A DNA stretch of 64,000 nt, from positions 2,523,451 through 2,587,450 of the forward strand of contig NZ_CP100355.1 of the NCBI RefSeq assembly GCF_024204665.1, written 5' to 3'. The DNA is from Natronosalvus rutilus (GTDB lineage: Archaea > Halobacteriota > Halobacteria > Halobacteriales > Natrialbaceae). Shown piece after piece: positions 1 to 64,000 of this stretch (position 1 is the stretch's first letter; the number at the start of each line of letters is the position of its first letter). The notes under the pieces are model-generated. The model did no database searches. It had not been told where the DNA came from and worked only from the letters and a program-made list of their open reading frames with translations. The translations under genes were made by a program, and so were the position numbers.

Positions 1-1
1 C

Positions 2-1357
2 AGGAACATTCGGAACGATAATACGCTGTTTTACTTCCCACCTGGGCGGTACTACATGGACGAACAGCTCCGGTTTACTGGCTTCGACAACGTCGCCTTC
101 ATCGGCGACGACGCGACGCTCGTGCCCGCGAACTACTACAACTTCGACGGCCCGCAGTACCGGCTCTTCCGTCTCGGCGTCGGCTACAGACCAGGACGCC
201 GTCTTCGTTTCGAGGGATTCGACATCGACCAGACGGCCCCCGACACCGGGATTCGCGTCATCGAGGCCCACGTCTCCGATCGCCTCGAGGTGCGCGACAT
301 CAACATCAAAGGCCAGCACGACAGCGGGACGTGGGGACCAGGCCTGTTCAACGTCACTGATTCGAGCGGCTACGGCATCGTCGAGCGCTTCCGCGCCCCC
401 CAGGGTGGCGAGTGGATCGACAACACCCCGACCGCCGGCGAACGCTGGCGCGGGCCGACCGGCATCCTGGCCAACCAGAACGCCGGCACCCTCGAGTTCA
501 AACACTGTACGCTCGGTGCCTTCCCCGACAACGGTCTCTACGCCGCCGGCGGAAGCGGGAAAATCATCGTGAGTGGTGGCACCTACCGGAACAGTAACGG
601 CGCGAACATCCGCGTCGGTGGCAACGGCAGCGAGATCAACTGGCCAAGCGTCAAAATCGACGACACCCGCCCGGAAGACGTGGCCCAGCGCGGAATCCGG
701 ATCGAGAACGGCAAGAACCTGCGTATCAAAGGGGCAGCCGTCGAAATCACCTCGCCGATGCCGACCAGCCACGCAATCTCGGCGATGCCCACCTGTGACA
801 GCGCTCGAATCGAGCGCGTCCGCATTGACATGCAGGGCAACGACGTCAATCACGGCATCGTCGTCTCCCCCAACTGCGGGGAGGTCATCATCGTCGAGAC
901 GCAGATCAACCACGAAACCGCCGGCGGCTACCCGCTGTGGATCCGCAACACGAACGCGACCGACCGCGTGCTCGCCGAATACCTCACGATCACCGGCGAG
1001 GCAGGCGACGCCTCCGGATTCCGTGACGGCATCCGCGTCGAGCGAGACAACTGCCGGTTCAACGTGACCGAGGTCAACCAGTCCGCGCGCAGTGGCGCCA
1101 CCCGAAACGCGATCACGTCGACCGCCGACGACCTGACGGTCTGGAAGAGTACCCTTCGCGCGAACCAGTACCCCATCGTCGAACTCGGTTCCGAGTCGCT
1201 CTACCTGGAAGTCGACGCCGAGTCGACCGGCGGTAAACACGCGGCCTGCCTGTACGATCAGAGTAGCAATATCTCTATCCGCAACAGTCGAATGGTCAAT
1301 GGCGTGCGCGACCTCGGCTCCTCGAGCCTCGAGCTGTCGAACAACACGACCTACTGA
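2..1357 (+). CDS. Right-handed beta-helix protein, 5' end missing
   Basis: The reading frame is already open at base 2, so the gene begins upstream of the window; the Met codon at position 56 is internal. The visible 450 or so residues are built from short repeating Asn-, Gly- and Ile/Val-rich rungs typical of the right-handed parallel beta-helix (pectate-lyase-like) fold, for example around residues that read as NSNGANIRVGGNGSEI. Several N-x-S/T sequons suggest a surface or secreted, possibly glycosylated protein. Such folds occur in polysaccharide lyases, glycan-binding proteins and tail-spike-like proteins; no catalytic residues can be assigned from the fragment. The signal peptide, if any, lies outside the window. 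The fold assignment is fairly firm; the substrate is unknown. Confidence 0.75.
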   Translation, partial: RNIRNDNTLFYFPPGRYYMDEQLRFTGFDNVAFIGDDATLVPANYYNFDGPQYRLFRLGVGYRPGRRLRFEGFDIDQTAPDTGIRVIEAHVSDRLEVRDINIKGQHDSGTWGPGLFNVTDSSGYGIVERFRAPQGGEWIDNTPTAGERWRGPTGILANQNAGTLEFKHCTLGAFPDNGLYAAGGSGKIIVSGGTYRNSNGANIRVGGNGSEINWPSVKIDDTRPEDVAQRGIRIENGKNLRIKGAAVEITSPMPTSHAISAMPTCDSARIERVRIDMQGNDVNHGIVVSPNCGEVIIVETQINHETAGGYPLWIRNTNATDRVLAEYLTITGEAGDASGFRDGIRVERDNCRFNVTEVNQSARSGATRNAITSTADDLTVWKSTLRANQYPIVELGSESLYLEVDAESTGGKHAACLYDQSSNISIRNSRMVNGVRDLGSSSLELSNNTTY

Positions 1358-1509
1358 TCACGCTGGTGAGGGTCGTTGCGGTGCAGTAACTGGCGACCGA
1401 AGCGGCCATCTCTCCGTCGGTATCTTCGAATTGGGCGTCGCTGTGGTGTTTTCTGATTCCTGAGACCCACCGGGGAAACACTTTACCTCCTTTCTTTCCC
1501 ACGTAGCCC

Positions 1510-1737
1510 ATGGAGCAGTTCGAGAAGTACGTCTCCTCGGCGACGCTTCGCGAGGAAAACGAGTCGATCAAGCAGTATCAGAACACGGTCGGCCTGGCGT
1601 GTCCGGCCTGCGACCAACCGTTCGACGACATGGTCGTCTGCAAGGACGAACACACAAGCCTGAACCAGACCATCCCGCTCGACATCTGTACGGGCGTCGA
1701 GGACGGGAAGCCAGTGTTGTTTACCCACAAACCCTAG
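1510..1737 (+). CDS. Small conserved-type protein with a CPAC pair (75 aa)
   Basis: This 75-residue acidic protein carries a CPAC motif in its middle and two further single cysteines (VVCKD and DICTG), which together could form a zinc site. It starts close behind a TATA-like AT-rich stretch (tttacctcctttc), consistent with a leaderless or short-leader transcript. It resembles a family of roughly 75-residue haloarchaeal proteins that databases list as uncharacterised (I recall a DUF7385-like or 'flagella cluster protein' label, not verified). No enzymatic motif is visible. It sits alone between the beta-helix gene and the DNA ligase, with gaps of about 150 and 95 bases, so context does not suggest a role. 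Confidence 0.7.
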   Translation: MEQFEKYVSSATLREENESIKQYQNTVGLACPACDQPFDDMVVCKDEHTSLNQTIPLDICTGVEDGKPVLFTHKP

Positions 1738-1832
1738 TGGCAGTCGACGCCTGGAAGGGGACTGACCGGTCACACCGGTGGCCGACGCCATCTCGAACCC
1801 CTTAAGCGACCGCCGTCGCCTACACCCACGAC

Positions 1833-3656
1833 ATGGACTTCGCCACGTTCGCCGACCACGCCGCCACCATCGAGGCCGAACCCGCGAATCTCGAGACCGT
1901 TGCGCACGTCCGGTCGCTCCTCGAGGCAGCTGGCCCGGACCTCGAGGTCGTCGCCCGCTTCGTTCAGGGACGGGTGTTCCCCGCCTGGGACGCCCGAAAG
2001 CTCGACATCGGCCCGCGGACGTGCTACGAGGCGATCGCTCGCGCGGCCGGGACGAACGTCGGCCCGGACGACGTCGAGACAGCCGTCGCCGAGGTCGGCG
2101 AGATCGGCGCCGTCGCCGCGAGCTACGAGTTCGGCGGCCAGCGGGGGCTGGGGGCGTTCGGCGGCGGTGGCGGCAGTGGCGGCGGCCAGGACGAACTCAC
2201 CGTCGCGACGGTATCCGACACGCTCACGGAACTGGCCGAAACCGACGGCTCGGGCAGCCACGATGCGAAGGTGGACCTCCTGTTCTCGCTGTTCAACCGG
2301 TGTGCGACCGACGAGGCCCGCTACCTCGCTCGCCTTGTCCTCTCGGAGATGCGCATCGGCGTCGGCGAAGGGACCGTCCGCGACGCCACCGCGGAGGCGT
2401 TCGACGTCCCCGCCGACCGCGTCGAGCGCGCGTTGCAGGTCTCGAACGATTACGGCCACGTCACTGTCGTCGCGCGAGATGAGGGGCTCGAGGGGCTGGA
2501 CGCGCTCACCCTCGAGGTCGGGCGCCCGGTCCAGGCGATGCTCGCCCAGGCGGGGAGCGTGACCGACGCCCTCGAGGCCTGGGACGAGGCGGCCGTCGAG
2601 TGGAAGTACGACGGGGCGCGCGTCCAGTTGCACTACGCGCCTGATGGCGTCGAGACGACGGGTGCGTCCGACGGGAACTCGGGGGACGAACGACCGACAA
2701 CGCGCGTCTTCTCGAGGAACATGGAGGACGTGACCGACGCGCTCCCGGAGGTCGTCGAGTTCGCCGAAGCGGCTCTCGAGGTGCCGACGATCCTGGACGG
2801 CGAGGTGGTCGCCGTCGACGACGACGGGGACCCGCTCCCGTTCCAGGAGGTGCTCCGGCGATTTCGACGGAAACACGACGTGGCGAAAGCGCGCGAGGAC
2901 GTGGCCGTCCGGCCTGTCTTCTTTGACTGTCTCCACGCCGATGGCGAGGACCTGCTCGACGTCCCGCTCACGGATCGCCACGACCGACTCGAGGCAGTGC
3001 TCTCGTCCGAGGACGACCCCAAAACGGAGACGGGCGCGTCCGAAGCGCCCAATGACGCCGCTGAAACGGGAGCGACCGTGACGACAGGGGATGAGACGCC
3101 CGAGGGCCTCTCGCTCCTCTGGCTCACCGACGACCCCGACGAGATTGAATCGATCGACGCCGACGCGCTCGAGAGCGGTCACGAGGGGATCATGCTCAAG
3201 GACCCCGACTCGACGTACTCGCCAGGCCGGCGCGGCAAGCGCTGGCTGAAGCGGAAACCCGACGTCGAGACGCTCGACTGCGTCGTCACCGGCGCGGAGT
3301 GGGGTGAAGGCCGGCGTGGAACCTTCCTCGGCACGTTCCTGCTGTCCGTGCGGGCGACGGACACCTCCGGAGATGGCGCGTTCGAGACCATCGGCAAGGT
3401 CGCCACGGGGATCACCGACGAGACCCTCGCGGAGCTGACCGAGCGCCTCGAGCCGTACGTCCGCGCCGAGGACGGCAAGGACGTGGATCTCGAGCCCGCG
3501 GTCGTGTTCGAGGTGGGCTACGAGGAGATCCAGACCTCGCCGACGTACAGTTCGGGGTACGCGCTCCGATTCCCCCGGTTTCTCGGGATCAGGGAGGACA
3601 AAACGCCGTCCGAGGCGGACTCCCTCGAGCGCGTCGAACGGCTCCGGTCGCCGTGA
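1833..3656 (+). CDS. ligA: ATP-dependent DNA ligase
   Basis: Seals nicks in duplex DNA using ATP (replication, repair). The adenylation motif KYDGAR is plain, with the nucleophile Lys near residue 258, preceded by the N-terminal DNA-binding domain and followed by the other nucleotidyltransferase motifs (LDGEVVAVD; EGIMLKDP; KRWLKRKP) and an OB-fold. At 607 residues it is slightly longer than usual; the excess lies in two low-complexity insertions, a Gly-rich run near residues 107-119 and an acidic/Thr-rich linker around residues 395-430. The start is the first ATG of the frame and follows a short leader. Family assignment is firm; it is the eukaryote/archaeal replicative-type ligase, not the NAD-dependent LigN that some haloarchaea also carry. 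Confidence 0.96.
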   Translation: MDFATFADHAATIEAEPANLETVAHVRSLLEAAGPDLEVVARFVQGRVFPAWDARKLDIGPRTCYEAIARAAGTNVGPDDVETAVAEVGEIGAVAASYEFGGQRGLGAFGGGGGSGGGQDELTVATVSDTLTELAETDGSGSHDAKVDLLFSLFNRCATDEARYLARLVLSEMRIGVGEGTVRDATAEAFDVPADRVERALQVSNDYGHVTVVARDEGLEGLDALTLEVGRPVQAMLAQAGSVTDALEAWDEAAVEWKYDGARVQLHYAPDGVETTGASDGNSGDERPTTRVFSRNMEDVTDALPEVVEFAEAALEVPTILDGEVVAVDDDGDPLPFQEVLRRFRRKHDVAKAREDVAVRPVFFDCLHADGEDLLDVPLTDRHDRLEAVLSSEDDPKTETGASEAPNDAAETGATVTTGDETPEGLSLLWLTDDPDEIESIDADALESGHEGIMLKDPDSTYSPGRRGKRWLKRKPDVETLDCVVTGAEWGEGRRGTFLGTFLLSVRATDTSGDGAFETIGKVATGITDETLAELTERLEPYVRAEDGKDVDLEPAVVFEVGYEEIQTSPTYSSGYALRFPRFLGIREDKTPSEADSLERVERLRSP

Positions 3657-3677
3657 CCGAAGGGCGTCTGTGGCTGG

Positions 3678-4232
3678 TCACGAGGTGGTTTCGGCGGTCC
3701 TCATCGACTCGCCGTCGATCGTCACGGCGACGGCGTCGGGTTCGTCGTCCTCCTCGTCGGTGATTCGTATCGCAATAGAATGGACTACGGCATCGTCGAC
3801 TGTCGGCTCGTCCGAATCGGAGGCGATAGAGACGTGAATACCGTCTTCGGTTCGTTCGATTTCCCGGACCTCGAGCCAGTGCTGGCTCGACCACGATCGT
3901 ACCACGACGACCACGAGGTACGATCGGTCGAAATCGGTCTCCGCGACGAATTCCATGATTTCGTCCTCGGCCTCGCCCTCGCTCTCGTTTCCGTCCCCGT
4001 CCTCGCCTCGCATCCGCTCTCGAGCCGTCGACCGGTCCGTGAGGATCGTCTGGTACGAGTGTGGTCGCTCCCCAGACGGCTCGAGACCGTCGTCTACCAG
4101 GTGACTGCCGACGCGATGGTGCGTCTCGACCGTCATCCCATCAGGGAGGGTGGGGCTCTCTCTTGCCCCCAGACACCCCGCGACGCTGACCGACCCCATC
4201 GCGACCCCGGCGAGGAATCGGCGGCGGTTCAT
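3678..4232 (-). CDS. Tat-exported lipoprotein, unknown function
   Basis: The N terminus reads MNRRRFLAGVAMGSVSVAGC: a twin-arginine motif, a short hydrophobic core and a lipobox ending VAGC, so the protein should be exported folded and lipid-anchored outside the cell, the usual haloarchaeal lipoprotein route. An ATG three codons upstream (4241) is an alternative start. The mature part (about 165 residues) is acidic, with an E/D-rich loop around residue 75-90 and beta-strand-like alternation after it (SYLVVVVVRSWSS). I recognise no enzymatic family. It is convergent with the ligase gene and divergent from the inositol-phosphatase-family gene. Confidence 0.8.
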   Translation of the reverse strand: MNRRRFLAGVAMGSVSVAGCLGARESPTLPDGMTVETHHRVGSHLVDDGLEPSGERPHSYQTILTDRSTARERMRGEDGDGNESEGEAEDEIMEFVAETDFDRSYLVVVVVRSWSSQHWLEVREIERTEDGIHVSIASDSDEPTVDDAVVHSIAIRITDEEDDEPDAVAVTIDGESMRTAETTS

Positions 4233-4455
4233 ATCCCCCATTCTCGTCGGCCGCATATATGTATTCTTGGTGACGTCTACTCCACGGGTGGATACCCCGG
4301 TCGAACCGAGTTCGTTTTTACAGTACGGCCAGCGGACGTGTATCCAGTTTCCGGGTTTCCGCGACCAGATGTTTCGAACGACCTCAAACCGACATCCATT
4401 CTCGAGTGACACCGAACCGGCATCCATTTGACCGTTCGTCCACCGAAGACGAGGT

Positions 4456-5283
4456 ATGAGCGAACGAGAGGACAGTCTCGACGCGGGGTCGACGGCGGAT
4501 CGGGCCACAGTCGCCGCTCGAGCGGCCGAGGCCGGGTCCAAGGTCGCCCACGACTCGTTCCGGAAGGACATTCCGGTCGAGTTGAAGGGCGGGAAGACGG
4601 ACGTGGTAACCCAGGCGGACCGGGACGCCCAGCGGACGGTCATCGAAGTGATCCGGGAGACCTACCCCGACGATCCGATCGTCGGCGAGGAGGACGACGA
4701 GCGAAAGACGGTCCCGCCGGAGGGGCCCGCCTGGATCATCGACCCCATCGACGGGACGAACAACTACGTCCGCGGGATTCGAATCTTCGGAACGGCCGTC
4801 GCCGCCGTCGTGGACGGCGAACCCGTCGGATCGGCGGTCGTCATGCCCGCGCTGGGCGATACGTACCGGGCGGGGCCGGACGGCGTCACCCGCAACGGCG
4901 AGCACATCTCGGTCAGCGACCGCGACGACCCCGAGACCTGCGCGGTCTGTCCGACCATCTGGTGGGACTTCGACGAGCGCGACCAGTACGCCGCCGCGAC
5001 CAGGGAGATCGTCCAGCGCTTCGGCGACATGCGGCGGTACGGCTGCGCGCAGGCGGCCCTCTCGATGGTCGCCGCGGGCGCACTCGACGGCGTCATCACG
5101 AACCTCAGGGCGAATCCCTGGGATTCCGTCGCTGGGGTCCACCTGATCAGAACGGCCGGCGGAACGGTCACTGACATCGACGGCGAACCCTGGCGCTACG
5201 ATTCTCGAGGTCTGGTCGCCTCCAACGGAGAAGACGAGGTCCACGACGAGGTACTCGCGGCGACGCGAGCCATCGAAACGTAG
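4456..5283 (+). CDS. Inositol monophosphatase family phosphatase
   Basis: A Mg2+-dependent, Li+-sensitive-type phosphatase. The metal-binding signatures are visible: GEED near residues 77-80, DPIDGT at about 96-101, and WDSVAG at about 222-227 followed by the IRTAGG turn. The length (275 aa) is normal for the family. In archaea such enzymes hydrolyse myo-inositol-1-phosphate, fructose-1,6-bisphosphate or both; the substrate cannot be told from sequence here. It is not in an operon: the neighbour upstream is divergent and the next gene downstream is convergent. Confidence 0.92.
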   Translation: MSEREDSLDAGSTADRATVAARAAEAGSKVAHDSFRKDIPVELKGGKTDVVTQADRDAQRTVIEVIRETYPDDPIVGEEDDERKTVPPEGPAWIIDPIDGTNNYVRGIRIFGTAVAAVVDGEPVGSAVVMPALGDTYRAGPDGVTRNGEHISVSDRDDPETCAVCPTIWWDFDERDQYAAATREIVQRFGDMRRYGCAQAALSMVAAGALDGVITNLRANPWDSVAGVHLIRTAGGTVTDIDGEPWRYDSRGLVASNGEDEVHDEVLAATRAIET

Positions 5284-5310
5284 CAATTTCAATCGGCCTC
5301 GAGGGAGAGG

Positions 5311-5363
5311 TTCGCTACGGTTTGAGTAGCAGATGTGTTACCGTCTGAGAAATAGATTCGCTA
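5311..5363 (-). repeat. 23-bp degenerate tandem array starting at a stop codon
   Basis: Read on the minus strand, the last codons and TAG stop of the neighbouring regulator gene are followed by two more degenerate copies of the same unit. The stop triplet and its equivalents fall at 5361-5363 (TAG), 5338-5340 (TAA) and 5315-5317 (TAG), exactly 23 bases apart, each within a shared core resembling CGGTAGCGAA. This is one of eight similar arrays in the window. Confidence 0.7.
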
Positions 5364-6044
5364 CCGCTCGACCGCCACGTCCACAGACGAGGGAAGTGAG
5401 ACGGCGAGCGCGTTGCTGGTCAGGTTACCGGTCGCGCGGCGCAACCGCTCGGAGACGGCGTTCGTCGAGATGTCCAGCGCCTCCGCCAGGTCCTCGATCT
5501 GCGCCTCGCGCGGAACCTCGAAGTATCCCATTCGAAGCGCGGTCACGAGCGCCTCCCGCTGCTCGGGCGTCAGGTCGTACTCGCGTTCCTTCGGCGCAGA
5601 GCCAGGGTACATCCGCTGGAGTTCGAACGCGTAGCCCTGTTCGTGGAAGAACGTCTGGAACTCCTCGAGCGCCTCCCGGTCGACGAACTGAAGTTTGAGG
5701 TACCAGGTGCCGTTCGCGGCTTCCGCCTCCTGCATGACGCCGTGGCGGTCGACGATCTGGTCCACCAGGTGCTGAACGGGTTCGGCCCAGTCGACGTTGA
5801 AGTAGTGGACGTTCGAGTCCGAATCGAGCAGGGTGAGTTCGTTGACGGAAGGATCGTTTCGAAGCGTCGTCTCCAGGGTCTCGAGGTCGTCCTCGTCCGC
5901 GGCCACCCACAGAAACGGCATCACCCACTCCCTGCTGTGGGTCGCGAGGCGCTCGACCTCCACGGTCGCGTCTGGAAGGGTCTCGAGCGTGTGCTCAAGC
6001 GCGAACGCGTTCGCAGGAACGGTAAACTCGGTGATAACGCTCAT
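5361..6044 (-). CDS. Bacterioopsin-activator-type HTH regulator
   Basis: A 227-residue cytoplasmic transcription regulator of the haloarchaeal Bat-like class. The N-terminal half is an alpha/beta sensor-like region; the C-terminal 55 or so residues hold the HTH_10 domain, recognisable from LTPEQREALVTALRMGYFEV and the helix-turn-helix around IEDLAEALDISTNAVSERLRR. The chosen ATG (MSVITEF) sits just behind an A/T-rich stretch; upstream extension of the frame lacks coding character. It is divergent from an Lrp-type gene with about 95 bases between starts. Target genes cannot be inferred. Confidence 0.88.
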   Translation of the reverse strand: MSVITEFTVPANAFALEHTLETLPDATVEVERLATHSREWVMPFLWVAADEDDLETLETTLRNDPSVNELTLLDSDSNVHYFNVDWAEPVQHLVDQIVDRHGVMQEAEAANGTWYLKLQFVDREALEEFQTFFHEQGYAFELQRMYPGSAPKEREYDLTPEQREALVTALRMGYFEVPREAQIEDLAEALDISTNAVSERLRRATGNLTSNALAVSLPSSVDVAVER

Positions 6045-6097
6045 ACGATGAATCTCGAGTGGACAACCATAAACAGGCCGACATTGGTCGAGTTGCG

Positions 6098-6132
6098 GAT
6101 GTACAAAGAATTTTGTCGACCTGATGTACATC
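6098..6132 (+). promoter_or_regulatory. Paired GATGTACA sites, probable Lrp operator
   Basis: Two copies of GATGTACA (6098-6105 and 6123-6130) lie 25 bases apart; the second is part of a perfect 10-bp palindrome GATGTACATC (6123-6132). Between them is an ACAAA/TTTGT inverted repeat (6103-6116). The block ends seven bases before the ATG of the Lrp-type gene, so autoregulation is the simplest reading. It also argues for the start at 6139 over the in-frame ATG at 6124, which lies inside the palindrome. Confidence 0.5.
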
Positions 6133-6138
6133 AATAGT

Positions 6139-6603
6139 ATGGACCTCGACGACACCGATCGGGCGATCCTCCGGATTCTACAGGAAAACGCCCGAACGCC
6201 GTTCAGCGAAATCGCCCGCCAGATCGACATGTCGAGCGCGACCGTGCACGACCGGGTCAATCGCTTAGAGGAAGCGGACGTCATCGAGGGCTACCACGCG
6301 CAGGTCGAGCCGAAATCGATCGGGCTCGGCATCTCCGCGCTCGTCGGTCTGCGGGTCGAACAGGGGCGGGAACAGGATACTCTCGACCGACTGACCGACA
6401 TCGAGGGGGTCCAGGAGGTCCATCTCACGACTGGCGAATGGGACGTCATGATGCGCGTCTACGCTGCCGACGCGGACGCTCTGCGCGAGTTGATGTTCGA
6501 CCAGATCGCACAGATGGACGGCTTTTCGCGTTCGCAGACCATGGTCATTCTCGGGACGACCTACGACAGCCAGGAACTACCAATCGCGCCGGACGGGAAC
6601 TGA
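6139..6603 (+). CDS. Lrp/AsnC family regulator
   Basis: A 154-residue Lrp/AsnC-type regulator: N-terminal winged HTH (DDTDRAILRILQENARTP, then SSATVHDRVNRLEEADVIEGY) and a C-terminal RAM/AsnC ligand-binding domain (GVQEVHLTTGEWDVMMRVYA). These proteins form dimers to octamers and respond to amino acids or other small effectors. The start is set by the palindrome that overlaps the more upstream ATG. It stands alone, divergent from a Bat-type regulator. The GATGTACA sites in front of it are the best candidate binding sites. Confidence 0.9.
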   Translation: MDLDDTDRAILRILQENARTPFSEIARQIDMSSATVHDRVNRLEEADVIEGYHAQVEPKSIGLGISALVGLRVEQGREQDTLDRLTDIEGVQEVHLTTGEWDVMMRVYAADADALRELMFDQIAQMDGFSRSQTMVILGTTYDSQELPIAPDGN

Positions 6604-6678
6604 CGTCGTCTCGGTCGCCGTTTGCTCACGCAGCGAAAAACCGCAAACGGTAAGCGACGACCACACCGGTGTGGTGGT

Positions 6679-7794
6679 ATGGAAGCGTACGTCGACCGCT
6701 ACGGCGCAGGACGAATCTGGCTGGCGGTCGTGGGATCGCTCGTCGCGTTGATCACGCTCGCGGCTATAGTGTTCCCGCAGCGAGTCGCCGCCGACATCCT
6801 CTGGCACTACTACTGGGGTCCAGTCGCCGCCGACGCCCAGAACTACGGCTGTCTCGCCTGGAACGGCGGGTCACCGACCGAGTGCGGGCCGAACACGACC
6901 GGACCGGAGGCCAGCCCCGGCTACACCTGGCAGTCCTACGCGGGGTACATTCCGACGCTCGTGCTCATGCTCGTCGGGATCATCCTCCTGATCAAGCACC
7001 TCGAGATCGATCGCTACCGCGCGGGCTTTTACGGCCTGTTCCCGTTCATGCTGTTCGGCGGGGCGCTGCGCGTCGTCGAGGACGCCAACGTCCGCGCGCT
7101 CGTCGAGACCGGCGAGATGCAGATGGAATTGCCGTGGGTAGCGGCACTCATCAGTCCCTTCATCTACGTGACCGTCTTCTTCGTCGCGTTGTTCGCTGTC
7201 GTCGTCTCCGTCTGGCTCGATCGAAACGGGTACGTCTCGGGCTACGAGTACCCCCTCGCTGGAATCGGGACGGCCGCGTTGACGGTGACGGTAGCCTACC
7301 TCGGCTACTTCGCAGCGACCTACGAACTGGCGAGTTTCCACCCGCTCATTCCGACGATCACGCTGGTCGGAGCTACTGTCGTCACCGCCGTCACCTACGG
7401 GGCGATCACGCGATTCGCGCCGGATCTCAACCGGGGAACCGGGTTCATGGGAGCGATCGTCATCTGGGCGCACAGCGTCGACGGCATCGCCAACGTCATC
7501 GGCCTCGACTGGGCCAGCGCGTTCGGCCTCGGGTACGATCCGAAACACCCGGTCAACGCCTGGATCGTCGCCACGACCGAAGCGGTGCTCCCGGCGTCGG
7601 TCGTCGACGTGATCGGCGCGGCCTGGCCGTTCCTCATCGTCAAAGTCGTCGCCGCCGTCTTCATCATCTGGGTGTTCGACGAGTCGATCTTCGAGGAGAG
7701 TCCCCGGTACGCCATCTTGCTGTTGATCACGGTGGTCGCCGTCGGTCTCGGGCCGGGAACGCGAGACATGCTTCGGGCGACGTTCGGGATCTGA
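6679..7794 (+). CDS. DUF63 family polytopic membrane protein
   Basis: A 371-residue integral membrane protein with roughly nine hydrophobic segments: one near residues 10-30, one near 95-110, and further helices through to the C terminus. Conserved-looking polar features include [17 protein letters not shown] and [15 protein letters not shown], both typical of DUF63 proteins, a widespread euryarchaeal family of unknown function. Start chosen at the ATG after the palindromic CCACACCGGTGTGG; the longer frame adds non-hydrophobic residues. A short non-cytoplasmic loop with two cysteines (residues 57-75: GC ... EC) could form a disulfide. Confidence 0.85.
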
Positions 7795-7920
7795 GTCCCT
7801 AACCCAATTAGTTCGTTCAGCGTGGGAACAAGCCGATTCGTCGATCGACTTCAGGCCGCGAACCAGGCGCCAAATTAGATCGAAATCAGCCAGTACGACG
7901 CCGAATGCGAGGATATCGGG

Positions 7921-8706
7921 TCAGTATCCCGGTCCCGCCCGTCGCCAGCACTCGTCGAAACTCGAGGCGAGGTCGGTGGCAATTCCATCGTCCCGGAAGT
8001 TGACGACGGCGAGGAGGTCGTCGGCGTGAACCGGATCGAGGACCTCGACGCAGACCTCCCGGTCGTCGACGACGATAAACCGCTGGTGAGGGACGGTCTT
8101 CGTTCGACGAATACGCAACCCGGAATCGAGCAACCGCGCGAGCGGCGGTGAGGACGGGTCGAACTCGGTCGCGAGCAATCGAACGTCGATTCCGTCGTCG
8201 AGACAGGCCTCGAGCCGCGTGACGAACGCTTCGCGGATGTCCGACCGGAACGCGACCGTGTCGACGTAGATTCGGATCTCGATGGCCGCCGAACCGAAGC
8301 GCTCGACCAGAAGGTCGCGCGCGGCGACGTCGTGGAACGCGCTGGTCGCGAACTGCTCGGTCTGTACCTCCTCGGCGAGCGCCGTCAGGTTCCGGCGGGC
8401 ACTCGAGGCCGTCCGTTCGTACTCGCCGCGTTTCGTCTCGAGTTCGTTTCGACGGCGTCCGAGGACGCGATCGATCGCCATCGACGGTTCGACGTGGGCG
8501 TACGTCCGCGGGCGGCCGTCGTCCGCTCTGACGAGCGATCGGTCCGCGAGGGAATTGAGCACGTCGTAGATTCGCCCGATCGGGACGTCTGCCTCGGACG
8601 CCACGTCGTCGGCCGTCATCACGCCGTTCTCTACGAGGGCGACGTACACTCGAGCCTCGTAACTCGAGAGCCCCAGCGTCGTCAACTCGTCGACGTACTC
8701 GTCCAT
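7921..8706 (-). CDS. TrmB-type transcriptional regulator
   Basis: A 261-residue regulator. The N-terminal winged HTH (LTTLGLSSYEARVYVALVENG ... ADVPIGRIYDVLNSLADRSL, shown here in two parts) is typical of the TrmB family, followed by a short coiled-coil segment (residues 88-115) and a C-terminal effector domain with beta strands resembling the PLD-like sugar-binding part of TrmB proteins. In haloarchaea, members control sugar metabolism and transport or other pathways. No sugar gene is adjacent. An ATG 20 codons upstream is in frame but adds residues without family character. Confidence 0.85.
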   Translation of the reverse strand: MDEYVDELTTLGLSSYEARVYVALVENGVMTADDVASEADVPIGRIYDVLNSLADRSLVRADDGRPRTYAHVEPSMAIDRVLGRRRNELETKRGEYERTASSARRNLTALAEEVQTEQFATSAFHDVAARDLLVERFGSAAIEIRIYVDTVAFRSDIREAFVTRLEACLDDGIDVRLLATEFDPSSPPLARLLDSGLRIRRTKTVPHQRFIVVDDREVCVEVLDPVHADDLLAVVNFRDDGIATDLASSFDECWRRAGPGY

Positions 8707-8943
8707 GTGAGCATTCGTGACGTTCAGCCTCGGATGACTTAGGGGTTGCGTTCGCCAGGATCTCATCGAAAAATGCGTTCAACGCGGCTTTCCGTCGGTT
8801 GGGAGGAGATCCAGGTCTTCGGCGATCAGCGGACGAACGCGAACGAATTACTCGGCGGAGTGAGCACGAACGAAACGCTCGACGGACGGCGACCGCGCCC
8901 GTGAGTTGAAAGAGTTAATCGGAACCGGCCGAAAGAGGAACCC

Positions 8944-9792
8944 ATGAGTGGCGACGGGTGGTTCGTCGACGGCGATTTCGAGGCGTCTCGAGCGCGGGTT
9001 CGGACCGGAACGGCCGCTGAATCGGCGGACTGGCCGACCGAGGCGGTGGAGTCGGGGTTCGCCGCCGATCGGTCCGCGTACTACGACGCGCTCCACGAGG
9101 CGACCGTCGAGGCGACGACGGCGGCCGTCAGGGAACGCGAACGGGCCGACGACCAGCAGCTGGTTCACGCGATCAGGGCGCTCGACGACTGTCGACGGAC
9201 GGCGAACGAACTCGCCGAACGGCTCGCCGAATGGGCGGGGACGGTCGACCCCGACGCCGGGTCGGGAATCGAGTACGCGCGATCGCTGACCGAGAACGAA
9301 GAGTTAGGGAGAGAAGTGGGCGGCCCAATCCAGTCGCTGGCCGCCCGCGTCACCGACCTGGCCGACGAGGCCGACTCCCTCGAGGCGTACGTCGAGCGTC
9401 GGGCACCGACCGTCGCCCCGAACCTCTCGGCGCTCGCCGGGCCGCTGCTCGCCGCCCGGCTGCTCTCGCTAGCCGGCGGTCTCGAGACACTGGCGAAGAA
9501 GCCCTCCGGAACCGTACAGGTGCTCGGCGCCGAAGAGGCCCTGTTCGCCCACCTCCGCGGCCACGCCTCCTCGCCCAAACACGGGATCATCTTCACCCAC
9601 GAGGCCGTTCGCGGGACCCGCCTCGAGGACCGCGGTTCGGCTGCTCGCGCCCTCGCCGGAAAGCTCACCATCGCGGCCCGAATCGACCACTACTCCGGGG
9701 ACTATCGCCCGGAACTGGAAGCCGAACTCGCCGACCGAATCGAGACGATTCAGGCTCGAGCCGAGGGTGACGGAGGTGGCGACGATGAGTGA
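8944..9792 (+). CDS. nop5: Nop5/Nop56-like box C/D RNP core protein
   Basis: Scaffold of archaeal box C/D sRNPs that direct 2'-O-methylation of rRNA and tRNA. It bridges fibrillarin, L7Ae and guide RNA. Visible parts are an N-terminal fibrillarin-contact domain, a coiled-coil middle (about residues 70-150) and the C-terminal Nop domain with APNLSALAGPLLAARLLSLA, GAEEALFAHL and SPKHGIIFTHEAVRG. At 282 residues it is shorter than crenarchaeal Nop5, as is normal for haloarchaea. Its stop overlaps the start of the fibrillarin gene by eight bases, so the two are translated from one message. Confidence 0.96.
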   Translation: MSGDGWFVDGDFEASRARVRTGTAAESADWPTEAVESGFAADRSAYYDALHEATVEATTAAVRERERADDQQLVHAIRALDDCRRTANELAERLAEWAGTVDPDAGSGIEYARSLTENEELGREVGGPIQSLAARVTDLADEADSLEAYVERRAPTVAPNLSALAGPLLAARLLSLAGGLETLAKKPSGTVQVLGAEEALFAHLRGHASSPKHGIIFTHEAVRGTRLEDRGSAARALAGKLTIAARIDHYSGDYRPELEAELADRIETIQARAEGDGGGDDE

Positions 9793-10438
9793 GGGAACGC
9801 CGCCATCGCTTCCCGAAGGCGTCGAACGGCGCGAAATCGGCGGCCGAGAACGGCTCGCAACGCGCGGCGAACCCGTTTACGGCGAGCCGACCGACGGTCC
9901 GTGGCGGGCGTGGGACCCGTCCAGGTCGAAACTCGGCGCGATGCTCGAGCTCGGCATGGACACAGGCCTCGAAGGTGACGAGACAGTCCTCTACCTGGGG
10001 GCGGCCAGCGGCACGACGGTGAGCCACGTCGCCGATTTCTCCGGCCCGACCTACGCCGTCGAGTTCGCCCCCCGCCCGACGCGGGATTTGCTCGAGGCCG
10101 CCGCGTCCCGTCCGCGGCTCTTTCCACTGTTGAAGGACGCCCGCAAACCGGAGACCTACGCCCACGTCGTCGAATCGGACGTCGACGTCGTCGTTCAGGA
10201 CGTCGCCACCCGCGGACAGGCCGACGTCGCCACGCGGAATCGCCAATTTTTGGCCGAGGACGGACGACTCCTCCTCGCGGTGAAAGCCCGGAGCGAGGAC
10301 GTGACCGCGGATCCCGATGCAGTGTTCGACCGGGTTCGCGAGGAACTCGAGGAGTCCTACGAGGTGCTCGAGGTGCGACGTCTTGACGCGTACCACGTCG
10401 ATCATCTAGGGGTCGTTGCACGGCCGCGGGTGGTGTGA
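9785..10438 (+). CDS. flpA: Fibrillarin-like rRNA/tRNA 2'-O-methyltransferase
   Basis: The S-adenosylmethionine-dependent methyltransferase of the box C/D RNP. The AdoMet-binding core is clear: VLYLGAASGTTVSHVADF near residues 65-82, then YAVEFAPRP and DVVVQDVATRGQADV. The length, 217 residues, is usual. The ATG lies inside the end of nop5, giving an eight-base overlap and tight translational coupling. Some upstream in-frame codons exist but lie within nop5. Downstream of its stop runs a 9-bp degenerate array rather than ordinary spacer. Confidence 0.96.
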   Translation: MSEGTPPSLPEGVERREIGGRERLATRGEPVYGEPTDGPWRAWDPSRSKLGAMLELGMDTGLEGDETVLYLGAASGTTVSHVADFSGPTYAVEFAPRPTRDLLEAAASRPRLFPLLKDARKPETYAHVVESDVDVVVQDVATRGQADVATRNRQFLAEDGRLLLAVKARSEDVTADPDAVFDRVREELEESYEVLEVRRLDAYHVDHLGVVARPRVV

Positions 10439-10537
10439 CTGGGGTGACCGGTGTGGCTGAAGTGGTGGCTGTTGTGACTGAAGAGGCCGGTTTGGCCAAA
10501 ATAACCGAAGTGGCCATAGTTTCCGAAGCGACCTGAG
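10433..10537 (+). repeat. 9-bp degenerate tandem array starting at the flpA stop
   Basis: From the flpA stop codon on, a 9-bp rhythm is visible: TGA at 10436-10438 and 10445-10447, TGG at 10454-10456 and 10463-10465, and later units such as TAACCGAAG, TGGCCATAG and TTTCCGAAG in a second run at 10502-10528. Units are G+T+A rich with cores like TGACCG and TGGCTG. The phase slips by about three bases in the middle. A short GTG-initiated frame inside (10444-10537) reads as a Val/Thr/Glu repeat and is probably a by-product of the repeat. Confidence 0.6.
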
Positions 10538-10616
10538 ATCGAAGCAACCGGACGCCCTCGAGCGCCTCTCGACGGGTTCGGACGCGAAACCCCCCTGGCG
10601 TGCCGACTCCAAACGG

Positions 10617-10622
10617 TATTTA
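10617..10622 (+). promoter_or_regulatory. TATA-like box of gshA
   Basis: TATTTA lies 26-31 bases before the ATG at 10648, the spacing expected for a leaderless haloarchaeal mRNA. This supports the 10648 start over the in-frame ATG at 10630. Confidence 0.5.
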
Positions 10623-10647
10623 CTGCCGGATGAAGAACAGTGGGGCA

Positions 10648-11733
10648 ATGGAACGCGGGTCGCCGGAATCGTTCACGCGAATGGGGACGCTGGGGATCGA
10701 AGAGGAGTACTTCGTGGTCGACGACCGCGGGCGCCCGACGAGCGGCAGCGACGAACTGGTGTACGAACACGACCCTCCGGTCGTCCTCGAGGACCGTCTC
10801 GATCACGAACTCTTCAAGTGCGTCATCGAGACCCAGACGCCGCTGATCGAGCACCCCGCACAGGCTGAAGACGCCCTGCTCGAGGTGCGTCGGGCGCTCC
10901 TCGAGTACGCCCACGACCACGGCTTTCAGATCGCCGCCGCCGGCCTCCACCCGCTCGCGCGCTGGCGCGAACTCGAGCACGCGGAGAAGCCCCGCTACCG
11001 ATCGCAACTGGACCGCATCCAGTATGCACAACACCGGAACACGACCGCCGGCGTCCATGTCCACGTCGGCGTCGACAACGCGGACAAGGCGGTGTGGATC
11101 GCCAACGAGCTGCGCTGGTACGTCCCGATCATGCTCGCGCTGTCGGCGAACTCGCCGTACTGGGACGGGTTCGACACCGGCTTGCACTCCGCTCGAGCCA
11201 AAATCTTCGAGGGACTGCCGAACACCGGCATGCCGACGTACTTCGAGGACTTCGAGGCCTTCGACGCCTACGAACGACGGATGCTCGAGACCGACTCGAT
11301 CAGGGATCGCGGCGAACTCTGGTTCGACGTGCGCCCTCACACGGGCCACGGGACGGTCGAAATTCGCACGCCGGATGGCCAGGCCGACCCCGACGTGGTG
11401 ATGGCGTTCGTCGAGTACACCCACGCGCTCGTGACGAGTCTCGCCGAGGCCTACGAGGACGGCGACCCCGGCACGGCCCGCCGCCATCGACGCGAACTGC
11501 TCGACGAGAACAAGTGGCGGGCGATTCGCCACGGCCACGACGCCGCGTTCATTGACCGCGACCTGGAGGGAACCGTCTCGCTGGGCGAACTGGTCGAGCG
11601 GGAATGCGAGCGACTCGGCATCGACGGCATCCAGCGGGTGTACGACCGCGAGAGCGGTGCCGAGCGACAGCGACGGATTCGCGAGGAGGAAGGTGCCGAC
11701 GCGCTCTGTGAGTCGTTATTGATCGAAGCTTGA
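10648..11733 (+). CDS. gshA: Glutamate-cysteine ligase (GshA-type)
   Basis: ATP-dependent synthesis of gamma-glutamylcysteine, the main low-molecular-weight thiol of haloarchaea, which use it in place of glutathione. The 361-residue protein shows the GCS2/carboxylate-amine-ligase pattern: [13 protein letters not shown] at the start, then VETQTP-like segment ([11 protein letters not shown]), [13 protein letters not shown] in the middle and [19 protein letters not shown] with the ENKWRA segment later. The start was set by the TATA-like box. It is followed by a convergent methyltransferase and stands alone transcriptionally. Confidence 0.92.
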
Positions 11734-11828
11734 GACGCCACACCGCGTCGCGCCTGCTCCAATATGGACGCCATTTAGCTGCTCTCGGCCCCGAGATGAG
11801 AACGATTCGAGACCGTTCATTCTGGTGG

Positions 11829-12632
11829 TTACGCCATCGTCGCCTTCGCGAGCAGGTACTCCATCGGGACGCAGTTGCGGCGACCATCGAAATACCGCCC
11901 GATCGTCTCGACGGTCTCGTCGCGGAGCGCAGGACGGTCCGCATGGTCGACGGACTTGAGTGCGACGATGAACAGTCCGGACTCGGTCGTCGCACTCTCC
12001 CAGTAGTGCGACGGCGAAAGGGCGGGAATCAGCACCGAGGCGGTTTCGAACGTAATCTCGTCGACTTCACTGCCAATTCGGTCGCGCACGACGGCGGGAT
12101 CGCCCCACAGTGACGGTGGATCTGGCGTCTTCAGATTCTGAGGAAGATATTCGCGAACCACGGCACCCATCGCGGGGACGACACTCGAGGGCGTCCACGA
12201 GGTGAACCCGACGGTTCCGCCCGAACGCGTGACGCGAAGCAGTTCGTGAGCGGCAGCTTCGGGCGGTTCTGCAAAGACGTGGCCGACAGAGGAGAGCGTC
12301 ACGTCGAACGTATCGTCCTCGAACGGCAGGTCTGTCGCGGTCCCCTCGTGCCACTCGACATCGACGTCGGCAATCGTCGCGTTCTCTCGAGCCACCTCGA
12401 GCATCGTCGGAACAAGGTCGAGACCGGTTACGGTCGCCCCACGTCTGGCGGCAGTGAGGGCGACGTTTCCCGTTCCACACGCGACGTCGAGAACGGTATC
12501 GTCCTCGATCACGGCAGTGGATTCGACGAGGTGAGCCGCCATCGACAGGAAGTGTGGCGCGATGTCGGGATAGGATCCCAGCGACCACACGCGCTTCGCC
12601 CGTTCATCTGGTGGTGACGATTCCGTAGTCAT
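11829..12632 (-). CDS. Class I SAM-dependent methyltransferase
   Basis: A 267-residue methyltransferase with the canonical AdoMet-binding motif I (VLDVACGTGNVALTAARRG near residues 47-66), acidic motif II (VTGLDLVPTMLEVA) and motif III/IV (DDTFDVTLSSVGHVFAEPPEAAAHELLRV in two blocks). It belongs to the broad Methyltransf_11/25 (UbiE-like) group; the substrate cannot be told. The gene begins beside two inverted repeats, one overlapping its start codon, so expression is likely controlled by a dedicated repressor. It is divergent from an HTH gene 120 bases away, which is one candidate regulator. Confidence 0.88.
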   Translation of the reverse strand: MTTESSPPDERAKRVWSLGSYPDIAPHFLSMAAHLVESTAVIEDDTVLDVACGTGNVALTAARRGATVTGLDLVPTMLEVARENATIADVDVEWHEGTATDLPFEDDTFDVTLSSVGHVFAEPPEAAAHELLRVTRSGGTVGFTSWTPSSVVPAMGAVVREYLPQNLKTPDPPSLWGDPAVVRDRIGSEVDEITFETASVLIPALSPSHYWESATTESGLFIVALKSVDHADRPALRDETVETIGRYFDGRRNCVPMEYLLAKATMA

Positions 12633-12670
12633 ACCTGTCGTATGCGATTTGATGGCATAGGCCTATGCCA
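12630..12670 (-). promoter_or_regulatory. Double palindrome in front of the methyltransferase gene
   Basis: TGGCATAGGCCTATGCCA at 12653-12670 is a perfect 18-bp palindrome. A second inverted repeat, CATAC-N5-GTATG (12630-12644), overlaps the ATG of the methyltransferase. An 18-bp perfect palindrome is well beyond what spacer of this size would give by chance and looks like an operator. The divergent HTH gene starts about 80 bases away. Confidence 0.6.
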
Positions 12671-12752
12671 CGAGTGGAGGGGCCCGGAGCTGGTGTCAAG
12701 ACCCCACAAACGTTTAACACCGCCGTAACCGTTGTCCTAGCCGAGAGGACAC

Positions 12753-13478
12753 ATGACTTCCGATAATACCGATGAGCGTCGGGTACCCGACGAATCCGAC
12801 GCCCATCTCGAGGCGGGCAAGGGCGAGGCGACCGACGCGTCGCCACGGGACTCGACGGGGTCACCTGACGACGCAGAACGAGCCGGTGCGAGTGTCACGG
12901 ATCGAACGAAGACCGCCGACGAGGTCGACCAGCGAATCGTCGACCTCCTCTCCTGGATTCTCGACACCGAGACCCGGGCGAAAATCTACATTCACCTGCT
13001 GGCCAACCCCGGGAGTACGTCGGAGGAAGTGTCTCGAGGGACGGGACTGTACCCGAGTACGGTTCGCGAGGCGCTGGCGGAGTTGCACGACGAAGACCGC
13101 GTCAGCCGGCAGAAACGGGCGAGTGGCGGCGCCGGCAACAACCCCTACGAGTACACGGCGATCCAGCCGAGCGAACTCGTCGGCGGCGTCCTCGATCAGG
13201 TCCAGCGCGAACTCAACACGATCTTTACCCTCGACCGTCTCCTCAGCCGCGAGGGGGCGAACGACGAGGCGGTGACCGACCCCGTTACGATCGTCGTCGA
13301 CGACTCGAGCAGCGTCGGAGGCGAGAGCAACATCGGAGGGGAGACAGAAAGCGAGAAGCAGGGGTCGAGTTCTGACAACGGACGCGACCAGGACGGCGGC
13401 GAACTCGAGGACCGCGACGGCGACTCGAGCGGTGCGGGCTTGAGGAACGATCGAGGACAGTCCGACGAGGGGGAGTGA
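12753..13478 (+). CDS. Winged-HTH protein with long disordered ends
   Basis: A 241-residue protein in three parts: an acidic, low-complexity N terminus (residues 1-55), a winged HTH (about 60-150; TRAKIYIHLLANPGSTSEEV then STVREALAELHDEDRVSRQ) and an acidic Ser/Asp/Gly-rich tail from about residue 185 to the end. The HTH resembles ArsR/MarR-type folds used in haloarchaeal DNA-binding regulators. It is upstream of, and co-directional with, the PiT phosphate transporter with about 165 bases between, so regulation of phosphate uptake is possible but is inference only. Confidence 0.8.
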   Translation: MTSDNTDERRVPDESDAHLEAGKGEATDASPRDSTGSPDDAERAGASVTDRTKTADEVDQRIVDLLSWILDTETRAKIYIHLLANPGSTSEEVSRGTGLYPSTVREALAELHDEDRVSRQKRASGGAGNNPYEYTAIQPSELVGGVLDQVQRELNTIFTLDRLLSREGANDEAVTDPVTIVVDDSSSVGGESNIGGETESEKQGSSSDNGRDQDGGELEDRDGDSSGAGLRNDRGQSDEGE

Positions 13479-13643
13479 CGAGACACGGTACTGTTTCTTC
13501 CGCGTCTCGCCGTTGGCCTCGTACGCCGTGTGAGTCGAATACCGTTCACCTCGCACACCGTTCGTCCGAATCTCGCGGATACGAGTACCGATCCTCGAGT
13601 TCTCGTCTCACAATCTATTTCAGTCTGATCCCGGTACAGTCCC

Positions 13644-14813
13644 GTGATGCTCTCTGCCGTGTTAGTCGTCGGCGTCGTCGCCTCGTTGTTCGTCGGGTTC
13701 AACATCGGCGGGTCGTCGACGGGGATCGCCTGGGGGCCCGCCGTCGGTGCTGGACTGCTCAAGAAAACGACCGCCGCGGCGTTGATGACGATCTTCGTCT
13801 TTCTGGGCGGGTGGACGGTCGGTCGAAACGTGATGGACACGCTCAGCGAAGGAATCATCACGACCGAAATCAGCCTCGAGGCCGGCGTCGCCGTACTCTT
13901 TTTCATCGGCTTCGGCATCCTCGTGGCGAACGTCTTCGGCGTGCCCGTCCCCACCTCGATGACCACCGTCGGGGCCATCGCCGGCCTCGGGCTGGCGACG
14001 GACACGCTCAATTTCGCGACGATCGGCGAAATCGTGACCTGGTGGATAGTCACCCCGGTCGTCGGCCTCTGGGTCGGGGCAGTGCTCGGCCGCTACGTCT
14101 ACCCAGAACTCAATCGGCGGTACGCGATTCGGAAGACGCCGGGGCCGTTGCTCGCCCTCGACCGGAGCGGCGATTTCCCCAGACCCGCTCTCGGGCCGAA
14201 CACGACTCGGCAGGAACTAGCTGGGACGGTCGTCGTCTTCGTCGTCGGCTGTTACATGGCGTTCAGCGCCGGCGCCAGCAACGTCCCGAACGCCGTCGCC
14301 CCGCTGGTTAGCAGTAACGCCCTTTCGGACAACACCGCGATCACCATCGCCACGATCGCGATTGGAATCGGCGGCTTCACTATTGCGAGACGGACGATGG
14401 AGTCCGTGGGGAGCGAACTCAGCGACATACCGCTGCTGGCGGCCCTGATCGTCATGCTCACGGCCTCAACGATCACGACGACGCTGTCGTATATGGGTAT
14501 CCCGATCAGCCTCGTCATGGGATCAGTGATGACCATCGTCGGCCTCGGCTGGGGGCGGGCAACGCGTCCGATCGCCGCTCGAGACGTCATTCGCAGGGAC
14601 ACCGACGTCGAAATCGAGATGGGTGCGTTGACCGCGGAACCGGAGACGCCGGTGACGAAAATTGGCGAACGAGAGCCCCCAGAGGTACTGAACGCGGGCG
14701 ATCTGTTCAACCCGCGAGCGATCATGAAGTACGTCTCGATGTGGATTATCGGCCCGTCGCTCGCGACGATTCTCTCCTATCTGTTCTTCGTCCTGGTTCC
14801 GATTAGCACCTGA
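13644..14813 (+). CDS. pitA: PiT family inorganic phosphate transporter
   Basis: Low-affinity, cation- or proton-coupled phosphate permease in the cytoplasmic membrane. The 389-residue protein has about ten hydrophobic segments arranged as two inverted repeats, each containing the PiT signature: GFNIGGSSTGIAWGPAVGAG near residues 15-34 and GCYMAFSAGASNVPNAVAPL near residues 203-222. The start codon may be the GTG at 13644 or the ATG that follows it directly. Haloarchaeal pit genes often lie beside a PhoU-like gene; here the neighbour is an HTH protein instead. Confidence 0.92.
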   Translation: MMLSAVLVVGVVASLFVGFNIGGSSTGIAWGPAVGAGLLKKTTAAALMTIFVFLGGWTVGRNVMDTLSEGIITTEISLEAGVAVLFFIGFGILVANVFGVPVPTSMTTVGAIAGLGLATDTLNFATIGEIVTWWIVTPVVGLWVGAVLGRYVYPELNRRYAIRKTPGPLLALDRSGDFPRPALGPNTTRQELAGTVVVFVVGCYMAFSAGASNVPNAVAPLVSSNALSDNTAITIATIAIGIGGFTIARRTMESVGSELSDIPLLAALIVMLTASTITTTLSYMGIPISLVMGSVMTIVGLGWGRATRPIAARDVIRRDTDVEIEMGALTAEPETPVTKIGEREPPEVLNAGDLFNPRAIMKYVSMWIIGPSLATILSYLFFVLVPIST

Positions 14814-14916
14814 TGGCGTTCGACTCCCCCTGAAACGTGCCGACGGTGCAATGTCAATGTAGTCGCCCACCCGAACGCGGGCGCCTTTTATCCGGATTCC
14901 CACCGTAGACTCCGGT

Positions 14917-15336
14917 ATGATCTCGCGCGTTCTCGTCCCAGTCGACGACTCTGAGATGGCCGAACACGCCCTCGAGCATGCCCTCGAGGTGTACCCCAAC
15001 GCCGAGGTAACGGTGCTGCACGTCGTCGGCGAACCGTCGCCGATGTGGGGCGAAGCCGCCGGACTCGCGCTGGCCGACGACCTCGAGGCGGCCGCCGAGG
15101 CGTGTGCGGAACCGGTACTTGAGCGCGCGGCGGTTATCGCGGCGGACCACGGTCGAGAGATCACGACGACGGTGCAACTCGGCCACCCCGCGCGGGCGAT
15201 CGTGAACCAGGCCGAAGACTACGACGTCGTCGTGCTCGGGAGCCACGGCGGTTCGCTCGTGGATCGAGTCATCGTCGGGAACGTCGCCGAGACAGTTTTC
15301 CGGCGGTCGCCGGTTCCCGTGACGGTCGTCCGGTGA
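14917..15336 (+). CDS. UspA family universal stress protein
   Basis: A single-domain, 139-residue Usp protein with the ATP-binding Rossmann-like pattern: start ISRVLVPVDDSEMAEHALEH, central VTVLHVVGE, and the terminal GSHGGSLVDRVIVGNVAETV, which matches the G-2x-G-9x-G-(S/T) nucleotide-binding signature apart from Val-Ala in place of Ser. Such proteins are numerous in haloarchaea and respond to stress; individual roles are mostly unknown. It stands alone, about 100 bases after the phosphate transporter gene. Confidence 0.92.
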   Translation: MISRVLVPVDDSEMAEHALEHALEVYPNAEVTVLHVVGEPSPMWGEAAGLALADDLEAAAEACAEPVLERAAVIAADHGREITTTVQLGHPARAIVNQAEDYDVVVLGSHGGSLVDRVIVGNVAETVFRRSPVPVTVVR

Positions 15337-15541
15337 CTCGGTGAGTTCGGGGCTCGAGAGACGGCTCTGTTGAAACAGCAATCCATACCGTATGTGTCGG
15401 AGACCAGAACGCCAAACTCAGAGAAGATAAGTTGAGTATTATTTCGTGTGGTTATGCCCGAATAGCTGATACGCGAATGCGAACTGACCGGTTCTATCGC
15501 TAACGGAGTGGGTTTATTACTTTGACGTGATACTCTGGAGT

Positions 15542-15712
15542 ATGAGTACACTCACCGACCGGCGATTTCTCGCATTCTGTTTCCTTTCCGCCCTTATCGG
15601 CGTTCCGACGGCCGTTTTCACGTTTCCTAACAACGGAATTATGATTCTCGTCGTTCCTATTGCGATTCTAACGATATTGATGTTCGCCGATGGGTTGGCG
15701 ATTTCTGCGTGA
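15542..15712 (+). CDS. Small two-helix membrane protein (56 aa)
   Basis: A 56-residue protein with two hydrophobic stretches (residues 9-25 and 31-55) separated by a short FPNNG turn, so a probable hairpin membrane protein. The ATG follows a TTTATTA box (about 15511-15517) at 25-31 bases, the spacing of a leaderless haloarchaeal gene, which is why I favour it over the in-frame ATG five codons upstream. Base composition is distinctly poorer in G+C than its neighbours. No family is recognised. Confidence 0.6.
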   Translation: MSTLTDRRFLAFCFLSALIGVPTAVFTFPNNGIMILVVPIAILTILMFADGLAISA

Positions 15713-15766
15713 GTTTACTGTTCTGAGCGGCCTCTCCTCGAGTAGCTCCGACAGGACTCGAGGCGC

Positions 15767-16336
15767 CTACGCGTCCTCGTCGTTCGTCCGGTCGTCGTTC
15801 GCCTTGTCGACCGACTCCTCGATCAACTCCTCGACCTGGTCCTCGCGCGGTCGCCGGTCGACACGCTCTTCGACCGACTCGACCTGGGCCTGCACCTCGC
15901 TCACCTGCTTGCCGACGGATTCCTCGACGGCCGCCCCGACGCTCTTTTCGACCTGCTGGCCGACCTGCGCCTCGACGGTCTGCTCGACCGTCCGTTCGAC
16001 CTGCGGAGTGACCCGTTTCTCGACGGTCTCCTCGAGCGACTCTTCGACTTGCTGGCCGACCTGCTGACCGACCGTCTGTTCGACTGTCTCGCCCACCGTC
16101 TGTTCGACTGTCTCGCCCACCGTCTGTTCGACCGTCTCCTCGACGACCTGGGTCATCCACTCGGGATCGAACCGGGCCATCTTCCAGACGACGTGGATGA
16201 CGTAGGCCACGAAGACCCCGATCCCGAACGCAATTCCGATTCGCGAGTTCTCGAGCGTCGCGATGAGGGCGATCGCCAGGAAGATCAACACGCCGTAGGC
16301 GATGTCCACCGCGGCGTCGATTTGCGTCGGTCGCAT
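15767..16336 (-). CDS. Membrane-anchored protein built of coiled-coil VEQTVGE repeats
   Basis: A 189-residue protein with two N-terminal transmembrane helices (about residues 10-27 and 33-50) and a long cytoplasmic or periplasm-side tail of near-perfect heptad-like repeats (EQTVGETVEQTVG, then QQVGQQVEESLEETVEK and similar). Repetition is visible at DNA level: 24-bp units at about 16076-16130 repeat almost exactly. The tail would form an extended parallel coiled coil. It has no catalytic motif and may be a scaffold or spacer. Start taken at the ATG; a GTG two codons earlier is possible. The last 20 residues are acidic and disordered. Confidence 0.75.
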   Translation of the reverse strand: MRPTQIDAAVDIAYGVLIFLAIALIATLENSRIGIAFGIGVFVAYVIHVVWKMARFDPEWMTQVVEETVEQTVGETVEQTVGETVEQTVGQQVGQQVEESLEETVEKRVTPQVERTVEQTVEAQVGQQVEKSVGAAVEESVGKQVSEVQAQVESVEERVDRRPREDQVEELIEESVDKANDDRTNDEDA

Positions 16337-16686
16337 CGTCACCGACCCTCCTCGACTCGAGCATTGGTCGTCGATGCGATGGGGGTAATCGGACGCGAGG
16401 CGACTCGCCCGGCGAGTCCGCGCTGCGGAGCGCGGCGACGAACACGGCGATTCATGTGCTCGAGACGAACGTCACGAACGGAGGAAACGTTTTGGGTATC
16501 CGTCGGGAGCAGGTCGTTGGAGCGGTCGACGTCGGTCGAAAGCGGCAGGCGAGGCACGGGCATCGAATTATTGGTATAGATTATATAGTATTAAGGCGAG
16601 TCGAATCACCCCGATCTGTCGTTCACCGCCTCCGTGGCGTCGGGCGAGCGGACGATTTTTGCCCCCTGCCCGCCCACCTCGAGTGA
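16337..16686. other. 350-base divergent intergenic region
   Basis: Separates the coiled-coil membrane protein from the DUF790 gene. No convincing gene is present. Its only notable part is an AT-rich block at about 16566-16596 (tagattatatagtattaagg) that looks like a TATA region firing toward the DUF790 gene, about 90-120 bases before its start. Confidence 0.5.
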
Positions 16687-18195
16687 ATGCTGCGCAAGGA
16701 ACTGCTCCGCGTCTCTCGGGGCGGCGGCGGCTACCACCTCCAGTTTGCCGACCGCGAGCACCGACCGCTGGCCGCCCGGGTCATCGGAACGTTCCAGGGC
16801 CACGTCGGGGAGCAGCGGGGAACACTCGAGGACGCGCTGGCCAGTCTCGAGGCAGACGCACCCGACTTCAAACTCGTCCGGGGATTCGCCGCCCTGTGCG
16901 AACGCGAGGCCGCCTTCGAGACGGACGCGCCCTTCGATCCCGAACGCCTTCGCCCGGCGGTGTTCGAGGCGGCCGAAGCCGTCGGCGTCGTCACCGAAGA
17001 CGAGCGGGCGATGGCCCTCGTTGGCGCCGCGGAAAGTCGCGACGTGTCGGCGGACGACCTCGAGGCGGGCCTGTTCGCCGACCTCGAGGAGCGCCAGGTG
17101 CTCGCCGACCTGGACGTCCCGTGGGATCCGGACGGCCTCGTCGCCCAGTACAACCTCTCGCTGGCCCAGACGGCGCTGTTCGACGCGACCGAAGTCCGCG
17201 TTCGGTCGTCCGATCCGAAGGCACTGATCTCGGCGGTCAAGCGACTCCGGCTGATGTACGAGATCGAGGTCCCCAACACTGGAAACCGGGTCGTGATTGT
17301 CACCGGCCCCACCGCGCTCTTTCGAGCCACCAGACGCTACGGAACCCGGTTCGCGCGCCTCCTGCGCACCGTCGCGAAGGCCCAGGAGTGGTCGCTCGAG
17401 GCGACGATCGACGACCGGGGAACCGAACGGACGCTCACGCTGTCGGACGCCGACCCCGTTCGGGTGCCCGACGCCGACCCGGTCGCCGAGGTGTCCTTCG
17501 ACAGCGGCGTCGAGGTCGACTTCGCCGCCCGGTTCACGAACCTGGACCTCGAGTGGGACCTCGTCCGCGAACCCGAACCTCTCTCGACGGGGATGCGGGC
17601 GATGATCCCCGACTTCGCGTTCGACTACCGCCACGACGACTTCCGGGTCTACTTCGAGATCATGGGCTTCTGGACGCCCGAGTACGTCGAGAAGAAACTC
17701 GGCCAGCTCGAGGGCCTCGAGGACGTGGACATGATCGTGGCCGTCGACGAGTCACTCGGGGCCGGCGAGGCCATCGAGGCGAGAGACCACCGAGCGATTC
17801 CGTTTCGCGGAACGGTTCGGCTGAAGGACGTCGCCGACGTGCTCCGCGAGTACGAGACGGACCTGGTCGCGGCGAGTGCCGAACGCCTCCCGGACGAACT
17901 GGTCCCGGACGAGGACGTGATCGCGCTGGCCGACCTCGCCGCCCGCCACGGCGTCGGGGAGGACGCCCTCGAGGCGGTGGCGTTTCCTGATCACGAGCGC
18001 GTCGGGCGGTCGCTCGTTCGTCCAGACGTGCTCGTGGCGTTACGGGAGGACCTCGAGGCCGGGCTCTCGCTGGCCGAGGCGGAGACGATCCTCGAGGGGG
18101 TCGGACTCACGGAGACGAGCGCCGCCCTCTCGCGACTCGGATACCGGGTCGAGTGGGAGGGGCTGGGCGGTGGCGTGTTGCGTCGGAGCGAGTGA
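16687..18195 (+). CDS. DUF790 / Bax1-type nuclease
   Basis: A 502-residue protein of the DUF790 family, whose characterised members (Bax1) are structure-specific nucleases that bind the XPB helicase and cut bubble or fork DNA during archaeal nucleotide excision repair. The N terminus is characteristic (MLRKELLRVSRGGGGYHLQF). The C-terminal part has a PD-(D/E)xK-like arrangement: PDFAFDYRHDDFRVYFEIMG, then WTPEYVEKKL. An XPB gene often sits beside bax1; none is seen here, the upstream neighbour being a divergent coiled-coil protein. Its stop is followed directly by a 9-bp repeat array. Confidence 0.85.
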   Translation: MLRKELLRVSRGGGGYHLQFADREHRPLAARVIGTFQGHVGEQRGTLEDALASLEADAPDFKLVRGFAALCEREAAFETDAPFDPERLRPAVFEAAEAVGVVTEDERAMALVGAAESRDVSADDLEAGLFADLEERQVLADLDVPWDPDGLVAQYNLSLAQTALFDATEVRVRSSDPKALISAVKRLRLMYEIEVPNTGNRVVIVTGPTALFRATRRYGTRFARLLRTVAKAQEWSLEATIDDRGTERTLTLSDADPVRVPDADPVAEVSFDSGVEVDFAARFTNLDLEWDLVREPEPLSTGMRAMIPDFAFDYRHDDFRVYFEIMGFWTPEYVEKKLGQLEGLEDVDMIVAVDESLGAGEAIEARDHRAIPFRGTVRLKDVADVLREYETDLVAASAERLPDELVPDEDVIALADLAARHGVGEDALEAVAFPDHERVGRSLVRPDVLVALREDLEAGLSLAEAETILEGVGLTETSAALSRLGYRVEWEGLGGGVLRRSE

Positions 18196-18258
18196 CGTGA
18201 CTCGTACGAGTGACACGAGCCACGTGAGTGACGCGAGTAATGCGAATAACGCGAGCCG
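18187..18258 (+). repeat. 9-bp degenerate tandem array starting at a stop codon
   Basis: Eight consecutive 9-bp units begin with the last two codons plus stop of the DUF790 gene. In order: AGCGAGTGA, CGTGACTCG, TACGAGTGA, CACGAGCCA, CGTGAGTGA, CGCGAGTAA, TGCGAATAA and CGCGAGCCG. Since nine is a multiple of three, the gene's own frame runs into in-frame stops at units 1, 3, 5, 6 and 7. There is no slippage over 72 bases. Confidence 0.8.
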
Positions 18259-18272
18259 CGACGGCGGACCAA

Positions 18273-18686
18273 TCAGCCACCGCCGCCGTCGCCGTCGCCG
18301 GTCAACTCCTCGAGCGCGTCGAGGTACCGCTCGCGTGGCACCTGATACAGTTCGCGGAAGTCGATCTCGCCCGTAGCGAAGCGTTCGGCGAGGTCGAGCG
18401 TGCAGTCGACGGCCTCTTCTCTCGTCGGAAATCGGTTCGTCTCCCGGAGGTGGACCTCCGGCTCGAGGTAGAGGGTGACGTACCAGTCGCGCTCGGCGGA
18501 CCGGTCGCCCGGGTTGACGCCGGGTCGGCGCGACCGTTTGCCGTGAGTGAGATACAGCGTCGGGAGACACGCCGCCGGATATTCGTCGGCGTCGAACACG
18601 TCGGGTCGATAGGCGAGGACGACTCGACCGTCGTCCTGGTCGCTCCAGACGACCCAGCCCTCGGGGAGGTCCGCGAAGTCGCTCAT
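18273..18686 (-). CDS. DUF5820-like small acidic protein
   Basis: A 137-residue soluble protein containing WVVWSDQDDGRVVLAYRPDVF at the N terminus and a compact alpha/beta pattern to residue 125, ending in a Gly/Asp tail (GDGDGGGG). It matches what I remember as the haloarchaeal family DUF5820, of unknown function; that label is recalled, not checked. No catalytic motif is visible. It is convergent with the DUF790 gene and divergent from the prkA operon, with a long gap between. Confidence 0.75.
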   Translation of the reverse strand: MSDFADLPEGWVVWSDQDDGRVVLAYRPDVFDADEYPAACLPTLYLTHGKRSRRPGVNPGDRSAERDWYVTLYLEPEVHLRETNRFPTREEAVDCTLDLAERFATGEIDFRELYQVPRERYLDALEELTGDGDGGGG

Positions 18687-19280
18687 TGGTATTAACCTGG
18701 TGTACGCACACGAGCCCTAAAGCGGTACTGACACCGGGCGGTGCTCTGACACGGGTTCGAGAGCGCGATATCGGAGCGTGCGCGCGAGCAAAATCGGCTC
18801 ACTGGCGCCTCTTTACTTATATACGGCGCGGCACTATCCGACCATGTTGCGTGTCAACATACAATCGTACGTGAATAGAATTGCCGGAAAAAGGTCCTGG
18901 TAAATATCTTTTGGGGCTATGCTTAAGTGTCTCGAATACACACTCATTAAACACTATCGATATCCGACCGACGGATCGATTCACTTCACACGGTGCACTG
19001 TTGACACAGGCGATGAACAAGTCGCCGCGTCGACGGAGTGGTGAAGGTTCACACATGACAATCCCTGCGAACGCCGCCCACGCGACTTCGCCCACCCGGC
19101 CAGTACCGAGAGCGGCGCGTCTCGTCGGATCGAGGCGCTGTCGTCGCCCGGGCGGCGACCGACGATCGAGTCCGAAGCCGAGTGCCGACCGCCGGTTTCG
19201 GTCGCCCTGTCGGACCGGTCGAAACGTGAACCGAATCGGTGCAGACGGACCCGCCCGTGGTTCCCAGCCCAACACAATCC
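18687..19280. other. 594-base leader region upstream of the prkA operon
   Basis: No convincing gene. At about 18813-18821 an AT-rich block (ttacttatatac) looks like a promoter. Just after it lies an inverted repeat ATGTTG-N5-CAACAT (18844-18860). AT-rich sequence continues to about 18970. If transcription of the prkA operon starts at this promoter, its leader would be roughly 430 bases, long for a haloarchaeon. A small open frame at 18881-19288 has Arg/Ser-rich composition typical of non-coding GC-rich DNA and is not accepted. Confidence 0.5.
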
Positions 19281-21353
19281 ATGACTAGTGACATCGAAAC
19301 TCTCGAGACGCTGAGCAGCGATTACAAAGCATCCGTTCCCGAAGACCTTCGGGAGACGCGATCGTTCGACTGGTACCTCGAGGCGTGCTACGAGGACCCG
19401 AAGATTACGCGAAACGCCCACCAGCGCGTCGCTGACATGTTCGACTTCTACGGCACGTCCTACGACGAGACCGAAGGCGTCGTCGAGTACCGCCTCGCGA
19501 GCGAAGACCCGCTGGGTGACGGCGAGAACACCTTCTACGGGACCGTGATCCACCAGTCGATCCACGAGTTCGTCAACAAGGTCAAGTCCGGCGCCCGGCG
19601 ACTGGGTCCGGAACGACGGATCAAACTCCTGCTCGGCCCAGTTGGCTCCGGGAAATCGCATTTCGACAAACAGGTGCGCAAGTACTTCGAGGACTACACG
19701 CTCCGCGAGGAAGGCCGCATGTACACCTTCCGCTGGACCAACCTCGGCGACGTGATCCACGATCAGGACCCAACAGACGACACGGTCCGCTCGCCGATGA
19801 ACCAGGATCCGCTCGTCCTCCTGCCGCTCGAGCAGCGCCAGACGGTGATCGACGACCTGAACGAGCGACTCGACGCGCCGTACACGATCCGCAACGAGCA
19901 GAGCCTCGATCCCGAGAGCGAGTTCTACATGGACAAGTTGCTCGCTCACTACGACGACGACCTCCAGCAGGTGCTCGCGAACCACGTCGACGTCGTTCGC
20001 CTCGTCGCGGACGAGAACAAGCGCCAGTGTCTCGAGACGTTCGAGCCGAAGGACAAGAAGAACCAGGACGAAACCGAGTTGACCGGCGACGTCAACTACT
20101 CGAAGATTGCCATCTACGGAGAATCCGACCCTCGCGCGTTCGACTACTCGGGCGCGTTCTGTAACGCCAACCGCGGTATCTTCTCCGGCGAAGAGCTCCT
20201 GAAACTCCAGCGGGAGTTCCTCTACGACTTCCTGCACGCCACCCAGGAGATGACGATCAAGCCCAAGAACAACCCGCGAATTGACATCGACCAGGTGATC
20301 GTCGGCCGGACGAACATGCCCGAGTACAAGGACAAGAAGGGCGACGAGAAGATGGAGGCGTTCAACGACCGAACCAAGCGCATCGACTTCCCGTACGTCC
20401 TCTCCTACGAACAGGAGTCCCAAATCTACGACAAGATGCTCGCCAACGCCGACGTCCCCGACATCAACGTCGAGCCACACACCCTCGAGATGGCGGGGCT
20501 GTTCGGCGTCCTCACCCGGATCGAAGAGCCCGACACCGAAACGGTCGACCTGCTCTCGAAGGCGAAGGCCTACAACGGCGAGATCGACGAGGGTGACGAC
20601 CTGGACGTCAAAAAGCTCCGCGAGGAGGCCGCCCGCAAGGCCGAAATCGGCGAGGGGATGGTCGGCGTCTCCCCCCGGTTCATCGGTGACGAGATTGCCG
20701 AGGCGATCATGGACTCGAAACACCGTTCGCGGGGATTCCTCTCGCCGCTGACGGTGTTCAACTTCTTCGAGGAGAACCTCGAGCACCACGGCTCGATTCC
20801 GGAGGAGAACTTCGATCGCTACTACCGCTACCTCGAGATGGTTCGCGAGGAGTATCGCGAGCGTGCCATCGAGGACGTCCGCCACGCGCTGGCCTACGAC
20901 GTCGACGAGATCCAGCGCCAGGGCGAGAAGTACATGGACCACGTCATGGCCTACATCGACGACGACACCATCGAGGACTCCCTGACGGGCCGCGAGCAAG
21001 AGCCCGACGAGACGTTCCTGCGGTCGGTCGAGGAGAAACTCAACGTGCCCGAAGACCGCAAGAACGACTTCCGCCAGGAAGTGTCGAACTGGGTCTCCCG
21101 GCGCGCCCGCGAGGGTGACACGTTCAACCCCCAGGACAACGAGCGCCTGCGCCGGGCCCTCGAGCGAAAGCTCTGGGAGGACAAGAAGCACAACATCAAC
21201 TTCTCCGCGCTGGTGAGCGCCAACGAGTTCGACGACGACGAGCGCAGCGCCTGGATCGACGCTCTGATGGAGCAGGGCTACTCCGAAGCCGGCGCGAAGG
21301 AGGTGCTCGAGTTCGCTGGCGCGGAGGTCGCCAAAGCCGAAATCGAGGACTAA
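19281..21353 (+). CDS. PrkA-type AAA+ ATPase/serine kinase, first copy
   Basis: First gene of a four-gene operon equivalent to bacterial yeaG-yeaH-ycgB. The 690-residue protein has the PrkA N-terminal AAA+ part with Walker A GPVGSGKS (about residues 118-126) and a C-terminal kinase-like region. Bacterial homologues (Bacillus PrkA, E. coli YeaG) act in starvation, stationary phase or sporulation responses, and protein phosphorylation or protease activity has been reported for them. Start chosen at the ATG after the long leader; an extension of 14 codons upstream lacks family character. It ends one base before the next gene's ATG. Confidence 0.93.
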   Translation: MTSDIETLETLSSDYKASVPEDLRETRSFDWYLEACYEDPKITRNAHQRVADMFDFYGTSYDETEGVVEYRLASEDPLGDGENTFYGTVIHQSIHEFVNKVKSGARRLGPERRIKLLLGPVGSGKSHFDKQVRKYFEDYTLREEGRMYTFRWTNLGDVIHDQDPTDDTVRSPMNQDPLVLLPLEQRQTVIDDLNERLDAPYTIRNEQSLDPESEFYMDKLLAHYDDDLQQVLANHVDVVRLVADENKRQCLETFEPKDKKNQDETELTGDVNYSKIAIYGESDPRAFDYSGAFCNANRGIFSGEELLKLQREFLYDFLHATQEMTIKPKNNPRIDIDQVIVGRTNMPEYKDKKGDEKMEAFNDRTKRIDFPYVLSYEQESQIYDKMLANADVPDINVEPHTLEMAGLFGVLTRIEEPDTETVDLLSKAKAYNGEIDEGDDLDVKKLREEAARKAEIGEGMVGVSPRFIGDEIAEAIMDSKHRSRGFLSPLTVFNFFEENLEHHGSIPEENFDRYYRYLEMVREEYRERAIEDVRHALAYDVDEIQRQGEKYMDHVMAYIDDDTIEDSLTGREQEPDETFLRSVEEKLNVPEDRKNDFRQEVSNWVSRRAREGDTFNPQDNERLRRALERKLWEDKKHNINFSALVSANEFDDDERSAWIDALMEQGYSEAGAKEVLEFAGAEVAKAEIED

Positions 21354-21354
21354 C

Positions 21355-23640
21355 ATGCGCGGCACCGACTACGTCGACGCGGCCGACCGCACGCTCGAGG
21401 AGACCTACGAGGAGCCGATGAGCCTCGCGGCGTACGTCGACCGGATCTTCGAGACGCCGTCGACGGCTTCCCACGCCTCGAAGTACCTGCTCGAGGCCAT
21501 CGAGGCCAGCGGAACTCGAGAGGTGATCGAAGAGGGAGAAGAAAAGCGCCGCTACCGGTTCTTTGACGACCCCGGAAACGACGGTGAACACGCGATTCTC
21601 GGCAATACTGAGGTGCTCAACGAGTTCGTCGACGACTTGCAGTCGATCGCCGCGGGCCGGGCGAAAGACGAGAAGATCATCTGGTTCGAGGGGCCGACCG
21701 CGACCGGCAAGTCTGAACTCAAGCGGTGCCTGGTCAACGGGCTTCGCGAGTACTCGAAGACGCCCGCGGGTCGTCGCTACACCCTCGAGTGGAACGTCGA
21801 CGCGACCGACCCGGACGAGCGGGGGCTGAGCTACGGCGGCAATCCCGCACCGTCCGACGACGATCACTGGTACGAGAGCCCGGTCCAGGTCCACCCGCTG
21901 GCCGTCTTTCCCACGCCGGTCCGGGAAGAGCTGCTCACGACGCTGAACGACCGGCTCGACGACCACGTCCCAATTTCGGTCGACACCCGACTCGATCCGT
22001 TCTCCAGGGAGGCCTACGGCTACCTCGAGGAGCAGTACCGCCGCCGCGGCACCGAGGGGCTCTTCTCGGCAATCACCGACGAGAGTCATCTCCGGGTGAA
22101 GAACTACGTCGTCGACGTCGGCTCGGGAATCGGCGTCCTCCACGCGGAGGACGACGGTCGCCCGAAGGAGCGGCTGGTCGGCTCGTGGATGCACGGGATG
22201 CTCCAGGAGCTCGACTCCCGCGGCCGGAAGAACCCGCAGGCGTTCAGCTACGACGGCGTCCTCTCGCAGGGCAACGGCGTACTGACGGTGGTCGAGGACG
22301 CCGCCCAGCACGCCGACTTACTCCAGAAGCTGCTCAACGTGCCCGACGAGCGATCGGTGAAACTCGACAAGGGCATCGCGATGGACGTCGACACCCAGAT
22401 GCTCATCATCTCGAACCCCGACCTGGAGGCCCAGCTCAACCAGCACGCCGACCGAAACGGGATGGACCCGCTGAAGGCACTCAAGCGCCGTCTCGACAAG
22501 CACCAGTTCGGCTACCTGACGAACCTGAGCCTCGAGACCGAGTTGATCCGCCGGGAACTCACCGGCGAGACGACCATCTGGGAGGCCGAGGACTACGACG
22601 ACGTAGCCGAGAAGATCAGGGCACCGATCACCATTACAGTCAAGGAGAGCGACGGCGAGTTCCGGGAACGCGAGTTCGCTCCGCACGCGCTCGAGGCGGC
22701 AGCCCTCTACGCAGTCGTTACGCGCCTCGACGAGGACGGAACGCCCGCCGGACTCGACCTGATCGACAAGGCGCTGCTCTACGACCGAGGATACCTCCAG
22801 GAGGGTGACACCCGGCGGGACAAGGACGAGTTCGAGTTCGACGAGCACAGCCACGACGGGGAGCACGGCATTCCGGTGACGTACACCCGCGATACGCTGG
22901 CCGAACTCATCCAGCACGAGGCGGACCGCCACCACCCCGACCTCCCGGTCGCCGACGTGGTCATGCCGCGCGACGTGCTGAACGCGATGGCCGAGGGACT
23001 GGCCGACGCCCCGGTGTTCTCGACGGGCGAGCGCTCGGAGTTCGAGAACCGGGTCGTCCCCGTGAAGAACTACGTCTACGACCAGCAGGAGTCGGACGTC
23101 ATCGAGGCCATCATGCACGAACAACGCGTCGACGAGGCGACCGTCGCCGAGTACGTCGAGCACGTCTACGCCTGGGAGACCGACGAGGCGCTGTACAACG
23201 ACCGCGGGGAAGAGATCGATCCCGACCCGCTGAAGATGAAGCTCTTCGAGGTCGAACACCTCGGTCGGTTCTCCGAGGAGGCCTACGAGTCGAACCTGCC
23301 GCGGGAGATCGTCAGGGAGTTTCGCCGCGAGAAGGTCATCACGGCGCTCAACCGCCACGCCTGGGAGCACCGCGACGAGGACTTCTCCATGTCGGACGTC
23401 GACCTCGCGTCGATTCCCGTCATCAGGTCCGTCCTCGAGAGCCACGACTGGGACGACGTCAGGCGGACCTTCGAGGACCTCGACCCCCACCAGTGGGACG
23501 ACCCGCCGAGCGGTACCGAGACCGAGGCCGTCAAGGAGGCGACGCTCGAGCGCCTGGTCGCGGACTTCGATTACTCCCCGGCGTCGGCCGAGTTAACCAG
23601 CAGACACGTCATGGGGCAGGTGAGTTACCGATGGGACTGA
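21355..23640 (+). CDS. PrkA-type AAA+ ATPase/serine kinase, second copy
   Basis: A diverged paralogue of the preceding gene (761 aa), with its own Walker A GPTATGKS at about residues 113-120, sensor-like motifs further on, and an extended C-terminal part. Only one spacer base follows the first prkA's stop. Its 3' end overlaps the start of the YeaH-type gene by ten bases. A tandem pair of different PrkA proteins suggests a hetero-oligomer or regulator/effector split; that is inference. Compared with the first copy it has a longer middle region between residues 135 and 180. Confidence 0.92.
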
Positions 23641-24959
23641 GAGACGACCTCGATCGATTCCGCGAAGTCGGCGAAGAGCGCCGCGAAGACCTCTCGGAGT
23701 TTATCCAGTACGGCGACCTGAGCGGTGGCAATCGAAACGACATCCAGATCCCGATCAAGATCGTCTCCCTGCCGGGATTCGAGTACGATCAGCGCGACCA
23801 GGGTGGCGTCGGGCAGGGCGACGGCGGCACCCCGGACGTGGGTCAGCCGGTCGGTCAGCCACAGCCCCAGCCTGGCGACGGCGACGATGGCGAGGAGGGC
23901 GAACCCGGCGAGGAGGGCGGCGAGCACGAGTACTACGAGATGGACCCCGAGGAGTTCGCCCAGGAACTCGACGAGGAACTCGGCCTGGACCTCGAGCCGA
24001 AGGGCAAGCGCGTCATCGAGGAGAAGGAGGGGCCGTACACGGACCTCACGCGCTCGGGCCCGGACAGCACCCTCGACTTCGAGCGTATGTTCAAGGAGGG
24101 ACTCAAGCGGAAGCTGACGATGGACTTCGACGAGGAGTTCGTCCGTGAAGTCTGCAAGGTCGAGGGGATCACTCCGCGAGAGGTCTTCGAGTGGGCCCGC
24201 AGCGAGAACCTCCCCGTGTCGATGGCCTGGATCGAGGACGCCCACGCCGAGGCGGCCGACGACCGCGGGACGTGGGCGTCCATCGAGGACGTCGAGGAAA
24301 ACGTCGAGCGCGAGACGGTCCACGAGCAAATTCGACGCGACGGCATCAAGCACGTTCCCTTCCGGCGCGAGGACGAACGCTACCGCTACCCCGAGATCAT
24401 CGAGGAGAAAGAGAAGAACGTCGTCGTCGTCAACATCCGGGACGTCTCGGGGTCGATGCGCGAGAAGAAGCGAGAACTCGTCGAGCGGACGTTCACCCCG
24501 CTGGACTGGTACCTCACCGGGAAGTACGACAACGCCGAGTTCGTCTACATTGCCCACGACGCCGACGCCTGGGAGGTCGAACGCGAGGAGTTCTTTGGCA
24601 TCCGCTCCGGTGGAGGAACCCGCATCTCGAGTGCGTACGAACTCGCCCGGGAACTCCTCGAGGAGTACCCCTGGAACGACTGGAACCGCTACGTCTTCGC
24701 CGCCGGCGACTCCGAGAACTCGAGCAACGACACCGAGGAGGGCGTCATCCCGCTGATGGAGTCGATTCCGGCGAACCTCCACGCCTACGTGGAGACCCAG
24801 CCCAGCGGGAACGCCATCAACGCGACCCACGCCGAAGAACTCGAGCGCCACTTCGGCGACGGAGACGACGTCGCGGTGGCGTACGTCAACAGCGAGGAGG
24901 ACGTCACCGACGCGATCTACCGCATCCTCAGCACCGAAGCGGGTGATTCAGATGAGTAA
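23631..24959 (+). CDS. YeaH/DUF444 family protein (VWA-like)
   Basis: A 442-residue protein of the DUF444 family. It contains a disordered Gly/Glu-rich N-terminal segment (about residues 60-105) and a von Willebrand A-like domain with the MIDAS start [13 protein letters not shown] and a second metal-loop segment [17 protein letters not shown]. In E. coli YeaH is co-expressed with the YeaG kinase. The ATG sits within the last ten bases of the upstream prkA gene, and its own stop overlaps the start of spoVR by eight bases, so the four genes are translationally coupled. Confidence 0.93.
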
Positions 24960-26964
24960 CTCCGACCGATTCCACAAACAGGCGATCGCCTCCGACCTCG
25001 AGGAACCCGTCCGCGAGGCGCGCAACCTCGCGCAAAGACTCGGCCTCGAGCCCTATCCGGTGAAGTACTGGATCGTCGACTACGACGAGATGAACGAACT
25101 CATCGCCTACGGGGGCTTCCAGTCGCGCTATCCTCACTGGCGCTGGGGCATGCAGTACGACCGCCAGCAGAAACAGGGTCAGTACGGCGGCGGCAAGGCC
25201 TTCGAAATCGTCAATAACGACAACCCGGCCCACGCCTTCCTCCAGGAGTCGAACACGACGGCCGACCAGAAGGCCGTCATCACCCACGTCGAGGCCCACT
25301 CGGACTTCTTCGCGAACAACGAGTGGTTCGGCCTCTTCACGGGAGAGGCGGGCGACGGCGACGTCAACGCCGCCGCCACGCTCGAGCGCCACGCCCGGGC
25401 CATCGCCGACTACATGGCCGACCCCGAGATCGATCGCGCTAAGGTCGAAAAGTGGATCGACAACGCGCTCGTCCTGGAGGACACGATCGACCAGCATGCC
25501 GTCTTCGAGCGTCGCCTCGAGATGGACGGCCCCAAGGAGGGCCTCGACGACGACCTCGCCGAAAAGCTCGACCAGCTGGGGCTCTCCGACGAGGTGAGAG
25601 GCGAGGTCTTCGACGACGAGTGGCTGGCGGGACTCGAAAATTCGGATGCGGGCGCCGAATTTCCGAGCGAACCGCAGTCCGACGTGCTCGCGTTCGTCCG
25701 CGAGTACGGCAAGCAGTACGACGAGGAATCGGGGAAGGCCCGCGAGATGGAACCCTGGCAGCGCGACGTCCTCGACATGATGCGCACCGAGGCGTACTAC
25801 TTCGCCGCCCAGAAGATGACGAAGATCATGAACGAGGGCTGGGCAGCCTACTGGGAGTCGACGATGATGACCGACGAGGGCTTCGCCGGCGACGACGAGT
25901 TTCTCAACTACGCCGACCACATGGCGAAGGTGCTCGCCTCGCCGGGGCTCAATCCCTACAGCCTTGGCATGGCCCTGTGGGAGTACGTCGAGAACACCAC
26001 CAATCGTCGAGAGGTACTCGAGCGCCTGCTCCGCGTGGAGGGCATCTCCTGGCGCAACCTCAGCGACGTCGTCGACTTCGAGGACGTGCTCGAGGTACTC
26101 GAACCGCCATCCGCCATCGCCTCGATCACCGGCGACTCACTCGACGCCCTCCAGGACGTGCCCGAATCCTGGATCGACCAGGAAGCCCTCGAGGCTGCTC
26201 GCGACGGCGAGATCAACGTCGGTCGCTACCCGTGGAAGGTACTGACCCACGAGGGACTCGCCCGGCGCCACTACTCGCTCGTGAAACCCCAGAACCGCGG
26301 GTTCCTGGCTCGCGTCAGCCAGAACGACCTCGAGTCGATCGGGCGCTACCTGTTCGACGACGCCCGCTACGGGTCGGTCGAGGAGGCGCTCGCGGACGTC
26401 GACTTCAGCGCCGGCTGGGACCGAATGCTGGACGTCCGAGAGAGCCACAACGACGTCACCTTCCTCGACGCCTTCCTGACCCAGGAGTTCATCACCGCGA
26501 ACGACTACTTCACCTACGAGCACTCGCGGGCGACCGGTCAGTTCCACGTCTCGAGCGTCAACGCGGAGGACGTCAAGAAGAAGCTCCTCTTGCAGTTCAC
26601 CAACTTCGGCAAACCCAGTATCGCCGTCTACGACGGCAACTACGACAACGCGAACGAACTCCTGCTGGGCCATCGGTACAACGGCGTGATGCTCGACATT
26701 CCGCAGGCGACAGCCACGCTCGAGCGCGTTTTCGAGCTGTGGGGTCGGCCCGTCAACCTGCTGACCATCGTCAAGGAGGTCGACGACCACGACGTTGAGG
26801 TGGCCAGGCGACGAAATCGCGAGCCCGAAGCCAAAGAGGTGGGCAAGCGCATTCGGTACGACGGCGAGGAGGTGACGGTGGAGGACGTGCCCTGGGAGGC
26901 CGTCGAGCACCTCACCGCCGACGACGTCGATTACGACACGAAGCCCGAGGAGTGGCTGGCCTGA
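24952..26964 (+). CDS. spoVR: SpoVR family protein
   Basis: Last gene of the operon; 670 residues. SpoVR in Bacillus affects spore cortex assembly and YcgB in E. coli is its non-sporulating counterpart; no biochemical activity is established. Family-typical stretches are [41 protein letters not shown] (with a conserved E and YF), and [14 protein letters not shown] conserved operon of kinase(s), DUF444 and SpoVR in an organism that makes no spores implies a general stress or long-term survival role. GC and codon use match the surrounding chromosome. Confidence 0.93.
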
Positions 26965-27073
26965 GCGAGGACGAGGCTGGGACCGAAAACCGTCACGAAC
27001 GGCGACTCCAGTCAGAGAATCAACATCCGCAGCGGTGCCAATCTCGGTCAACTGTCTCAGAGTTCGACACCAC

Positions 27074-27842
27074 CTACAACGAATCTCCGTAGTACCGCTC
27101 ACACAGTCTGAGGAACTCCTGCGACCGGTCGCGTTCGCTCCGTAGCGTTCGTGTCACCACTCTCGCGTACTCCGTGATGTGGCTATCACCCGGTTCCGGG
27201 ATGCGATTCTGGACCGCATCGTTCAACTCACGAACCGGTTCCCGAACGTTGCTGACGTCTTTCGACGGAAGCGGGCTGCGTTCGAACGGCTCGATCCGCT
27301 TGATGGCGTTCTCAATACTGGACACCTGCGCGGAGACGGATTCGTACCGCTCTCGCGAGACGGCTACCCCATTCGGCCGTGGAGTATTGAACGCGTGAAT
27401 CCAGACGGTTCCGTTTCGATGTTTCTCCTTGAATTCGTCGACCGTGTCGCAGTCGAAGGCATCGCGGCGAGTCACGTAGCCGCCAAAATTGTATCGTCGC
27501 CAGCACTTCGCACCCGCCACGTACACCGGATTCGTTCCGGTATCCGGTGCCAGCTGGATGGTCCCCGGTTTCGGGTCGGGTTCGTCACCGGGTTGCCAGC
27601 CCACCCACGCGTCGTCCCCGGCTTCGTCGATGGCGAGTTCGCCACAGGCGCTACACACGGGATTTGCGTAGCCGATGGGCAGGTTGGTCGCGTCGCGTTC
27701 CTGAATCCCCGCAGACGGCACATCGAAGGACTCGAGGCGGCGCCTCGTCGTCTGGTGGTCCATAGCGGTCGAACGTAATAATCTCGTCGGGGGGTTGGGC
27801 GTCGGCCGTCAATCCCTTGAAGTCGAATCGTTCGCGATTCAT
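27074..27842 (-). pseudogene. Zinc-ribbon-type gene split by a one-base frameshift
   Basis: Two overlapping frames appear to be one gene. The first (from ATG at 27842) encodes about 45 good residues ending RVLRCAVCG; the second (to 27074) continues with QERDATNLPIGYANPVCSACG and a further 200 residues. A C-x2-C motif falls in each part, 26 or so residues apart, exactly as in a zinc ribbon. Removing one G from the GGGG run (CCCC on the plus strand, 27707-27710) joins them into about 255 residues. Past the join the first frame loses coding character. The ATG at 27763 used alone would give a 229-residue protein missing half the metal site. It may be a true pseudogene, a sequencing error or recoding. 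No wider family is recognised. Confidence 0.65.
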
Positions 27843-28484
27843 AGTCGACCAGTCTTCTCCACATATTTCATTTCGGTATAAAAACTCTCGTTCGGAAATC
27901 GTGGTCGTGTTTAGTCGAAGCTAACGGACGAGGTGTGGTGATTTTCAGCTCATCTATAGCGAGAATCCCCGCATCGGTGGTTGTAGCAACTGAATCGAAG
28001 GACACGTTGTGGGGCGAGAACGGACACCGCGTCGGTCGATGAAATTGCATTGTACCGATGGGTGCCGATTTTAAACCGAACGTCACAGCAATCGGAACGG
28101 CGTCGAACGTGTCTTCAAGAGAGACCCCTCGTTCAACAATAGCGTCAGTCACGTCGTTCTAGCAATCACCGAAATGTGGTCACAAGCCTTCGCCGTCTGG
28201 TGGAATTCGCCTATCTGAACACGATGGTATGACCAGGCCCTATTCATTCCAGTGAGTGCGGACATCAGTACTGCCACAGCAGGAAGGTTTTTAAGCTTCG
28301 TTACAAAGTCAATAGTAGCAGTTCATCGCGTCTCTCGACCGCGTTGACCGGGCGCTCGGTACTCGATTGACCGATTCTTCCTGAAGATATCGGCCAGTTG
28401 GTCCGTCGATGCTGAGTCTGGCAGTGCCGTAGACCACAACAGTGGATCTCGGTCAAATTGTGACGAGACAGCGACCCCCTCTCT
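27843..28484. other. 642-base AT-richer intergenic region
   Basis: Lower G+C than average. A 94-codon open frame on the minus strand (27868-28152) and a 60-codon one (28323-28505, also minus) exist, but neither has a recognisable family or promoter, and I would not call them genes with confidence. At 28288-28296 a TTTTTAAG block resembles a TATA region firing toward the ribonuclease gene, leaving a leader of about 165 bases. Confidence 0.45.
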
Positions 28485-30395
28485 ATGAGCGACGATACGA
28501 CCCACTCAGACTTACACGAACGCATCGTAACACAGGTACCCTCGCATCTGGACGTTACCGAGGTCCAGTACGAGGGCCCAGACCTCGTTATCTACACCGA
28601 GACCCCTCGCAAGTTCGCTGAAAACAGCGACCTCATCGGGGACCTCGCACGGACACTCCGAAAACGGGTGACGATACGGCCAGCACCGGGGGCCCAGTCG
28701 AGCCCGTCGGGCGCGGAGACGAAGATCCGTGAAATCGCGCCTGACGAGGCCCAGATTCAGGACCTCGAGTTCTATCCGACGATTGGGGAGGTGATCGTCG
28801 AAGCCGAGAAGCCAGGGCTCGTTATCGGACAGCGAGGAAGTACCCTCCGCGAGATCACCCGGGAAATCGGCTGGAACCTGGAAGTGGTCCGAACGCCGCC
28901 GATGGAGTCCTCGACCGTCGACAACGTCAGGAACTTCCTGACCCAGGAGCGTGGCGAACGGCGCGAGTTTCTTGGAAAGGTCGGCGAGAAGATACACAGA
29001 GAACCCGAGAAGGACCTCGAGTGGGTTCGGATCACGACGCTGGGCTGTTGCCGCGAAGTTGGTCGCGCGAGTTTCGTGCTTCACACCCCCAATACGAGGA
29101 TTCTCATCGATTGCGGTGACAAACCCGGCGCCGAGGGAGAAGTACCTTACCTTCACGCCCCCGAGGCGATGCCGCTAACGGGTATCGACGCCGTCGTGCT
29201 GACCCACGCTCACCTCGACCACAGCGCGTTGCTTCCACTCTTGTTTAAGTACGGGTACGATGGCCCGATTTACACGACGGAACCGACGCGAGACCTGATG
29301 GGGCTGTTGCAACTCGACTACCTGACCGTTGCCTCGAAGGAAGGACGAACGCCGCCGTACTCGAGCGAGCAGGTCCGACAGGCGATCAAGCACACGATTC
29401 CGGTCGAGTACGGCGACGTCACCGACATCGCGCCGGACGTCAAACTGACGATGCACAATGCGGGGCACATTCTGGGCAGCGCGTCCGCGCACTTTCACAT
29501 CGGAAACGGGTTCTACAACATCCTCTTCTCGGGCGACGTTCACTACGAGCCGACGCGGCTGTTCAACGGTGCCGTGAATGACTTCCCCCGTGTGGAGACG
29601 ATGGTCATGGAATCGACGTACGGCCGCCGTGGCGACTATCAGACGGACACCGAGGAGAGCGAACAGAGGGTCCACGAGATCATCAGGGAAACGTACGAAA
29701 AGGACGGGATCGTCGTCATCCCCGCATTCGCGGTCGGTCGGTCCCAGGAACTGATGTTAGTGCTGGAGGAAGCGATGCGGGAGGGGACGATTCCAACGAT
29801 GCCAGTCTATCTGGATGGCATGATTCGAGAGGCGACCGCAATTCACACGGCCTATCCCGAGTATCTCAGAGACGGGCTACAACAGCGCATTTTACACGAA
29901 GACGAGAACCCGTTCATCGCAGACCAGTTCCAGCAGGTGGACGGTGGACAGGAAATGCGCGAAGACATTGCGAGCGGTGAGCCCTGCGTGATCCTCTCGA
30001 CGTCCGGGATGGTAACCGGCGGACCGATCATGTCCTGGCTCGAACTGCTCGGACCGGACCCGACGAACACCCTCATGTTCGTCGGGTATCAGGCCGAGGG
30101 GACCCTCGGACGCAGAATTCAGGGCGGGAACGTGGAAATCACCCTTCCTGGACGGGCCGATCGCGCAAATCGCCTGACGCTCGAACTCAGGATCGAATCG
30201 GTAAGCGGCTTCTCCGGTCACGCCGACCGAGCCGGACTCGAGCAGTACGTCGGCGAGATGAATCCACGACCGGAGACGATCCTGTGCGTCCACGGCGACG
30301 AACAGGCGACGGATCAACTTTCTTCTGCACTGTACCAGAACTACAACGTCAGGACCTACCAGCCGAAGAATCTGGAGACGTTCCGGTTCCCCTGA
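28485..30395 (+). CDS. fttA: FttA/aCPSF1: KH-beta-CASP ribonuclease, termination factor
   Basis: The archaeal CPSF73-like endoribonuclease that cleaves nascent RNA and acts as general transcription termination factor. Order of parts: two N-terminal KH-type domains (residues 1-145, with GLVIGQRGSTLREITREIGW), then a metallo-beta-lactamase core with the zinc motif HAHLDH at 241-246, the beta-CASP insertion, and later motifs SGDVHYEP, ESTYG, GFSGHAD and CVHGDE. The length (636 aa) is standard. It lies in a stretch of lower G+C than the rest of the window, yet the protein is fully conserved and looks intact. Confidence 0.96.
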   Translation: MSDDTTHSDLHERIVTQVPSHLDVTEVQYEGPDLVIYTETPRKFAENSDLIGDLARTLRKRVTIRPAPGAQSSPSGAETKIREIAPDEAQIQDLEFYPTIGEVIVEAEKPGLVIGQRGSTLREITREIGWNLEVVRTPPMESSTVDNVRNFLTQERGERREFLGKVGEKIHREPEKDLEWVRITTLGCCREVGRASFVLHTPNTRILIDCGDKPGAEGEVPYLHAPEAMPLTGIDAVVLTHAHLDHSALLPLLFKYGYDGPIYTTEPTRDLMGLLQLDYLTVASKEGRTPPYSSEQVRQAIKHTIPVEYGDVTDIAPDVKLTMHNAGHILGSASAHFHIGNGFYNILFSGDVHYEPTRLFNGAVNDFPRVETMVMESTYGRRGDYQTDTEESEQRVHEIIRETYEKDGIVVIPAFAVGRSQELMLVLEEAMREGTIPTMPVYLDGMIREATAIHTAYPEYLRDGLQQRILHEDENPFIADQFQQVDGGQEMREDIASGEPCVILSTSGMVTGGPIMSWLELLGPDPTNTLMFVGYQAEGTLGRRIQGGNVEITLPGRADRANRLTLELRIESVSGFSGHADRAGLEQYVGEMNPRPETILCVHGDEQATDQLSSALYQNYNVRTYQPKNLETFRFP

Positions 30396-30439
30396 TACCT
30401 GTTCATCGTTTTGAAGGACTCAACAGCGCGAACCAGTAG

Positions 30440-30646
30440 TCAGCGTTCCCCATGAACTAGCCCGTATCCAACGAAATAGCCAAATCCAACCACTATCGTT
30501 CCCCACACCGCGATAATCGCAACAGGCACGACCGCTCCGCTGGAGGAGACACCGTCGTTCGTCACTACGTGTGGCAGTACGAGGCCGAGCGTGAGAACGG
30601 CGTAACCCATCCCAACGAATCCGAGATAAACGCGGAGGGGATACAT
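30440..30646 (-). CDS. Small two-helix membrane protein (68 aa)
   Basis: A 68-residue protein with two transmembrane helices (about residues 6-28 and 38-60). It begins six bases after the preceding small membrane-protein gene on the same strand, so the two are surely co-transcribed. Adjacent tiny subunits like these accompany some transporters (a small DUF-type partner beside a sodium:solute symporter), but no transporter gene is next to them. Function unknown. Confidence 0.6.
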   Translation of the reverse strand: MYPLRVYLGFVGMGYAVLTLGLVLPHVVTNDGVSSSGAVVPVAIIAVWGTIVVGFGYFVGYGLVHGER

Positions 30647-30652
30647 TCCACC

Positions 30653-30841
30653 TTACACGCCGAGAAAAACGGCAAGAAAGATGCAATACGGCCACGCGAT
30701 CAGGTTCGCTATAATAAGCTGGCCCAGAAAGGACTCCGACGAGGTCCCAAAGAGACCCGGGTAAAACGGTGCGACGAACAGGGCGAGGATACCGACGACA
30801 GCGAGAGCGTACGTGATCCGAAGACGAGACCATCGAGACAT
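30653..30841 (-). CDS. Small two-helix membrane protein (62 aa)
   Basis: First of a tight pair. The 62 residues contain two hydrophobic segments (about 9-27 and 40-60) with a short PFYPGLFG turn, resembling DUF3311-type small transporter subunits in layout only. Six bases separate its stop from the start of the next gene. The pair lies in a lower-GC stretch and could be a remnant of a larger transporter locus. Confidence 0.6.
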   Translation of the reverse strand: MSRWSRLRITYALAVVGILALFVAPFYPGLFGTSSESFLGQLIIANLIAWPYCIFLAVFLGV

Positions 30842-30979
30842 GTTCTATTCATCTATCTAATGTTTGAATACTGTAATGGATATTTCGATGTAGAACCTCT
30901 ATCCAAAACCGTCACTCTGGAAACCGCTCACTACCGTGCAAGTATGCTACTTGAGCTCCCGAAGTCGGTGCGATCGACG

Positions 30980-31222
30980 TTACCCGGTCCAACGAATCTC
31001 GTACTCGAGTTCGTATCGTTGCTCGCCGGTTTCGGAATCGGTGAGTCGCTCGAGTTCGACCTCGAACGTCGGCGTATCGGGAATCGTGACGCGCTCGTCC
31101 TCCGTCGCACTCTCGAGGTGGACGGTGCCGGTTTCGATCTGTTTGGCAGCTACAGTGAGGGCCTCGGCAATCTCCGCTCGGGACCGTGGTTCCTCCGTTT
31201 TGAAAAGTTCTTCTTCGGGCAT
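30980..31222 (-). CDS. Amphi-Trp domain protein (80 aa)
   Basis: A short acidic protein ending YELEYEIRWTG, with an earlier GTVHLES strand and EVELERLTDSE. This matches the amphi-Trp domain, an approximately 60-residue beta-hairpin-plus-helix unit found in many haloarchaeal proteins and often as single-domain proteins beside stress-related genes. The molecular role is unknown. It is divergent from the MFS transporter downstream, with about 150 bases between starts. Confidence 0.8.
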   Translation of the reverse strand: MPEEELFKTEEPRSRAEIAEALTVAAKQIETGTVHLESATEDERVTIPDTPTFEVELERLTDSETGEQRYELEYEIRWTG

Positions 31223-31375
31223 CAGTCGATACCACGTCGACTAGCGGGATATAGCACCAACCCGCTTTCCACGCGTTGGTAACGGCACGTACTTGCGAAC
31301 CGATATCTCGTAACTGTGGGTTCCGCGCTCTAAGATAATCGAAATGTCTTTACTCGGATCGTCAAAAATCAGGGT

Positions 31376-32731
31376 GTGGACGACAAACGAGTCCAGTTTT
31401 GGGTACTCTATCTCACACGTTTTGCGGAAGGGTTTGGCTTCATTACGCTGATCACGCTGCTGCCGTACTACATCAATTCGCTCGATCCGTCGAGTACGAC
31501 CGTTCTCGGGATAACGATTAGCACTGGTCTCATTATCGGGCTGTATACGACCGGATTTACCCTCGCCCAGACCGTCGCTGTCGTCCCGCTCGCCTGGGCA
31601 GGTGATCGCTTCGATAAACGGCTCGTCTTGCTCATCGTGCTCGGTGTCGGCGTTGGCGTTTACGCGCTGTTTCCGGTCGTCGATTCGAGCGCTTCCTTCA
31701 TCGCTATCCGTGCGCTTCAGGGGATCGCCGTCACCGGGACTGGCCTGATGACGCTGTCGCTCGTCGGCCAGATCGCCGACGTGGGGACGCGAGCGAACTA
31801 CATCGGGAAGGCGAACGCAGCGAGTTTTGGGGCGTCGATACTCGGCAGTATCAGCGCGGGGACGCTCTACGACGCGTTCGGGTTCGGTCCGATCTTCCTC
31901 GTCATCGTCTGCATCATGGTCGTTGCCTGGGTCGGAACCTTCTGGTTCCTGAACCCGGACGAGACGCGAATCGAAGGGTTCCCGTTTTCGGGGTTGGCAC
32001 TCAATCGGCGCATCTTGACGCTCTCGACGTTCCGCTTCCAGTACGCGTTCGCTGTAACTCTCGTTCGAACGTGGGTGCCGATTTTCGCCGGCGTTTCCGC
32101 TGCTGAAGGCGGACTCGCCTATGGCGGCTTCGCCGTCGCGCTGACGGTCGTCGCTGAAAAGTTCACTAACATGTGCTGCCAACCGTTTACCGGACGGCTC
32201 TCGGACGGATACGGACGGGCACTGTTCGTCTTTGCAGGTGGGGCAGCCTACGGACTCATCGCGTTGGTCGTCCCGCTCTCACCATGGCTGGGGGGAGTAC
32301 TCGGGTTTCCCGCTGAACTCGTCGTAACAGTTCCCGGTGTGCTCGCCGGGAGCACGCTCCCTGCGTGGCTGCCATACGACTCGATTACCGATCAACTCGT
32401 ACTGATTGGCGAGGTATCTCCGGCATTTTTCCCGCTCGTTTTCCTCTCCGGACTCCTCGGCATCGCCGATAGCTTTCGTGAACCAGCAAGCATGGCGTTG
32501 TTCGCCGACGAAGGCACCGAGGAAGGTGGTGTCGCCTCGAGTTTCGGTATCCGTGAACTCGTCTGGCGTCCAGGAAGCGTGATCGCTCCGCTGCTCGGTG
32601 GTTGGCTGATGGTCGAGGTGAGTATGGCGTCGGTCTTCTACGTCGGTGGTGCGTTCGCGCTGACTGGCGTGACGACGTTTCTTGTTATTCTCGTGCGTTT
32701 CCATGGACGAAGCGCGCTCTTGGAGTGGTGA
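31376..32731 (+). CDS. MFS-type transporter, substrate unknown
   Basis: A 451-residue major facilitator protein with twelve predicted hydrophobic segments. The cytoplasmic loop between helices 2 and 3 reads AWAGDRFDKRLVLLIVLG, the classic MFS signature (G-D-R-x-x-[RK]), and a related motif (GRLSDGYGRALFV) follows in the second half. The frame opens with GTG; no in-frame ATG lies nearby upstream. Substrate cannot be told. Codon use is somewhat less G+C-rich than the window average. Neighbours give no clue. Confidence 0.88.
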   Translation: MDDKRVQFWVLYLTRFAEGFGFITLITLLPYYINSLDPSSTTVLGITISTGLIIGLYTTGFTLAQTVAVVPLAWAGDRFDKRLVLLIVLGVGVGVYALFPVVDSSASFIAIRALQGIAVTGTGLMTLSLVGQIADVGTRANYIGKANAASFGASILGSISAGTLYDAFGFGPIFLVIVCIMVVAWVGTFWFLNPDETRIEGFPFSGLALNRRILTLSTFRFQYAFAVTLVRTWVPIFAGVSAAEGGLAYGGFAVALTVVAEKFTNMCCQPFTGRLSDGYGRALFVFAGGAAYGLIALVVPLSPWLGGVLGFPAELVVTVPGVLAGSTLPAWLPYDSITDQLVLIGEVSPAFFPLVFLSGLLGIADSFREPASMALFADEGTEEGGVASSFGIRELVWRPGSVIAPLLGGWLMVEVSMASVFYVGGAFALTGVTTFLVILVRFHGRSALLEW

Positions 32732-32833
32732 GGAAAATCGATTCGAATTCTCGTTGTCTCCCGTAGGACTCTTGCAGGAGACCGTGAGATACTCTTGCAA
32801 TTGACTGTATAGGTAGCTTGAAGAAAAGCGCGA

Positions 32834-33490
32834 TCAGATGCCACTGAGTTGTTCGTGTACTCGCCGGTACTCCGCCGAAATTGAACCATCCGTTCGTTCT
32901 TCAATCCAGACGATTCCATCGACGATCTCTCTCAGTGCAGAGAGCGTTGCCTCATTGTGTCTGGTGTACTCGAGACCGAGGACGACGAGCCCCGAGTCAG
33001 TCCGCCCCTCGATGAGGTGTTCGAGGACACTGATAGTGCGTTCCAGACCCTCGTCTGCGAGTAGCGGCGTGAGTGATCGAATCCCAAAATGGGTCGTCCG
33101 GCTATCGCTCGCCATCGAGGCTTCTAGCTCCCAGAGTGCGAGTACGAGCCGAGTCAATTCGACTGAGTGTGGTAACGAGACGACTGGATACTTTTGAAAC
33201 GGGGAGGAAGGATGGTTTTGCGGAGTCGCATCGACGACCCCGAATCGACCCGAATCTGGTGATTCGAGAGCCGTTTGCTGGCGGATCGTTCGTTCAGCAG
33301 AAATAGCCGTCGTGACGACAATTCGGCGTTCTTCGGGAGACGTATAACGATCCAAAATCCGGAGCGAGACGGCGTGCTCCTCCAGTGGAGCGGGTTTTGC
33401 GACGAGGATCACTGAATCCTCGGTAAGACTGTCTGGAAGTCCCTCGAAATCGAGTGCTCGGAGGTGTTCGTCGGAGTTGGGTGTTGGCAT
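32834..33490 (-). CDS. Haloarchaeal HTR/DUF7504-like protein
   Basis: A 218-residue protein that resembles RecA/KaiC-superfamily remnants seen in haloarchaea (I recall the label DUF7504; not verified). It begins with VILVAKPAPLEEHAVSLRIL-like beta-alpha pattern but lacks a Walker A loop, so ATP binding is doubtful. The second half has alternating short helices and strands (SLTPLLADEGLERTISVLEH, then GLVVLGLEYT). It is followed on the same strand upstream by a 68-residue partner, and the pair probably forms an operon. Function unknown; signalling output is a guess. Confidence 0.65.
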   Translation of the reverse strand: MPTPNSDEHLRALDFEGLPDSLTEDSVILVAKPAPLEEHAVSLRILDRYTSPEERRIVVTTAISAERTIRQQTALESPDSGRFGVVDATPQNHPSSPFQKYPVVSLPHSVELTRLVLALWELEASMASDSRTTHFGIRSLTPLLADEGLERTISVLEHLIEGRTDSGLVVLGLEYTRHNEATLSALREIVDGIVWIEERTDGSISAEYRRVHEQLSGI

Positions 33491-33514
33491 AGGTGTTTTT
33501 CGAGTCTGGGTTAG

Positions 33515-33721
33515 TCACTCACTGTTCGATTCTGGAGTCGATGACTGATCGAGCGTACAGAGTGTCGGTTCGGGATAGTACCGTTCACCGCTCGATTGGC
33601 ATACTGCGACGACGGTCGAATCAGTCGTCGTCACTGAAACACCCGCTTCCAACGGGTCAATCGTTGCTTCTTCGAGCTCACCCCCGCAGGCTGCACAGGG
33701 AAGGTCACGTTCTGAAGTCAT
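33515..33721 (-). CDS. Small CxxC protein (68 aa)
   Basis: A 68-residue protein with one CAAC pair near the N terminus (MTSERDLPCAACGGELEEAT) and a lone later Cys (VAVCQSSGERYY), so perhaps a partial zinc finger. It lies 24 bases upstream of the HTR-like gene on the same strand. Such tiny partners are common beside haloarchaeal regulators. No family confirmed. Confidence 0.6.
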   Translation of the reverse strand: MTSERDLPCAACGGELEEATIDPLEAGVSVTTTDSTVVAVCQSSGERYYPEPTLCTLDQSSTPESNSE

Positions 33722-33968
33722 GATTCACAGGATACGTCTGGTATACCGCTCAGCAGAGATTCCACGGACCGGTTTCAAGCAAATGTGCGGCCAAATCGAT
33801 CAGATCCGATATGGGGCAGCTACGAACGGTGAAGATAACCTGGCCGCACTGAAGCTGAATTCTAGTTTTCTAGTGACGCGTAAGTATTTTTCGTCCATTT
33901 TTGACGTCCCTTCATAACGACATAGTTGAACCGCTGGAACTATACCACTGGGTCCTCATCCTGTTACT

Positions 33969-34163
33969 ATGGGTTTTGGAAGCTACGATGAGTCTGAGCA
34001 ACAGCATCAAAACGCGGATACAGAAGATGACGAAGATGCTGCCGTGAGTGTCCACGAACACGAACACGAGGGTACGATTACTGTCGAAAACGGTAGTTCG
34101 ACCGACGACCTACTCGGCCAACTCAAAGACATCAAAGACAAGAAAGCACAGGACGACGAGTGA
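33969..34163 (+). CDS. DUF5786-like small acidic protein (64 aa)
   Basis: Begins MGFGSYDESEQQHQN and continues with a very acidic, His-containing stretch and a short helix at the end (DDLLGQLKDIKDKK). This pattern matches small haloarchaeal proteins I recall as DUF5786, widely present and unstudied. The first seven residues are strongly conserved in that family. It is alone, about 250 bases from the gene upstream and convergent with RNase J. Confidence 0.75.
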   Translation: MGFGSYDESEQQHQNADTEDDEDAAVSVHEHEHEGTITVENGSSTDDLLGQLKDIKDKKAQDDE

Positions 34164-34282
34164 GGTCGCTGTTAGATCGTCCCATCGTCGAGTGAACCTA
34201 TACTTATAATTCGCACATCAGCAAACATTGCCTAGAGATATTTCAGGAGCGTATCACTCGAGCGGGTGGGTCGCGCTTCAAT

Positions 34283-35629
34283 TCAAACTAGCTGGATAAT
34301 ATCTCCGTTCGATGAAGCGTGGATATCTCGCCCAAGTGCGTATCCTTGATTCGAGGCGAGGTCGATGTAACCGGAGAAGCCTTTGAGGTCCTGGTGAGCG
34401 GGGATGATGTGTTGAGGCTGAAGCGCGTCGAGCATCGCGTAGTGGCCCTCCTGACAGAGGTGACCCGACACGTGAATATCGGAATACACGCGGGCGCCCT
34501 GCATGCCGAGCAGTTTCTCGGCCTGGTATCGCTGGCCCTCGTTGGTTGGTTCGGGGATGACGCGGGCGGAGAAGACGACTTTGTCGCCGTCGTCCAGTTC
34601 GTAGGAGGTCTCACCGCGAGCCATGCGGGTGAGCATCGCGCGGGGTTCGCCCTGGTGGCCCGTGACGATAGGGAAGAAATCCTCTTTGCCATCGTTCATA
34701 ATGCGCTCGAACGACTGGTCGATCGATCTTCGATACCCAAACATACCCAGATTGTCCGGGAAGTCGACGAAGCCGAGTCGTTCCGCAGTGCCGGAGTACT
34801 TCTCCATCGAGCGCCCGAGTAGAACGGGCTGGCGGCCGATGTCGTCGGCGAACTCGACGAGACTCTTCACGCGAGCGATGTGTGAGGAGAACGTGGTGGC
34901 GACGATGCCGCCGTCGTAGTCTTCCATGCTGTAGAGGACGTCGCGCAGGTGTTCACGAGCGACGTTCTCGGAGGGGGTTCGGCCCTTCTTGTTCGCGTTG
35001 GTGCAGTCCTCGATGTAACAGAGGACGCCTTCGCCCTCGCGCCCGATCTCACGGAAGCGCTTCATGTCGATGGGGTCGCCGATGACCGGCGTGTGGTCCA
35101 TGCGCTTGTCCAGGCCGTAGACGATGGCGCCTTCGGGCGTGTGGAGGACCGGGTTGATCGCGTCGATGATCGAGTGGGTGACGTTGACGAACTCGAGTTC
35201 ACAGCCGTGATCCCCGATGGTCATCGACTCGCCCGGGTCCATCTCGACGAGGTCGCTGTCCGAACTGAATTTGTCTTCGTCCTCGAGTTCCTGTTCGACT
35301 AACGCGAGCGTAAATGGCGTCGCGACGACGGGGGCGTCGTAGCGGTGGGCGAGCTTCGAGATCGCGCCGATGTGGTCGAGGTGACCGTGGGTGGGGACGA
35401 TCGCCTGGACGTCACCGTCGAGGTCGCTCATGACTCGATCGTCGGGGATGGCGCCCATGTCGATCAGATCGAGGCTGTGCATGTTCTCCGTCTGGATGTT
35501 GTCGTGAATGAGGACCTTCGAGAGGTTCAGACCCATGTCGAAGATGACGACGTCGTTTCCTGCGCGAACGGCAGTCATCTGCCGTCCAACTTCTTCGTAA
35601 CCGCCGATGGTTGCAATTTCGATTTCCAT
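34283..35629 (-). CDS. rnj: RNase J (beta-CASP 5'-3' exoribonuclease)
   Basis: A 448-residue beta-CASP metallo-RNase of the archaeal RNase J type, which degrades RNA from the 5' end. The zinc motif HGHLDH falls at residues 81-86, followed by [23 protein letters not shown], the [10 protein letters not shown] and [11 protein letters not shown] segments; the active-site metal ligands are all present. The N terminus [17 protein letters not shown] is typical; an in-frame Met five codons earlier (35644) is less likely. It lacks the C-terminal domains of bacterial RNase J. A second beta-CASP enzyme, FttA, is encoded only 4 kb away on the other strand. Confidence 0.94.
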
Positions 35630-35931
35630 AGATTGGCCGATCATAGCGGTCCAGACACAGGGAATGGGAAGAGAGCGAGTACAGCGTCAGTGAGATGCGT
35701 CGATCGCGGTAACACACGTGTTCGTCGTCGTGACGTTCACCCGCATCCGTGTGAGGGACAGCGCGTCTTTCGGTTAGATAGATAGTGACTCTTCGAACCT
35801 ATATACTTCGGGGTTCGTGCTCGAGAAGCACACCCAATAGGCGACTGGCGCCCACTCGAGGTGGTTCTCATGGACGACGAACGGTTCTAAAGAGTCCGAC
35901 GCCGTCTGGTCAAGATTACAGCGTGAGAACG

Positions 35932-36132
35932 GGGTTGGGGCAGATTTGAACCGAAGGAAGACGTTCTTGCTCGCTCACTCCGTTCGCTGTGCGAGCTGCG
36001 ACTTTCAGGGTTCAAATCTACCCGTGACAACTTTTCAGCGACAAGCGACTCGCTACGCTCACGACTTCGTCGTTCGCATTTCCGTGGCGCGTAGCGCCAC
36101 GCTACGCTCGTCGCGTTGTGTCGCTGAAAAGT
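35932..36132. repeat. Nested inverted repeats and tRNA-end copy beside tRNA-Val
   Basis: Bases 35932-35951 repeat exactly the first 20 bases of the adjacent tRNA gene as read on the plus strand (its 3' end, 36133-36152). From 35938-35952 a 15-bp arm pairs (14 of 15) with 36009-36023, enclosing a GCTCGC/GCGAGC stem (35969-35974 with 35991-35996). A second perfect 14-bp inverted repeat (36030-36043 with 36119-36132) ends against the tRNA 3' end. No integrase gene is near. This may be a remnant of a small inserted element. Confidence 0.7.
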
Positions 36133-36206
36133 GGGTTGGGGCAGATTTGAACTGCCGGCCTCCTCCATGTCAAGGAGGTGTCATAACCAGACTAGACCAC
36201 CAACCC
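36133..36206 (-). tRNA. tRNA-Val (anticodon GAC)
   Basis: On the minus strand the 74-base sequence folds as a normal cloverleaf: acceptor GGGTTGG pairs with CCAACCC, the T-arm contains TTCAAATC, and the anticodon stem CCTCC/GGAGG encloses a loop TTGACAT with anticodon GAC. No intron, and CCA is not encoded. The gene's 3' end is duplicated 201 bases upstream on the plus strand. It is divergent from trpD. Confidence 0.95.
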
Positions 36207-36329
36207 GTCCGGTTCGTGTCTTCGTCCTGCAGTCAATCGTTGCCCGCCACCCTAATTGAAGGTTTCGAATCGGTGGCCGTGCGCGAGTCCTCACCACGGA
36301 CGAGGCTCCGACACGCTTAAGTCGATGTA

Positions 36330-36348
36330 CTTGTTTGATCATTACAAG
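36330..36348 (+). promoter_or_regulatory. Possible trp operator
   Basis: CTTGT (36330-36334) and ACAAG (36344-36348) form an inverted repeat with a 9-base spacer, ending 27 bases before the trpD ATG, with a second GTAC beyond. This is where a repressor of the trp operon could bind. Weak arms mean it is a suggestion only. Confidence 0.3.
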
Positions 36349-36374
36349 ACAAACCCGTACATTGGTGTCCCCCT

Positions 36375-37385
36375 ATGAAACCATACGTCGAACACGTAAC
36401 TGACGGTCACGACCTGACGCAAGCCGACGCTCGAGCCGCCTCCAACGCGGTCTTCGAGGGTGCAACCGAGGCCCAGATCGGCGCGCTGCTGACGGCCCTG
36501 CGCGCGAAAGGCGAAACGGAAGCCGAAATCGCGGGCTTCGCGGAGGGCATGCGAAACGCCGCGCGAACGATCGACCCCGACCGCGAACCGCTCGTCGACA
36601 CCTGCGGTACCGGAGGCGACGACTACAACACGATCAACGTGTCGACGACGAGCGCCATCGTCGCCGCGGGTGCGGGCGTGCCAGTCGCCAAACACGGCAA
36701 CTACTCGGTGTCGTCCTCGTCTGGCAGCGCCGACGTGCTCGAGGAGGTCGGCGTCACCATCGACGCCGAACCGCCGGCCGTCGAGCGGACCATCGAGGAC
36801 GAGGGCATCGGCTTCATGCTCGCTCCCGTCTTTCACCCTGCGATGAAGGCCGTGATCGGGCCGCGTCAGGAACTCGGCATACGAACGATCTTCAACGTCC
36901 TCGGCCCGCTCACGAACCCCGCCGGCGCGGACGCCCAGGTCGTCGGCGTGTACGACCCCGATCTGGTTCCGATCCTCGCTCGGGCGCTCGCGCGAATGGA
37001 CGTCGACCGGGCGCTCGTCGTCCACGGAGCCGGCACCGACGAGATAGCCATCCACGGCGAGACGCGAGTCGCCGAGGTCGACGGCGAAACGGTCCAGGAG
37101 TACACCCTCGAGCCGGCCGACCTCGGCCTCGAGCGCCACGCCATCGACGACATCTCGGGCGGAACGCCCGCGGAAAACGCCGCCGACCTGCGAGGCATCG
37201 TCGAGGGGGACGTCGACGGGGCCAAACGCGACGTCATCCTGGCGAACGCCGGCGCCGCCATCTACGTCGCCGGCGAGGCGCCGACCCTCGAGGCCGGCGC
37301 GGACCGCGCGTTCGAGGCGATCCGGAGCGGAGACGCGAGCGCGACGCTCGAGCGACTGTGCGGAGTCGCCCCGGAGGTCCGGTGA
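36375..37385 (+). CDS. trpD: Anthranilate phosphoribosyltransferase
   Basis: Second step of tryptophan synthesis: anthranilate + PRPP to phosphoribosyl-anthranilate. Family signatures are clear: DTCGTGGDDYNTINVST (about residues 75-91), KHGNYSVSSSSGSADVLE and RQELGIRTIFNVLGPLTNPA. The length of 336 residues is standard. First gene of a trpD-F-E-G run; its stop is one base before the GTG of trpF. A weak inverted repeat lies in its promoter region. Confidence 0.97.
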   Translation: MKPYVEHVTDGHDLTQADARAASNAVFEGATEAQIGALLTALRAKGETEAEIAGFAEGMRNAARTIDPDREPLVDTCGTGGDDYNTINVSTTSAIVAAGAGVPVAKHGNYSVSSSSGSADVLEEVGVTIDAEPPAVERTIEDEGIGFMLAPVFHPAMKAVIGPRQELGIRTIFNVLGPLTNPAGADAQVVGVYDPDLVPILARALARMDVDRALVVHGAGTDEIAIHGETRVAEVDGETVQEYTLEPADLGLERHAIDDISGGTPAENAADLRGIVEGDVDGAKRDVILANAGAAIYVAGEAPTLEAGADRAFEAIRSGDASATLERLCGVAPEVR

Positions 37386-37386
37386 C

Positions 37387-38055
37387 GTGACGCGCGTCAA
37401 GATCTGCGGCCTCACTCGGGAGACCGACCTCGAGGCGGCCGTCGACGCCGGTGCTGACGCCGTCGGAATCGTCTCGGATGTCCCGATCGACACGCCGCGC
37501 GACGTCGCTCCCGAGCGGGCGGCCGATCTGGTTGCCGCCGCGCCGCCGTTCGTGACGACCGTCCTGGTAACCATGCCGACTGGCCCCGAGCGATCGATCG
37601 AACTCGTCGAGCGAGTCGACCCGGACGCGATCCAGATCCACGGCGGGATGCGCCCCGGCGACCTCGCGTACCTCCGTGCCAAGGTCGACGCGCAGGTGTT
37701 CCTCGCGGTCGACGCGGAACGGGTGACGGCCGCCTCGCGGTACGACGACCTCGCGGACGCGTTGGTCGTGGACTCGGCGGGCGAACAGGGCGCGGGCGGG
37801 ACCGGGGAGACCCACGACTGGGAACGGACCCGGGCGGCGACCGCGGACCTCGAGTCGCCCGTGATCCTCGCCGGCGGGTTGACGCCCGACAACGTCGAGG
37901 ACGCCATTCGGACCGTCTCGCCGTTCGCCGTCGACGTCTCGAGCGGTATCGAAGCCCGCCCCGGCGTCAAAGACCTGGACGCCGTCCGATCGTTCGTCGA
38001 GCGAGGCCGCCGAACGGCGACGAACGACTCTCGTCCACGAGTGGTCGAGCCGTGA
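37387..38055 (+). CDS. trpF: Phosphoribosylanthranilate isomerase
   Basis: Third step of tryptophan synthesis (Amadori rearrangement of phosphoribosyl-anthranilate). The TIM-barrel start TRVKICGLTRETDLEAAVDAG carries the catalytic Cys in KICG, later DAIQIHGGM and ILAGGLTPDNVEDAI and FAVDVSSGIE complete the pattern. The GTG start follows the trpD stop by one base. At 222 residues it is slightly longer than bacterial TrpF, with an insertion of acidic and Gly residues near 135-150 (GEQGAGGTGETHDWE). Confidence 0.95.
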   Translation: MTRVKICGLTRETDLEAAVDAGADAVGIVSDVPIDTPRDVAPERAADLVAAAPPFVTTVLVTMPTGPERSIELVERVDPDAIQIHGGMRPGDLAYLRAKVDAQVFLAVDAERVTAASRYDDLADALVVDSAGEQGAGGTGETHDWERTRAATADLESPVILAGGLTPDNVEDAIRTVSPFAVDVSSGIEARPGVKDLDAVRSFVERGRRTATNDSRPRVVEP

Positions 38056-38083
38056 GAGATTTCATGCACGTTACGAGGGAGCG

Positions 38084-39940
38084 ATGACGGATTCCAGACC
38101 GACGACCACGATACAATCTGCCAACACGGCGACGCTCGAAACCGACCGCGAGACCTTTCGTGCCTACGCGAACGCCGCCGACCGATCCGACCGACCGGCC
38201 GTCGTACGCGTCCAGGCGACGCTCGAGGTTGAGACGACGCCGCTCGCCGCCTACGCTGCACTCACCGGGAGAACGGCGACGGGCCGCACCGAAGCCAGCG
38301 AGCACGACGGCAAGCGAACGCCCTACGCGTTCCTGCTCGAGAGCGCCGAAAAGACGCCCTCGAGCGACCCGGACGGGGCCTTCCAGCCGAACGCGAGCAC
38401 GGCGGAGCGCCACGCCCGCTTCTCGTACGTGGGCTACGATCCCGACGCCGTCGTGACGGTCGGGTCCGAGGGAGTCGAGGTCGAGGCGCTCTCGACTGCG
38501 GCGCCGCTCGAGGCGATCGAAATCGATAGCAGTGGGGCCGAATCCGGGGCCAGACCTGGGACCGGGATCGGGGCTGGGGACACCCTCGACGCACTCCGTG
38601 GCGCACTCCCCGACGTCCGCCTCGAGAACGTGCCAGACCGGGACCGCCAGCACTTCGACGGCGGACTCGTCGGTTTTCTCGCCTACGACGCCGTCTACGA
38701 CCTCTGGCTCGAGGAGGTCGGTCGCGAGCGACCCGAGTCGCGATTTCCGGACGCTCAGTTCGTCCTGACGACGAAGACGCTGTCCTTCGACGAACGGGAC
38801 GGGTCTGTTTCGCTCGTGTTCACGCCGGTCCTCGAGGCCGACGACGACCCGGACGCAGTGTACGACGAGCTTAAGGCCGAAGCGACGCGCGTCCTGGAGA
38901 CGCTGGAGTCGGCGACGGCACTCGAGACCGGGGGTTTCCGTTGCCAGGGCGAGACCGCTGGCTCGAAGGAAGACTACGAGGCTTACGTCGAGAAGGCCAA
39001 AGAGCACGTCCTCGACGGCGACATCTACCAGGGCGTGATCTCCCGTCGGCGGGAACTCCGCGGCGACATCGATCCGCTGGGCTTTTACGAGTCGATGCGG
39101 GCCGTGAACCCCTCGCCGTACATGTACCTGCTCGAGCACGACGACCTCACCGTCGTCGGCGCGAGCCCGGAAACGCTCATCTCCGTTCGCGGGCGCGAAA
39201 TTATGTCGAACCCCATCGCAGGGACCTGCGACCGAGGCTCGAGCCCCGTCGAGGACCGTCGACTGGCCGGCGAGATGCTCGCCGACGGCAAGGAACGAGC
39301 CGAGCACACGATGCTGGTCGACCTGGCGCGAAACGACGTTCGACGGGTCGCCGAGGCGGGATCGGTCCGCGTCGACGAGTTCATGAACGTCCTCAAGTAC
39401 AGCCACGTCCAGCACATCGAGTCGACGGTCACCGGCACGCTCCGGGAGGACCTGGACGCGTTCGACGCGACCCGTGCAGCGTTCCCCGCCGGGACGCTCT
39501 CGGGGGCGCCCAAGGTCCGGGCCATGGAGGTCATCGACGACCTCGAGGACGAACCACGCGGGCTCTACGGCGGCGGCGTCGGCTACTTCTCGTGGACGGG
39601 CGACGCCGACGTCGCGATCGTCATCCGGACGGCGACGGTCGAGGAACGGGACGACGACCAGCTGATCACGGTTCGGGCGGGCGCGGGACTCGTCGCCGAC
39701 AGCGACCCGTCCGCCGAGTACGACGAGACCGAGAAGAAGATGGGTGGCGTAGTGAGCGCCCTCGAGCGGATCGACGTAGACTCAAGTGCGAGCGGGGGTT
39801 CGGAGCACAGCGGTGAAGGTGGCGACCGGGATCGTTGCGAGCGGGGCGAGTACGACGAACAGGACGAGGCCGACGGACAGGACGACCACGACGAGCACAG
39901 CGAGCACGGCGAAAATGCCGTCGCGGAGGCTCGCCGATGA
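38084..39940 (+). CDS. trpE: Anthranilate synthase component I with acidic C-terminal tail
   Basis: With TrpG converts chorismate and glutamine to anthranilate. The chorismate-binding domain shows PSPYMYLLE (Pro-Ser-Pro-Tyr-Met tryptophan-binding loop), IAGTCDRGSSP, DLARNDVRRV and FPAGTLSGAPKVRAMEVID. An N-terminal regulatory part spans about residues 1-230 and includes a spacer of Gly/Ser around 160-172. Odd feature: a 56-residue low-complexity tail of Asp, Glu, Gly and His follows the normal end (about residue 562). It overlaps trpG by four bases (ATGA). Confidence 0.95.
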   Translation: MTDSRPTTTIQSANTATLETDRETFRAYANAADRSDRPAVVRVQATLEVETTPLAAYAALTGRTATGRTEASEHDGKRTPYAFLLESAEKTPSSDPDGAFQPNASTAERHARFSYVGYDPDAVVTVGSEGVEVEALSTAAPLEAIEIDSSGAESGARPGTGIGAGDTLDALRGALPDVRLENVPDRDRQHFDGGLVGFLAYDAVYDLWLEEVGRERPESRFPDAQFVLTTKTLSFDERDGSVSLVFTPVLEADDDPDAVYDELKAEATRVLETLESATALETGGFRCQGETAGSKEDYEAYVEKAKEHVLDGDIYQGVISRRRELRGDIDPLGFYESMRAVNPSPYMYLLEHDDLTVVGASPETLISVRGREIMSNPIAGTCDRGSSPVEDRRLAGEMLADGKERAEHTMLVDLARNDVRRVAEAGSVRVDEFMNVLKYSHVQHIESTVTGTLREDLDAFDATRAAFPAGTLSGAPKVRAMEVIDDLEDEPRGLYGGGVGYFSWTGDADVAIVIRTATVEERDDDQLITVRAGAGLVADSDPSAEYDETEKKMGGVVSALERIDVDSSASGGSEHSGEGGDRDRCERGEYDEQDEADGQDDHDEHSEHGENAVAEARR

Positions 39941-40611
39941 GTTCCTCGCGCGACGACCGCGTCGTCGGCGCACCCGCCGAGACCGAAACTGAACCGTCTC
40001 GTCCAAACGTCCTCGTCGTCGACAACTACGACTCGTTCACGTACAATCTGGTCGAGTACGTCAGCGAGCACGCCGAGACGACGGTCCTCAAGAATACCGC
40101 TTCGCTCGAGGACGTCCGCGCGGTAGAGGCCGATGCAATCATCATCAGTCCCGGCCCCGGCCATCCGAAGAACGACCGGGACGTGGGCGTCTCGATGGAC
40201 GTCATCCGGGAACTGCGATCGACGATTCCGATCCTCGGCGTCTGCCTCGGCCTCGAGGCTGTCGTCTACGCCCTCGGCGGGACGGTCGACCGCGCTCCGG
40301 CGCCGATTCACGGGAAGGCCTCACCCGTTTCCCACGACGGGCAGGGCGTCTTCTCGGGGCTCGAACAGGGGTTCCAGGCCGGCCGGTACCACTCACTCGT
40401 CGCGGTGGACGTGCCCGACTGTCTCGAAGTGACGGCGACGACCGACCACGACGGCGAGTCGCTCGTGATGGGCGTTCGCCACGTCGACCCGGACGTGCCG
40501 CTCGAGTGCGTGCAGTTTCACCCAGAAAGCGTCCTCACCGCTGCCGGACACGACGTCATCGAGAACTTTCTCGACGGAATCGGTTCTCAGAACGGAAGGA
40601 CGTCGAGATAG
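39937..40611 (+). CDS. trpG: Anthranilate synthase component II (glutamine amidotransferase)
   Basis: Class I glutamine amidotransferase that supplies ammonia to TrpE. The nucleophile Cys near residue 103 sits in ILGVCLGLEAV, and the His/Glu pair follows in QFHPES (H195, E197). An N-terminal extension of about 25 residues (MSSSRDDRVVGAPAETETEP) precedes the usual NVLVVDNYDSFTYNL. ATGA overlap with trpE shows coupling. trpC, trpB and trpA are not in the window. The 3' end overlaps by 25 bases a convergent small gene. Confidence 0.96.
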   Translation: MSSSRDDRVVGAPAETETEPSRPNVLVVDNYDSFTYNLVEYVSEHAETTVLKNTASLEDVRAVEADAIIISPGPGHPKNDRDVGVSMDVIRELRSTIPILGVCLGLEAVVYALGGTVDRAPAPIHGKASPVSHDGQGVFSGLEQGFQAGRYHSLVAVDVPDCLEVTATTDHDGESLVMGVRHVDPDVPLECVQFHPESVLTAAGHDVIENFLDGIGSQNGRTSR

Positions 40612-40766
40612 CCGACGGTGTACAGTCCAGCGAGGACGACGGCGGCGACCAGACCGATTCGGATCGCCATCTTGATCGCGAACCTGACCGCGGCGACGAC
40701 GACGAAGAGGACGACGAGTGCCGCGAGCACCATGAGCACCGGTGAACCTGTAATCGGATCGAGCAT
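40587..40766 (-). CDS. Small membrane protein overlapping trpG (59 aa)
   Basis: A 59-residue frame beginning MLDPITGSPVLMVLAALVVL. It has a long hydrophobic stretch (about residues 9-52) broken by a basic patch (RFAIKMAIRIG), so probably two helices. The gene is convergent with trpG and its last 25 bases overlap the trpG 3' end. Codon third positions are strongly G/C, as in real genes. It is preceded by an AT-rich TATA-like region (ctatagatacctaatac, about 40780-40796). Such tiny membrane proteins are common and uncharacterised in haloarchaea. Confidence 0.55.
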   Translation of the reverse strand: MLDPITGSPVLMVLAALVVLFVVVAAVRFAIKMAIRIGLVAAVVLAGLYTVGYLDVLPF

Positions 40767-41190
40767 AACTACCTACGCGCGCTATAGATACCTAATACTT
40801 CCGACCATCTTGACAGTAATTCGGAGGTGAACGTTTCGTCGGCGACAGCCAGTCGAGTCGCTCGAGCCGCGAGTCGAGGTGACGCATCGAAACCACGAAC
40901 GGATCAGGCACCCCACCGTGTCGTGTGTTCGCGAGATCGTCACGCGAACCAGTCGAAAAACTAAAAACTGCCGTACGTAGCTTCTCCGAACGGAAATGCG
41001 ATCACTTTCGGTCCCCTCTGGAAATCATTAAGACCGTTGGGTTCCTAGTGACTCACAGACGCCACGGCGGCAGTCTCAGTCGCCGGTTTCATTTGCGAGC
41101 ACCGACAGGTATAAACACAACTGAAATTGCGTTCTTACAACTCAGGTAGATTTATAGGGTTGGGAGAACACCAAACCGTCGTCACTACTC
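40767..41190. other. 424-base region before nrdJ, with promoter
   Basis: No credible gene. Two TATA-like blocks fire to the right: TATAAAC (about 41110-41116) and TTTATAG (41151-41157). The latter lies about 35-40 bases before the ATG of a short upstream ORF that overlaps nrdJ. A cobalamin riboswitch was looked for, given the B12-dependent enzyme downstream, but no B12-box-like sequence is evident. Confidence 0.5.
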
Positions 41191-41265
41191 ATGGAACGGA
41201 ACACTCAATTTTCGGGGAAACTCGCGTCAGGAGACTCCTGCGTACTCGAGGTGGCACGCGCATGA
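41191..41265 (+). CDS. Upstream ORF (24 aa) overlapping the nrdJ start
   Basis: An ATG-initiated frame of 24 codons (MERNTQFSGKLASGDSCVLE then VARA) begins about 35 bases behind the TATA-like box and ends with TGA overlapping the nrdJ ATG as ATGA. The arrangement would couple nrdJ translation to that of the leader peptide. It may be chance, as the peptide has no recognisable family. Confidence 0.4.
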   Translation: MERNTQFSGKLASGDSCVLEVARA

Positions 41266-44200
41266 GCGAGTCCGAACTCACCGCGGACGACCTCACGTTA
41301 CCGATCAAGCGCACCGAAGGGGAGACACTCGAGGAGCGAATGACGGCCAACGCCTACCAGAACATCCTTCCTGCCCGCTACCTCCGGAAGGACGCCGACG
41401 GCGAACTCGCCGAGACCCAGGAGGAGTTGTTCGAGCGCGTCGGGAAGAACATCGCGCTGGCCGAGGCGGTGTACGAGGCGAACAACCAGGACCTCGAGAT
41501 CACGGTCACGCCAGACCAGCTCAAGCCGGGTCACCCGCGCCGGGACGAACTCGCCGCGGAGGTATTCGGGGAGGGGACCACCGTGGACGACGATATCGAG
41601 ACAACGCTGACCGAGCGGAACGTCAACAAGTTCGCCTACGACACGATCGTTCCCGAACTCCCGGAACCCGTGCGGGAGCACGTCGAGGACGTCGCCGAGA
41701 CGTTCATCGAGGGGATGGAGAGCCTCTCGTTCATGCCGAACTCGCCGACGCTGATGAACGCCGGCGACGAACTCCAGCAGCTCTCGGCGTGTTTCGTCAT
41801 GAGCCCCGACGACGATCTTGCAGACATCCACGAGACGGCCAAGAAGGCCGCCGAGGTTTTCCAGTCCGGCGGCGGCGTCGGCTACGGCTTCTGGCAACTG
41901 CGCCCGTTCGGAGACAGCGTCGGCTCTACGGGCGGCATCGCCTCCGGGCCGATCACCTTCATGCGGACATACGACCAGCTCTGTGAAACCATCGCGCAGG
42001 GCGGGACGCGGCGAGGCGCCCAGATGGGCATCATGCGCGTCTCGCACCCGGACGTCATCGAGTTCATCCACGCCAAGAACAAGGACGTCTCGCTGGCGCA
42101 CACCCTGCGGCTCAACGACCCCGACGACTATACGTACACGACGTTCGCCGAGGCGCTCGAGGAGGCCCGCGACCTGATCGACGACGACGGGAAGGTACCG
42201 AAACACCTGCGCAACGCCGTCGAGGGCCACCTCTCGAACTTCAACATCTCCGTGGGCGTCACGGACGCGTTCATGGAAGCCGTCCAGGACGGCGAGGAGT
42301 ACACGTTCACCAACCCGCGGACCGAGGAGCCTCACATCGCCACCGCCGAGACCAAAGAGATGTACGAGCGCTACGACCTCGGCGAGTACGTCGAGGTTGG
42401 CGAACCGCTCTCGGTGCCCGCCGAACTCATCTGGGAACGCATCGTCGAGGGCGCCCACGAGAACGGCGAACCGGGGGTCATCTACCTCGAGCGGGTCAAC
42501 AAGGAACACTCCTTCGACGTCGAGGAGCACCCCGACCACCGGATTCTGGCGACGAATCCCTGCGGCGAACAGCCGCTCGAGGAGTTCGAGGCCTGCAACC
42601 TGGGCCACATCAACCTCTCGACGCTGGCGGACTTCGACGCCCCCGACTGGCGGGTCTGGTCGGCCGAACACGCCGACGAGTACGAGAGCCACGAAGAGGC
42701 CGTCGCCGCGTTCCTCGAGGACGCCATCGACTGGGAGGCGTTCGACGAGCGCATCGAGTACGGGACTCGCTTCCTCGAGAACGTCGTCACCATGTCCGAC
42801 TTCCCGGTCGAGGAGATCGAAGAGACCGTTCGCCGGATGCGCAAAATCGGGCTGGGCATCATGGGCCTCGCCCAGCTGTACATCCAGCTCGGCATCAAGT
42901 ACGGCAGCGACGAGGGCAACGAGGTCGCCCGCCAGCTGATGACCCACATCAACCACGGCGCGAAAGCGACCAGCCACGAACTCGCCGAAGAGCGCGGCTC
43001 CTTCGCCGACTGGGACGACTCGAAGTACGCGAACCCCACCGAGTACCGCGAGTGGTTCGAGGGTCAGACCGGCGAGTCCGCCGACGACTGGACCGACGGC
43101 TACCCCATCCGGAACCACAACGTGACGACCATCGCGCCCACCGGTACGACCTCGATGGTCGGCAACACGACCGGCGGTTGTGAACCCATCTACAACGTCG
43201 CCTACTACAAAAACGTCACCGACGACGTCCAGGGCGACGAGATGCTCGTCGAGTTCGACGACTACTTCCTCCGCGTGCTCGAGGCCAACGACGTCGACGT
43301 CGAGGCCGCGAAACGCGAGGCCCAGGAACAGATGGCCACGAACCAGTTCGACGGCGTCGAGGGACTCGAGACGGTCCCGGACGCCATCGGCGAACTGTTC
43401 GTCATCACCGCGGACCTCTCGGCGAAAGATCACGCCGCGGTCCAGTGTGCCTGTCAGGAGGGCGTCGACTCCGCGATTTCGAAGACGGTCAACGCGCCCA
43501 ACGACTCCACGCTCGAGGACGCCAAGGACGTCTTCGAGTGGGTCTACGAGCACGGCGGCAAGGGCGTCACCTACTACCGAGACGGCACCCGGACGAAGCA
43601 GGTGTTAACGACGCGAGCCGACAACACGGAGTACGCCGACGAGCAGGAAGCGGCCGAAGCGTTGCTCGAGCAGATCGACGACATCTTCGGCGGCCTCGAG
43701 CAGTTCTTAGAGAGCGCGGACGTCCGGGAGGTCCTCGAGGCCGACGGGGCGACCCTCGGCGACGAGGACGAACCCGTCACAGTCGACTTCGCCGAGAAGC
43801 GCGAACGTCCCGATTCGCTCCAGGGCGTGAGCCAGCGGATCGACACCGGCTACGGCAAGGTGTACGTGACGATCAACGAGGACCCCGAGACCGGCCAGCC
43901 GTTCGAACTCTTCGCGAACATCGGTCACTCCGGCGGCTTCACGAACTCCTTCACTGAGGCGCTCGCGAAGGTCATCTCCACGTCGCTGCGTTCGGGCGTC
44001 GATCCCGAGGAAGTCATCGACGAACTCTGTGGGACCCGGAGTCCGAAAGTCGCCTGGGACAAGGGCGAACAGATCCAGTCGATTCCGGACGCCATCGGTA
44101 CCGCGATGCGTCGGTATCTCGACGACGAAATCGACAAACCCTACCCGCGACAGCAGACGCTCGAGGAGTCAGCGGACGCCGAGACTGACGCCGAAACCGG

Positions 44201-44396
44201 TCTCGAGACCGACGTAGAGGTCGTCGATACCGACCACGAGACCGACGGCGGTGCGGCGACTGCGGACGAACGAGACGCCACGCAGGACCTCATCGACGCC
44301 GGCGAGTCACCGGAGTGTCCCTCCTGTGGATCGCTCTCGCTGTACTTCTCGGAGGGGTGTAAGACCTGCGAGTCCTGCGGTTGGAGCGAGTGTTGA
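41262..44396 (+). CDS. nrdJ: Adenosylcobalamin-dependent (class II) ribonucleotide reductase
   Basis: Makes deoxyribonucleotides using a B12 radical. The 1044-residue protein shows the catalytic-site motif NPCGEQPLEEFEACNLGHINL (Cys near residue 434), FQSGGGVGYGFWQLRP, GGTRRGAQMGIM and TIAPTGTTSMVGNTTGG. A long C-terminal extension contains an acidic linker (about residues 965-1010) and a terminal zinc finger (CPSCGSLSLYF then CKTCESCGW). Start chosen at the ATG that overlaps the upstream ORF; 45 codons further upstream in frame lack coding character. No NrdAB genes are nearby. Confidence 0.96.
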   Translation: MSESELTADDLTLPIKRTEGETLEERMTANAYQNILPARYLRKDADGELAETQEELFERVGKNIALAEAVYEANNQDLEITVTPDQLKPGHPRRDELAAEVFGEGTTVDDDIETTLTERNVNKFAYDTIVPELPEPVREHVEDVAETFIEGMESLSFMPNSPTLMNAGDELQQLSACFVMSPDDDLADIHETAKKAAEVFQSGGGVGYGFWQLRPFGDSVGSTGGIASGPITFMRTYDQLCETIAQGGTRRGAQMGIMRVSHPDVIEFIHAKNKDVSLAHTLRLNDPDDYTYTTFAEALEEARDLIDDDGKVPKHLRNAVEGHLSNFNISVGVTDAFMEAVQDGEEYTFTNPRTEEPHIATAETKEMYERYDLGEYVEVGEPLSVPAELIWERIVEGAHENGEPGVIYLERVNKEHSFDVEEHPDHRILATNPCGEQPLEEFEACNLGHINLSTLADFDAPDWRVWSAEHADEYESHEEAVAAFLEDAIDWEAFDERIEYGTRFLENVVTMSDFPVEEIEETVRRMRKIGLGIMGLAQLYIQLGIKYGSDEGNEVARQLMTHINHGAKATSHELAEERGSFADWDDSKYANPTEYREWFEGQTGESADDWTDGYPIRNHNVTTIAPTGTTSMVGNTTGGCEPIYNVAYYKNVTDDVQGDEMLVEFDDYFLRVLEANDVDVEAAKREAQEQMATNQFDGVEGLETVPDAIGELFVITADLSAKDHAAVQCACQEGVDSAISKTVNAPNDSTLEDAKDVFEWVYEHGGKGVTYYRDGTRTKQVLTTRADNTEYADEQEAAEALLEQIDDIFGGLEQFLESADVREVLEADGATLGDEDEPVTVDFAEKRERPDSLQGVSQRIDTGYGKVYVTINEDPETGQPFELFANIGHSGGFTNSFTEALAKVISTSLRSGVDPEEVIDELCGTRSPKVAWDKGEQIQSIPDAIGTAMRRYLDDEIDKPYPRQQTLEESADAETDAETGLETDVEVVDTDHETDGGAATADERDATQDLIDAGESPECPSCGSLSLYFSEGCKTCESCGWSEC

Positions 44397-44421
44397 TCGA
44401 GTACTAGTAGCATCCGGCACC

Positions 44422-44436
44422 GATTCGGATTTTTAG
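44422..44436 (+). terminator. Possible T-run terminator after nrdJ
   Basis: A run of five T (44430-44434) sits about 35 bases after the nrdJ stop, in the usual position for archaeal intrinsic-type or FttA-assisted ends. No hairpin. Weak evidence. Confidence 0.3.
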
Positions 44437-44681
44437 CTTTCCAGATTTTCGATGGCGGGTTCGATTTCACTTGAGGAGTGGCTCTCGAGCCAGTGGCCAA
44501 CTGAAATCGAATCCTATCTGGCGCATCCCACGTCCGTCGAGAGGTTCTCGAGAGGTTATCGAGATGAGCGGCGAATGTCCGTGTCAGGCCTGAACCCGAC
44601 GACGTGACCATCCTACGGGGCTCAGTTGAAACCCTGGCGGGTGATACTTCCGACTCGAATACAGCCAGTACAGTTGATACA

Positions 44682-45002
44682 CTACTTGGGCGGGTCTGCG
44701 GAGTCACCGAATCCGCTTCCATACGTTTCGATGACATCCGTAATGGTGACTTCGTACGCGTCGTACCACTCAGTCCACCGCTGTTTCGCTCGTTTGTGGT
44801 CTGCATCCGCGCCAAACGCATCGAGCGCATCGAGTGTCTCCCAGTAGTAGACGACGAGCACCTCGTCACTTGCTGGGTCGTTCCACGTTCGTTTGCCGCG
44901 ATACCCGTCCGTCTCTTCGGCAACGGCCTGGATTGAATCGTTCAACTCGTGGAACTCCGCATCGTACTCTCCCGGATCCAGGCGAAACGTAACCAGGTAC
45001 AT
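44682..45002 (-). CDS. ABM-like small monooxygenase-fold protein
   Basis: A 106-residue protein: MYLVTFRLDPGEYDAEFHEL, then a run of strand/helix (WNDPASDEVLVVYYWETLDALDAF) and an end rich in Trp/Tyr (RWTEWYDAYEVTITDVIE). The dimeric alpha/beta-barrel fold of antibiotic-biosynthesis monooxygenase-like or dabb proteins fits. The catalytic residues of ABM enzymes cannot be checked by eye. Start chosen at the ATG giving the usual family length; a much longer upstream frame is non-coding in style. Confidence 0.7.
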   Translation of the reverse strand: MYLVTFRLDPGEYDAEFHELNDSIQAVAEETDGYRGKRTWNDPASDEVLVVYYWETLDALDAFGADADHKRAKQRWTEWYDAYEVTITDVIETYGSGFGDSADPPK

Positions 45003-45170
45003 CGATACCTGTACCCAGGCGTTCGCGGTCAAAAAGATTCGCTTCCGCGAACACGAGATGCGCCGGAGACACCCCCTGCCAAGCGCGCAGTCCACGCACG
45101 ATACACGAGGGCAACCTTCGACAGCGCCTCCGACGGAACACTTAGCACGCCCGACGGCGAAACCCAGCCA

Positions 45171-45287
45171 ATGACCGACGCTGGACCCGCGTGTCCCAGT
45201 TGCGGGGCCCACCTCTACAAACGTCACTGCAAGTACGTCTGTCCGCAACACGGCGTCGTCTACGATTGTTCTGATCCGTTTCGATAG
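45171..45287 (+). CDS. Tiny zinc-finger protein (38 aa)
   Basis: A 38-residue protein with four cysteines and two histidines: CPSCG near the start, then YKRHCKYVCPQHGVVYDC. This matches a group of extremely small haloarchaeal zinc finger proteins that I recall under the label HVO_2523-like; in Haloferax such proteins have been shown by deletion to influence growth and biofilm phenotypes. The label is from memory. Its stop is spanned by a 34-bp tandem duplication. Promoter unclear. Confidence 0.8.
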   Translation: MTDAGPACPSCGAHLYKRHCKYVCPQHGVVYDCSDPFR

Positions 45288-45348
45288 TCCCAGTCGACAG
45301 CAGGCTCAGCGACTTCGATACTCCCACGACGGCGGACGACTCACCGAC
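45280..45348 (+). repeat. 34-bp duplication across a stop codon
   Basis: The sequence from 45280 (TTCGATAGTCCCAG, whose TAG is the zinc-finger gene's stop) is followed at 45314 by a degenerate second copy (TTCGATACTCCCAC). Similarity runs through most of the 34-bp unit to the end (GGCTCAGCGAC versus GACTCACCGAC). Offset 34 bp. Confidence 0.6.
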
Positions 45349-45406
45349 TGAGTTCACCGAAACGACTACCCCCTCGAGTGCCCCACGTTCTGACGATTCC
45401 CGTCGC

Positions 45407-45934
45407 ATGCCCACCAAACCGACGATTCTCGGCGTCGACGACGAGCGCGACCTGGTCGACCTCTACGCGAGCTGGATGCGCGACAGCTACGCCGTTCGCA
45501 CCGCCTACACGGGTCGCGGCGCACTCGAGCAGTTGAGCGACGAGGTCGACGTCGTGCTGCTCGATCGACAGATGCCCGATCTCACCGGCGACGAGGTCCT
45601 GGACGAACTCCGCCGTCGAGGCCACGACTGCTGGGTCATCATGGTCACCGCCGTCGACCCCGGACTCGACATCATCGATCTCGACGTCGACGACTACGTG
45701 ACGAAGCCGGTCTCGCGAACGACGTTGACGCGCCTGATCGAAACCCTCCGCGCGAAGTCGCGATACGGTCAGCACGGTCGCCGCGAAGTGGCGGCCCTCT
45801 CGAACAAGAAGGAAGCGATCGACGGTTCCCTCTCGATCGATGACCTGGAAGGAACCGAGCGATACCGACAACTCGAGGCGGATCTGCAGGAACTCGGTAA
45901 CTCGATGGGAGACGGGTTTGCCGAAGGGGAATAG
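45407..45934 (+). CDS. HalX-domain response regulator
   Basis: A 175-residue two-component receiver protein. The N-terminal receiver domain has VDDERDLVDLYASWM, the phospho-acceptor Asp in VVLLDRQMPDLTGDEVLDEL, and the conserved Thr/Lys (VTAV and DDYVTKPV). The C-terminal HalX domain (about residues 115-175, coiled-coil-like RLIETLRAKSRY and RYRQLEADLQELGNSM) is a haloarchaea-specific output. Cognate kinase unknown; one candidate is the sensor kinase gene 4 kb further. The gene's 3' end is the first unit of a 26-bp array. Confidence 0.92.
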   Translation: MPTKPTILGVDDERDLVDLYASWMRDSYAVRTAYTGRGALEQLSDEVDVVLLDRQMPDLTGDEVLDELRRRGHDCWVIMVTAVDPGLDIIDLDVDDYVTKPVSRTTLTRLIETLRAKSRYGQHGRREVAALSNKKEAIDGSLSIDDLEGTERYRQLEADLQELGNSMGDGFAEGE

Positions 45935-46017
45935 CGCAGGGGTTCGCCGAAGTCGAGTAGCGCAAGGATCTGCCAGGGACGAGTAGCGCAAGGATCTGCC
46001 GAAGGCGAGTAGCGCGA
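45914..46017 (+). repeat. 26-bp degenerate tandem array starting at a stop codon
   Basis: Four units. The TAG stop of the HalX gene (45932-45934) recurs at 45958-45960, 45984-45986 and 46010-46012, each exactly 26 bases apart, in a conserved core GAGTAGCGCAAGGATCTGCC (first unit diverged). It fills the spacer up to a hairpin. Confidence 0.8.
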
Positions 46018-46038
46018 ATACCGTGAGGACACAGGAAC

Positions 46039-46064
46039 GTGAACGGAGACGCGTCTCCGTTCAC
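46039..46064. terminator. Perfect 26-bp palindrome between convergent genes
   Basis: Bases 46039-46064 form a perfect 26-bp palindrome (GTGAACGGAGACG and its reverse complement) that overlaps the TCA (stop on the minus strand) of the TVP38-like gene. It can form a hairpin in either transcript and lies between two convergent genes, so a bidirectional terminator is the natural reading. It lacks a following T-run. Confidence 0.5.
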
Positions 46065-46777
46065 TCGAGCGACGTCCTCGCGGTCGACCCGGTTCGGAGA
46101 TGGCTGTAGATCGACGGTGCGAACAGTGCGACGGCGACGACCGCCGCCGATCCGGCGAGGACGAGCCCGTGCTGACCGACCCCGTCGACCAGGACGTCGT
46201 TCGTGAGATTGGCCGCCGAGGCACCGACGAGAACGGCTGCGATCGTCCACGGCAGCTCACCGAGGGCCGTTCCGACGACGAGGTGTCGAAGCCGGACCTC
46301 GCTGACGGCGGCGGCGGCCGTCGCGACGTCCGAGGGAATCGGGGCGAGTCGCGACGTGACGACGCCGCGAACGGGGCCGACGGCGTCGTAGTACTGGTCG
46401 ATCACGTCGCAACTCCGCCCGAGGATGCCTGCGAGTGGGCGTCCCTCGCCGGCCAACCGGTCGGTTCCCCCGACGAGCCAGCGAACCACGAGGTAGGTCG
46501 GAATTACGGTCAGCGAGACGCCGAACAGGGCGACGGGGAGGCCGAGAACCGCGCCATAGCCGTAGCCGACTAGGACGGCGAGCGGCGTCGTCGGCCACGC
46601 GAAGAGGGGCCGGACAGCGTACAGGACGGCGACGGCGAGTCCGAACCGGTACGGGTCGCCGGCGACGGATTCGAGCACGCCGACCGTGGCCGACGGCGAG
46701 ACGAGCAGGCTCGCGAGGAAGACGAGACCCACGAGTACCGTCCCGAGGAGGGCTCGAGTGGTGATCGGCGACGCCAT
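46061..46777 (-). CDS. TVP38/TMEM64-type (SNARE-associated, DedA-like) membrane protein
   Basis: A 238-residue integral membrane protein with about six hydrophobic segments. Family signs are RPLFAWPTTPLAVLVGYGYG, a later DVIDQYYDAVGPVRGVVTSRLAPIPSD and LPWTIAAVLVGASA; the FAWP/P-x-D segments match the DedA-like core. Family members are flippase/scramblase-like or transport proteins in the membrane, with roles in lipid homeostasis; no specific substrate can be given. A long upstream in-frame extension is non-coding in style. Divergent from DUF5830. Confidence 0.85.
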   Translation of the reverse strand: MASPITTRALLGTVLVGLVFLASLLVSPSATVGVLESVAGDPYRFGLAVAVLYAVRPLFAWPTTPLAVLVGYGYGAVLGLPVALFGVSLTVIPTYLVVRWLVGGTDRLAGEGRPLAGILGRSCDVIDQYYDAVGPVRGVVTSRLAPIPSDVATAAAAVSEVRLRHLVVGTALGELPWTIAAVLVGASAANLTNDVLVDGVGQHGLVLAGSAAVVAVALFAPSIYSHLRTGSTARTSLE

Positions 46778-46967
46778 CGATTGGCCGGAGGTTCGAACGC
46801 CGGGGTTGAAACCTTTCTGTCTCGTGATGTTCTCCCGAGGTGATAGCAGCGGTTCCCTTCCTTCCAATCTCCGTGTTGTTCGGTACTGAGAGCACCAAAC
46901 CGGCCGATAGGGCCGAGCGCCGACACAACGTTTATCACTATCCACGGAACACTCGAGAGCGAGCACG

Positions 46968-47327
46968 ATGGCCGAAGACGACCGCGTCGACCTCGGACTC
47001 GCTCTCCTCGAGCGACTCGAGCACGAGTCGCTCCCGCTCCCGGCGGTCGTCGACCGGATCGAGACGATCACTACGGATCCCGCGGTGACGCGAACGATCC
47101 TCGACGAGGCGGAACTGCGTGGCATCATCGACCGGGAGGACGGCATCGTTCGCGTGAAGAGCCGCCAGTACGTCCGGTTCGAAGAACAGGTCGTCACCAG
47201 GGACGGCGAGTTCTCCTGTCGACGCTGTGGCGCCGGGCTCTCGACGGGTCACTTCATCAAGCTCGAGGCCGGCGAACTCGGGCCGTTTGGCTCGTCGTGT
47301 ATCAGGAAAGTCACGGGGCGAGAGTGA
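46968..47327 (+). CDS. DUF5830-like protein with zinc ribbon (119 aa)
   Basis: A 119-residue protein: an N-terminal helical segment of 60 or so residues (possibly winged-HTH-like: LPAVVDRIETITTDPAVTRT), then a strand pair and CRRCGAGLSTGHFIKLEAG with a later Cys (SSCIRKVTG), a probable zinc ribbon. I recall this as DUF5830 (unverified). It may bind nucleic acid, but that is a guess. The N-terminal region is acidic as usual for haloarchaea. Confidence 0.75.
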   Translation: MAEDDRVDLGLALLERLEHESLPLPAVVDRIETITTDPAVTRTILDEAELRGIIDREDGIVRVKSRQYVRFEEQVVTRDGEFSCRRCGAGLSTGHFIKLEAGELGPFGSSCIRKVTGRE

Positions 47328-47364
47328 GGGCGGTGGTCATGTCAGAAACGCCGCCGTAACGCCA

Positions 47365-47440
47365 TAACTATACGTTCGGGAGTTGCTATAATTCCGGTAG
47401 CTTTTATAATTCCGATAGCTTCTATAGTCTCGATAGCTTT
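47365..47440 (-). repeat. 18-bp degenerate tandem array near a stop codon
   Basis: The motif TAGCTT on the plus strand recurs at 47398, 47416 and 47434, exactly 18 bases apart, with an earlier degenerate unit. Reading the minus strand, these follow directly after the TAA stop of the DUF7115-like gene (47452-47454). Unit examples: TATCGGAATTATAAAAGC and TACCGGAATTATAGCAAC. Notably AT-rich compared with the flanks. Confidence 0.7.
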
Positions 47441-47451
47441 GCCAGCAACAG

Positions 47452-48549
47452 TTATCGACCCTGCCGAAGCTCCTCGATCAACTGTTCGATAGTCGCCTGC
47501 TGCGCCTCGAGCAACTCGGTCTGGGCCTCGACGGCCGACTCGAGCGACTCGATCCGCTCGAGCAGCTCCGGGTCGGCCGAGGGCGAGTCGGTCGTCGACG
47601 TGTCCCGGACTGTGCCGGTCGAGACCGAAGATCGACCGGTCACGCTGGATTCGTCGTGCAGGGCGTCGTCGGCGGTCTGCTGCTGGGCTGTCTGCCCGGC
47701 ACCTTCGTCCGTATTTGACCCCAAATCGAAGGCGCTCGAGGAGCCGAGTGGGTCGCTGGATGAGTCGGTCTCGGTCGGTTCCTGGCTCGCGGTCGTCTCC
47801 CCGCCGAGGTCGTCTGGCTCCGGTGGGTTCGCATCCAGCGGGTCGACACCGATACCAAAGTCGACGCCTGACGCCGACTCGGTCGTCGGTTCGTCTGCAT
47901 CGTCTTCGTCTGCTGCGAGGAGTGCGTTGAGTTCCTCGAGCGTCTCGACGTCGTGGAACGAACAGAGCGCGCGCTTGAGGCGTTCAGCGACCTCGTCGGC
48001 CTGGTCATTCGGGGCTTTGATCCGCTGCTGGCGACCGTCCACCCCGAGGACGACCTGCGTGGCGACGCTGCCGTCCTCGAAGGAGAGGTTCGTCACGTCG
48101 GCGTAGTGGTACTGCTCGAAGTCGCTGTCCCAGACGGCCTCGCCGATGTGTTTGACGAGTCGATCGCTCGTGATGATCAGGGTGAGTTCGCTGAAGCGGA
48201 ACGTCTTGAGGACGGTTTCGCCCGAGTCGGTGATGTCGTTGCCGGTGAGGACGCCGGCGAGAACGGGGTGGAGGACCTCGTCGGTTCGATTGCCCGGAAT
48301 CGTGAACTCGCGTTCGCCATCGAGGGGGTACTCGAGCGTAAATCGTGTCTTTCGGCGCCCCTCCGAGAGGGTGAGTCGGTCGGCGTCGTGCGAGAACGTG
48401 TCGACGGATTCGTCGCTCAGCAGTCCTTCGGCGCGATAGATGATGGTCCTGGAGGGTGTGATGAACAGTTCGTCGTCACCACCGAGTGGCACTCGAGCGG
48501 CGATTTCCTCGCCCTCGAGCGTCGACTGGACGATACCGGGAACGGTCAT
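47452..48549 (-). CDS. DUF7115-like protein with PH-like domain and coiled coil
   Basis: A 365-residue cytoplasmic protein. Residues 1-185 resemble two PH-like or SHOCT-associated beta-rich domains (GGDDELFITPSRTIIYRAEG, and TLIITSDRLVKHIGEAVW), after which comes an acidic, Ser/Thr/Glu-rich disordered stretch (about 190-315) and a C-terminal coiled coil (LESAVEAQTELLEAQQATIE). I recall such haloarchaeal proteins as DUF7115; function unknown. The order sensor-like domain, linker, coiled coil suggests a scaffold or an assembly role. Start at the ATG next to a weak promoter. Confidence 0.75.
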   Translation of the reverse strand: MTVPGIVQSTLEGEEIAARVPLGGDDELFITPSRTIIYRAEGLLSDESVDTFSHDADRLTLSEGRRKTRFTLEYPLDGEREFTIPGNRTDEVLHPVLAGVLTGNDITDSGETVLKTFRFSELTLIITSDRLVKHIGEAVWDSDFEQYHYADVTNLSFEDGSVATQVVLGVDGRQQRIKAPNDQADEVAERLKRALCSFHDVETLEELNALLAADEDDADEPTTESASGVDFGIGVDPLDANPPEPDDLGGETTASQEPTETDSSSDPLGSSSAFDLGSNTDEGAGQTAQQQTADDALHDESSVTGRSSVSTGTVRDTSTTDSPSADPELLERIESLESAVEAQTELLEAQQATIEQLIEELRQGR

Positions 48550-48656
48550 GCACCGTGGTTCGTATGGGCTGGTGATAAATCCGTGGGTAGGGATTACACG
48601 CCGTCGGCGAATGGGAAGGTTAAAGAAACACAGCGAACAACCGGCAGTTGCAGCAA

Positions 48657-48809
48657 GCCCGGGTGGCTTAGCTGGACATAGCGCCGCACTCATAGGGTTC
48701 AGAGATTCGGTGCGGTTTCGCCTTGGAAGCCTCCGTGTCCCTCGAGGACTCTGCCGAGCCTCGAACCTGGGACATGCGGAGATCGAGGGTTCGGAGCCCT
48801 CCCCGGGCA
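48657..48809 (+). tRNA. Elongator tRNA-Met (CAT) with 79-base intron
   Basis: The acceptor stem GCCCGGG pairs with CCCGGGC (48802-48808). The anticodon CAT is at 48691-48693 in a loop CTCATA-A closed by CCGCA/TGCGG. An intron (48695-48773, 79 bases) interrupts after position 37, the classic archaeal site, and the mature tRNA is 74 bases. An intron in elongator tRNA-Met is known for haloarchaea. No box C/D motif is obvious inside it. Confidence 0.95.
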
Positions 48810-49276
48810 TATTACCATTTGTGTCGGTGCCCGCTATTAACGACCCCGAGCTGTGCGTCTCCTCACTGGTGTACGGGGTGGGTAGCCTGATCCGGCTTTC
48901 CCGACGGGCGCGAGAGAACTCGTCGGCAACCGGTGGTGTACGAAATCGACGAGGGACAATCGATCGCGACGGGTCGTCGAGGACATCATCTACAGTGAGA
49001 GTAACGGATACCAGGCCCCGCAAACTCACTTCTCTCAGCGGTGTGTAACCCGAATCGGGTACTTACAGTGTGCGCCCGGTGACGTTCGCGTCGGTTCCGC
49101 TACCTCGATCGTAGCGAGCGGGTATTCTCGAAGAAGTGGGAAACCCGCAACTACAACCGTCATCGAATGCGATCTTTCCGGAGAGCCCGAGTTTCGGGCA
49201 GTCCGTACTTTCTCGAAGCCGAAAAATCGGCTCCTGCCAGGTCAGTCCTTTTTTGGCTCGAAGCCGGAGTCGAGTC
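48810..49276. other. 467-base intergenic region without genes
   Basis: Lies between the tRNA-Met and the 180-residue hypothetical gene. Open frames that cross it have non-coding character. An AT-poor to moderate composition; no strong TATA block is visible apart from gctattaacg (48831-48840) just after the tRNA. Confidence 0.4.
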
Positions 49277-49819
49277 ATGACGACCCACGTGAGCGTCGAG
49301 CAGGTTAGGTGGTGGCTCGACGAGAACGCCATCCAGGACGTTACGCCTCACTCTCAGGAGGAAACGGAGTTCAACCTGCAGGTGACCCTCTCACGCCTGC
49401 CGATTCACCTCATCCAGGAGGAGAAGCGGGGTCCGATTCGAGTCGTCGGGCGTAGCGCGTTCGACACCGAACGGGCAAAGCGACTCATCCGTGAAGAGGA
49501 GTCGCGCACAGAGCTACTGGCCCAAATCGGGCCGGTACTTGCTGCGACGCCCGGGTTCTACACGTTCCTCGACGAGGAGGACCGCGCCTGTGAGCTTCGG
49601 AACGCCGAGGTGCTCCAGCTAGAGCACCGGATCTATCCCGGTGAGGCGACTCAACAATCGTTGATGGACAGCGTGATGGGAATCGCCACCGGGATGCGCT
49701 ACGTCCAGAACGTGCTGGCGGCGACGCATCCCGGGCCATCAGTGGAATCCGATGAATCCACCGACGAGAGTTCCTCAGAATCGGCTACTCCCTCCACCGA
49801 CGAAACGGACGCGGTCTGA
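49277..49819 (+). CDS. Hypothetical protein, type III chaperone-like or DUF2299-like
   Basis: A 180-residue protein beginning MTTHVSVEQVRWWLDENA. The first 130 residues alternate strands and helices (FNLQVTLSRLPIHLIQEE, then ELLAQIGPVLAATPGFYTF), reminiscent of DUF2299/type III-secretion-chaperone-like folds; low confidence. The last 30 residues are a Ser/Asp/Glu tail. A long upstream extension of the frame is rejected, because it lacks codon bias and starts within noncoding sequence. Isolated gene. Confidence 0.6.
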   Translation: MTTHVSVEQVRWWLDENAIQDVTPHSQEETEFNLQVTLSRLPIHLIQEEKRGPIRVVGRSAFDTERAKRLIREEESRTELLAQIGPVLAATPGFYTFLDEEDRACELRNAEVLQLEHRIYPGEATQQSLMDSVMGIATGMRYVQNVLAATHPGPSVESDESTDESSSESATPSTDETDAV

Positions 49820-49991
49820 TTCCCTTCGATTTGCCAAAAATGCATCGGGCTATAAGCCTCTATCGTACTCACGACGCTCTCGATTGCAGATTCCGAAGCC
49901 TCCGGACGTGAAACGGAATGTCACGTACGGCGTTACGTCGTTCGCTTGCAGCGGAGCTACCGACTCGAGCAGGCGCTCCGTCGCCCGATAC

Positions 49992-51164
49992 TCACGCGTC
50001 GCCGCCCACCGCCGGAAGCGTAACCGAAAACGTCGAGCCCTCGCCGGGCTCGGATTCGACCCGGATATCGCCGTCGTGGCGCTCCGCGATCCGCTTACAG
50101 ACCGCGAGGCCGATGCCGGTTCCTGATACCTCGTCCTCGCTGTGGAGCCGCTGGAAAATGTCGAAGATACGTTCCGTCTCGTCCGGATCGATCCCGACCC
50201 CCTCGTCGCGAACCGAGACGACCCAGCGTTCGCCATCCCGTTCGGCCGTCACGTCGATTATTGGTGGTTCGTCGCCGCTGTACTCAATCGCGTTCGAGAC
50301 GAGGTTCTGGAAGAGCTGACGAAGCTGGCTCGGATCGCCTTCGACGCGGGGGAGGTCGTCCACCTCGAGATCGGCGTCGCGCTCTCGAAGCTTGAGCTCG
50401 AGGTTTTTGCGAACGTCAGCGAAGACGTCGTCCAGGTCGACCGGTTCGAACGGTTCCCGCTGCGTCTCGACGCGCGAGTACTCGAGGAGCCCGTCGATCA
50501 TCGCTCGCATTCGCTCCGCACCGTCCACGGCGTACTCGATGAACTCCTCGCCGTCCTCGTCGAGTTCGTCGGCGTAGCGACTCTCGATCAACTGGAGATA
50601 ACTGGTGACCATTCGAAGCGGTTCCTGGAGGTCGTGGGAGGCGACGTACGCGAACTGCTCGAGTCGCTCGTTCGATCGCTCGAACTGTTCGTTCGTCTCC
50701 TCGAGTTGGTCCTGGACTCGCTCGAGGGCCCGATTCTGTCGCTCGAGTTCGAGGGCGTTCGTTTTGGCCCGGGCGGCGTAGGTTCCGATGCCGAACCCGG
50801 CGACGCAACTCAACGCGGTAAGAACGGCGAGCGACCGCTGAGGGTCTTCGAGCGCCATGTCCGGTTGCGCGTGATAGATCCCCAGAATACCGAGCATTCC
50901 GCCGATTCCGAGAAGCGACCACCGCGCGACGGACGAGTAGAATCGACGGTCGATGGACGACTTCGGGAGACGATACCCGCCGACGAAGACGACGAGGCCT
51001 GACCCGGCGATAAACGAGAAGACGACGAACGCGGATCCGAGCGACGTTCCCTCGGACACCACCGTGACGAAGTACCCAGCGCCGACCAAGACGTACAGGA
51101 GACCGAGTCCCATCACCGCGTATCGTCCAATTACTTCTCCACGTAGACGAGATGACGTCGACAT
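49992..51164 (-). CDS. Membrane-bound sensor histidine kinase
   Basis: A 390-residue two-component kinase. Four transmembrane helices (about residues 14-32, 43-62, 82-97 and 112-131) are followed by a coiled coil (132-172), the phospho-acceptor H-box FAYVASHDLQEPLRM (His177), N-box QNLVSNAIEYS, G1 DEGVGI and G2 GTGIGLAVCKRI. There is no PAS or extracytoplasmic sensor domain, so sensing probably lies in the membrane helices. Its cognate regulator is unknown; a HalX receiver gene is 4 kb away, a Bat-type regulator is adjacent and divergent. Confidence 0.92.
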   Translation of the reverse strand: MSTSSRLRGEVIGRYAVMGLGLLYVLVGAGYFVTVVSEGTSLGSAFVVFSFIAGSGLVVFVGGYRLPKSSIDRRFYSSVARWSLLGIGGMLGILGIYHAQPDMALEDPQRSLAVLTALSCVAGFGIGTYAARAKTNALELERQNRALERVQDQLEETNEQFERSNERLEQFAYVASHDLQEPLRMVTSYLQLIESRYADELDEDGEEFIEYAVDGAERMRAMIDGLLEYSRVETQREPFEPVDLDDVFADVRKNLELKLRERDADLEVDDLPRVEGDPSQLRQLFQNLVSNAIEYSGDEPPIIDVTAERDGERWVVSVRDEGVGIDPDETERIFDIFQRLHSEDEVSGTGIGLAVCKRIAERHDGDIRVESEPGEGSTFSVTLPAVGGDA

Positions 51165-51351
51165 CGTAATGCACTGGCGTTGGGCACGGTATCAGTTAAC
51201 GATGTATGTCGATCGTTCGACCGGTCCGTCGTGAACGCCCGACATGGAGGCGGTAAAACGGAGTAACCTATCTCCGAACAAGATAGTTCTCGAACGATGG
51301 TAGCGGGAACACCTACCGCTAACAGAACCCGTCTATATGCGGTTGTGGTGA

Positions 51352-52017
51352 ATGTCGATGATGACGACAGTCGCCGAACTCGAGGTCCCCGCCGGCCACT
51401 TCGCTGCAGCGACCGCGTTCGAGCGTATCCCGTCGCTCGAGTTCCAGTTCGCAGGGGTGGTCGGGGAGGGCCCGCCACTCGTGTGGGTGTCGGGGGCGAG
51501 TCGCAACGAGATTCAGGAGGCGCTCGAGGCGGATCCGACGCTGTCGGTGCTCGCCAGTCTGACTGACGCCAGCCGCGAACGCTGGCTCTTTCGCCTCGAG
51601 TTCGACGCGCCGATCACGCAGTTCCAGGAAGTGATCGCCGATCACGGCGGAGCCATCCTCGAGACGACCGGCGAAGATCACCACTGGACGATCGAACTGC
51701 TCTTTCACGATCGAGAGTCGCTATCGGCCGCGCACGACGAACTGCTGGACCAAGAGTTCTCCGTCTCGGTGCGTCGCATGACGGAACTGGACGGCGACCT
51801 CAGCGAGGAGACGCCGCTCACGGAGACCCAGTACGAGACGATCGTCACAGCGCACGAACTGGGATACTTCGACGTGCCGCGAAAGGTGACCCTGAAAGAA
51901 CTCGCGGACGAACTCGGTATCTCTCACCAGGCGCTATCGGAACGATTGCGGCGAAGCCACGCGGCGCTCGTGAGTGCCAAGCTAGCCGATGGAGACCAGC
52001 AGAAAGTCGATCTCTGA
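51352..52017 (+). CDS. Bacterioopsin-activator-type HTH regulator, second copy
   Basis: A 221-residue protein similar in layout to the regulator at 5361-6044: an N-terminal sensor-like domain (VAELEVPAGHFAAATAFE; DASRERWLFRLEFDAP), and C-terminal HTH_10 with LTETQYETIVTAHELGYFDV and LADELGISHQALSERLRRSH. The TATA-like block TCTATAT (about 51331-51337) suggests that transcription starts near 51358-51361, so translation may begin at the second or third of three closely spaced ATG codons (51352, 51358, 51361). Divergent from the sensor kinase gene, which might regulate it or share targets. Confidence 0.85.
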   Translation: MSMMTTVAELEVPAGHFAAATAFERIPSLEFQFAGVVGEGPPLVWVSGASRNEIQEALEADPTLSVLASLTDASRERWLFRLEFDAPITQFQEVIADHGGAILETTGEDHHWTIELLFHDRESLSAAHDELLDQEFSVSVRRMTELDGDLSEETPLTETQYETIVTAHELGYFDVPRKVTLKELADELGISHQALSERLRRSHAALVSAKLADGDQQKVDL

Positions 52018-52741
52018 CTGAGGACCACTCGACTATTTTCGTGTGGGTCGTGCACTTCGCTCGAGTAACGCGACACTCGAGATGCACGCGGTGAGTGACT
52101 ACCACCGAATACGTCGGTCAACGCGGGGTTTGATCGACGGATCGCGGACGTCAGGGTCCGGTGGAGGTATCCTGTTTCGAGAACCGCCAGAGGTGCCCGT
52201 CTCGAGTACCGCCTGTGATCAACCGAATAGTTCTACACCGACGGACCCATATCATTCTGACAATCGTTTATTTTATGTGAGAATTATACCCAATACGTGC
52301 CTAAAAATATGATAGTATTGCCAAATTTGCTTATTAGGTCGAGTTTATGATGGAATCTGGCCAATAGTAGATCGTCGACGGGATCCCCCGCCGACTGAGG
52401 AATCGACACATCAACGATCCCTGTGAGTGTAAGTGGCTCACGAACGTCCGTTCGGGTGCCAGGTGACACTGTACTGTGTCATGGTGGATCACTCATGCTC
52501 AAGTCGGCCACGCGTTTGCGACCATTCGTGGCTGTGTGGTCGCTGACGTGGTCGTCTTCTACAACCGCCTCTACTGTCGTCGACCGGCGTGTGACGTCGA
52601 CCCGGATACTGTACGGATTTCTATAGGAATTATCTGGCTGAAGGTGAAAGACCGTACTATGTGGAGTCCCTCACAGAATGGAGATCGGCCAGTTCGCGTC
52701 TCGAGCGTGAATTCCAGAACGGAACAAATACGGAGAAAACG
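52018..52741. other. 724-base AT-richer intergenic region
   Basis: Contains an AT-rich stretch (about 52250-52350; ttattttatgtgagaattata, split across words in the sequence) with several TATA-like blocks, and short open frames (52284-52469 minus; 52476-52748 plus) without recognised families. It may include a degenerate gene. Nothing can be called with confidence. Confidence 0.4.
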
Positions 52742-54097
52742 ATGGTAGACGTCGCCCTCTCGGTTGGTCAAATCCTCGTCGCGTTCGTCCTGGTCTTCCT
52801 GAACGGCTTTTTCGTCGCCGCGGAGTTCGCGTACGTTCGGATTCGAGCGACGGCCGTCGACGCGCTCGTCGAGGAAGGGCGCTCGGGGGCGACCATCCTG
52901 GAGGACGCGATGGACAACCTCGACGATTACCTCGCCGTGACCCAGCTCGGCATCACCATTTCCTCGCTCGGTCTCGGCTGGATCGGCGAACCCGCCGTTG
53001 CAGCCCTGCTCGAGCCAGTACTGGTGTCCGTCTTGCCTGAAGGGGTGATCCACCTCGTCGCCTTCGCCGTCGGATTCAGTATCATCACCTTCCTGCACGT
53101 CGTCTTCGGCGAACTGGCCCCGAAGACGATCGCGATCGCCGAAGCGGAGCGTGTGGCGTTGATCGTCGCCCGACCGATGAAGCTCTTCTATTACGTGTTT
53201 ATCCCCGGGCTCGTCGTCTTCAACGGGACGGCGAATTTCTTCACGCGGCTCATCGGTATTCCGCCGGCCTCCGAGAACGAGGAGGTGCTGACTCAGGAGG
53301 AGATCCTCGCCGTGCTGTCGACGGCTGGCCGAAAGGGCAACATCGAGATGGCCGAAGTCGAAATAATCGAGCGCGTGTTCGACCTCGACGAACTCTCGGT
53401 CCAGGCGGTCATGGTTCCCCGGCCGGACGTGATCACCATCTCCGCGGACGCACCGCTTCCGGCCGTTCGGTCCAGAATCGTCGAGGAAGGCCACACTCGC
53501 TACCCGGTCATCGACCCCGACACCGACGATCAGATCGAGGGATTCCTCGACGCCAAAGACGTCCTCCAGGCTACACACGAAAATCCCGACGCCGATGCGC
53601 TGACAGCCGGCGACATCGCCCGTGAGATGCTCGTCTATCCGGAGACCGGTTCAGTCACCGACCTCCTCGAGCAGATCCAGCGCGAACGAAAGCAAATGGT
53701 CGCCATCGTCGACGAGTGGGGCGTGTTCGAGGGTATCGTGACCGTCGAGGACGTCGTCGAAGAACTCGTCGGCGACATTCGCGACGACTTCGACGCGGCC
53801 ACGAGCGAGCCGGAGATCGACCGGCGAGCGGACGGCAGCTACGTCGTCGACGGCGGAGTCACGGTCTCGAGGCTCAACGAGACGCTCGAGACCGCGTTCG
53901 AGGCCGACGGCGTCGAGACCGTCGGTGGATTGATCCTGTCTCGAGCGGGTCGCGTCCCGGACGTCGGTGACGAGTTCGAGATCGACGCGTACGAGTTCAC
54001 CGTTGCAGCGGTCGACGGGGCACGTATCTCGCAAGTCCAGGTCCGGGACGTGGAAGAAGGGACCGCCGACCCCGCAGAAGGTTCGAGTCTCGAGTGA
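52742..54097 (+). CDS. CNNM/CorC-type membrane protein with CBS pair (hemolysin-like)
   Basis: A 451-residue protein in the DUF21-CBS-CorC_HlyC arrangement. Residues 1-185 form the DUF21 membrane domain (FLNGFFVAAEFAYVRIRATA, a well-known signature), next two CBS domains (about 215-335; DVITISADAPLPAVRSRIVE and TRYPVIDPDTDDQIEGFLDA) and a C-terminal CorC_HlyC domain (GVFEGIVTVEDVVEELVG). Homologues transport or regulate Mg2+ or other divalent ions. An in-frame extension upstream lacks hydrophobic character. Confidence 0.92.
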   Translation: MVDVALSVGQILVAFVLVFLNGFFVAAEFAYVRIRATAVDALVEEGRSGATILEDAMDNLDDYLAVTQLGITISSLGLGWIGEPAVAALLEPVLVSVLPEGVIHLVAFAVGFSIITFLHVVFGELAPKTIAIAEAERVALIVARPMKLFYYVFIPGLVVFNGTANFFTRLIGIPPASENEEVLTQEEILAVLSTAGRKGNIEMAEVEIIERVFDLDELSVQAVMVPRPDVITISADAPLPAVRSRIVEEGHTRYPVIDPDTDDQIEGFLDAKDVLQATHENPDADALTAGDIAREMLVYPETGSVTDLLEQIQRERKQMVAIVDEWGVFEGIVTVEDVVEELVGDIRDDFDAATSEPEIDRRADGSYVVDGGVTVSRLNETLETAFEADGVETVGGLILSRAGRVPDVGDEFEIDAYEFTVAAVDGARISQVQVRDVEEGTADPAEGSSLE

Positions 54098-54246
54098 CTG
54101 GGGGCATGCGGTTTTGAACGAGTGAGAATTCACCCGAATCGGTCGACCGCACGTCGATGCCAGTTTCGATCGGGCCGGGCCGTCTCGAATCGGTAGTGAG
54201 GGCGCGTTATCGGGTCGCAAAGTCTCAGGTCGATACTCGGAGGGGA

Positions 54247-55059
54247 TTACCGATTCTTCTCGAGCCAGCCGACGGCGAAGTCGACCATTGCTCGCTGGGG
54301 AATCAGCCGCGCGTCGGCGGCGCCGACCGATCCGCGTCGGACGCTCGAGTCGTGTTCGTCCTCGAACGCATTGCCGAGGGTCGCGAAGTCGCTGGTGTCG
54401 GTTTCGATGTCCTGGTAGGTGACTGACGCCGGCTCGCCATCCTCGAGGACGGTGGCGACGTTGTCGGTCCTCGACGGATCGATGTCCGCCCGGTACTCGG
54501 CGAGGTGGAGGGAGGTGTTGGCGCCGTGATCGACCCCTAACAGAAGGATCGAGCCGGCGCGGTCGTAGACGCCGGCCAGCGGCGAACGCTCCCCCAGACC
54601 GTCGTCGAACGCGTGGTCGGCGACGATGGATTCAGCGTCGGCGCCCCAGGCTGCGAACGAGACGCTCGGGTGCTGGCTCCGATAGACGTCGGGATACGAT
54701 CGAAAACACTCCGGAACGGTGCCGACGCCGCGTGTCGGCGTGGTCGCCGGTCGGTAGGGCGGTCGCTCCCGCCGGATCGTGTCGATCCAGTCGTCGGGAA
54801 CGGGTGGATTCGACCAGACGGCCGGATTGCTGTACTGTCCGGAGTGGGTCGGCATGACGAGCGTCCCCGCCTCGGTTACGGCGGCCATGAGCGCGTCGAC
54901 GACGGTCTGGGCGTCCACGCAGACCCACCCGAGGGAACTGAGCGAAGAGTGGACGAGCACCGTATCACCCGCCGTCAGCCCGAGCGCCCAGAGGTCGTCG
55001 ACGAGCGACGACACTGTCACGGGCTCGTTCACTGCTTCGATCGCATCTCGTTCGGACAT
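54247..55059 (-). CDS. AAC(3) family aminoglycoside N-acetyltransferase-like protein
   Basis: A 270-residue enzyme of the antibiotic_NAT family: DTVLVHSSLSSLGWVCVDAQ, TLVMPTHSGQYSNP, and later GVGTVPECFRSYPDVYRSQH and ILLLGVDHGANTSLHLAEYR. The conserved His and Glu/Asp of the family are all visible. In archaea and environmental bacteria such proteins often act on other amines, so antibiotic resistance should not be assumed. Start at the ATG inside the intergenic region; an alternative ATG four codons earlier (55071) exists. Confidence 0.9.
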   Translation of the reverse strand: MSERDAIEAVNEPVTVSSLVDDLWALGLTAGDTVLVHSSLSSLGWVCVDAQTVVDALMAAVTEAGTLVMPTHSGQYSNPAVWSNPPVPDDWIDTIRRERPPYRPATTPTRGVGTVPECFRSYPDVYRSQHPSVSFAAWGADAESIVADHAFDDGLGERSPLAGVYDRAGSILLLGVDHGANTSLHLAEYRADIDPSRTDNVATVLEDGEPASVTYQDIETDTSDFATLGNAFEDEHDSSVRRGSVGAADARLIPQRAMVDFAVGWLEKNR

Positions 55060-55187
55060 GATTCGTCTCACACACAGGAATCATTTGAGTGTTCGGACGC
55101 GATCCAGAGCTGAGAGCACGATCTAGCAGGGCTCGATAGTTCGCTATACATCCAGGAGTTTAATACTATAGATTGCGTAGCGTCTGC

Positions 55188-55652
55188 ATGGCCGATCCAG
55201 ATACCATCACGGACGCGCTCGAAGCGATCCTCGACGTTCCAGCGACCGAGTCCCTCGAGTCGGCGACTGACGTAGAAGTGGCGACCGACGTGGGAGGAGT
55301 GAGCGACACGGAAGGACCGACCGACGAGACGACGACGGACGATTCGCCGGCGAAACGGGACGTTCTCACGCTCCTGGAGCGCCGACACGCCCTCTCGATA
55401 CTACGGGCGATAACGACTGCGGGCGGCCCGAGTCGCTTCTCCGAACTCGAGGACGTGGTCCCGGCCTCTCCCAACACCCTCTCTGCACGCCTCTCCGAGT
55501 TCGTCGAGGCCGGCTTGCTCGAGCGAACCGCCTACGACGAGGTTCCTCCGCGCGTAGAGTACGAACCGACCGACGCCGGAGCGACGCTCGCCCCGTTGTT
55601 CGTCTACCTCCGCCTGTGGGAGAGTCGGTACGGCGACGAACTCGAGGCCTGA
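55188..55652 (+). CDS. HxlR-like winged-HTH regulator
   Basis: A 154-residue DNA-binding protein: an acidic, Thr-rich N-terminal half (to about residue 55), followed by a winged HTH of the HxlR type (RRHALSILRAITTAGGPSRF, then SPNTLSARLSEFVEAGLLER, and PRVEYEPTDAGATLAPL). The ATG lies behind a TATA-like block (tttaatactatag, about 55159-55171), the expected distance. Its stop starts a short 25-bp array. Ligand and targets unknown. Confidence 0.85.
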   Translation: MADPDTITDALEAILDVPATESLESATDVEVATDVGGVSDTEGPTDETTTDDSPAKRDVLTLLERRHALSILRAITTAGGPSRFSELEDVVPASPNTLSARLSEFVEAGLLERTAYDEVPPRVEYEPTDAGATLAPLFVYLRLWESRYGDELEA

Positions 55653-55704
55653 AGGGGGCCGGAAACTCGAGGATTGAACGAGACCCCGGGACCGTGAAGA
55701 CTGA
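55641..55704 (+). repeat. About 25-bp degenerate tandem array starting at a stop codon
   Basis: CTCGAGGCCTGA (ending with the HxlR gene stop TGA, 55650-55652) recurs as CTCGAGGATTGA 25 bases on and, more degenerate, as CGTGAAGACTGA 27 bases further. TGA triplets thus fall at 55650, 55675 and 55702. Confidence 0.5.
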
Positions 55705-55756
55705 AACCGCCGCGGGGAAAGGAACTTCTTTGAGGCGGCCGCCGGTACGGTCCGGT

Positions 55757-56395
55757 ATGGAAGGCACGGCCGTTACCGTCGAGTCCGTCACCGAAGTGGG
55801 ACCGTCGACCGTCGCACTCGAGCTCGCGACGCCCGAAGATTTCGAGGCGCTCCCCGGCCAGTTCGTCCTCCTTCGAGCGGCGCCCGAGGGCGAGGAAGTC
55901 GCACGCCACTACACCCTTTCGTCGCCGACGGTCGAGGAGACGTTCGAGATCACCGTCGGCGTCGACCCCGACGGCGAACTCGCGCCGTGGCTCGCCTCCC
56001 TCGAGGGCGGCGAAACGGTTCACGTGGAGGGCCCGTTCGGAACGATCGCCTACGAGGACGACGGTGACGTCGTGGCGATCGCCGGCGGACCCGGCATCGG
56101 CCCCGCGGTCGCCATCGCCGAGGCTGCCCAGAGGGCTGGCCACGACGCGGCCGTCATCTACCAGGACGACGAACCGGCCCACACCGAGCGACTCGAGGCA
56201 CTTTCTGAAGCGGGGGCGGCCGTCACGGTACTCGAGGCGGACGACGACGAGGGTCTCGAGTCGGCCGTCGACGCCCACCTCGAGGACGGACAGTGCTACG
56301 TCTTCGGGTTCGCCGACTTCGTCGACCAAGTCGCCGAGACGATCGAGGCGGCAGGCGGGGATCCGGACGAGGCGCGCATCGAAAACTTCGGGTAG
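55757..56395 (+). CDS. Flavin reductase-like NAD(P)H oxidoreductase (ferredoxin reductase family)
   Basis: A 212-residue protein with the FAD-binding barrel (residues 1-95; RHYTLSSPT is the R-x-Y-(T/S) isoalloxazine motif) and a Rossmann NAD-binding half (GGPGIGPAVAIAEAA; DAAVIYQDDEPAHTERLEAL). It lacks an Fe-S domain, so it must pass electrons to a partner protein. No partner is nearby. Typical family length is 210-260. Start chosen at the ATG; the in-frame region before it lacks coding character. Confidence 0.85.
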   Translation: MEGTAVTVESVTEVGPSTVALELATPEDFEALPGQFVLLRAAPEGEEVARHYTLSSPTVEETFEITVGVDPDGELAPWLASLEGGETVHVEGPFGTIAYEDDGDVVAIAGGPGIGPAVAIAEAAQRAGHDAAVIYQDDEPAHTERLEALSEAGAAVTVLEADDDEGLESAVDAHLEDGQCYVFGFADFVDQVAETIEAAGGDPDEARIENFG

Positions 56396-56442
56396 GCCGG
56401 TTTTCGCGGCTCTCGTAGGTTTGCGTGAATTCTCGACTCGAG

Positions 56443-57030
56443 TTACGCCGACTCGCTGATCGTCGCACTCTCTTCGAACGCGGACCGGCAGGACGGACAG
56501 CAGAAGTGGTAGCGGTCGTCGTCCGTGGTGATCGAGACGCCGTCGTCCGTCACCCGATTCGAACACTCGTCGCACGTAAAGGCGAGATTGGACGAGGCGA
56601 TCGACGGGGACCAGTGGCGGTCCTCGAGCAGGTGAACCCGGTAGCTGTCGAGAGACTCGAGGTCGACCGCGCCGGCGAGCACCGCTCGTATCCGTGCCTG
56701 GGAGACGGTGGCGGTCGCGAGCACTCGGCCGTCCGCCGTCACGAAGACGTGTTCGATCGCCTCGAGCGAGGCCAGGCGGTCGGCGATCCGATCGTCTGCG
56801 TCCGGCGAGAGTGTGCAGTCGATTAGAACCTCAGTTCCCGCAGAGACGGTCGATCGGTCGACGTCGACGGTAAAGCCATCTATCACGCCGATATCGACGA
56901 GCCGGTCGACTCGGTTGGACACAGTCGGTGCGGAAACGTCGATCCGCTCGGCGATTTCGCTGTAGGGCTGGCGGGCATCCGCGACGAGGTGGTGGAGGAT
57001 CTCGATGTCGATTTTATCCAGGGTTCGCAT
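56443..57030 (-). CDS. AsnC-type HTH regulator with C-terminal TRASH domain
   Basis: A 195-residue regulator: winged HTH (DKIDIEILHHLVADARQPYS and SAPTVSNRVDRLVDIGVIDGF), a middle RAM-like region, and a C-terminal TRASH metal-binding domain (FTCDECSNRV then YHFCCPSCRSAFEE, four or five cysteines). In archaea the AsnC-TRASH type (CopR/CopT-like) senses copper or related metals and controls a P-type ATPase. No metal transporter is adjacent here. A clear inverted repeat sits just upstream and may be its operator. Confidence 0.88.
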   Translation of the reverse strand: MRTLDKIDIEILHHLVADARQPYSEIAERIDVSAPTVSNRVDRLVDIGVIDGFTVDVDRSTVSAGTEVLIDCTLSPDADDRIADRLASLEAIEHVFVTADGRVLATATVSQARIRAVLAGAVDLESLDSYRVHLLEDRHWSPSIASSNLAFTCDECSNRVTDDGVSITTDDDRYHFCCPSCRSAFEESATISESA

Positions 57031-57036
57031 ACCCAT

Positions 57037-57063
57037 AAATTGCAGATGACTGTATTGCAATTT
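57037..57063 (-). promoter_or_regulatory. Inverted repeat before the AsnC-TRASH gene
   Basis: AAATTGCA (57037-57044) and TGCAATTT (57056-57063), perfectly inverted with an 11-base spacer, lie immediately upstream of the regulator's start codon (57030 minus). Spacing and strength fit a dimeric regulator binding and autoregulation. Confidence 0.55.
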
Positions 57064-57115
57064 TTGAATTCTGCAGAAGCATCATAGATATCCATGCGGA
57101 AATGATACACCAGGC

Positions 57116-58963
57116 TCAGGCAAAGACGGCGTCCTCTCGCGACTCGAGGACGCTCTTTCGATTGCTCGAGGAGAGGTCATCGACGATAGAAGTGATCGCG
57201 AAGATGCGGTAGACGGCATATTTCTCCCGATCGTCAGCAGTATCGAGGAATCGGTGCAGTTCGTTAGTGTCGAGTCCGACGTCCACTCCTTTGATTCGGT
57301 CGACTTGTTGTCGGATACAGTCGATAGTGTCGGCGTCGATGTTCGATTCGGTCTCGAGGTCGTTGACGGCTTTGATGATCGGCTTGAGGACCTCCAGAAC
57401 GGCGGGATGTCGCGAGAGTACGTCGTCGAGGAGGGCCGCTGCGGCGTGGCGTCTTGAACTGACCGGAGCACCGTAGACAGCGTGGGTTCGACTCGCCGCT
57501 TTCGGCGACAGCGCCTCGAGGAACGAGCGGTAGAGGTTATACCGTCGTTTCTGTTCTGGCGGACAGTTCATCGCATAGCGGAAGAACGGAAGGGAGTAAA
57601 ATGGGGTATCGCTCCAGAAGAACAGTCGGTTTCGGTCTTCGCCCTCGAAGAGGAAGTTCGCGGCTCGTTCGTAGAGCAAAAAGTGGGTGTAGAGGCCGTC
57701 GACAGTCGTTTCGGGGTAGGTGCGGACGTGCTCTCGAATGCTCTGTCTGATCGCGTCCTCAGAGACGCGAGTGATTCGAGACACCTGATCGATGTCCAGG
57801 ATGGAGTTTTCCTCGACGATGTAATCTACGAGGGCGCCTCTGCGAACCGAACCCGTGGGAGTCAGGTCCGGGAGCACCTTGTCGCCGCCGTCGCCCGTGA
57901 TGTAGGCCATCGACGCCCCATAGTCAGCTTCGAGATGGCGCAAGAAGGTGAGGACGAAGGACGTCATGAGGCCGATGTGGCCGTTTTTCGTCTTCACGAG
58001 CGTGTCGAGGTCTGCCCCACGGGGCTGGCCGACATCGTACGTTCGCCAGTCAACTTCGAAGTCCGCGGCTAGCTCCTGAGCGATGTCGACGTCAGAGACG
58101 GGGACGTACTCGGGAGACTCCATCGTCGCCGCCTCGACCGGACAACCCGCGGCGTGGTAGCCAGCGAGTACCGACCGCGAGTCGAGGCCGCCGCTCAACG
58201 AGATGAGATCCGTGTCGAAGTGACCTGCACGACGCTCACACGCCCGAACGAACCGGGTCGCCAGCTGAGTAGCGTTCTGTTCTCGACTCCGGTGGGCATG
58301 CGTCGGGTCGTCGAAGGAGAACGTGTACACCGACTGCGTGCTCGTTTCGACGGTATCGGTTCGGACGCGAACGAGCGACCCCGGCCGGAGTCGACGCACG
58401 TTCTCGACGAGCGTTCGGTCCCCCAGGGAGTAGCCGAAGAGGAGACACTGCGCGGCCCCCAGGCGGTCGAACTCCACGTCGACGGACTCAAGGACGTATC
58501 GCAGTTCTCTCGAGAAGACCATGGACTCCTCGTCGGCATAGAAGTACGTGGGTAGCCGACCGAGAACGTCGTTGCAGAGGGCCAGTTCGCCAGTTGCGGT
58601 GTCGAGGACGGTCAGCACGAACGCGCCGTCGACCGACAGCAGCCAGTCGAGAAGCGATTTGAACCCGTCGTCAGTATCGGCGTCGGCGCTCTCGTCTTCG
58701 AACAACAACGGCGCAACCCGTTCGAGTTCCTCGCGACGTTTCTCATTGGGCACGTTGTACAGTTTCCCCTCGAATCGAATTCGATATCGTCCGCGTTCGA
58801 AGCTGTCGATGGGGTACTCGGGATACGCCGTGTGTCCCAACTGGACGACGCCCTCGTCGTAGGTAACGGTCGCCTTGAGCCGATCGGTGTGACGGAGCGA
58901 CTCGAGCGACGCCGCGAACGGTTCCTCGTCTGAGCGCCCAATTCGGCCGGTGAGCCCTACCAT
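57116..58963 (-). CDS. Asparagine-synthase-like protein without the glutaminase Cys
   Basis: A 615-residue protein of the asparagine synthase superfamily. It starts MVGLTGRIG where active class II glutaminases read MCG, so the nucleophilic Cys is replaced by Val. The synthase half retains the PP-loop SLSGGLDSRS and YITGDGGDKVL. It may use free ammonia or activate a carboxylate by adenylation without amidation. Such Cys-less proteins occur in cell-surface polysaccharide or peptide-like biosynthesis loci, but no glycosyltransferase genes are seen here. Not a frameshift: the frame is uninterrupted. Lower G+C than neighbours at its 3' half. Confidence 0.85.
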   Translation of the reverse strand: MVGLTGRIGRSDEEPFAASLESLRHTDRLKATVTYDEGVVQLGHTAYPEYPIDSFERGRYRIRFEGKLYNVPNEKRREELERVAPLLFEDESADADTDDGFKSLLDWLLSVDGAFVLTVLDTATGELALCNDVLGRLPTYFYADEESMVFSRELRYVLESVDVEFDRLGAAQCLLFGYSLGDRTLVENVRRLRPGSLVRVRTDTVETSTQSVYTFSFDDPTHAHRSREQNATQLATRFVRACERRAGHFDTDLISLSGGLDSRSVLAGYHAAGCPVEAATMESPEYVPVSDVDIAQELAADFEVDWRTYDVGQPRGADLDTLVKTKNGHIGLMTSFVLTFLRHLEADYGASMAYITGDGGDKVLPDLTPTGSVRRGALVDYIVEENSILDIDQVSRITRVSEDAIRQSIREHVRTYPETTVDGLYTHFLLYERAANFLFEGEDRNRLFFWSDTPFYSLPFFRYAMNCPPEQKRRYNLYRSFLEALSPKAASRTHAVYGAPVSSRRHAAAALLDDVLSRHPAVLEVLKPIIKAVNDLETESNIDADTIDCIRQQVDRIKGVDVGLDTNELHRFLDTADDREKYAVYRIFAITSIVDDLSSSNRKSVLESREDAVFA

Positions 58964-59107
58964 AGGTCAGAAATCCAGACAACCACATATGGTTATTCGT
59001 TGGATGGAGACTGGTAGGCGTTCGTTACTGTCCTCCAGCCTGTCGCGTCCCCGGCCGTCGAGCGTCGAACGCATACCGTTAAGCGCCTCCTGGCGAATGC
59101 TCGAAGC

Positions 59108-59872
59108 ATGCAGGTAGACGATGCAGGCGACGTCGTTCGGATCACGTTCGATCGGCCTGACGTGCTCAACGCCTTCTCGACGGAGACGGCCGAGACGCTC
59201 GCCGATGCGATAGCCGACGTGTCGCCGGCCGATCACCACGCCGTCGTCCTGACGGGCGAGGGAACGGCGTTCAGCGCCGGTGGCGACATTCAGGCGATGG
59301 CCGAGCGGCGAGAGGGGCCACAGGAGGCGTTCGACCGGATCACCGAGACGTTCGGCCGGGTCGTCGAGGAGATGCTCGAGTGTCCGGTGCCCACCGTCGC
59401 GAAGGTCAACGGCGACGCCGTCGGCGCCGGCCTGGCGATCGTCGCCCTCTCGGACTTCGCGTACGCTTCCCAGGACGCGACGTTCTCGTGTGCGTTCGTG
59501 CGCGTCGGGCTGATTCCCGACACCGGAGGGACGTTCCTCCTGCCGAAACTCGTCGGGTTGCGAACGGCGAAGGAACTCGCGTTCACTGGAAAATTCTTCG
59601 ATGCCGAGGAGGCCGCCGACCTCGACCTGATCAACGAATCCGTCGACCCCGACGACCTCGAGGAGCGCGTCGAGGAAACGGTCGACCGACTCGGTCGCCG
59701 ACCGACCGAAACCATCGCGCTGATGAAGCGGGCGATGCACGAGAACCTCGGTCGCCACTGGGGTGAGGCCCTCGAGTACGAGAACCTGTTACAGGTACAG
59801 GCGTACACCTCCGATTCCCACGAGGAGGGCGTATCGGCGTTTCTCGAGAGGAGAGAGCCGGATTTCGACTGA
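59108..59872 (+). CDS. Enoyl-CoA hydratase/isomerase family protein
   Basis: A 254-residue crotonase-fold enzyme. The acyl-CoA oxyanion segments SAGGDIQAMAERR and DAVGAGLAIVALSDFAYAS are present. In the catalytic region VRVGLIPDTGGTFLLPKLVG the Glu of classical hydratases is replaced by Asp (PDTGG), and the other catalytic Glu is not seen at the usual place, a pattern found in isomerase/PaaG-type members. Reaction therefore uncertain. Start is the ATG near the base of the intergenic region. Neighbours do not belong to a beta-oxidation cluster. Confidence 0.88.
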   Translation: MQVDDAGDVVRITFDRPDVLNAFSTETAETLADAIADVSPADHHAVVLTGEGTAFSAGGDIQAMAERREGPQEAFDRITETFGRVVEEMLECPVPTVAKVNGDAVGAGLAIVALSDFAYASQDATFSCAFVRVGLIPDTGGTFLLPKLVGLRTAKELAFTGKFFDAEEAADLDLINESVDPDDLEERVEETVDRLGRRPTETIALMKRAMHENLGRHWGEALEYENLLQVQAYTSDSHEEGVSAFLERREPDFD

Positions 59873-59938
59873 CCTTCTCGAGTGCCTGCAGCGGCAGGCA
59901 GCAGACCCTTCATCAATTTCGTGGACTGTTCGAGTGCA

Positions 59939-60223
59939 ATGGCACGAAACCTGACAGAGGACGACATCGGCAAGACAGTGGTCAACGCGAACGGCGAAAC
60001 GATCGGCATGGTTTCCGCCATGCAACACGGCACGGCCCACGTCGAACCCGACCCGGGAATGACGGACACGATCAAGGCGAAACTCGGCTGGGGCGACACT
60101 AACGAGGACACCTACCCGCTCCAAGAGAACGCCATCGAGCGGGTCACCGACGACAAGATCCACCTCCGATCCGACCTCGGAACCACGACCGGAACAGGAA
60201 CGGACCGAACGACCGACATCTGA
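59939..60223 (+). CDS. PRC-barrel domain protein (94 aa)
   Basis: A 94-residue single PRC-barrel: DIGKTVVNANGETIGMVSAM, the EPDPGMTDTIKAKLGWGD stretch, and an end NAIERVTDDKIHLRSDL. PRC-barrels are small beta-barrels also found in photosynthetic reaction centres and RimM; in archaea isolated copies may have a structural or RNA-processing role. It and the next gene are tandem paralogues (shared spans include VEPDPGITDSIK-like and LGWG). Start ATG is set by the PRC family N terminus. Confidence 0.88.
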   Translation: MARNLTEDDIGKTVVNANGETIGMVSAMQHGTAHVEPDPGMTDTIKAKLGWGDTNEDTYPLQENAIERVTDDKIHLRSDLGTTTGTGTDRTTDI

Positions 60224-60336
60224 ACCGGCTCGAGCCGATCTCCGTTCGTTTTTCTCGTCGTCTCCAGAGTGTCAAGAGATAGCACGCGCATGCAAGGTCC
60301 ACTTGCATCCGTGTGCCGCCCGTGGATTCGAGCGCT

Positions 60337-61149
60337 ATGTCTGCACGATTTACGCCAGAGGACGTCGGCAAGCGCGTCATCAACGAACACGGTGACGACG
60401 TCGGTATGGTTACGGACGTCGAGGGATCCACCGCCTACGTCGAACCCGATCCGGGGATCACCGACAGCATCAAGGCCGCCCTCGGCTGGGGGTCGCCGAG
60501 CGACGAGGCGATCACGCTCAGGGAGTCCGACGTCTCCGACGTGACCAGCACGGAGGTTCACCTCCGAAGTCCGGGCGCGATGGGAGCCGGGGACGTGGGC
60601 GACTCGCGCGGTCACGAGACGGAGATGGGGTCGGGGATGGAGACGGGATCGAGAATGGAGGCGGAGCCGAAGACGGAGACCAGGACCGGTGCCGACGAAC
60701 GAGAGCCGATCGAGGAGGAACCGGGGAGTCGAGAGACAGAACCGAACCGGTCGGAGCCGGATCGAACCCGCGGTATCGACGAAGGTCACGGCCGAGTCGA
60801 CGAGGAGGACACGGCGAAAGTCTTCGAGGAGGACGAAGACCTGTTCGACGAGGGCGAAGGGGTCTTCGACGACGAGGAATCCGCGGTCGAACCCGACTCG
60901 AGGTCGAAGACGGCCGACCAGCACCACGGCGGCCTCGCGCGGAACCGCGACGACGAATCGGATCGTGAGCGAGGCGCAACCGAGCGAAGCGTGAACGATG
61001 CGGACGGTGACAGCGCCAGAAAACGGAAGGCGGAGGAGATGGATGCAGTTTCAGATCCCCAGGGCGATCTCAGTGAGGAAGAGGACGAGCGGCGACGCCG
61101 TGGAAAGCGACGGAGCACCGAAGACGAGGACGACGAGCGGATCATCTGA
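60337..61149 (+). CDS. PRC-barrel protein with long disordered acidic tail
   Basis: A 270-residue protein. The first 85 residues are a PRC-barrel closely related to the neighbouring gene (DVGKRVINEHGDDVGMVTDV; VEPDPGITDSIKAALGWG). The remaining 185 residues are very acidic/basic low complexity (Asp, Glu, Arg, Ser) and surely disordered; DEEDTAKVFEEDEDLFDEGE is an example. About 110 bases separate it from the preceding gene. A 14-bp array follows directly from its stop. The tail's rapid variability is likely; function unknown. Confidence 0.85.
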   Translation: MSARFTPEDVGKRVINEHGDDVGMVTDVEGSTAYVEPDPGITDSIKAALGWGSPSDEAITLRESDVSDVTSTEVHLRSPGAMGAGDVGDSRGHETEMGSGMETGSRMEAEPKTETRTGADEREPIEEEPGSRETEPNRSEPDRTRGIDEGHGRVDEEDTAKVFEEDEDLFDEGEGVFDDEESAVEPDSRSKTADQHHGGLARNRDDESDRERGATERSVNDADGDSARKRKAEEMDAVSDPQGDLSEEEDERRRRGKRRSTEDEDDERII

Positions 61150-61225
61150 GAAAAGAGGCCTGAGGGCCGAGACTTGAGACCTGTGGCCTGGAATCAGAGG
61201 GATGAGGCTCGAGATTCGATCACTG
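61142..61225 (+). repeat. 14-bp degenerate tandem array starting at a stop codon
   Basis: Six 14-bp units. The stop TGA (61147-61149) recurs as TGA at 61161 and 61175, TGG at 61189, TGA at 61203, and a more diverged unit ends at 61225. Units include AGGCCTGAGGGCCG, AGACTTGAGACCTG, TGGCCTGGAATCAG and AGGGATGAGGCTCG. No slippage over 84 bases. Confidence 0.8.
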
Positions 61226-61269
61226 AAACCAGCAACGACCGAACGGGGCAGAACCGGCGCCCTCCCCGG

Positions 61270-62625
61270 TTACTCTCGCCCGGAAAACGCCGCCAGATTC
61301 GACTGCACGCCGGCCGCGAGTTCCGACTTGCGCTGTAGCCGGTCGAGGGAGACCGGCAACTGCTGGGCGACCGTCGCGACGGCGTCGTGGAACGTCTCGG
61401 CAGTGCCGTACTCCCCGGCGAGGCCCGCACGGTTACCGTCCTCGAGACCGTTTGCGGCCCCCGGTGCGCTCTCGAACGCGTTCCGGACGCTCTCTCTGAC
61501 CTGCCAGACCCCCACTGGCGCCCAGTAGTCGTCGCTCACCTCCCGAAGCACGAGGCACTTGGCCTGGCGACCGATCGACTCGAGGTGCTCGAGCACGCCC
61601 AGACGGGCGGCATAGTAGGCCCCCGCCGTCTCCTCGACGTAACTTGAGCGGCCCTGGTAGCCCTCCGAGGCGCTGGCCATCCAAATTCCGGCGCCCGGAT
61701 CGGGGTTCCAGATGCTGCCCGGTGCCTTCATTTCGACGAGTTCGTACTCCCAGGTGCCGGGGGCGAGGATCACCCAGTAGCGGTTGCCGACGTACTCGTT
61801 GGCCCAGACCTGCACCTCGTCGATGCTCGGGGCGTTCCGGATCCGGCCACGGAGGTACTGGCCGACGGTGTCGTCGACGGCGGTGATCGACCACCGGGTC
61901 GGAACGAGTCGACGCTGGGCAGCCTCCCCGAGGGCCCCCGCCGAGAGGATCGAGTTGATCTCGTAGACGTCGAACCCGCGCCGGTAGAGGTAGGTCATCG
62001 CCCCCTGGGCCTGCCAGTCGTCGTCCTCGAGGGTCTTCTTGACGGGTCGGGGAACGTGCGGGTTCTCGGTCAGGTCCGCGGAGCGGGCCGCCGCCCTGGG
62101 ACCCCGGGGGGTCGCCACGTCGGTGCCCGCGTCGAGGCCCAGGTCGGGCTTGCCCTCGAGACCGATCTCGAGGTCCACGGGACGGTCGGCGATTGCCACC
62201 TCACGCTGGACGCCGACGAAGCCGTCCCAGACGTCCTGGACGGAAGGGGCGAGTCGGCTGGCAATGCCCGGAGCGTCGACGTTGGCGCGCTTGTTCGAGT
62301 TCAGGAGGCCGGTCCGGCGCTGGAGGACATCGTCGATTCCGTATCCCTGCTGGTACCAGTTCCCGTCCGTGACGTAGGATTCGGCGTCGTCCTCGTCGCC
62401 GACCGGCGAGAGCACGCCGACGGGGATGTCGGGGTAGTTCGACCGCCCGACGAAGATTGAGGGGGCCGTCGATCCGACGAGGGTGTCACCCGAGAGCGCC
62501 CGCTCGAAGTTGCGCTCGAAGTCCTGGAGGTGGTCCGTGATGGCGTAGGACTTCTCCTTCGCGAGGCGCCGGCGCTCGGCCTCCTCGTCGGGCTCTAACT
62601 CCTCGATGTAGTCGTCGAGGCGCAT
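61270..62625 (-). CDS. nreA: NreA DNA repair protein
   Basis: A 451-residue protein of the archaeal Nre family. NreA in haloarchaea takes part in resistance to DNA-damaging agents and interacts with PCNA. Here the C terminus ends QSNLAAFSGRE (Gln441, Leu444, Phe447), a clear PIP-like motif. Core stretches include STAPSIFVGRSNYPDIPVG, NVDAPGIASRLAPSVQDVW, MTYLYRRGFDVYEINSILSA and NRYWVILAPGTWEYELVEMK. Length is normal. Divergent from the antiporter gene; no operon. Confidence 0.95.
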   Translation of the reverse strand: MRLDDYIEELEPDEEAERRRLAKEKSYAITDHLQDFERNFERALSGDTLVGSTAPSIFVGRSNYPDIPVGVLSPVGDEDDAESYVTDGNWYQQGYGIDDVLQRRTGLLNSNKRANVDAPGIASRLAPSVQDVWDGFVGVQREVAIADRPVDLEIGLEGKPDLGLDAGTDVATPRGPRAAARSADLTENPHVPRPVKKTLEDDDWQAQGAMTYLYRRGFDVYEINSILSAGALGEAAQRRLVPTRWSITAVDDTVGQYLRGRIRNAPSIDEVQVWANEYVGNRYWVILAPGTWEYELVEMKAPGSIWNPDPGAGIWMASASEGYQGRSSYVEETAGAYYAARLGVLEHLESIGRQAKCLVLREVSDDYWAPVGVWQVRESVRNAFESAPGAANGLEDGNRAGLAGEYGTAETFHDAVATVAQQLPVSLDRLQRKSELAAGVQSNLAAFSGRE

Positions 62626-62756
62626 TCACTCGAGGTAGGGGCGGCGAGGGTTTGAATGTTCGTCTCGCGGTCCCGAACGGCGTGGTCTCTCGACGAACGG
62701 TCGTCGAACTCCCACGCGGGATTGATTTATCAGGCGGAATCACATACGTCGTCGTA

Positions 62757-64000
62757 GTGTCGTCGATCCTCCCCGTCATCGTTGGCATCCTCGTCCTCGG
62801 GCTGGCCGCACAGTTGCTGGCCAATCGACTGCGCATTCCGAGCGTCCTCTTTCTCATCCTCCTCGGCTTGCTGGTCGGTCCCGAAGGGCTCGGGTTCGTC
62901 TCGATCGATACCTTTGGCGCCGGCCTCTCGACCGTCGTCGGCCTGAGCGTCGCCATCATCATCTTCGACGGGGCCTTTCACCTCCGCCGGGAAAAGCTCG
63001 AATTGGCCCCTCGAGCGATCATCCGGTTGACGACGCTCGGTGCAGCCGTCGCCCTCGGCGGGACCGCCCTCGCCGTCCGGTACTTCCTCCACACCGACTG
63101 GGGAATCGCCTTCCTCATCAGCGCATTGCTGGTGGCGACCGGCCCGACCGTGGTGACGCCCATCCTCGAAGTGATCACCGTCCGCGAGCACGTCGAGGCC
63201 GCACTCGAGGCCGAGGGCATCGTCAACGACGTGACGGCCGCGCTCTTGGCCATCGTCATCTTCGAGACGGTCGTCGTCGGGGACGAGCGCTCGCACGTGC
63301 CGGTGTACTTCCTCCAGCGCTACGCGGTCGGCATCGGCGTAGGAATCGTCGTCGCCATCGTCGTCTACGCCCTGCTGACGCGGGTCAGACAGCCCGCGGG
63401 CGACGCCCCACAGACCGCCCGTCTCGTCGTGTTAACCGGTGCGCTGGCCGCCTATGGCCTCGCGGACTCGATTTTCCCCGAGACGGGCGTGGCCGCGGCC
63501 GGGACGGCCGGGTTCGTCCTGGGTAACCTGGACCTGCCACACCGCGAGGAAATCGAGGGATTCAATCGCGATCTGACCCTGCTCGTGCTCTCGTTCGTCT
63601 TCATCTCGCTGGCCGCGCTCATCGACGTGGGGGCGCTCCTCGGCCTCGGGTTCGGCGGCATCGCGGTCGTCGTCGCCGTCACGCTGATCGTTCGCCCGCT
63701 GATCGTCGCCGCGGCGACCACCCACTGGCGATTTAGCGCGGGCGAACGGTACTTCTTGAGCCTCGTCGGCCCGCGAGGGATCATCCCCGCCTCCATCGCC
63801 ACGCTGTTCGCCATCGAACTCGAGACGGCCGGCAACTCCGTGGCCGCACAGACCCTCGCCGGTACCGTCTTTCTCGTCATCTTCATCACGGTTGTGCTGC
63901 AGGCGGGGCTCGCCCGCCAGCTCGCGGAATACTTCGAAATCGAACCAATGCGCACCATCATCGTCGGCGGCGGTCGGGTCGGCCGAACGCTCGCCACGCG
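62757..64000 (+). CDS. Cation:proton antiporter with TrkA-N start, 3' end missing
   Basis: Runs off the window end. The GTG at 62757 begins a frame of at least 414 residues with about twelve hydrophobic helices: SILPVIVGILVLGLAAQLLA, then VLFLILLGLLVGPEGLGF, SVAIIIFDGAFHLR, and VGPRGIIPASIATLFAIELE. This is the CPA1/NhaP-like antiporter core. Near the cut end IEPMRTIIVGGGRVGRTLATR (in two parts) begins a Rossmann TrkA-N regulatory domain that binds NAD(H). It probably exchanges Na+ or K+ for H+. Divergent from nreA with 131 bases between. Ion specificity unknown. Confidence 0.9.
   Translation, partial: MSSILPVIVGILVLGLAAQLLANRLRIPSVLFLILLGLLVGPEGLGFVSIDTFGAGLSTVVGLSVAIIIFDGAFHLRREKLELAPRAIIRLTTLGAAVALGGTALAVRYFLHTDWGIAFLISALLVATGPTVVTPILEVITVREHVEAALEAEGIVNDVTAALLAIVIFETVVVGDERSHVPVYFLQRYAVGIGVGIVVAIVVYALLTRVRQPAGDAPQTARLVVLTGALAAYGLADSIFPETGVAAAGTAGFVLGNLDLPHREEIEGFNRDLTLLVLSFVFISLAALIDVGALLGLGFGGIAVVVAVTLIVRPLIVAAATTHWRFSAGERYFLSLVGPRGIIPASIATLFAIELETAGNSVAAQTLAGTVFLVIFITVVLQAGLARQLAEYFEIEPMRTIIVGGGRVGRTLAT

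Follow-up and report, generated by a model that had tools for sequence, protein, structure and literature searches.

The tRNA-Val(GAC) gene of Natronosalvus rutilus is followed by a second copy of its own last 20 bases, with inverted repeats lying between the two copies. What is this arrangement, and how did it come to lie behind the tRNA gene? The locus was analysed within a window of 64,000 nt (GCF_024204665.1, NZ_CP100355.1, positions 2,523,451-2,587,450), whose coordinates are used below, and the region finds its best matches in the same genus and family, within the class Halobacteria. An original prediction, made from the sequence alone, had read the locus as the site or remnant of a very small tRNA-targeting element.

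Anatomy of the unit behind tRNA-Val(GAC)

We refer to the tRNA 3' end as T3, to the inverted T3 as anti-T and to the two hairpins as A and B. In the sense of the tRNA, the order at the locus is T3, hairpin A, inverted T3, hairpin B and second T3, a plan that consists of two overlapping palindromes. The features are as follows:

36131-36206, minus strand: tRNA-Val(GAC), the host gene (ARAGORN; Rfam tRNA, 64.7 bits)
36133-36152, minus strand: proximal T3, the final 20 bases of the gene, presumed attB/attL core
36030-36132, minus strand: hairpin A, which begins where the tRNA ends; its perfect outer stem of 14 bp encloses smaller inverted repeats
36030-36043 with 36119-36132: outer stem of hairpin A, abutting the tRNA and overlapping the called tRNA end by 2 bases
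36009-36023, minus strand: anti-T, GGGTAGATTTGAACC in tRNA sense, comprising inverted T-loop, T-stem and acceptor start
35953-36008, minus strand: hairpin B, abutting the distal T-loop (from sequence and fold)
35932-35951, minus strand: distal T3, repeating the 20-bp tRNA 3' end without a mismatch; presumed attR core
35932-36132, minus strand: whole unit (A, anti-T, B and distal T3), 201 bp, gene-free

The structural elements named in the original prediction were all confirmed. The 20-mer at 36133-36152 recurs exactly at 35932-35951, the inverted repeat abutting the tRNA is a perfect 14-bp pair, and the inverted T-arm-like sequence at 36009-36023 is complementary to 35938-35952 at 14 of 15 bases. 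The 201-bp unit contains no SNJ2-family tyrosine integrase gene or other integrase, as the original prediction had stated, and no other convincing gene. The two copies of the 20-mer are spaced 201 bp apart, with no third site on the plus strand of the window.

A chance repeat is ruled out by the stability of the fold (z = -4.5 for a 207-nt stretch, with equal stability in 0 of 200 shuffles) and by the rarity of such repeats in the window, where exact direct repeats of at least 19 bp occur at only three places among 637 overlapping 300-bp windows. Both places other than the tRNA-Val unit are short-period tandem repeats. A known Rfam RNA is also ruled out, the tRNA itself being the sole Rfam match. 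Among the repeats of the window, a 24-bp tandem repeat at 16071-16132 lies within an ORF (15767-16342, minus strand) whose product has a membrane-like N-terminus followed by repetitive VGETVEQT sequence, and a 21-bp direct repeat with a period of 26 bp (45954-46000) lies just after a response-regulator-like ORF (45407-45934).

Spread over tRNA genes, genomes and the class

The original prediction had proposed a search for further copies beside tRNAs of the same genome, and these are present behind many of them. We compared four genomes, namely the window genome (44 tRNAs), its congeners G006 (43 tRNAs) and G007 (42 tRNAs, one weak hit having been dropped), and G063 from a distant family (42 tRNAs). 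A copy of the tRNA's own 19-nt 3' end was found downstream within 650 nt at 71 of 171 tRNAs, against 1 of 171 in the upstream control and 9 of 4120 in a control with the 3' ends of other tRNAs. Units are stacked in tandem: at least two downstream copies were found at 14 of the 71 tRNAs, with a maximum of six. T3 copies decay with their rank from the tRNA, mean mismatches rising from 1.11 to 4.0, with few copies at high rank. A search for small gene-bearing cassettes found no further T3 copy (at most 2 of 19 mismatches) beyond 650 nt at the 171 loci, more than 1300 nt of downstream sequence being available in only 74 of them. The list of units holds 98 copy calls, some of them overlapping or too short to be real units, and about 40 of these 98 distal T3 copies are exact; the 69 with an anti-T were used for the analysis of the inverted copy.

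Both T3-derived sequences are tailored to the host tRNA, a feature that the original prediction had missed. The ten bases beside the inverted T-loop resemble the host tRNA's 3' end in inverted form: the match score is 3.65 (n = 69), compared to 2.43 (sd 0.14) with shuffled tRNAs and a maximum of 2.84 over 1000 shuffles. The tailoring persists when the two bases nearest the T-loop are left out (2.65 versus 1.80, sd 0.12). Hairpin A has a stem of at least 6 bp that begins at most 8 nt from the end of the T3 19-mer in 56 of the 69 units, and it most often stops 11-19 nt ahead of the T-loop part of the inverted T3. The anti-T lies at 36-84 nt in most units. It forms a stem of at least 6 bp with the T3 copy in 67 of 69 units, and the unpaired bases of the copy peak at positions 10-14, a figure given without a null comparison. 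The hairpin modules themselves are unrelated between many units.

A pattern scan for a hairpin flanked by T-loop sequences gave matches in 172 of 194 Halobacteria genomes, against 0 of 194 for the reversed pattern. The original prediction was largely right but far too local, as the family is class-wide. A tRNA lies near the hairpin in 28 of 30 class-wide loci retrieved, the two loci with no detected nearby tRNA being L108 and L111. In the window genome itself, a perfect T-loop-flanked hairpin (L032, G000:C1:2834813-2834856) adjoins no matching tRNA, and its flanks match none of the own-genome tRNA ends compared. Beyond Halobacteria, isolated matches at about the control level were all that a phylum sample of 146 genomes yielded. 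The same scan of viral contigs gave at least 120 stretches, with no haloarchaeal-looking unit among the GC-filtered matches listed. An ordinary transcription terminator is unlikely given this distribution, since the majority of tRNAs have no unit.

One hairpin-B body is dispersed over many tRNAs. A stricter pattern for this type gave 84 stretches over the genomes of 84,980 species, and the 80 of these 84 that were listed were analysed; nearly all come from what we take to be haloarchaea, one being labelled only 'Euryarchaeota archaeon'. These 80 loci hold 87 copies, of which 79 lie on the same strand and less than 1 kb downstream of a tRNA (random-position control for a tRNA less than 1 kb upstream, 199 of 3200); five of the other eight are within 400 bp of the edge of the locus. 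The 79 tRNA-linked copies cover 24 tRNA types by anticodon. In 60 of the 79, the 19 nt after the B body are exactly the 3' end of the adjoining tRNA; 17 others have 1-3 mismatches and the remaining two have 6-7. On average the mismatch to the own tRNA is 0.54, versus 4.84 when tRNAs are shuffled. Within the four-genome set, B bodies at least 88% identical occur at tRNAs with unlike ends in 32 pairs, 13 of them within one genome. All B modules inspected by eye, without a statistic, have a single orientation, with no inverted B, and the tested B module had no match in plasmid or phage records.

Units are also exactly present or absent at the same tRNA between congeners. By the criterion set, 18 tRNA loci are polymorphic, and at three of them the flank beyond the distal copy in one species is joined directly to the tRNA of another. 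These are tRNA-Ile(gat) (G006 and G007 versus the window genome), tRNA-Ser(gga) (G006 versus the window genome) and tRNA-Gly(gcc) (G007 versus G006). At the remaining loci, the flanks are diverged or partly alignable, or the 'missing' copy is merely degenerate. The empty sites that the original prediction had proposed to look for in relatives exist, but at tRNAs other than tRNA-Val(gac).

Of 30 tRNA-Val(gac) loci retrieved from relatives by similarity to the window region, 29 were aligned. A downstream T3 copy (at most 4 of 19 mismatches, within 650 nt) is present at 20 of these 29 loci in the family and an inverted T-loop at 23, and seven of the 20 copy-bearing loci have two copies. The hairpin modules vary between species. 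Hairpin A of the window is 94% identical to that of G006 and 45% to that of G007, whereas hairpin B is 97% identical to that of G007 and 58% to that of G006, although the flanks of the unit are 84-95% identical in all pairs of the three genomes. As the identities of A and B are opposite despite alike flanks, the two modules have been swapped independently at the window locus. The original prediction had regarded conservation of the arrangement at this tRNA across distant species, without signs of a mobile element, as evidence against an element. The site is indeed conserved in the family, but the signs of a mobile element are present: the differing modules, tandem units and swaps mean that its conservation does not refute this reading.

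Integrase islands at the same tRNA ends

The tRNA ends that carry units are shared with integrase islands. The window genome has two, both with a mini-unit at their far side:

G000:C1:838000-848500 (L092): island of 5.6 kb at tRNA-Phe; it encodes an intact SNJ2-type integrase of 339 aa and has a mini-unit just past its far end
G000:C1:2405000-2411000 (L094): island of 1.9 kb at tRNA-Val(cac); its integrase frame is shortened, and a mini-unit lies beyond the island

The 339-aa integrase of the tRNA-Phe island, used as the reference, is 45.7% identical to the SNJ2 integrase, and relatives of it occur in 120 of 146 genomes of the order. A distant repeat of the tRNA 3' end was found in 16 of 18 further integrase-adjacent regions; together with the two islands of the window genome, these 16 make up a set of 18 islands whose T3 copies are 1.9-19 kb apart. 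Nine of the 18, at tRNA-Phe and tRNA-Arg, have an inverted T-loop at +74/75 with no more than one of its 8 bases mismatched, whereas control windows mostly have 2-3 mismatches. This inverted T-loop, shared between islands and units, had also escaped the original prediction. Some islands lack the anti-T or the core-adjoining hairpin, and the folds of a number of islands, read without a null, show a hairpin that stops a few bases short of the distal T-loop. At the end sites of two islands from other genomes (L281 and L282), hairpins appear to be inserted such that they separate the T-loop from the 5' half of the T-stem of a tRNA remnant. The number of units is weakly correlated with that of integrases (rho 0.25, p 0.016, n = 89, uncorrected for kinship), and the five integrase-free genomes have 0-1 units.

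SNJ2-type elements (betapleolipoviruses, pHK2 and genomic islands) resemble the units in that they target tRNA 3' ends, are bounded by direct repeats of that end and, in the nine islands above, have an inverted T-loop fixed in the tRNA-side arm. The window unit is likewise bounded by a 20-bp exact repeat of the tRNA end, but has no integrase. Its inverted motif at 36009-36023 is spaced differently from the +74/75 inverted T-loop of the islands, a feature that is not an established criterion for these elements. The units further differ in being gene-free and mostly 90-200 bp long, and in a repeat that extends into the T-loop, whereas in the SNJ2-group haloviruses examined att is only the last 13-15 tRNA bases, without T-loop. 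Judged by sequence, the shared T3 sites, anti-T and hairpins of the islands make the unit look like the two arms of an SNJ2-type integrase element fused together, with its genes gone.

CIMEs (cis-mobilizable elements) have their att sites in common with an integrative element and are mobilised in trans or by accretion; they carry genes and are kilobases long. Like a CIME, the window unit is att-flanked and integrase-free. Units are also stacked with integrase-bearing elements in the window genome, at tRNA-Phe and tRNA-Val(cac) though not at tRNA-Val(GAC). They differ from CIMEs in consisting of arms and hairpins only and in occupying many tRNAs per genome.

Proposed origin and movement of the units

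In our assessment, the units are probably non-autonomous, att-only integrative cassettes that are moved in trans by SNJ2-type integrases. Such cassettes would form a gene-free family, class-wide in haloarchaea and of roughly 90-200 bp each, made up of attachment-site arms only: a T3 crossover core, with A and the inverted T-loop on one side and B on the other. They would behave like deletion derivatives of, or partners to, SNJ2-type tyrosine-integrase islands. A small circle carrying one T3 would recombine, by means of an enzyme provided in trans, with the T3 at the end of a tRNA gene, and the insertion would keep the tRNA intact and put a second T3 downstream, which would make tandem stacking and precise excision possible. 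Since acceptor ends would be exchanged by a crossover within the shared T-loop, movement between different tRNAs would need another step: a body could be transferred between unlike tRNAs by homologous exchange among units or by an enzyme that duplicates its target. The very small tRNA-targeting element of the original prediction is still the best reading, for which we infer a tyrosine integrase as the mover, a circle, present-day activity and body transfer between tRNAs with different acceptor ends.

This reading is favoured by the almost exclusively downstream copies of the tRNA's own end, the spread of the pattern with no reversed matches, the B type, tRNA-linked in 79 of 87 copies and mostly with matching ends, and the alike bodies at unlike tRNAs. 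The presence and absence of units at three tRNAs, the tailored anti-T, the decay with rank, the A and B swaps and the 18 islands, which have an SNJ2-like reference integrase and in nine cases the inverted T-loop, also argue for it. Against it stand the weak correlation between integrases and units, the short att of the viruses, the island anti-T at +74/75 versus 36-84 nt in most units, the islands that lack the anti-T or a core-adjoining hairpin, the predicted swap of acceptor ends, the clean empty sites at only 3 of 18 polymorphic loci, the independent swapping of A and B, which is unexpected from integration of a whole circle, and the lack of matches to the tested B module in plasmid and phage records.

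The decay of T3 copies and the independent module swaps would also fit old attachment scars of decayed integrative elements, spread by homologous recombination, gene conversion and slippage between the 20-bp repeats with no active system. T3 repeats permit precise loss without an enzyme, and no recombinase is tied to the units. We nevertheless consider such scars an unlikely explanation, given that about 40 of 98 distal copies are exact, that the same body occurs at 24 tRNA types, each time with the end of that tRNA, and that units are tandem and polymorphic among congeners.

Integron arrays are tandem cassettes that carry genes and attC sites, which fold with bulged bases on one strand, and depend on the IntI integrase. 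The units resemble them in having tandem cassettes at one anchor, and in an imperfect palindrome whose core boxes are inverted (TTTGAAC ... GTTCAAA) and whose tip varies; they differ in having gene-free cassettes and a tRNA gene as anchor. In a somewhat more doubtful proposal than scars, tRNA genes of the class Halobacteria would anchor an integron-like system of gene-less cassettes, in which inverted T3, B and T3 would fold as a single strand that recreates the double-stranded tRNA 3' end, and a tyrosine recombinase would join this folded site to the tRNA gene acting as attI. The tailored inverted T3 would then be a requirement of recombination itself.

Less probable again is a hypothetical transposase or casposase-like enzyme that would make staggered cuts in tRNA ends and place a constant body there, duplicating about 20 bp of target. 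The constant body with flanks that always match the target tRNA would be accounted for, and the problem of swapped acceptor ends would disappear. However, target duplication alone leaves the tailored internal inverted T3 unexplained, and the same T3 repeat is found in integrase islands. Least probable of these explanations is that the unit acts as RNA, a structured 3' trailer in which folding or processing of the tRNA would face competition from the inverted and distal T3: the stable folds, the pairing of anti-T with its own tRNA end and the nearly constant downstream position would suit such a role, but units are present at only 71 of 171 tRNAs, the carrier tRNAs differ between congeners, empty sites are tolerated and many hairpin modules are unrelated.

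If the units are att-only integrative cassettes, a large share of haloarchaeal tRNA genes (the 71 of 171 in four genomes) carries minimal integrative elements that annotation misses, and the tRNA flanks in Halobacteria are a record of integration. Direct and inverted copies that both fit the host tRNA are an unusual puzzle for any known insertion mechanism. No description of these units was found in the literature screened by title and abstract start, mainly papers outside subscription journals; in this sense the family is new and has apparently been overlooked. PMC8371274 gives the att site of IntSNJ2 as 14 nt and raises the sufficiency of that length as a question; the units offer many natural examples bearing on att requirements beyond 14 bp. 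PMC3119063 describes short mobile repeats of Haloquadratum walsbyi, MITEs and PATEs among them, and presents some PATEs as fused ends of larger elements. Like the units, these repeats are short, gene-free and in some cases palindromic, but they are transposase-related or have terminal inverted repeats, and the passages on them describe no link to tRNA ends with a copied 3' end. In place of the DDE terminal inverted repeats and short target duplication that define MITEs, the unit has outer repeats derived from a tRNA and a single kind of target.
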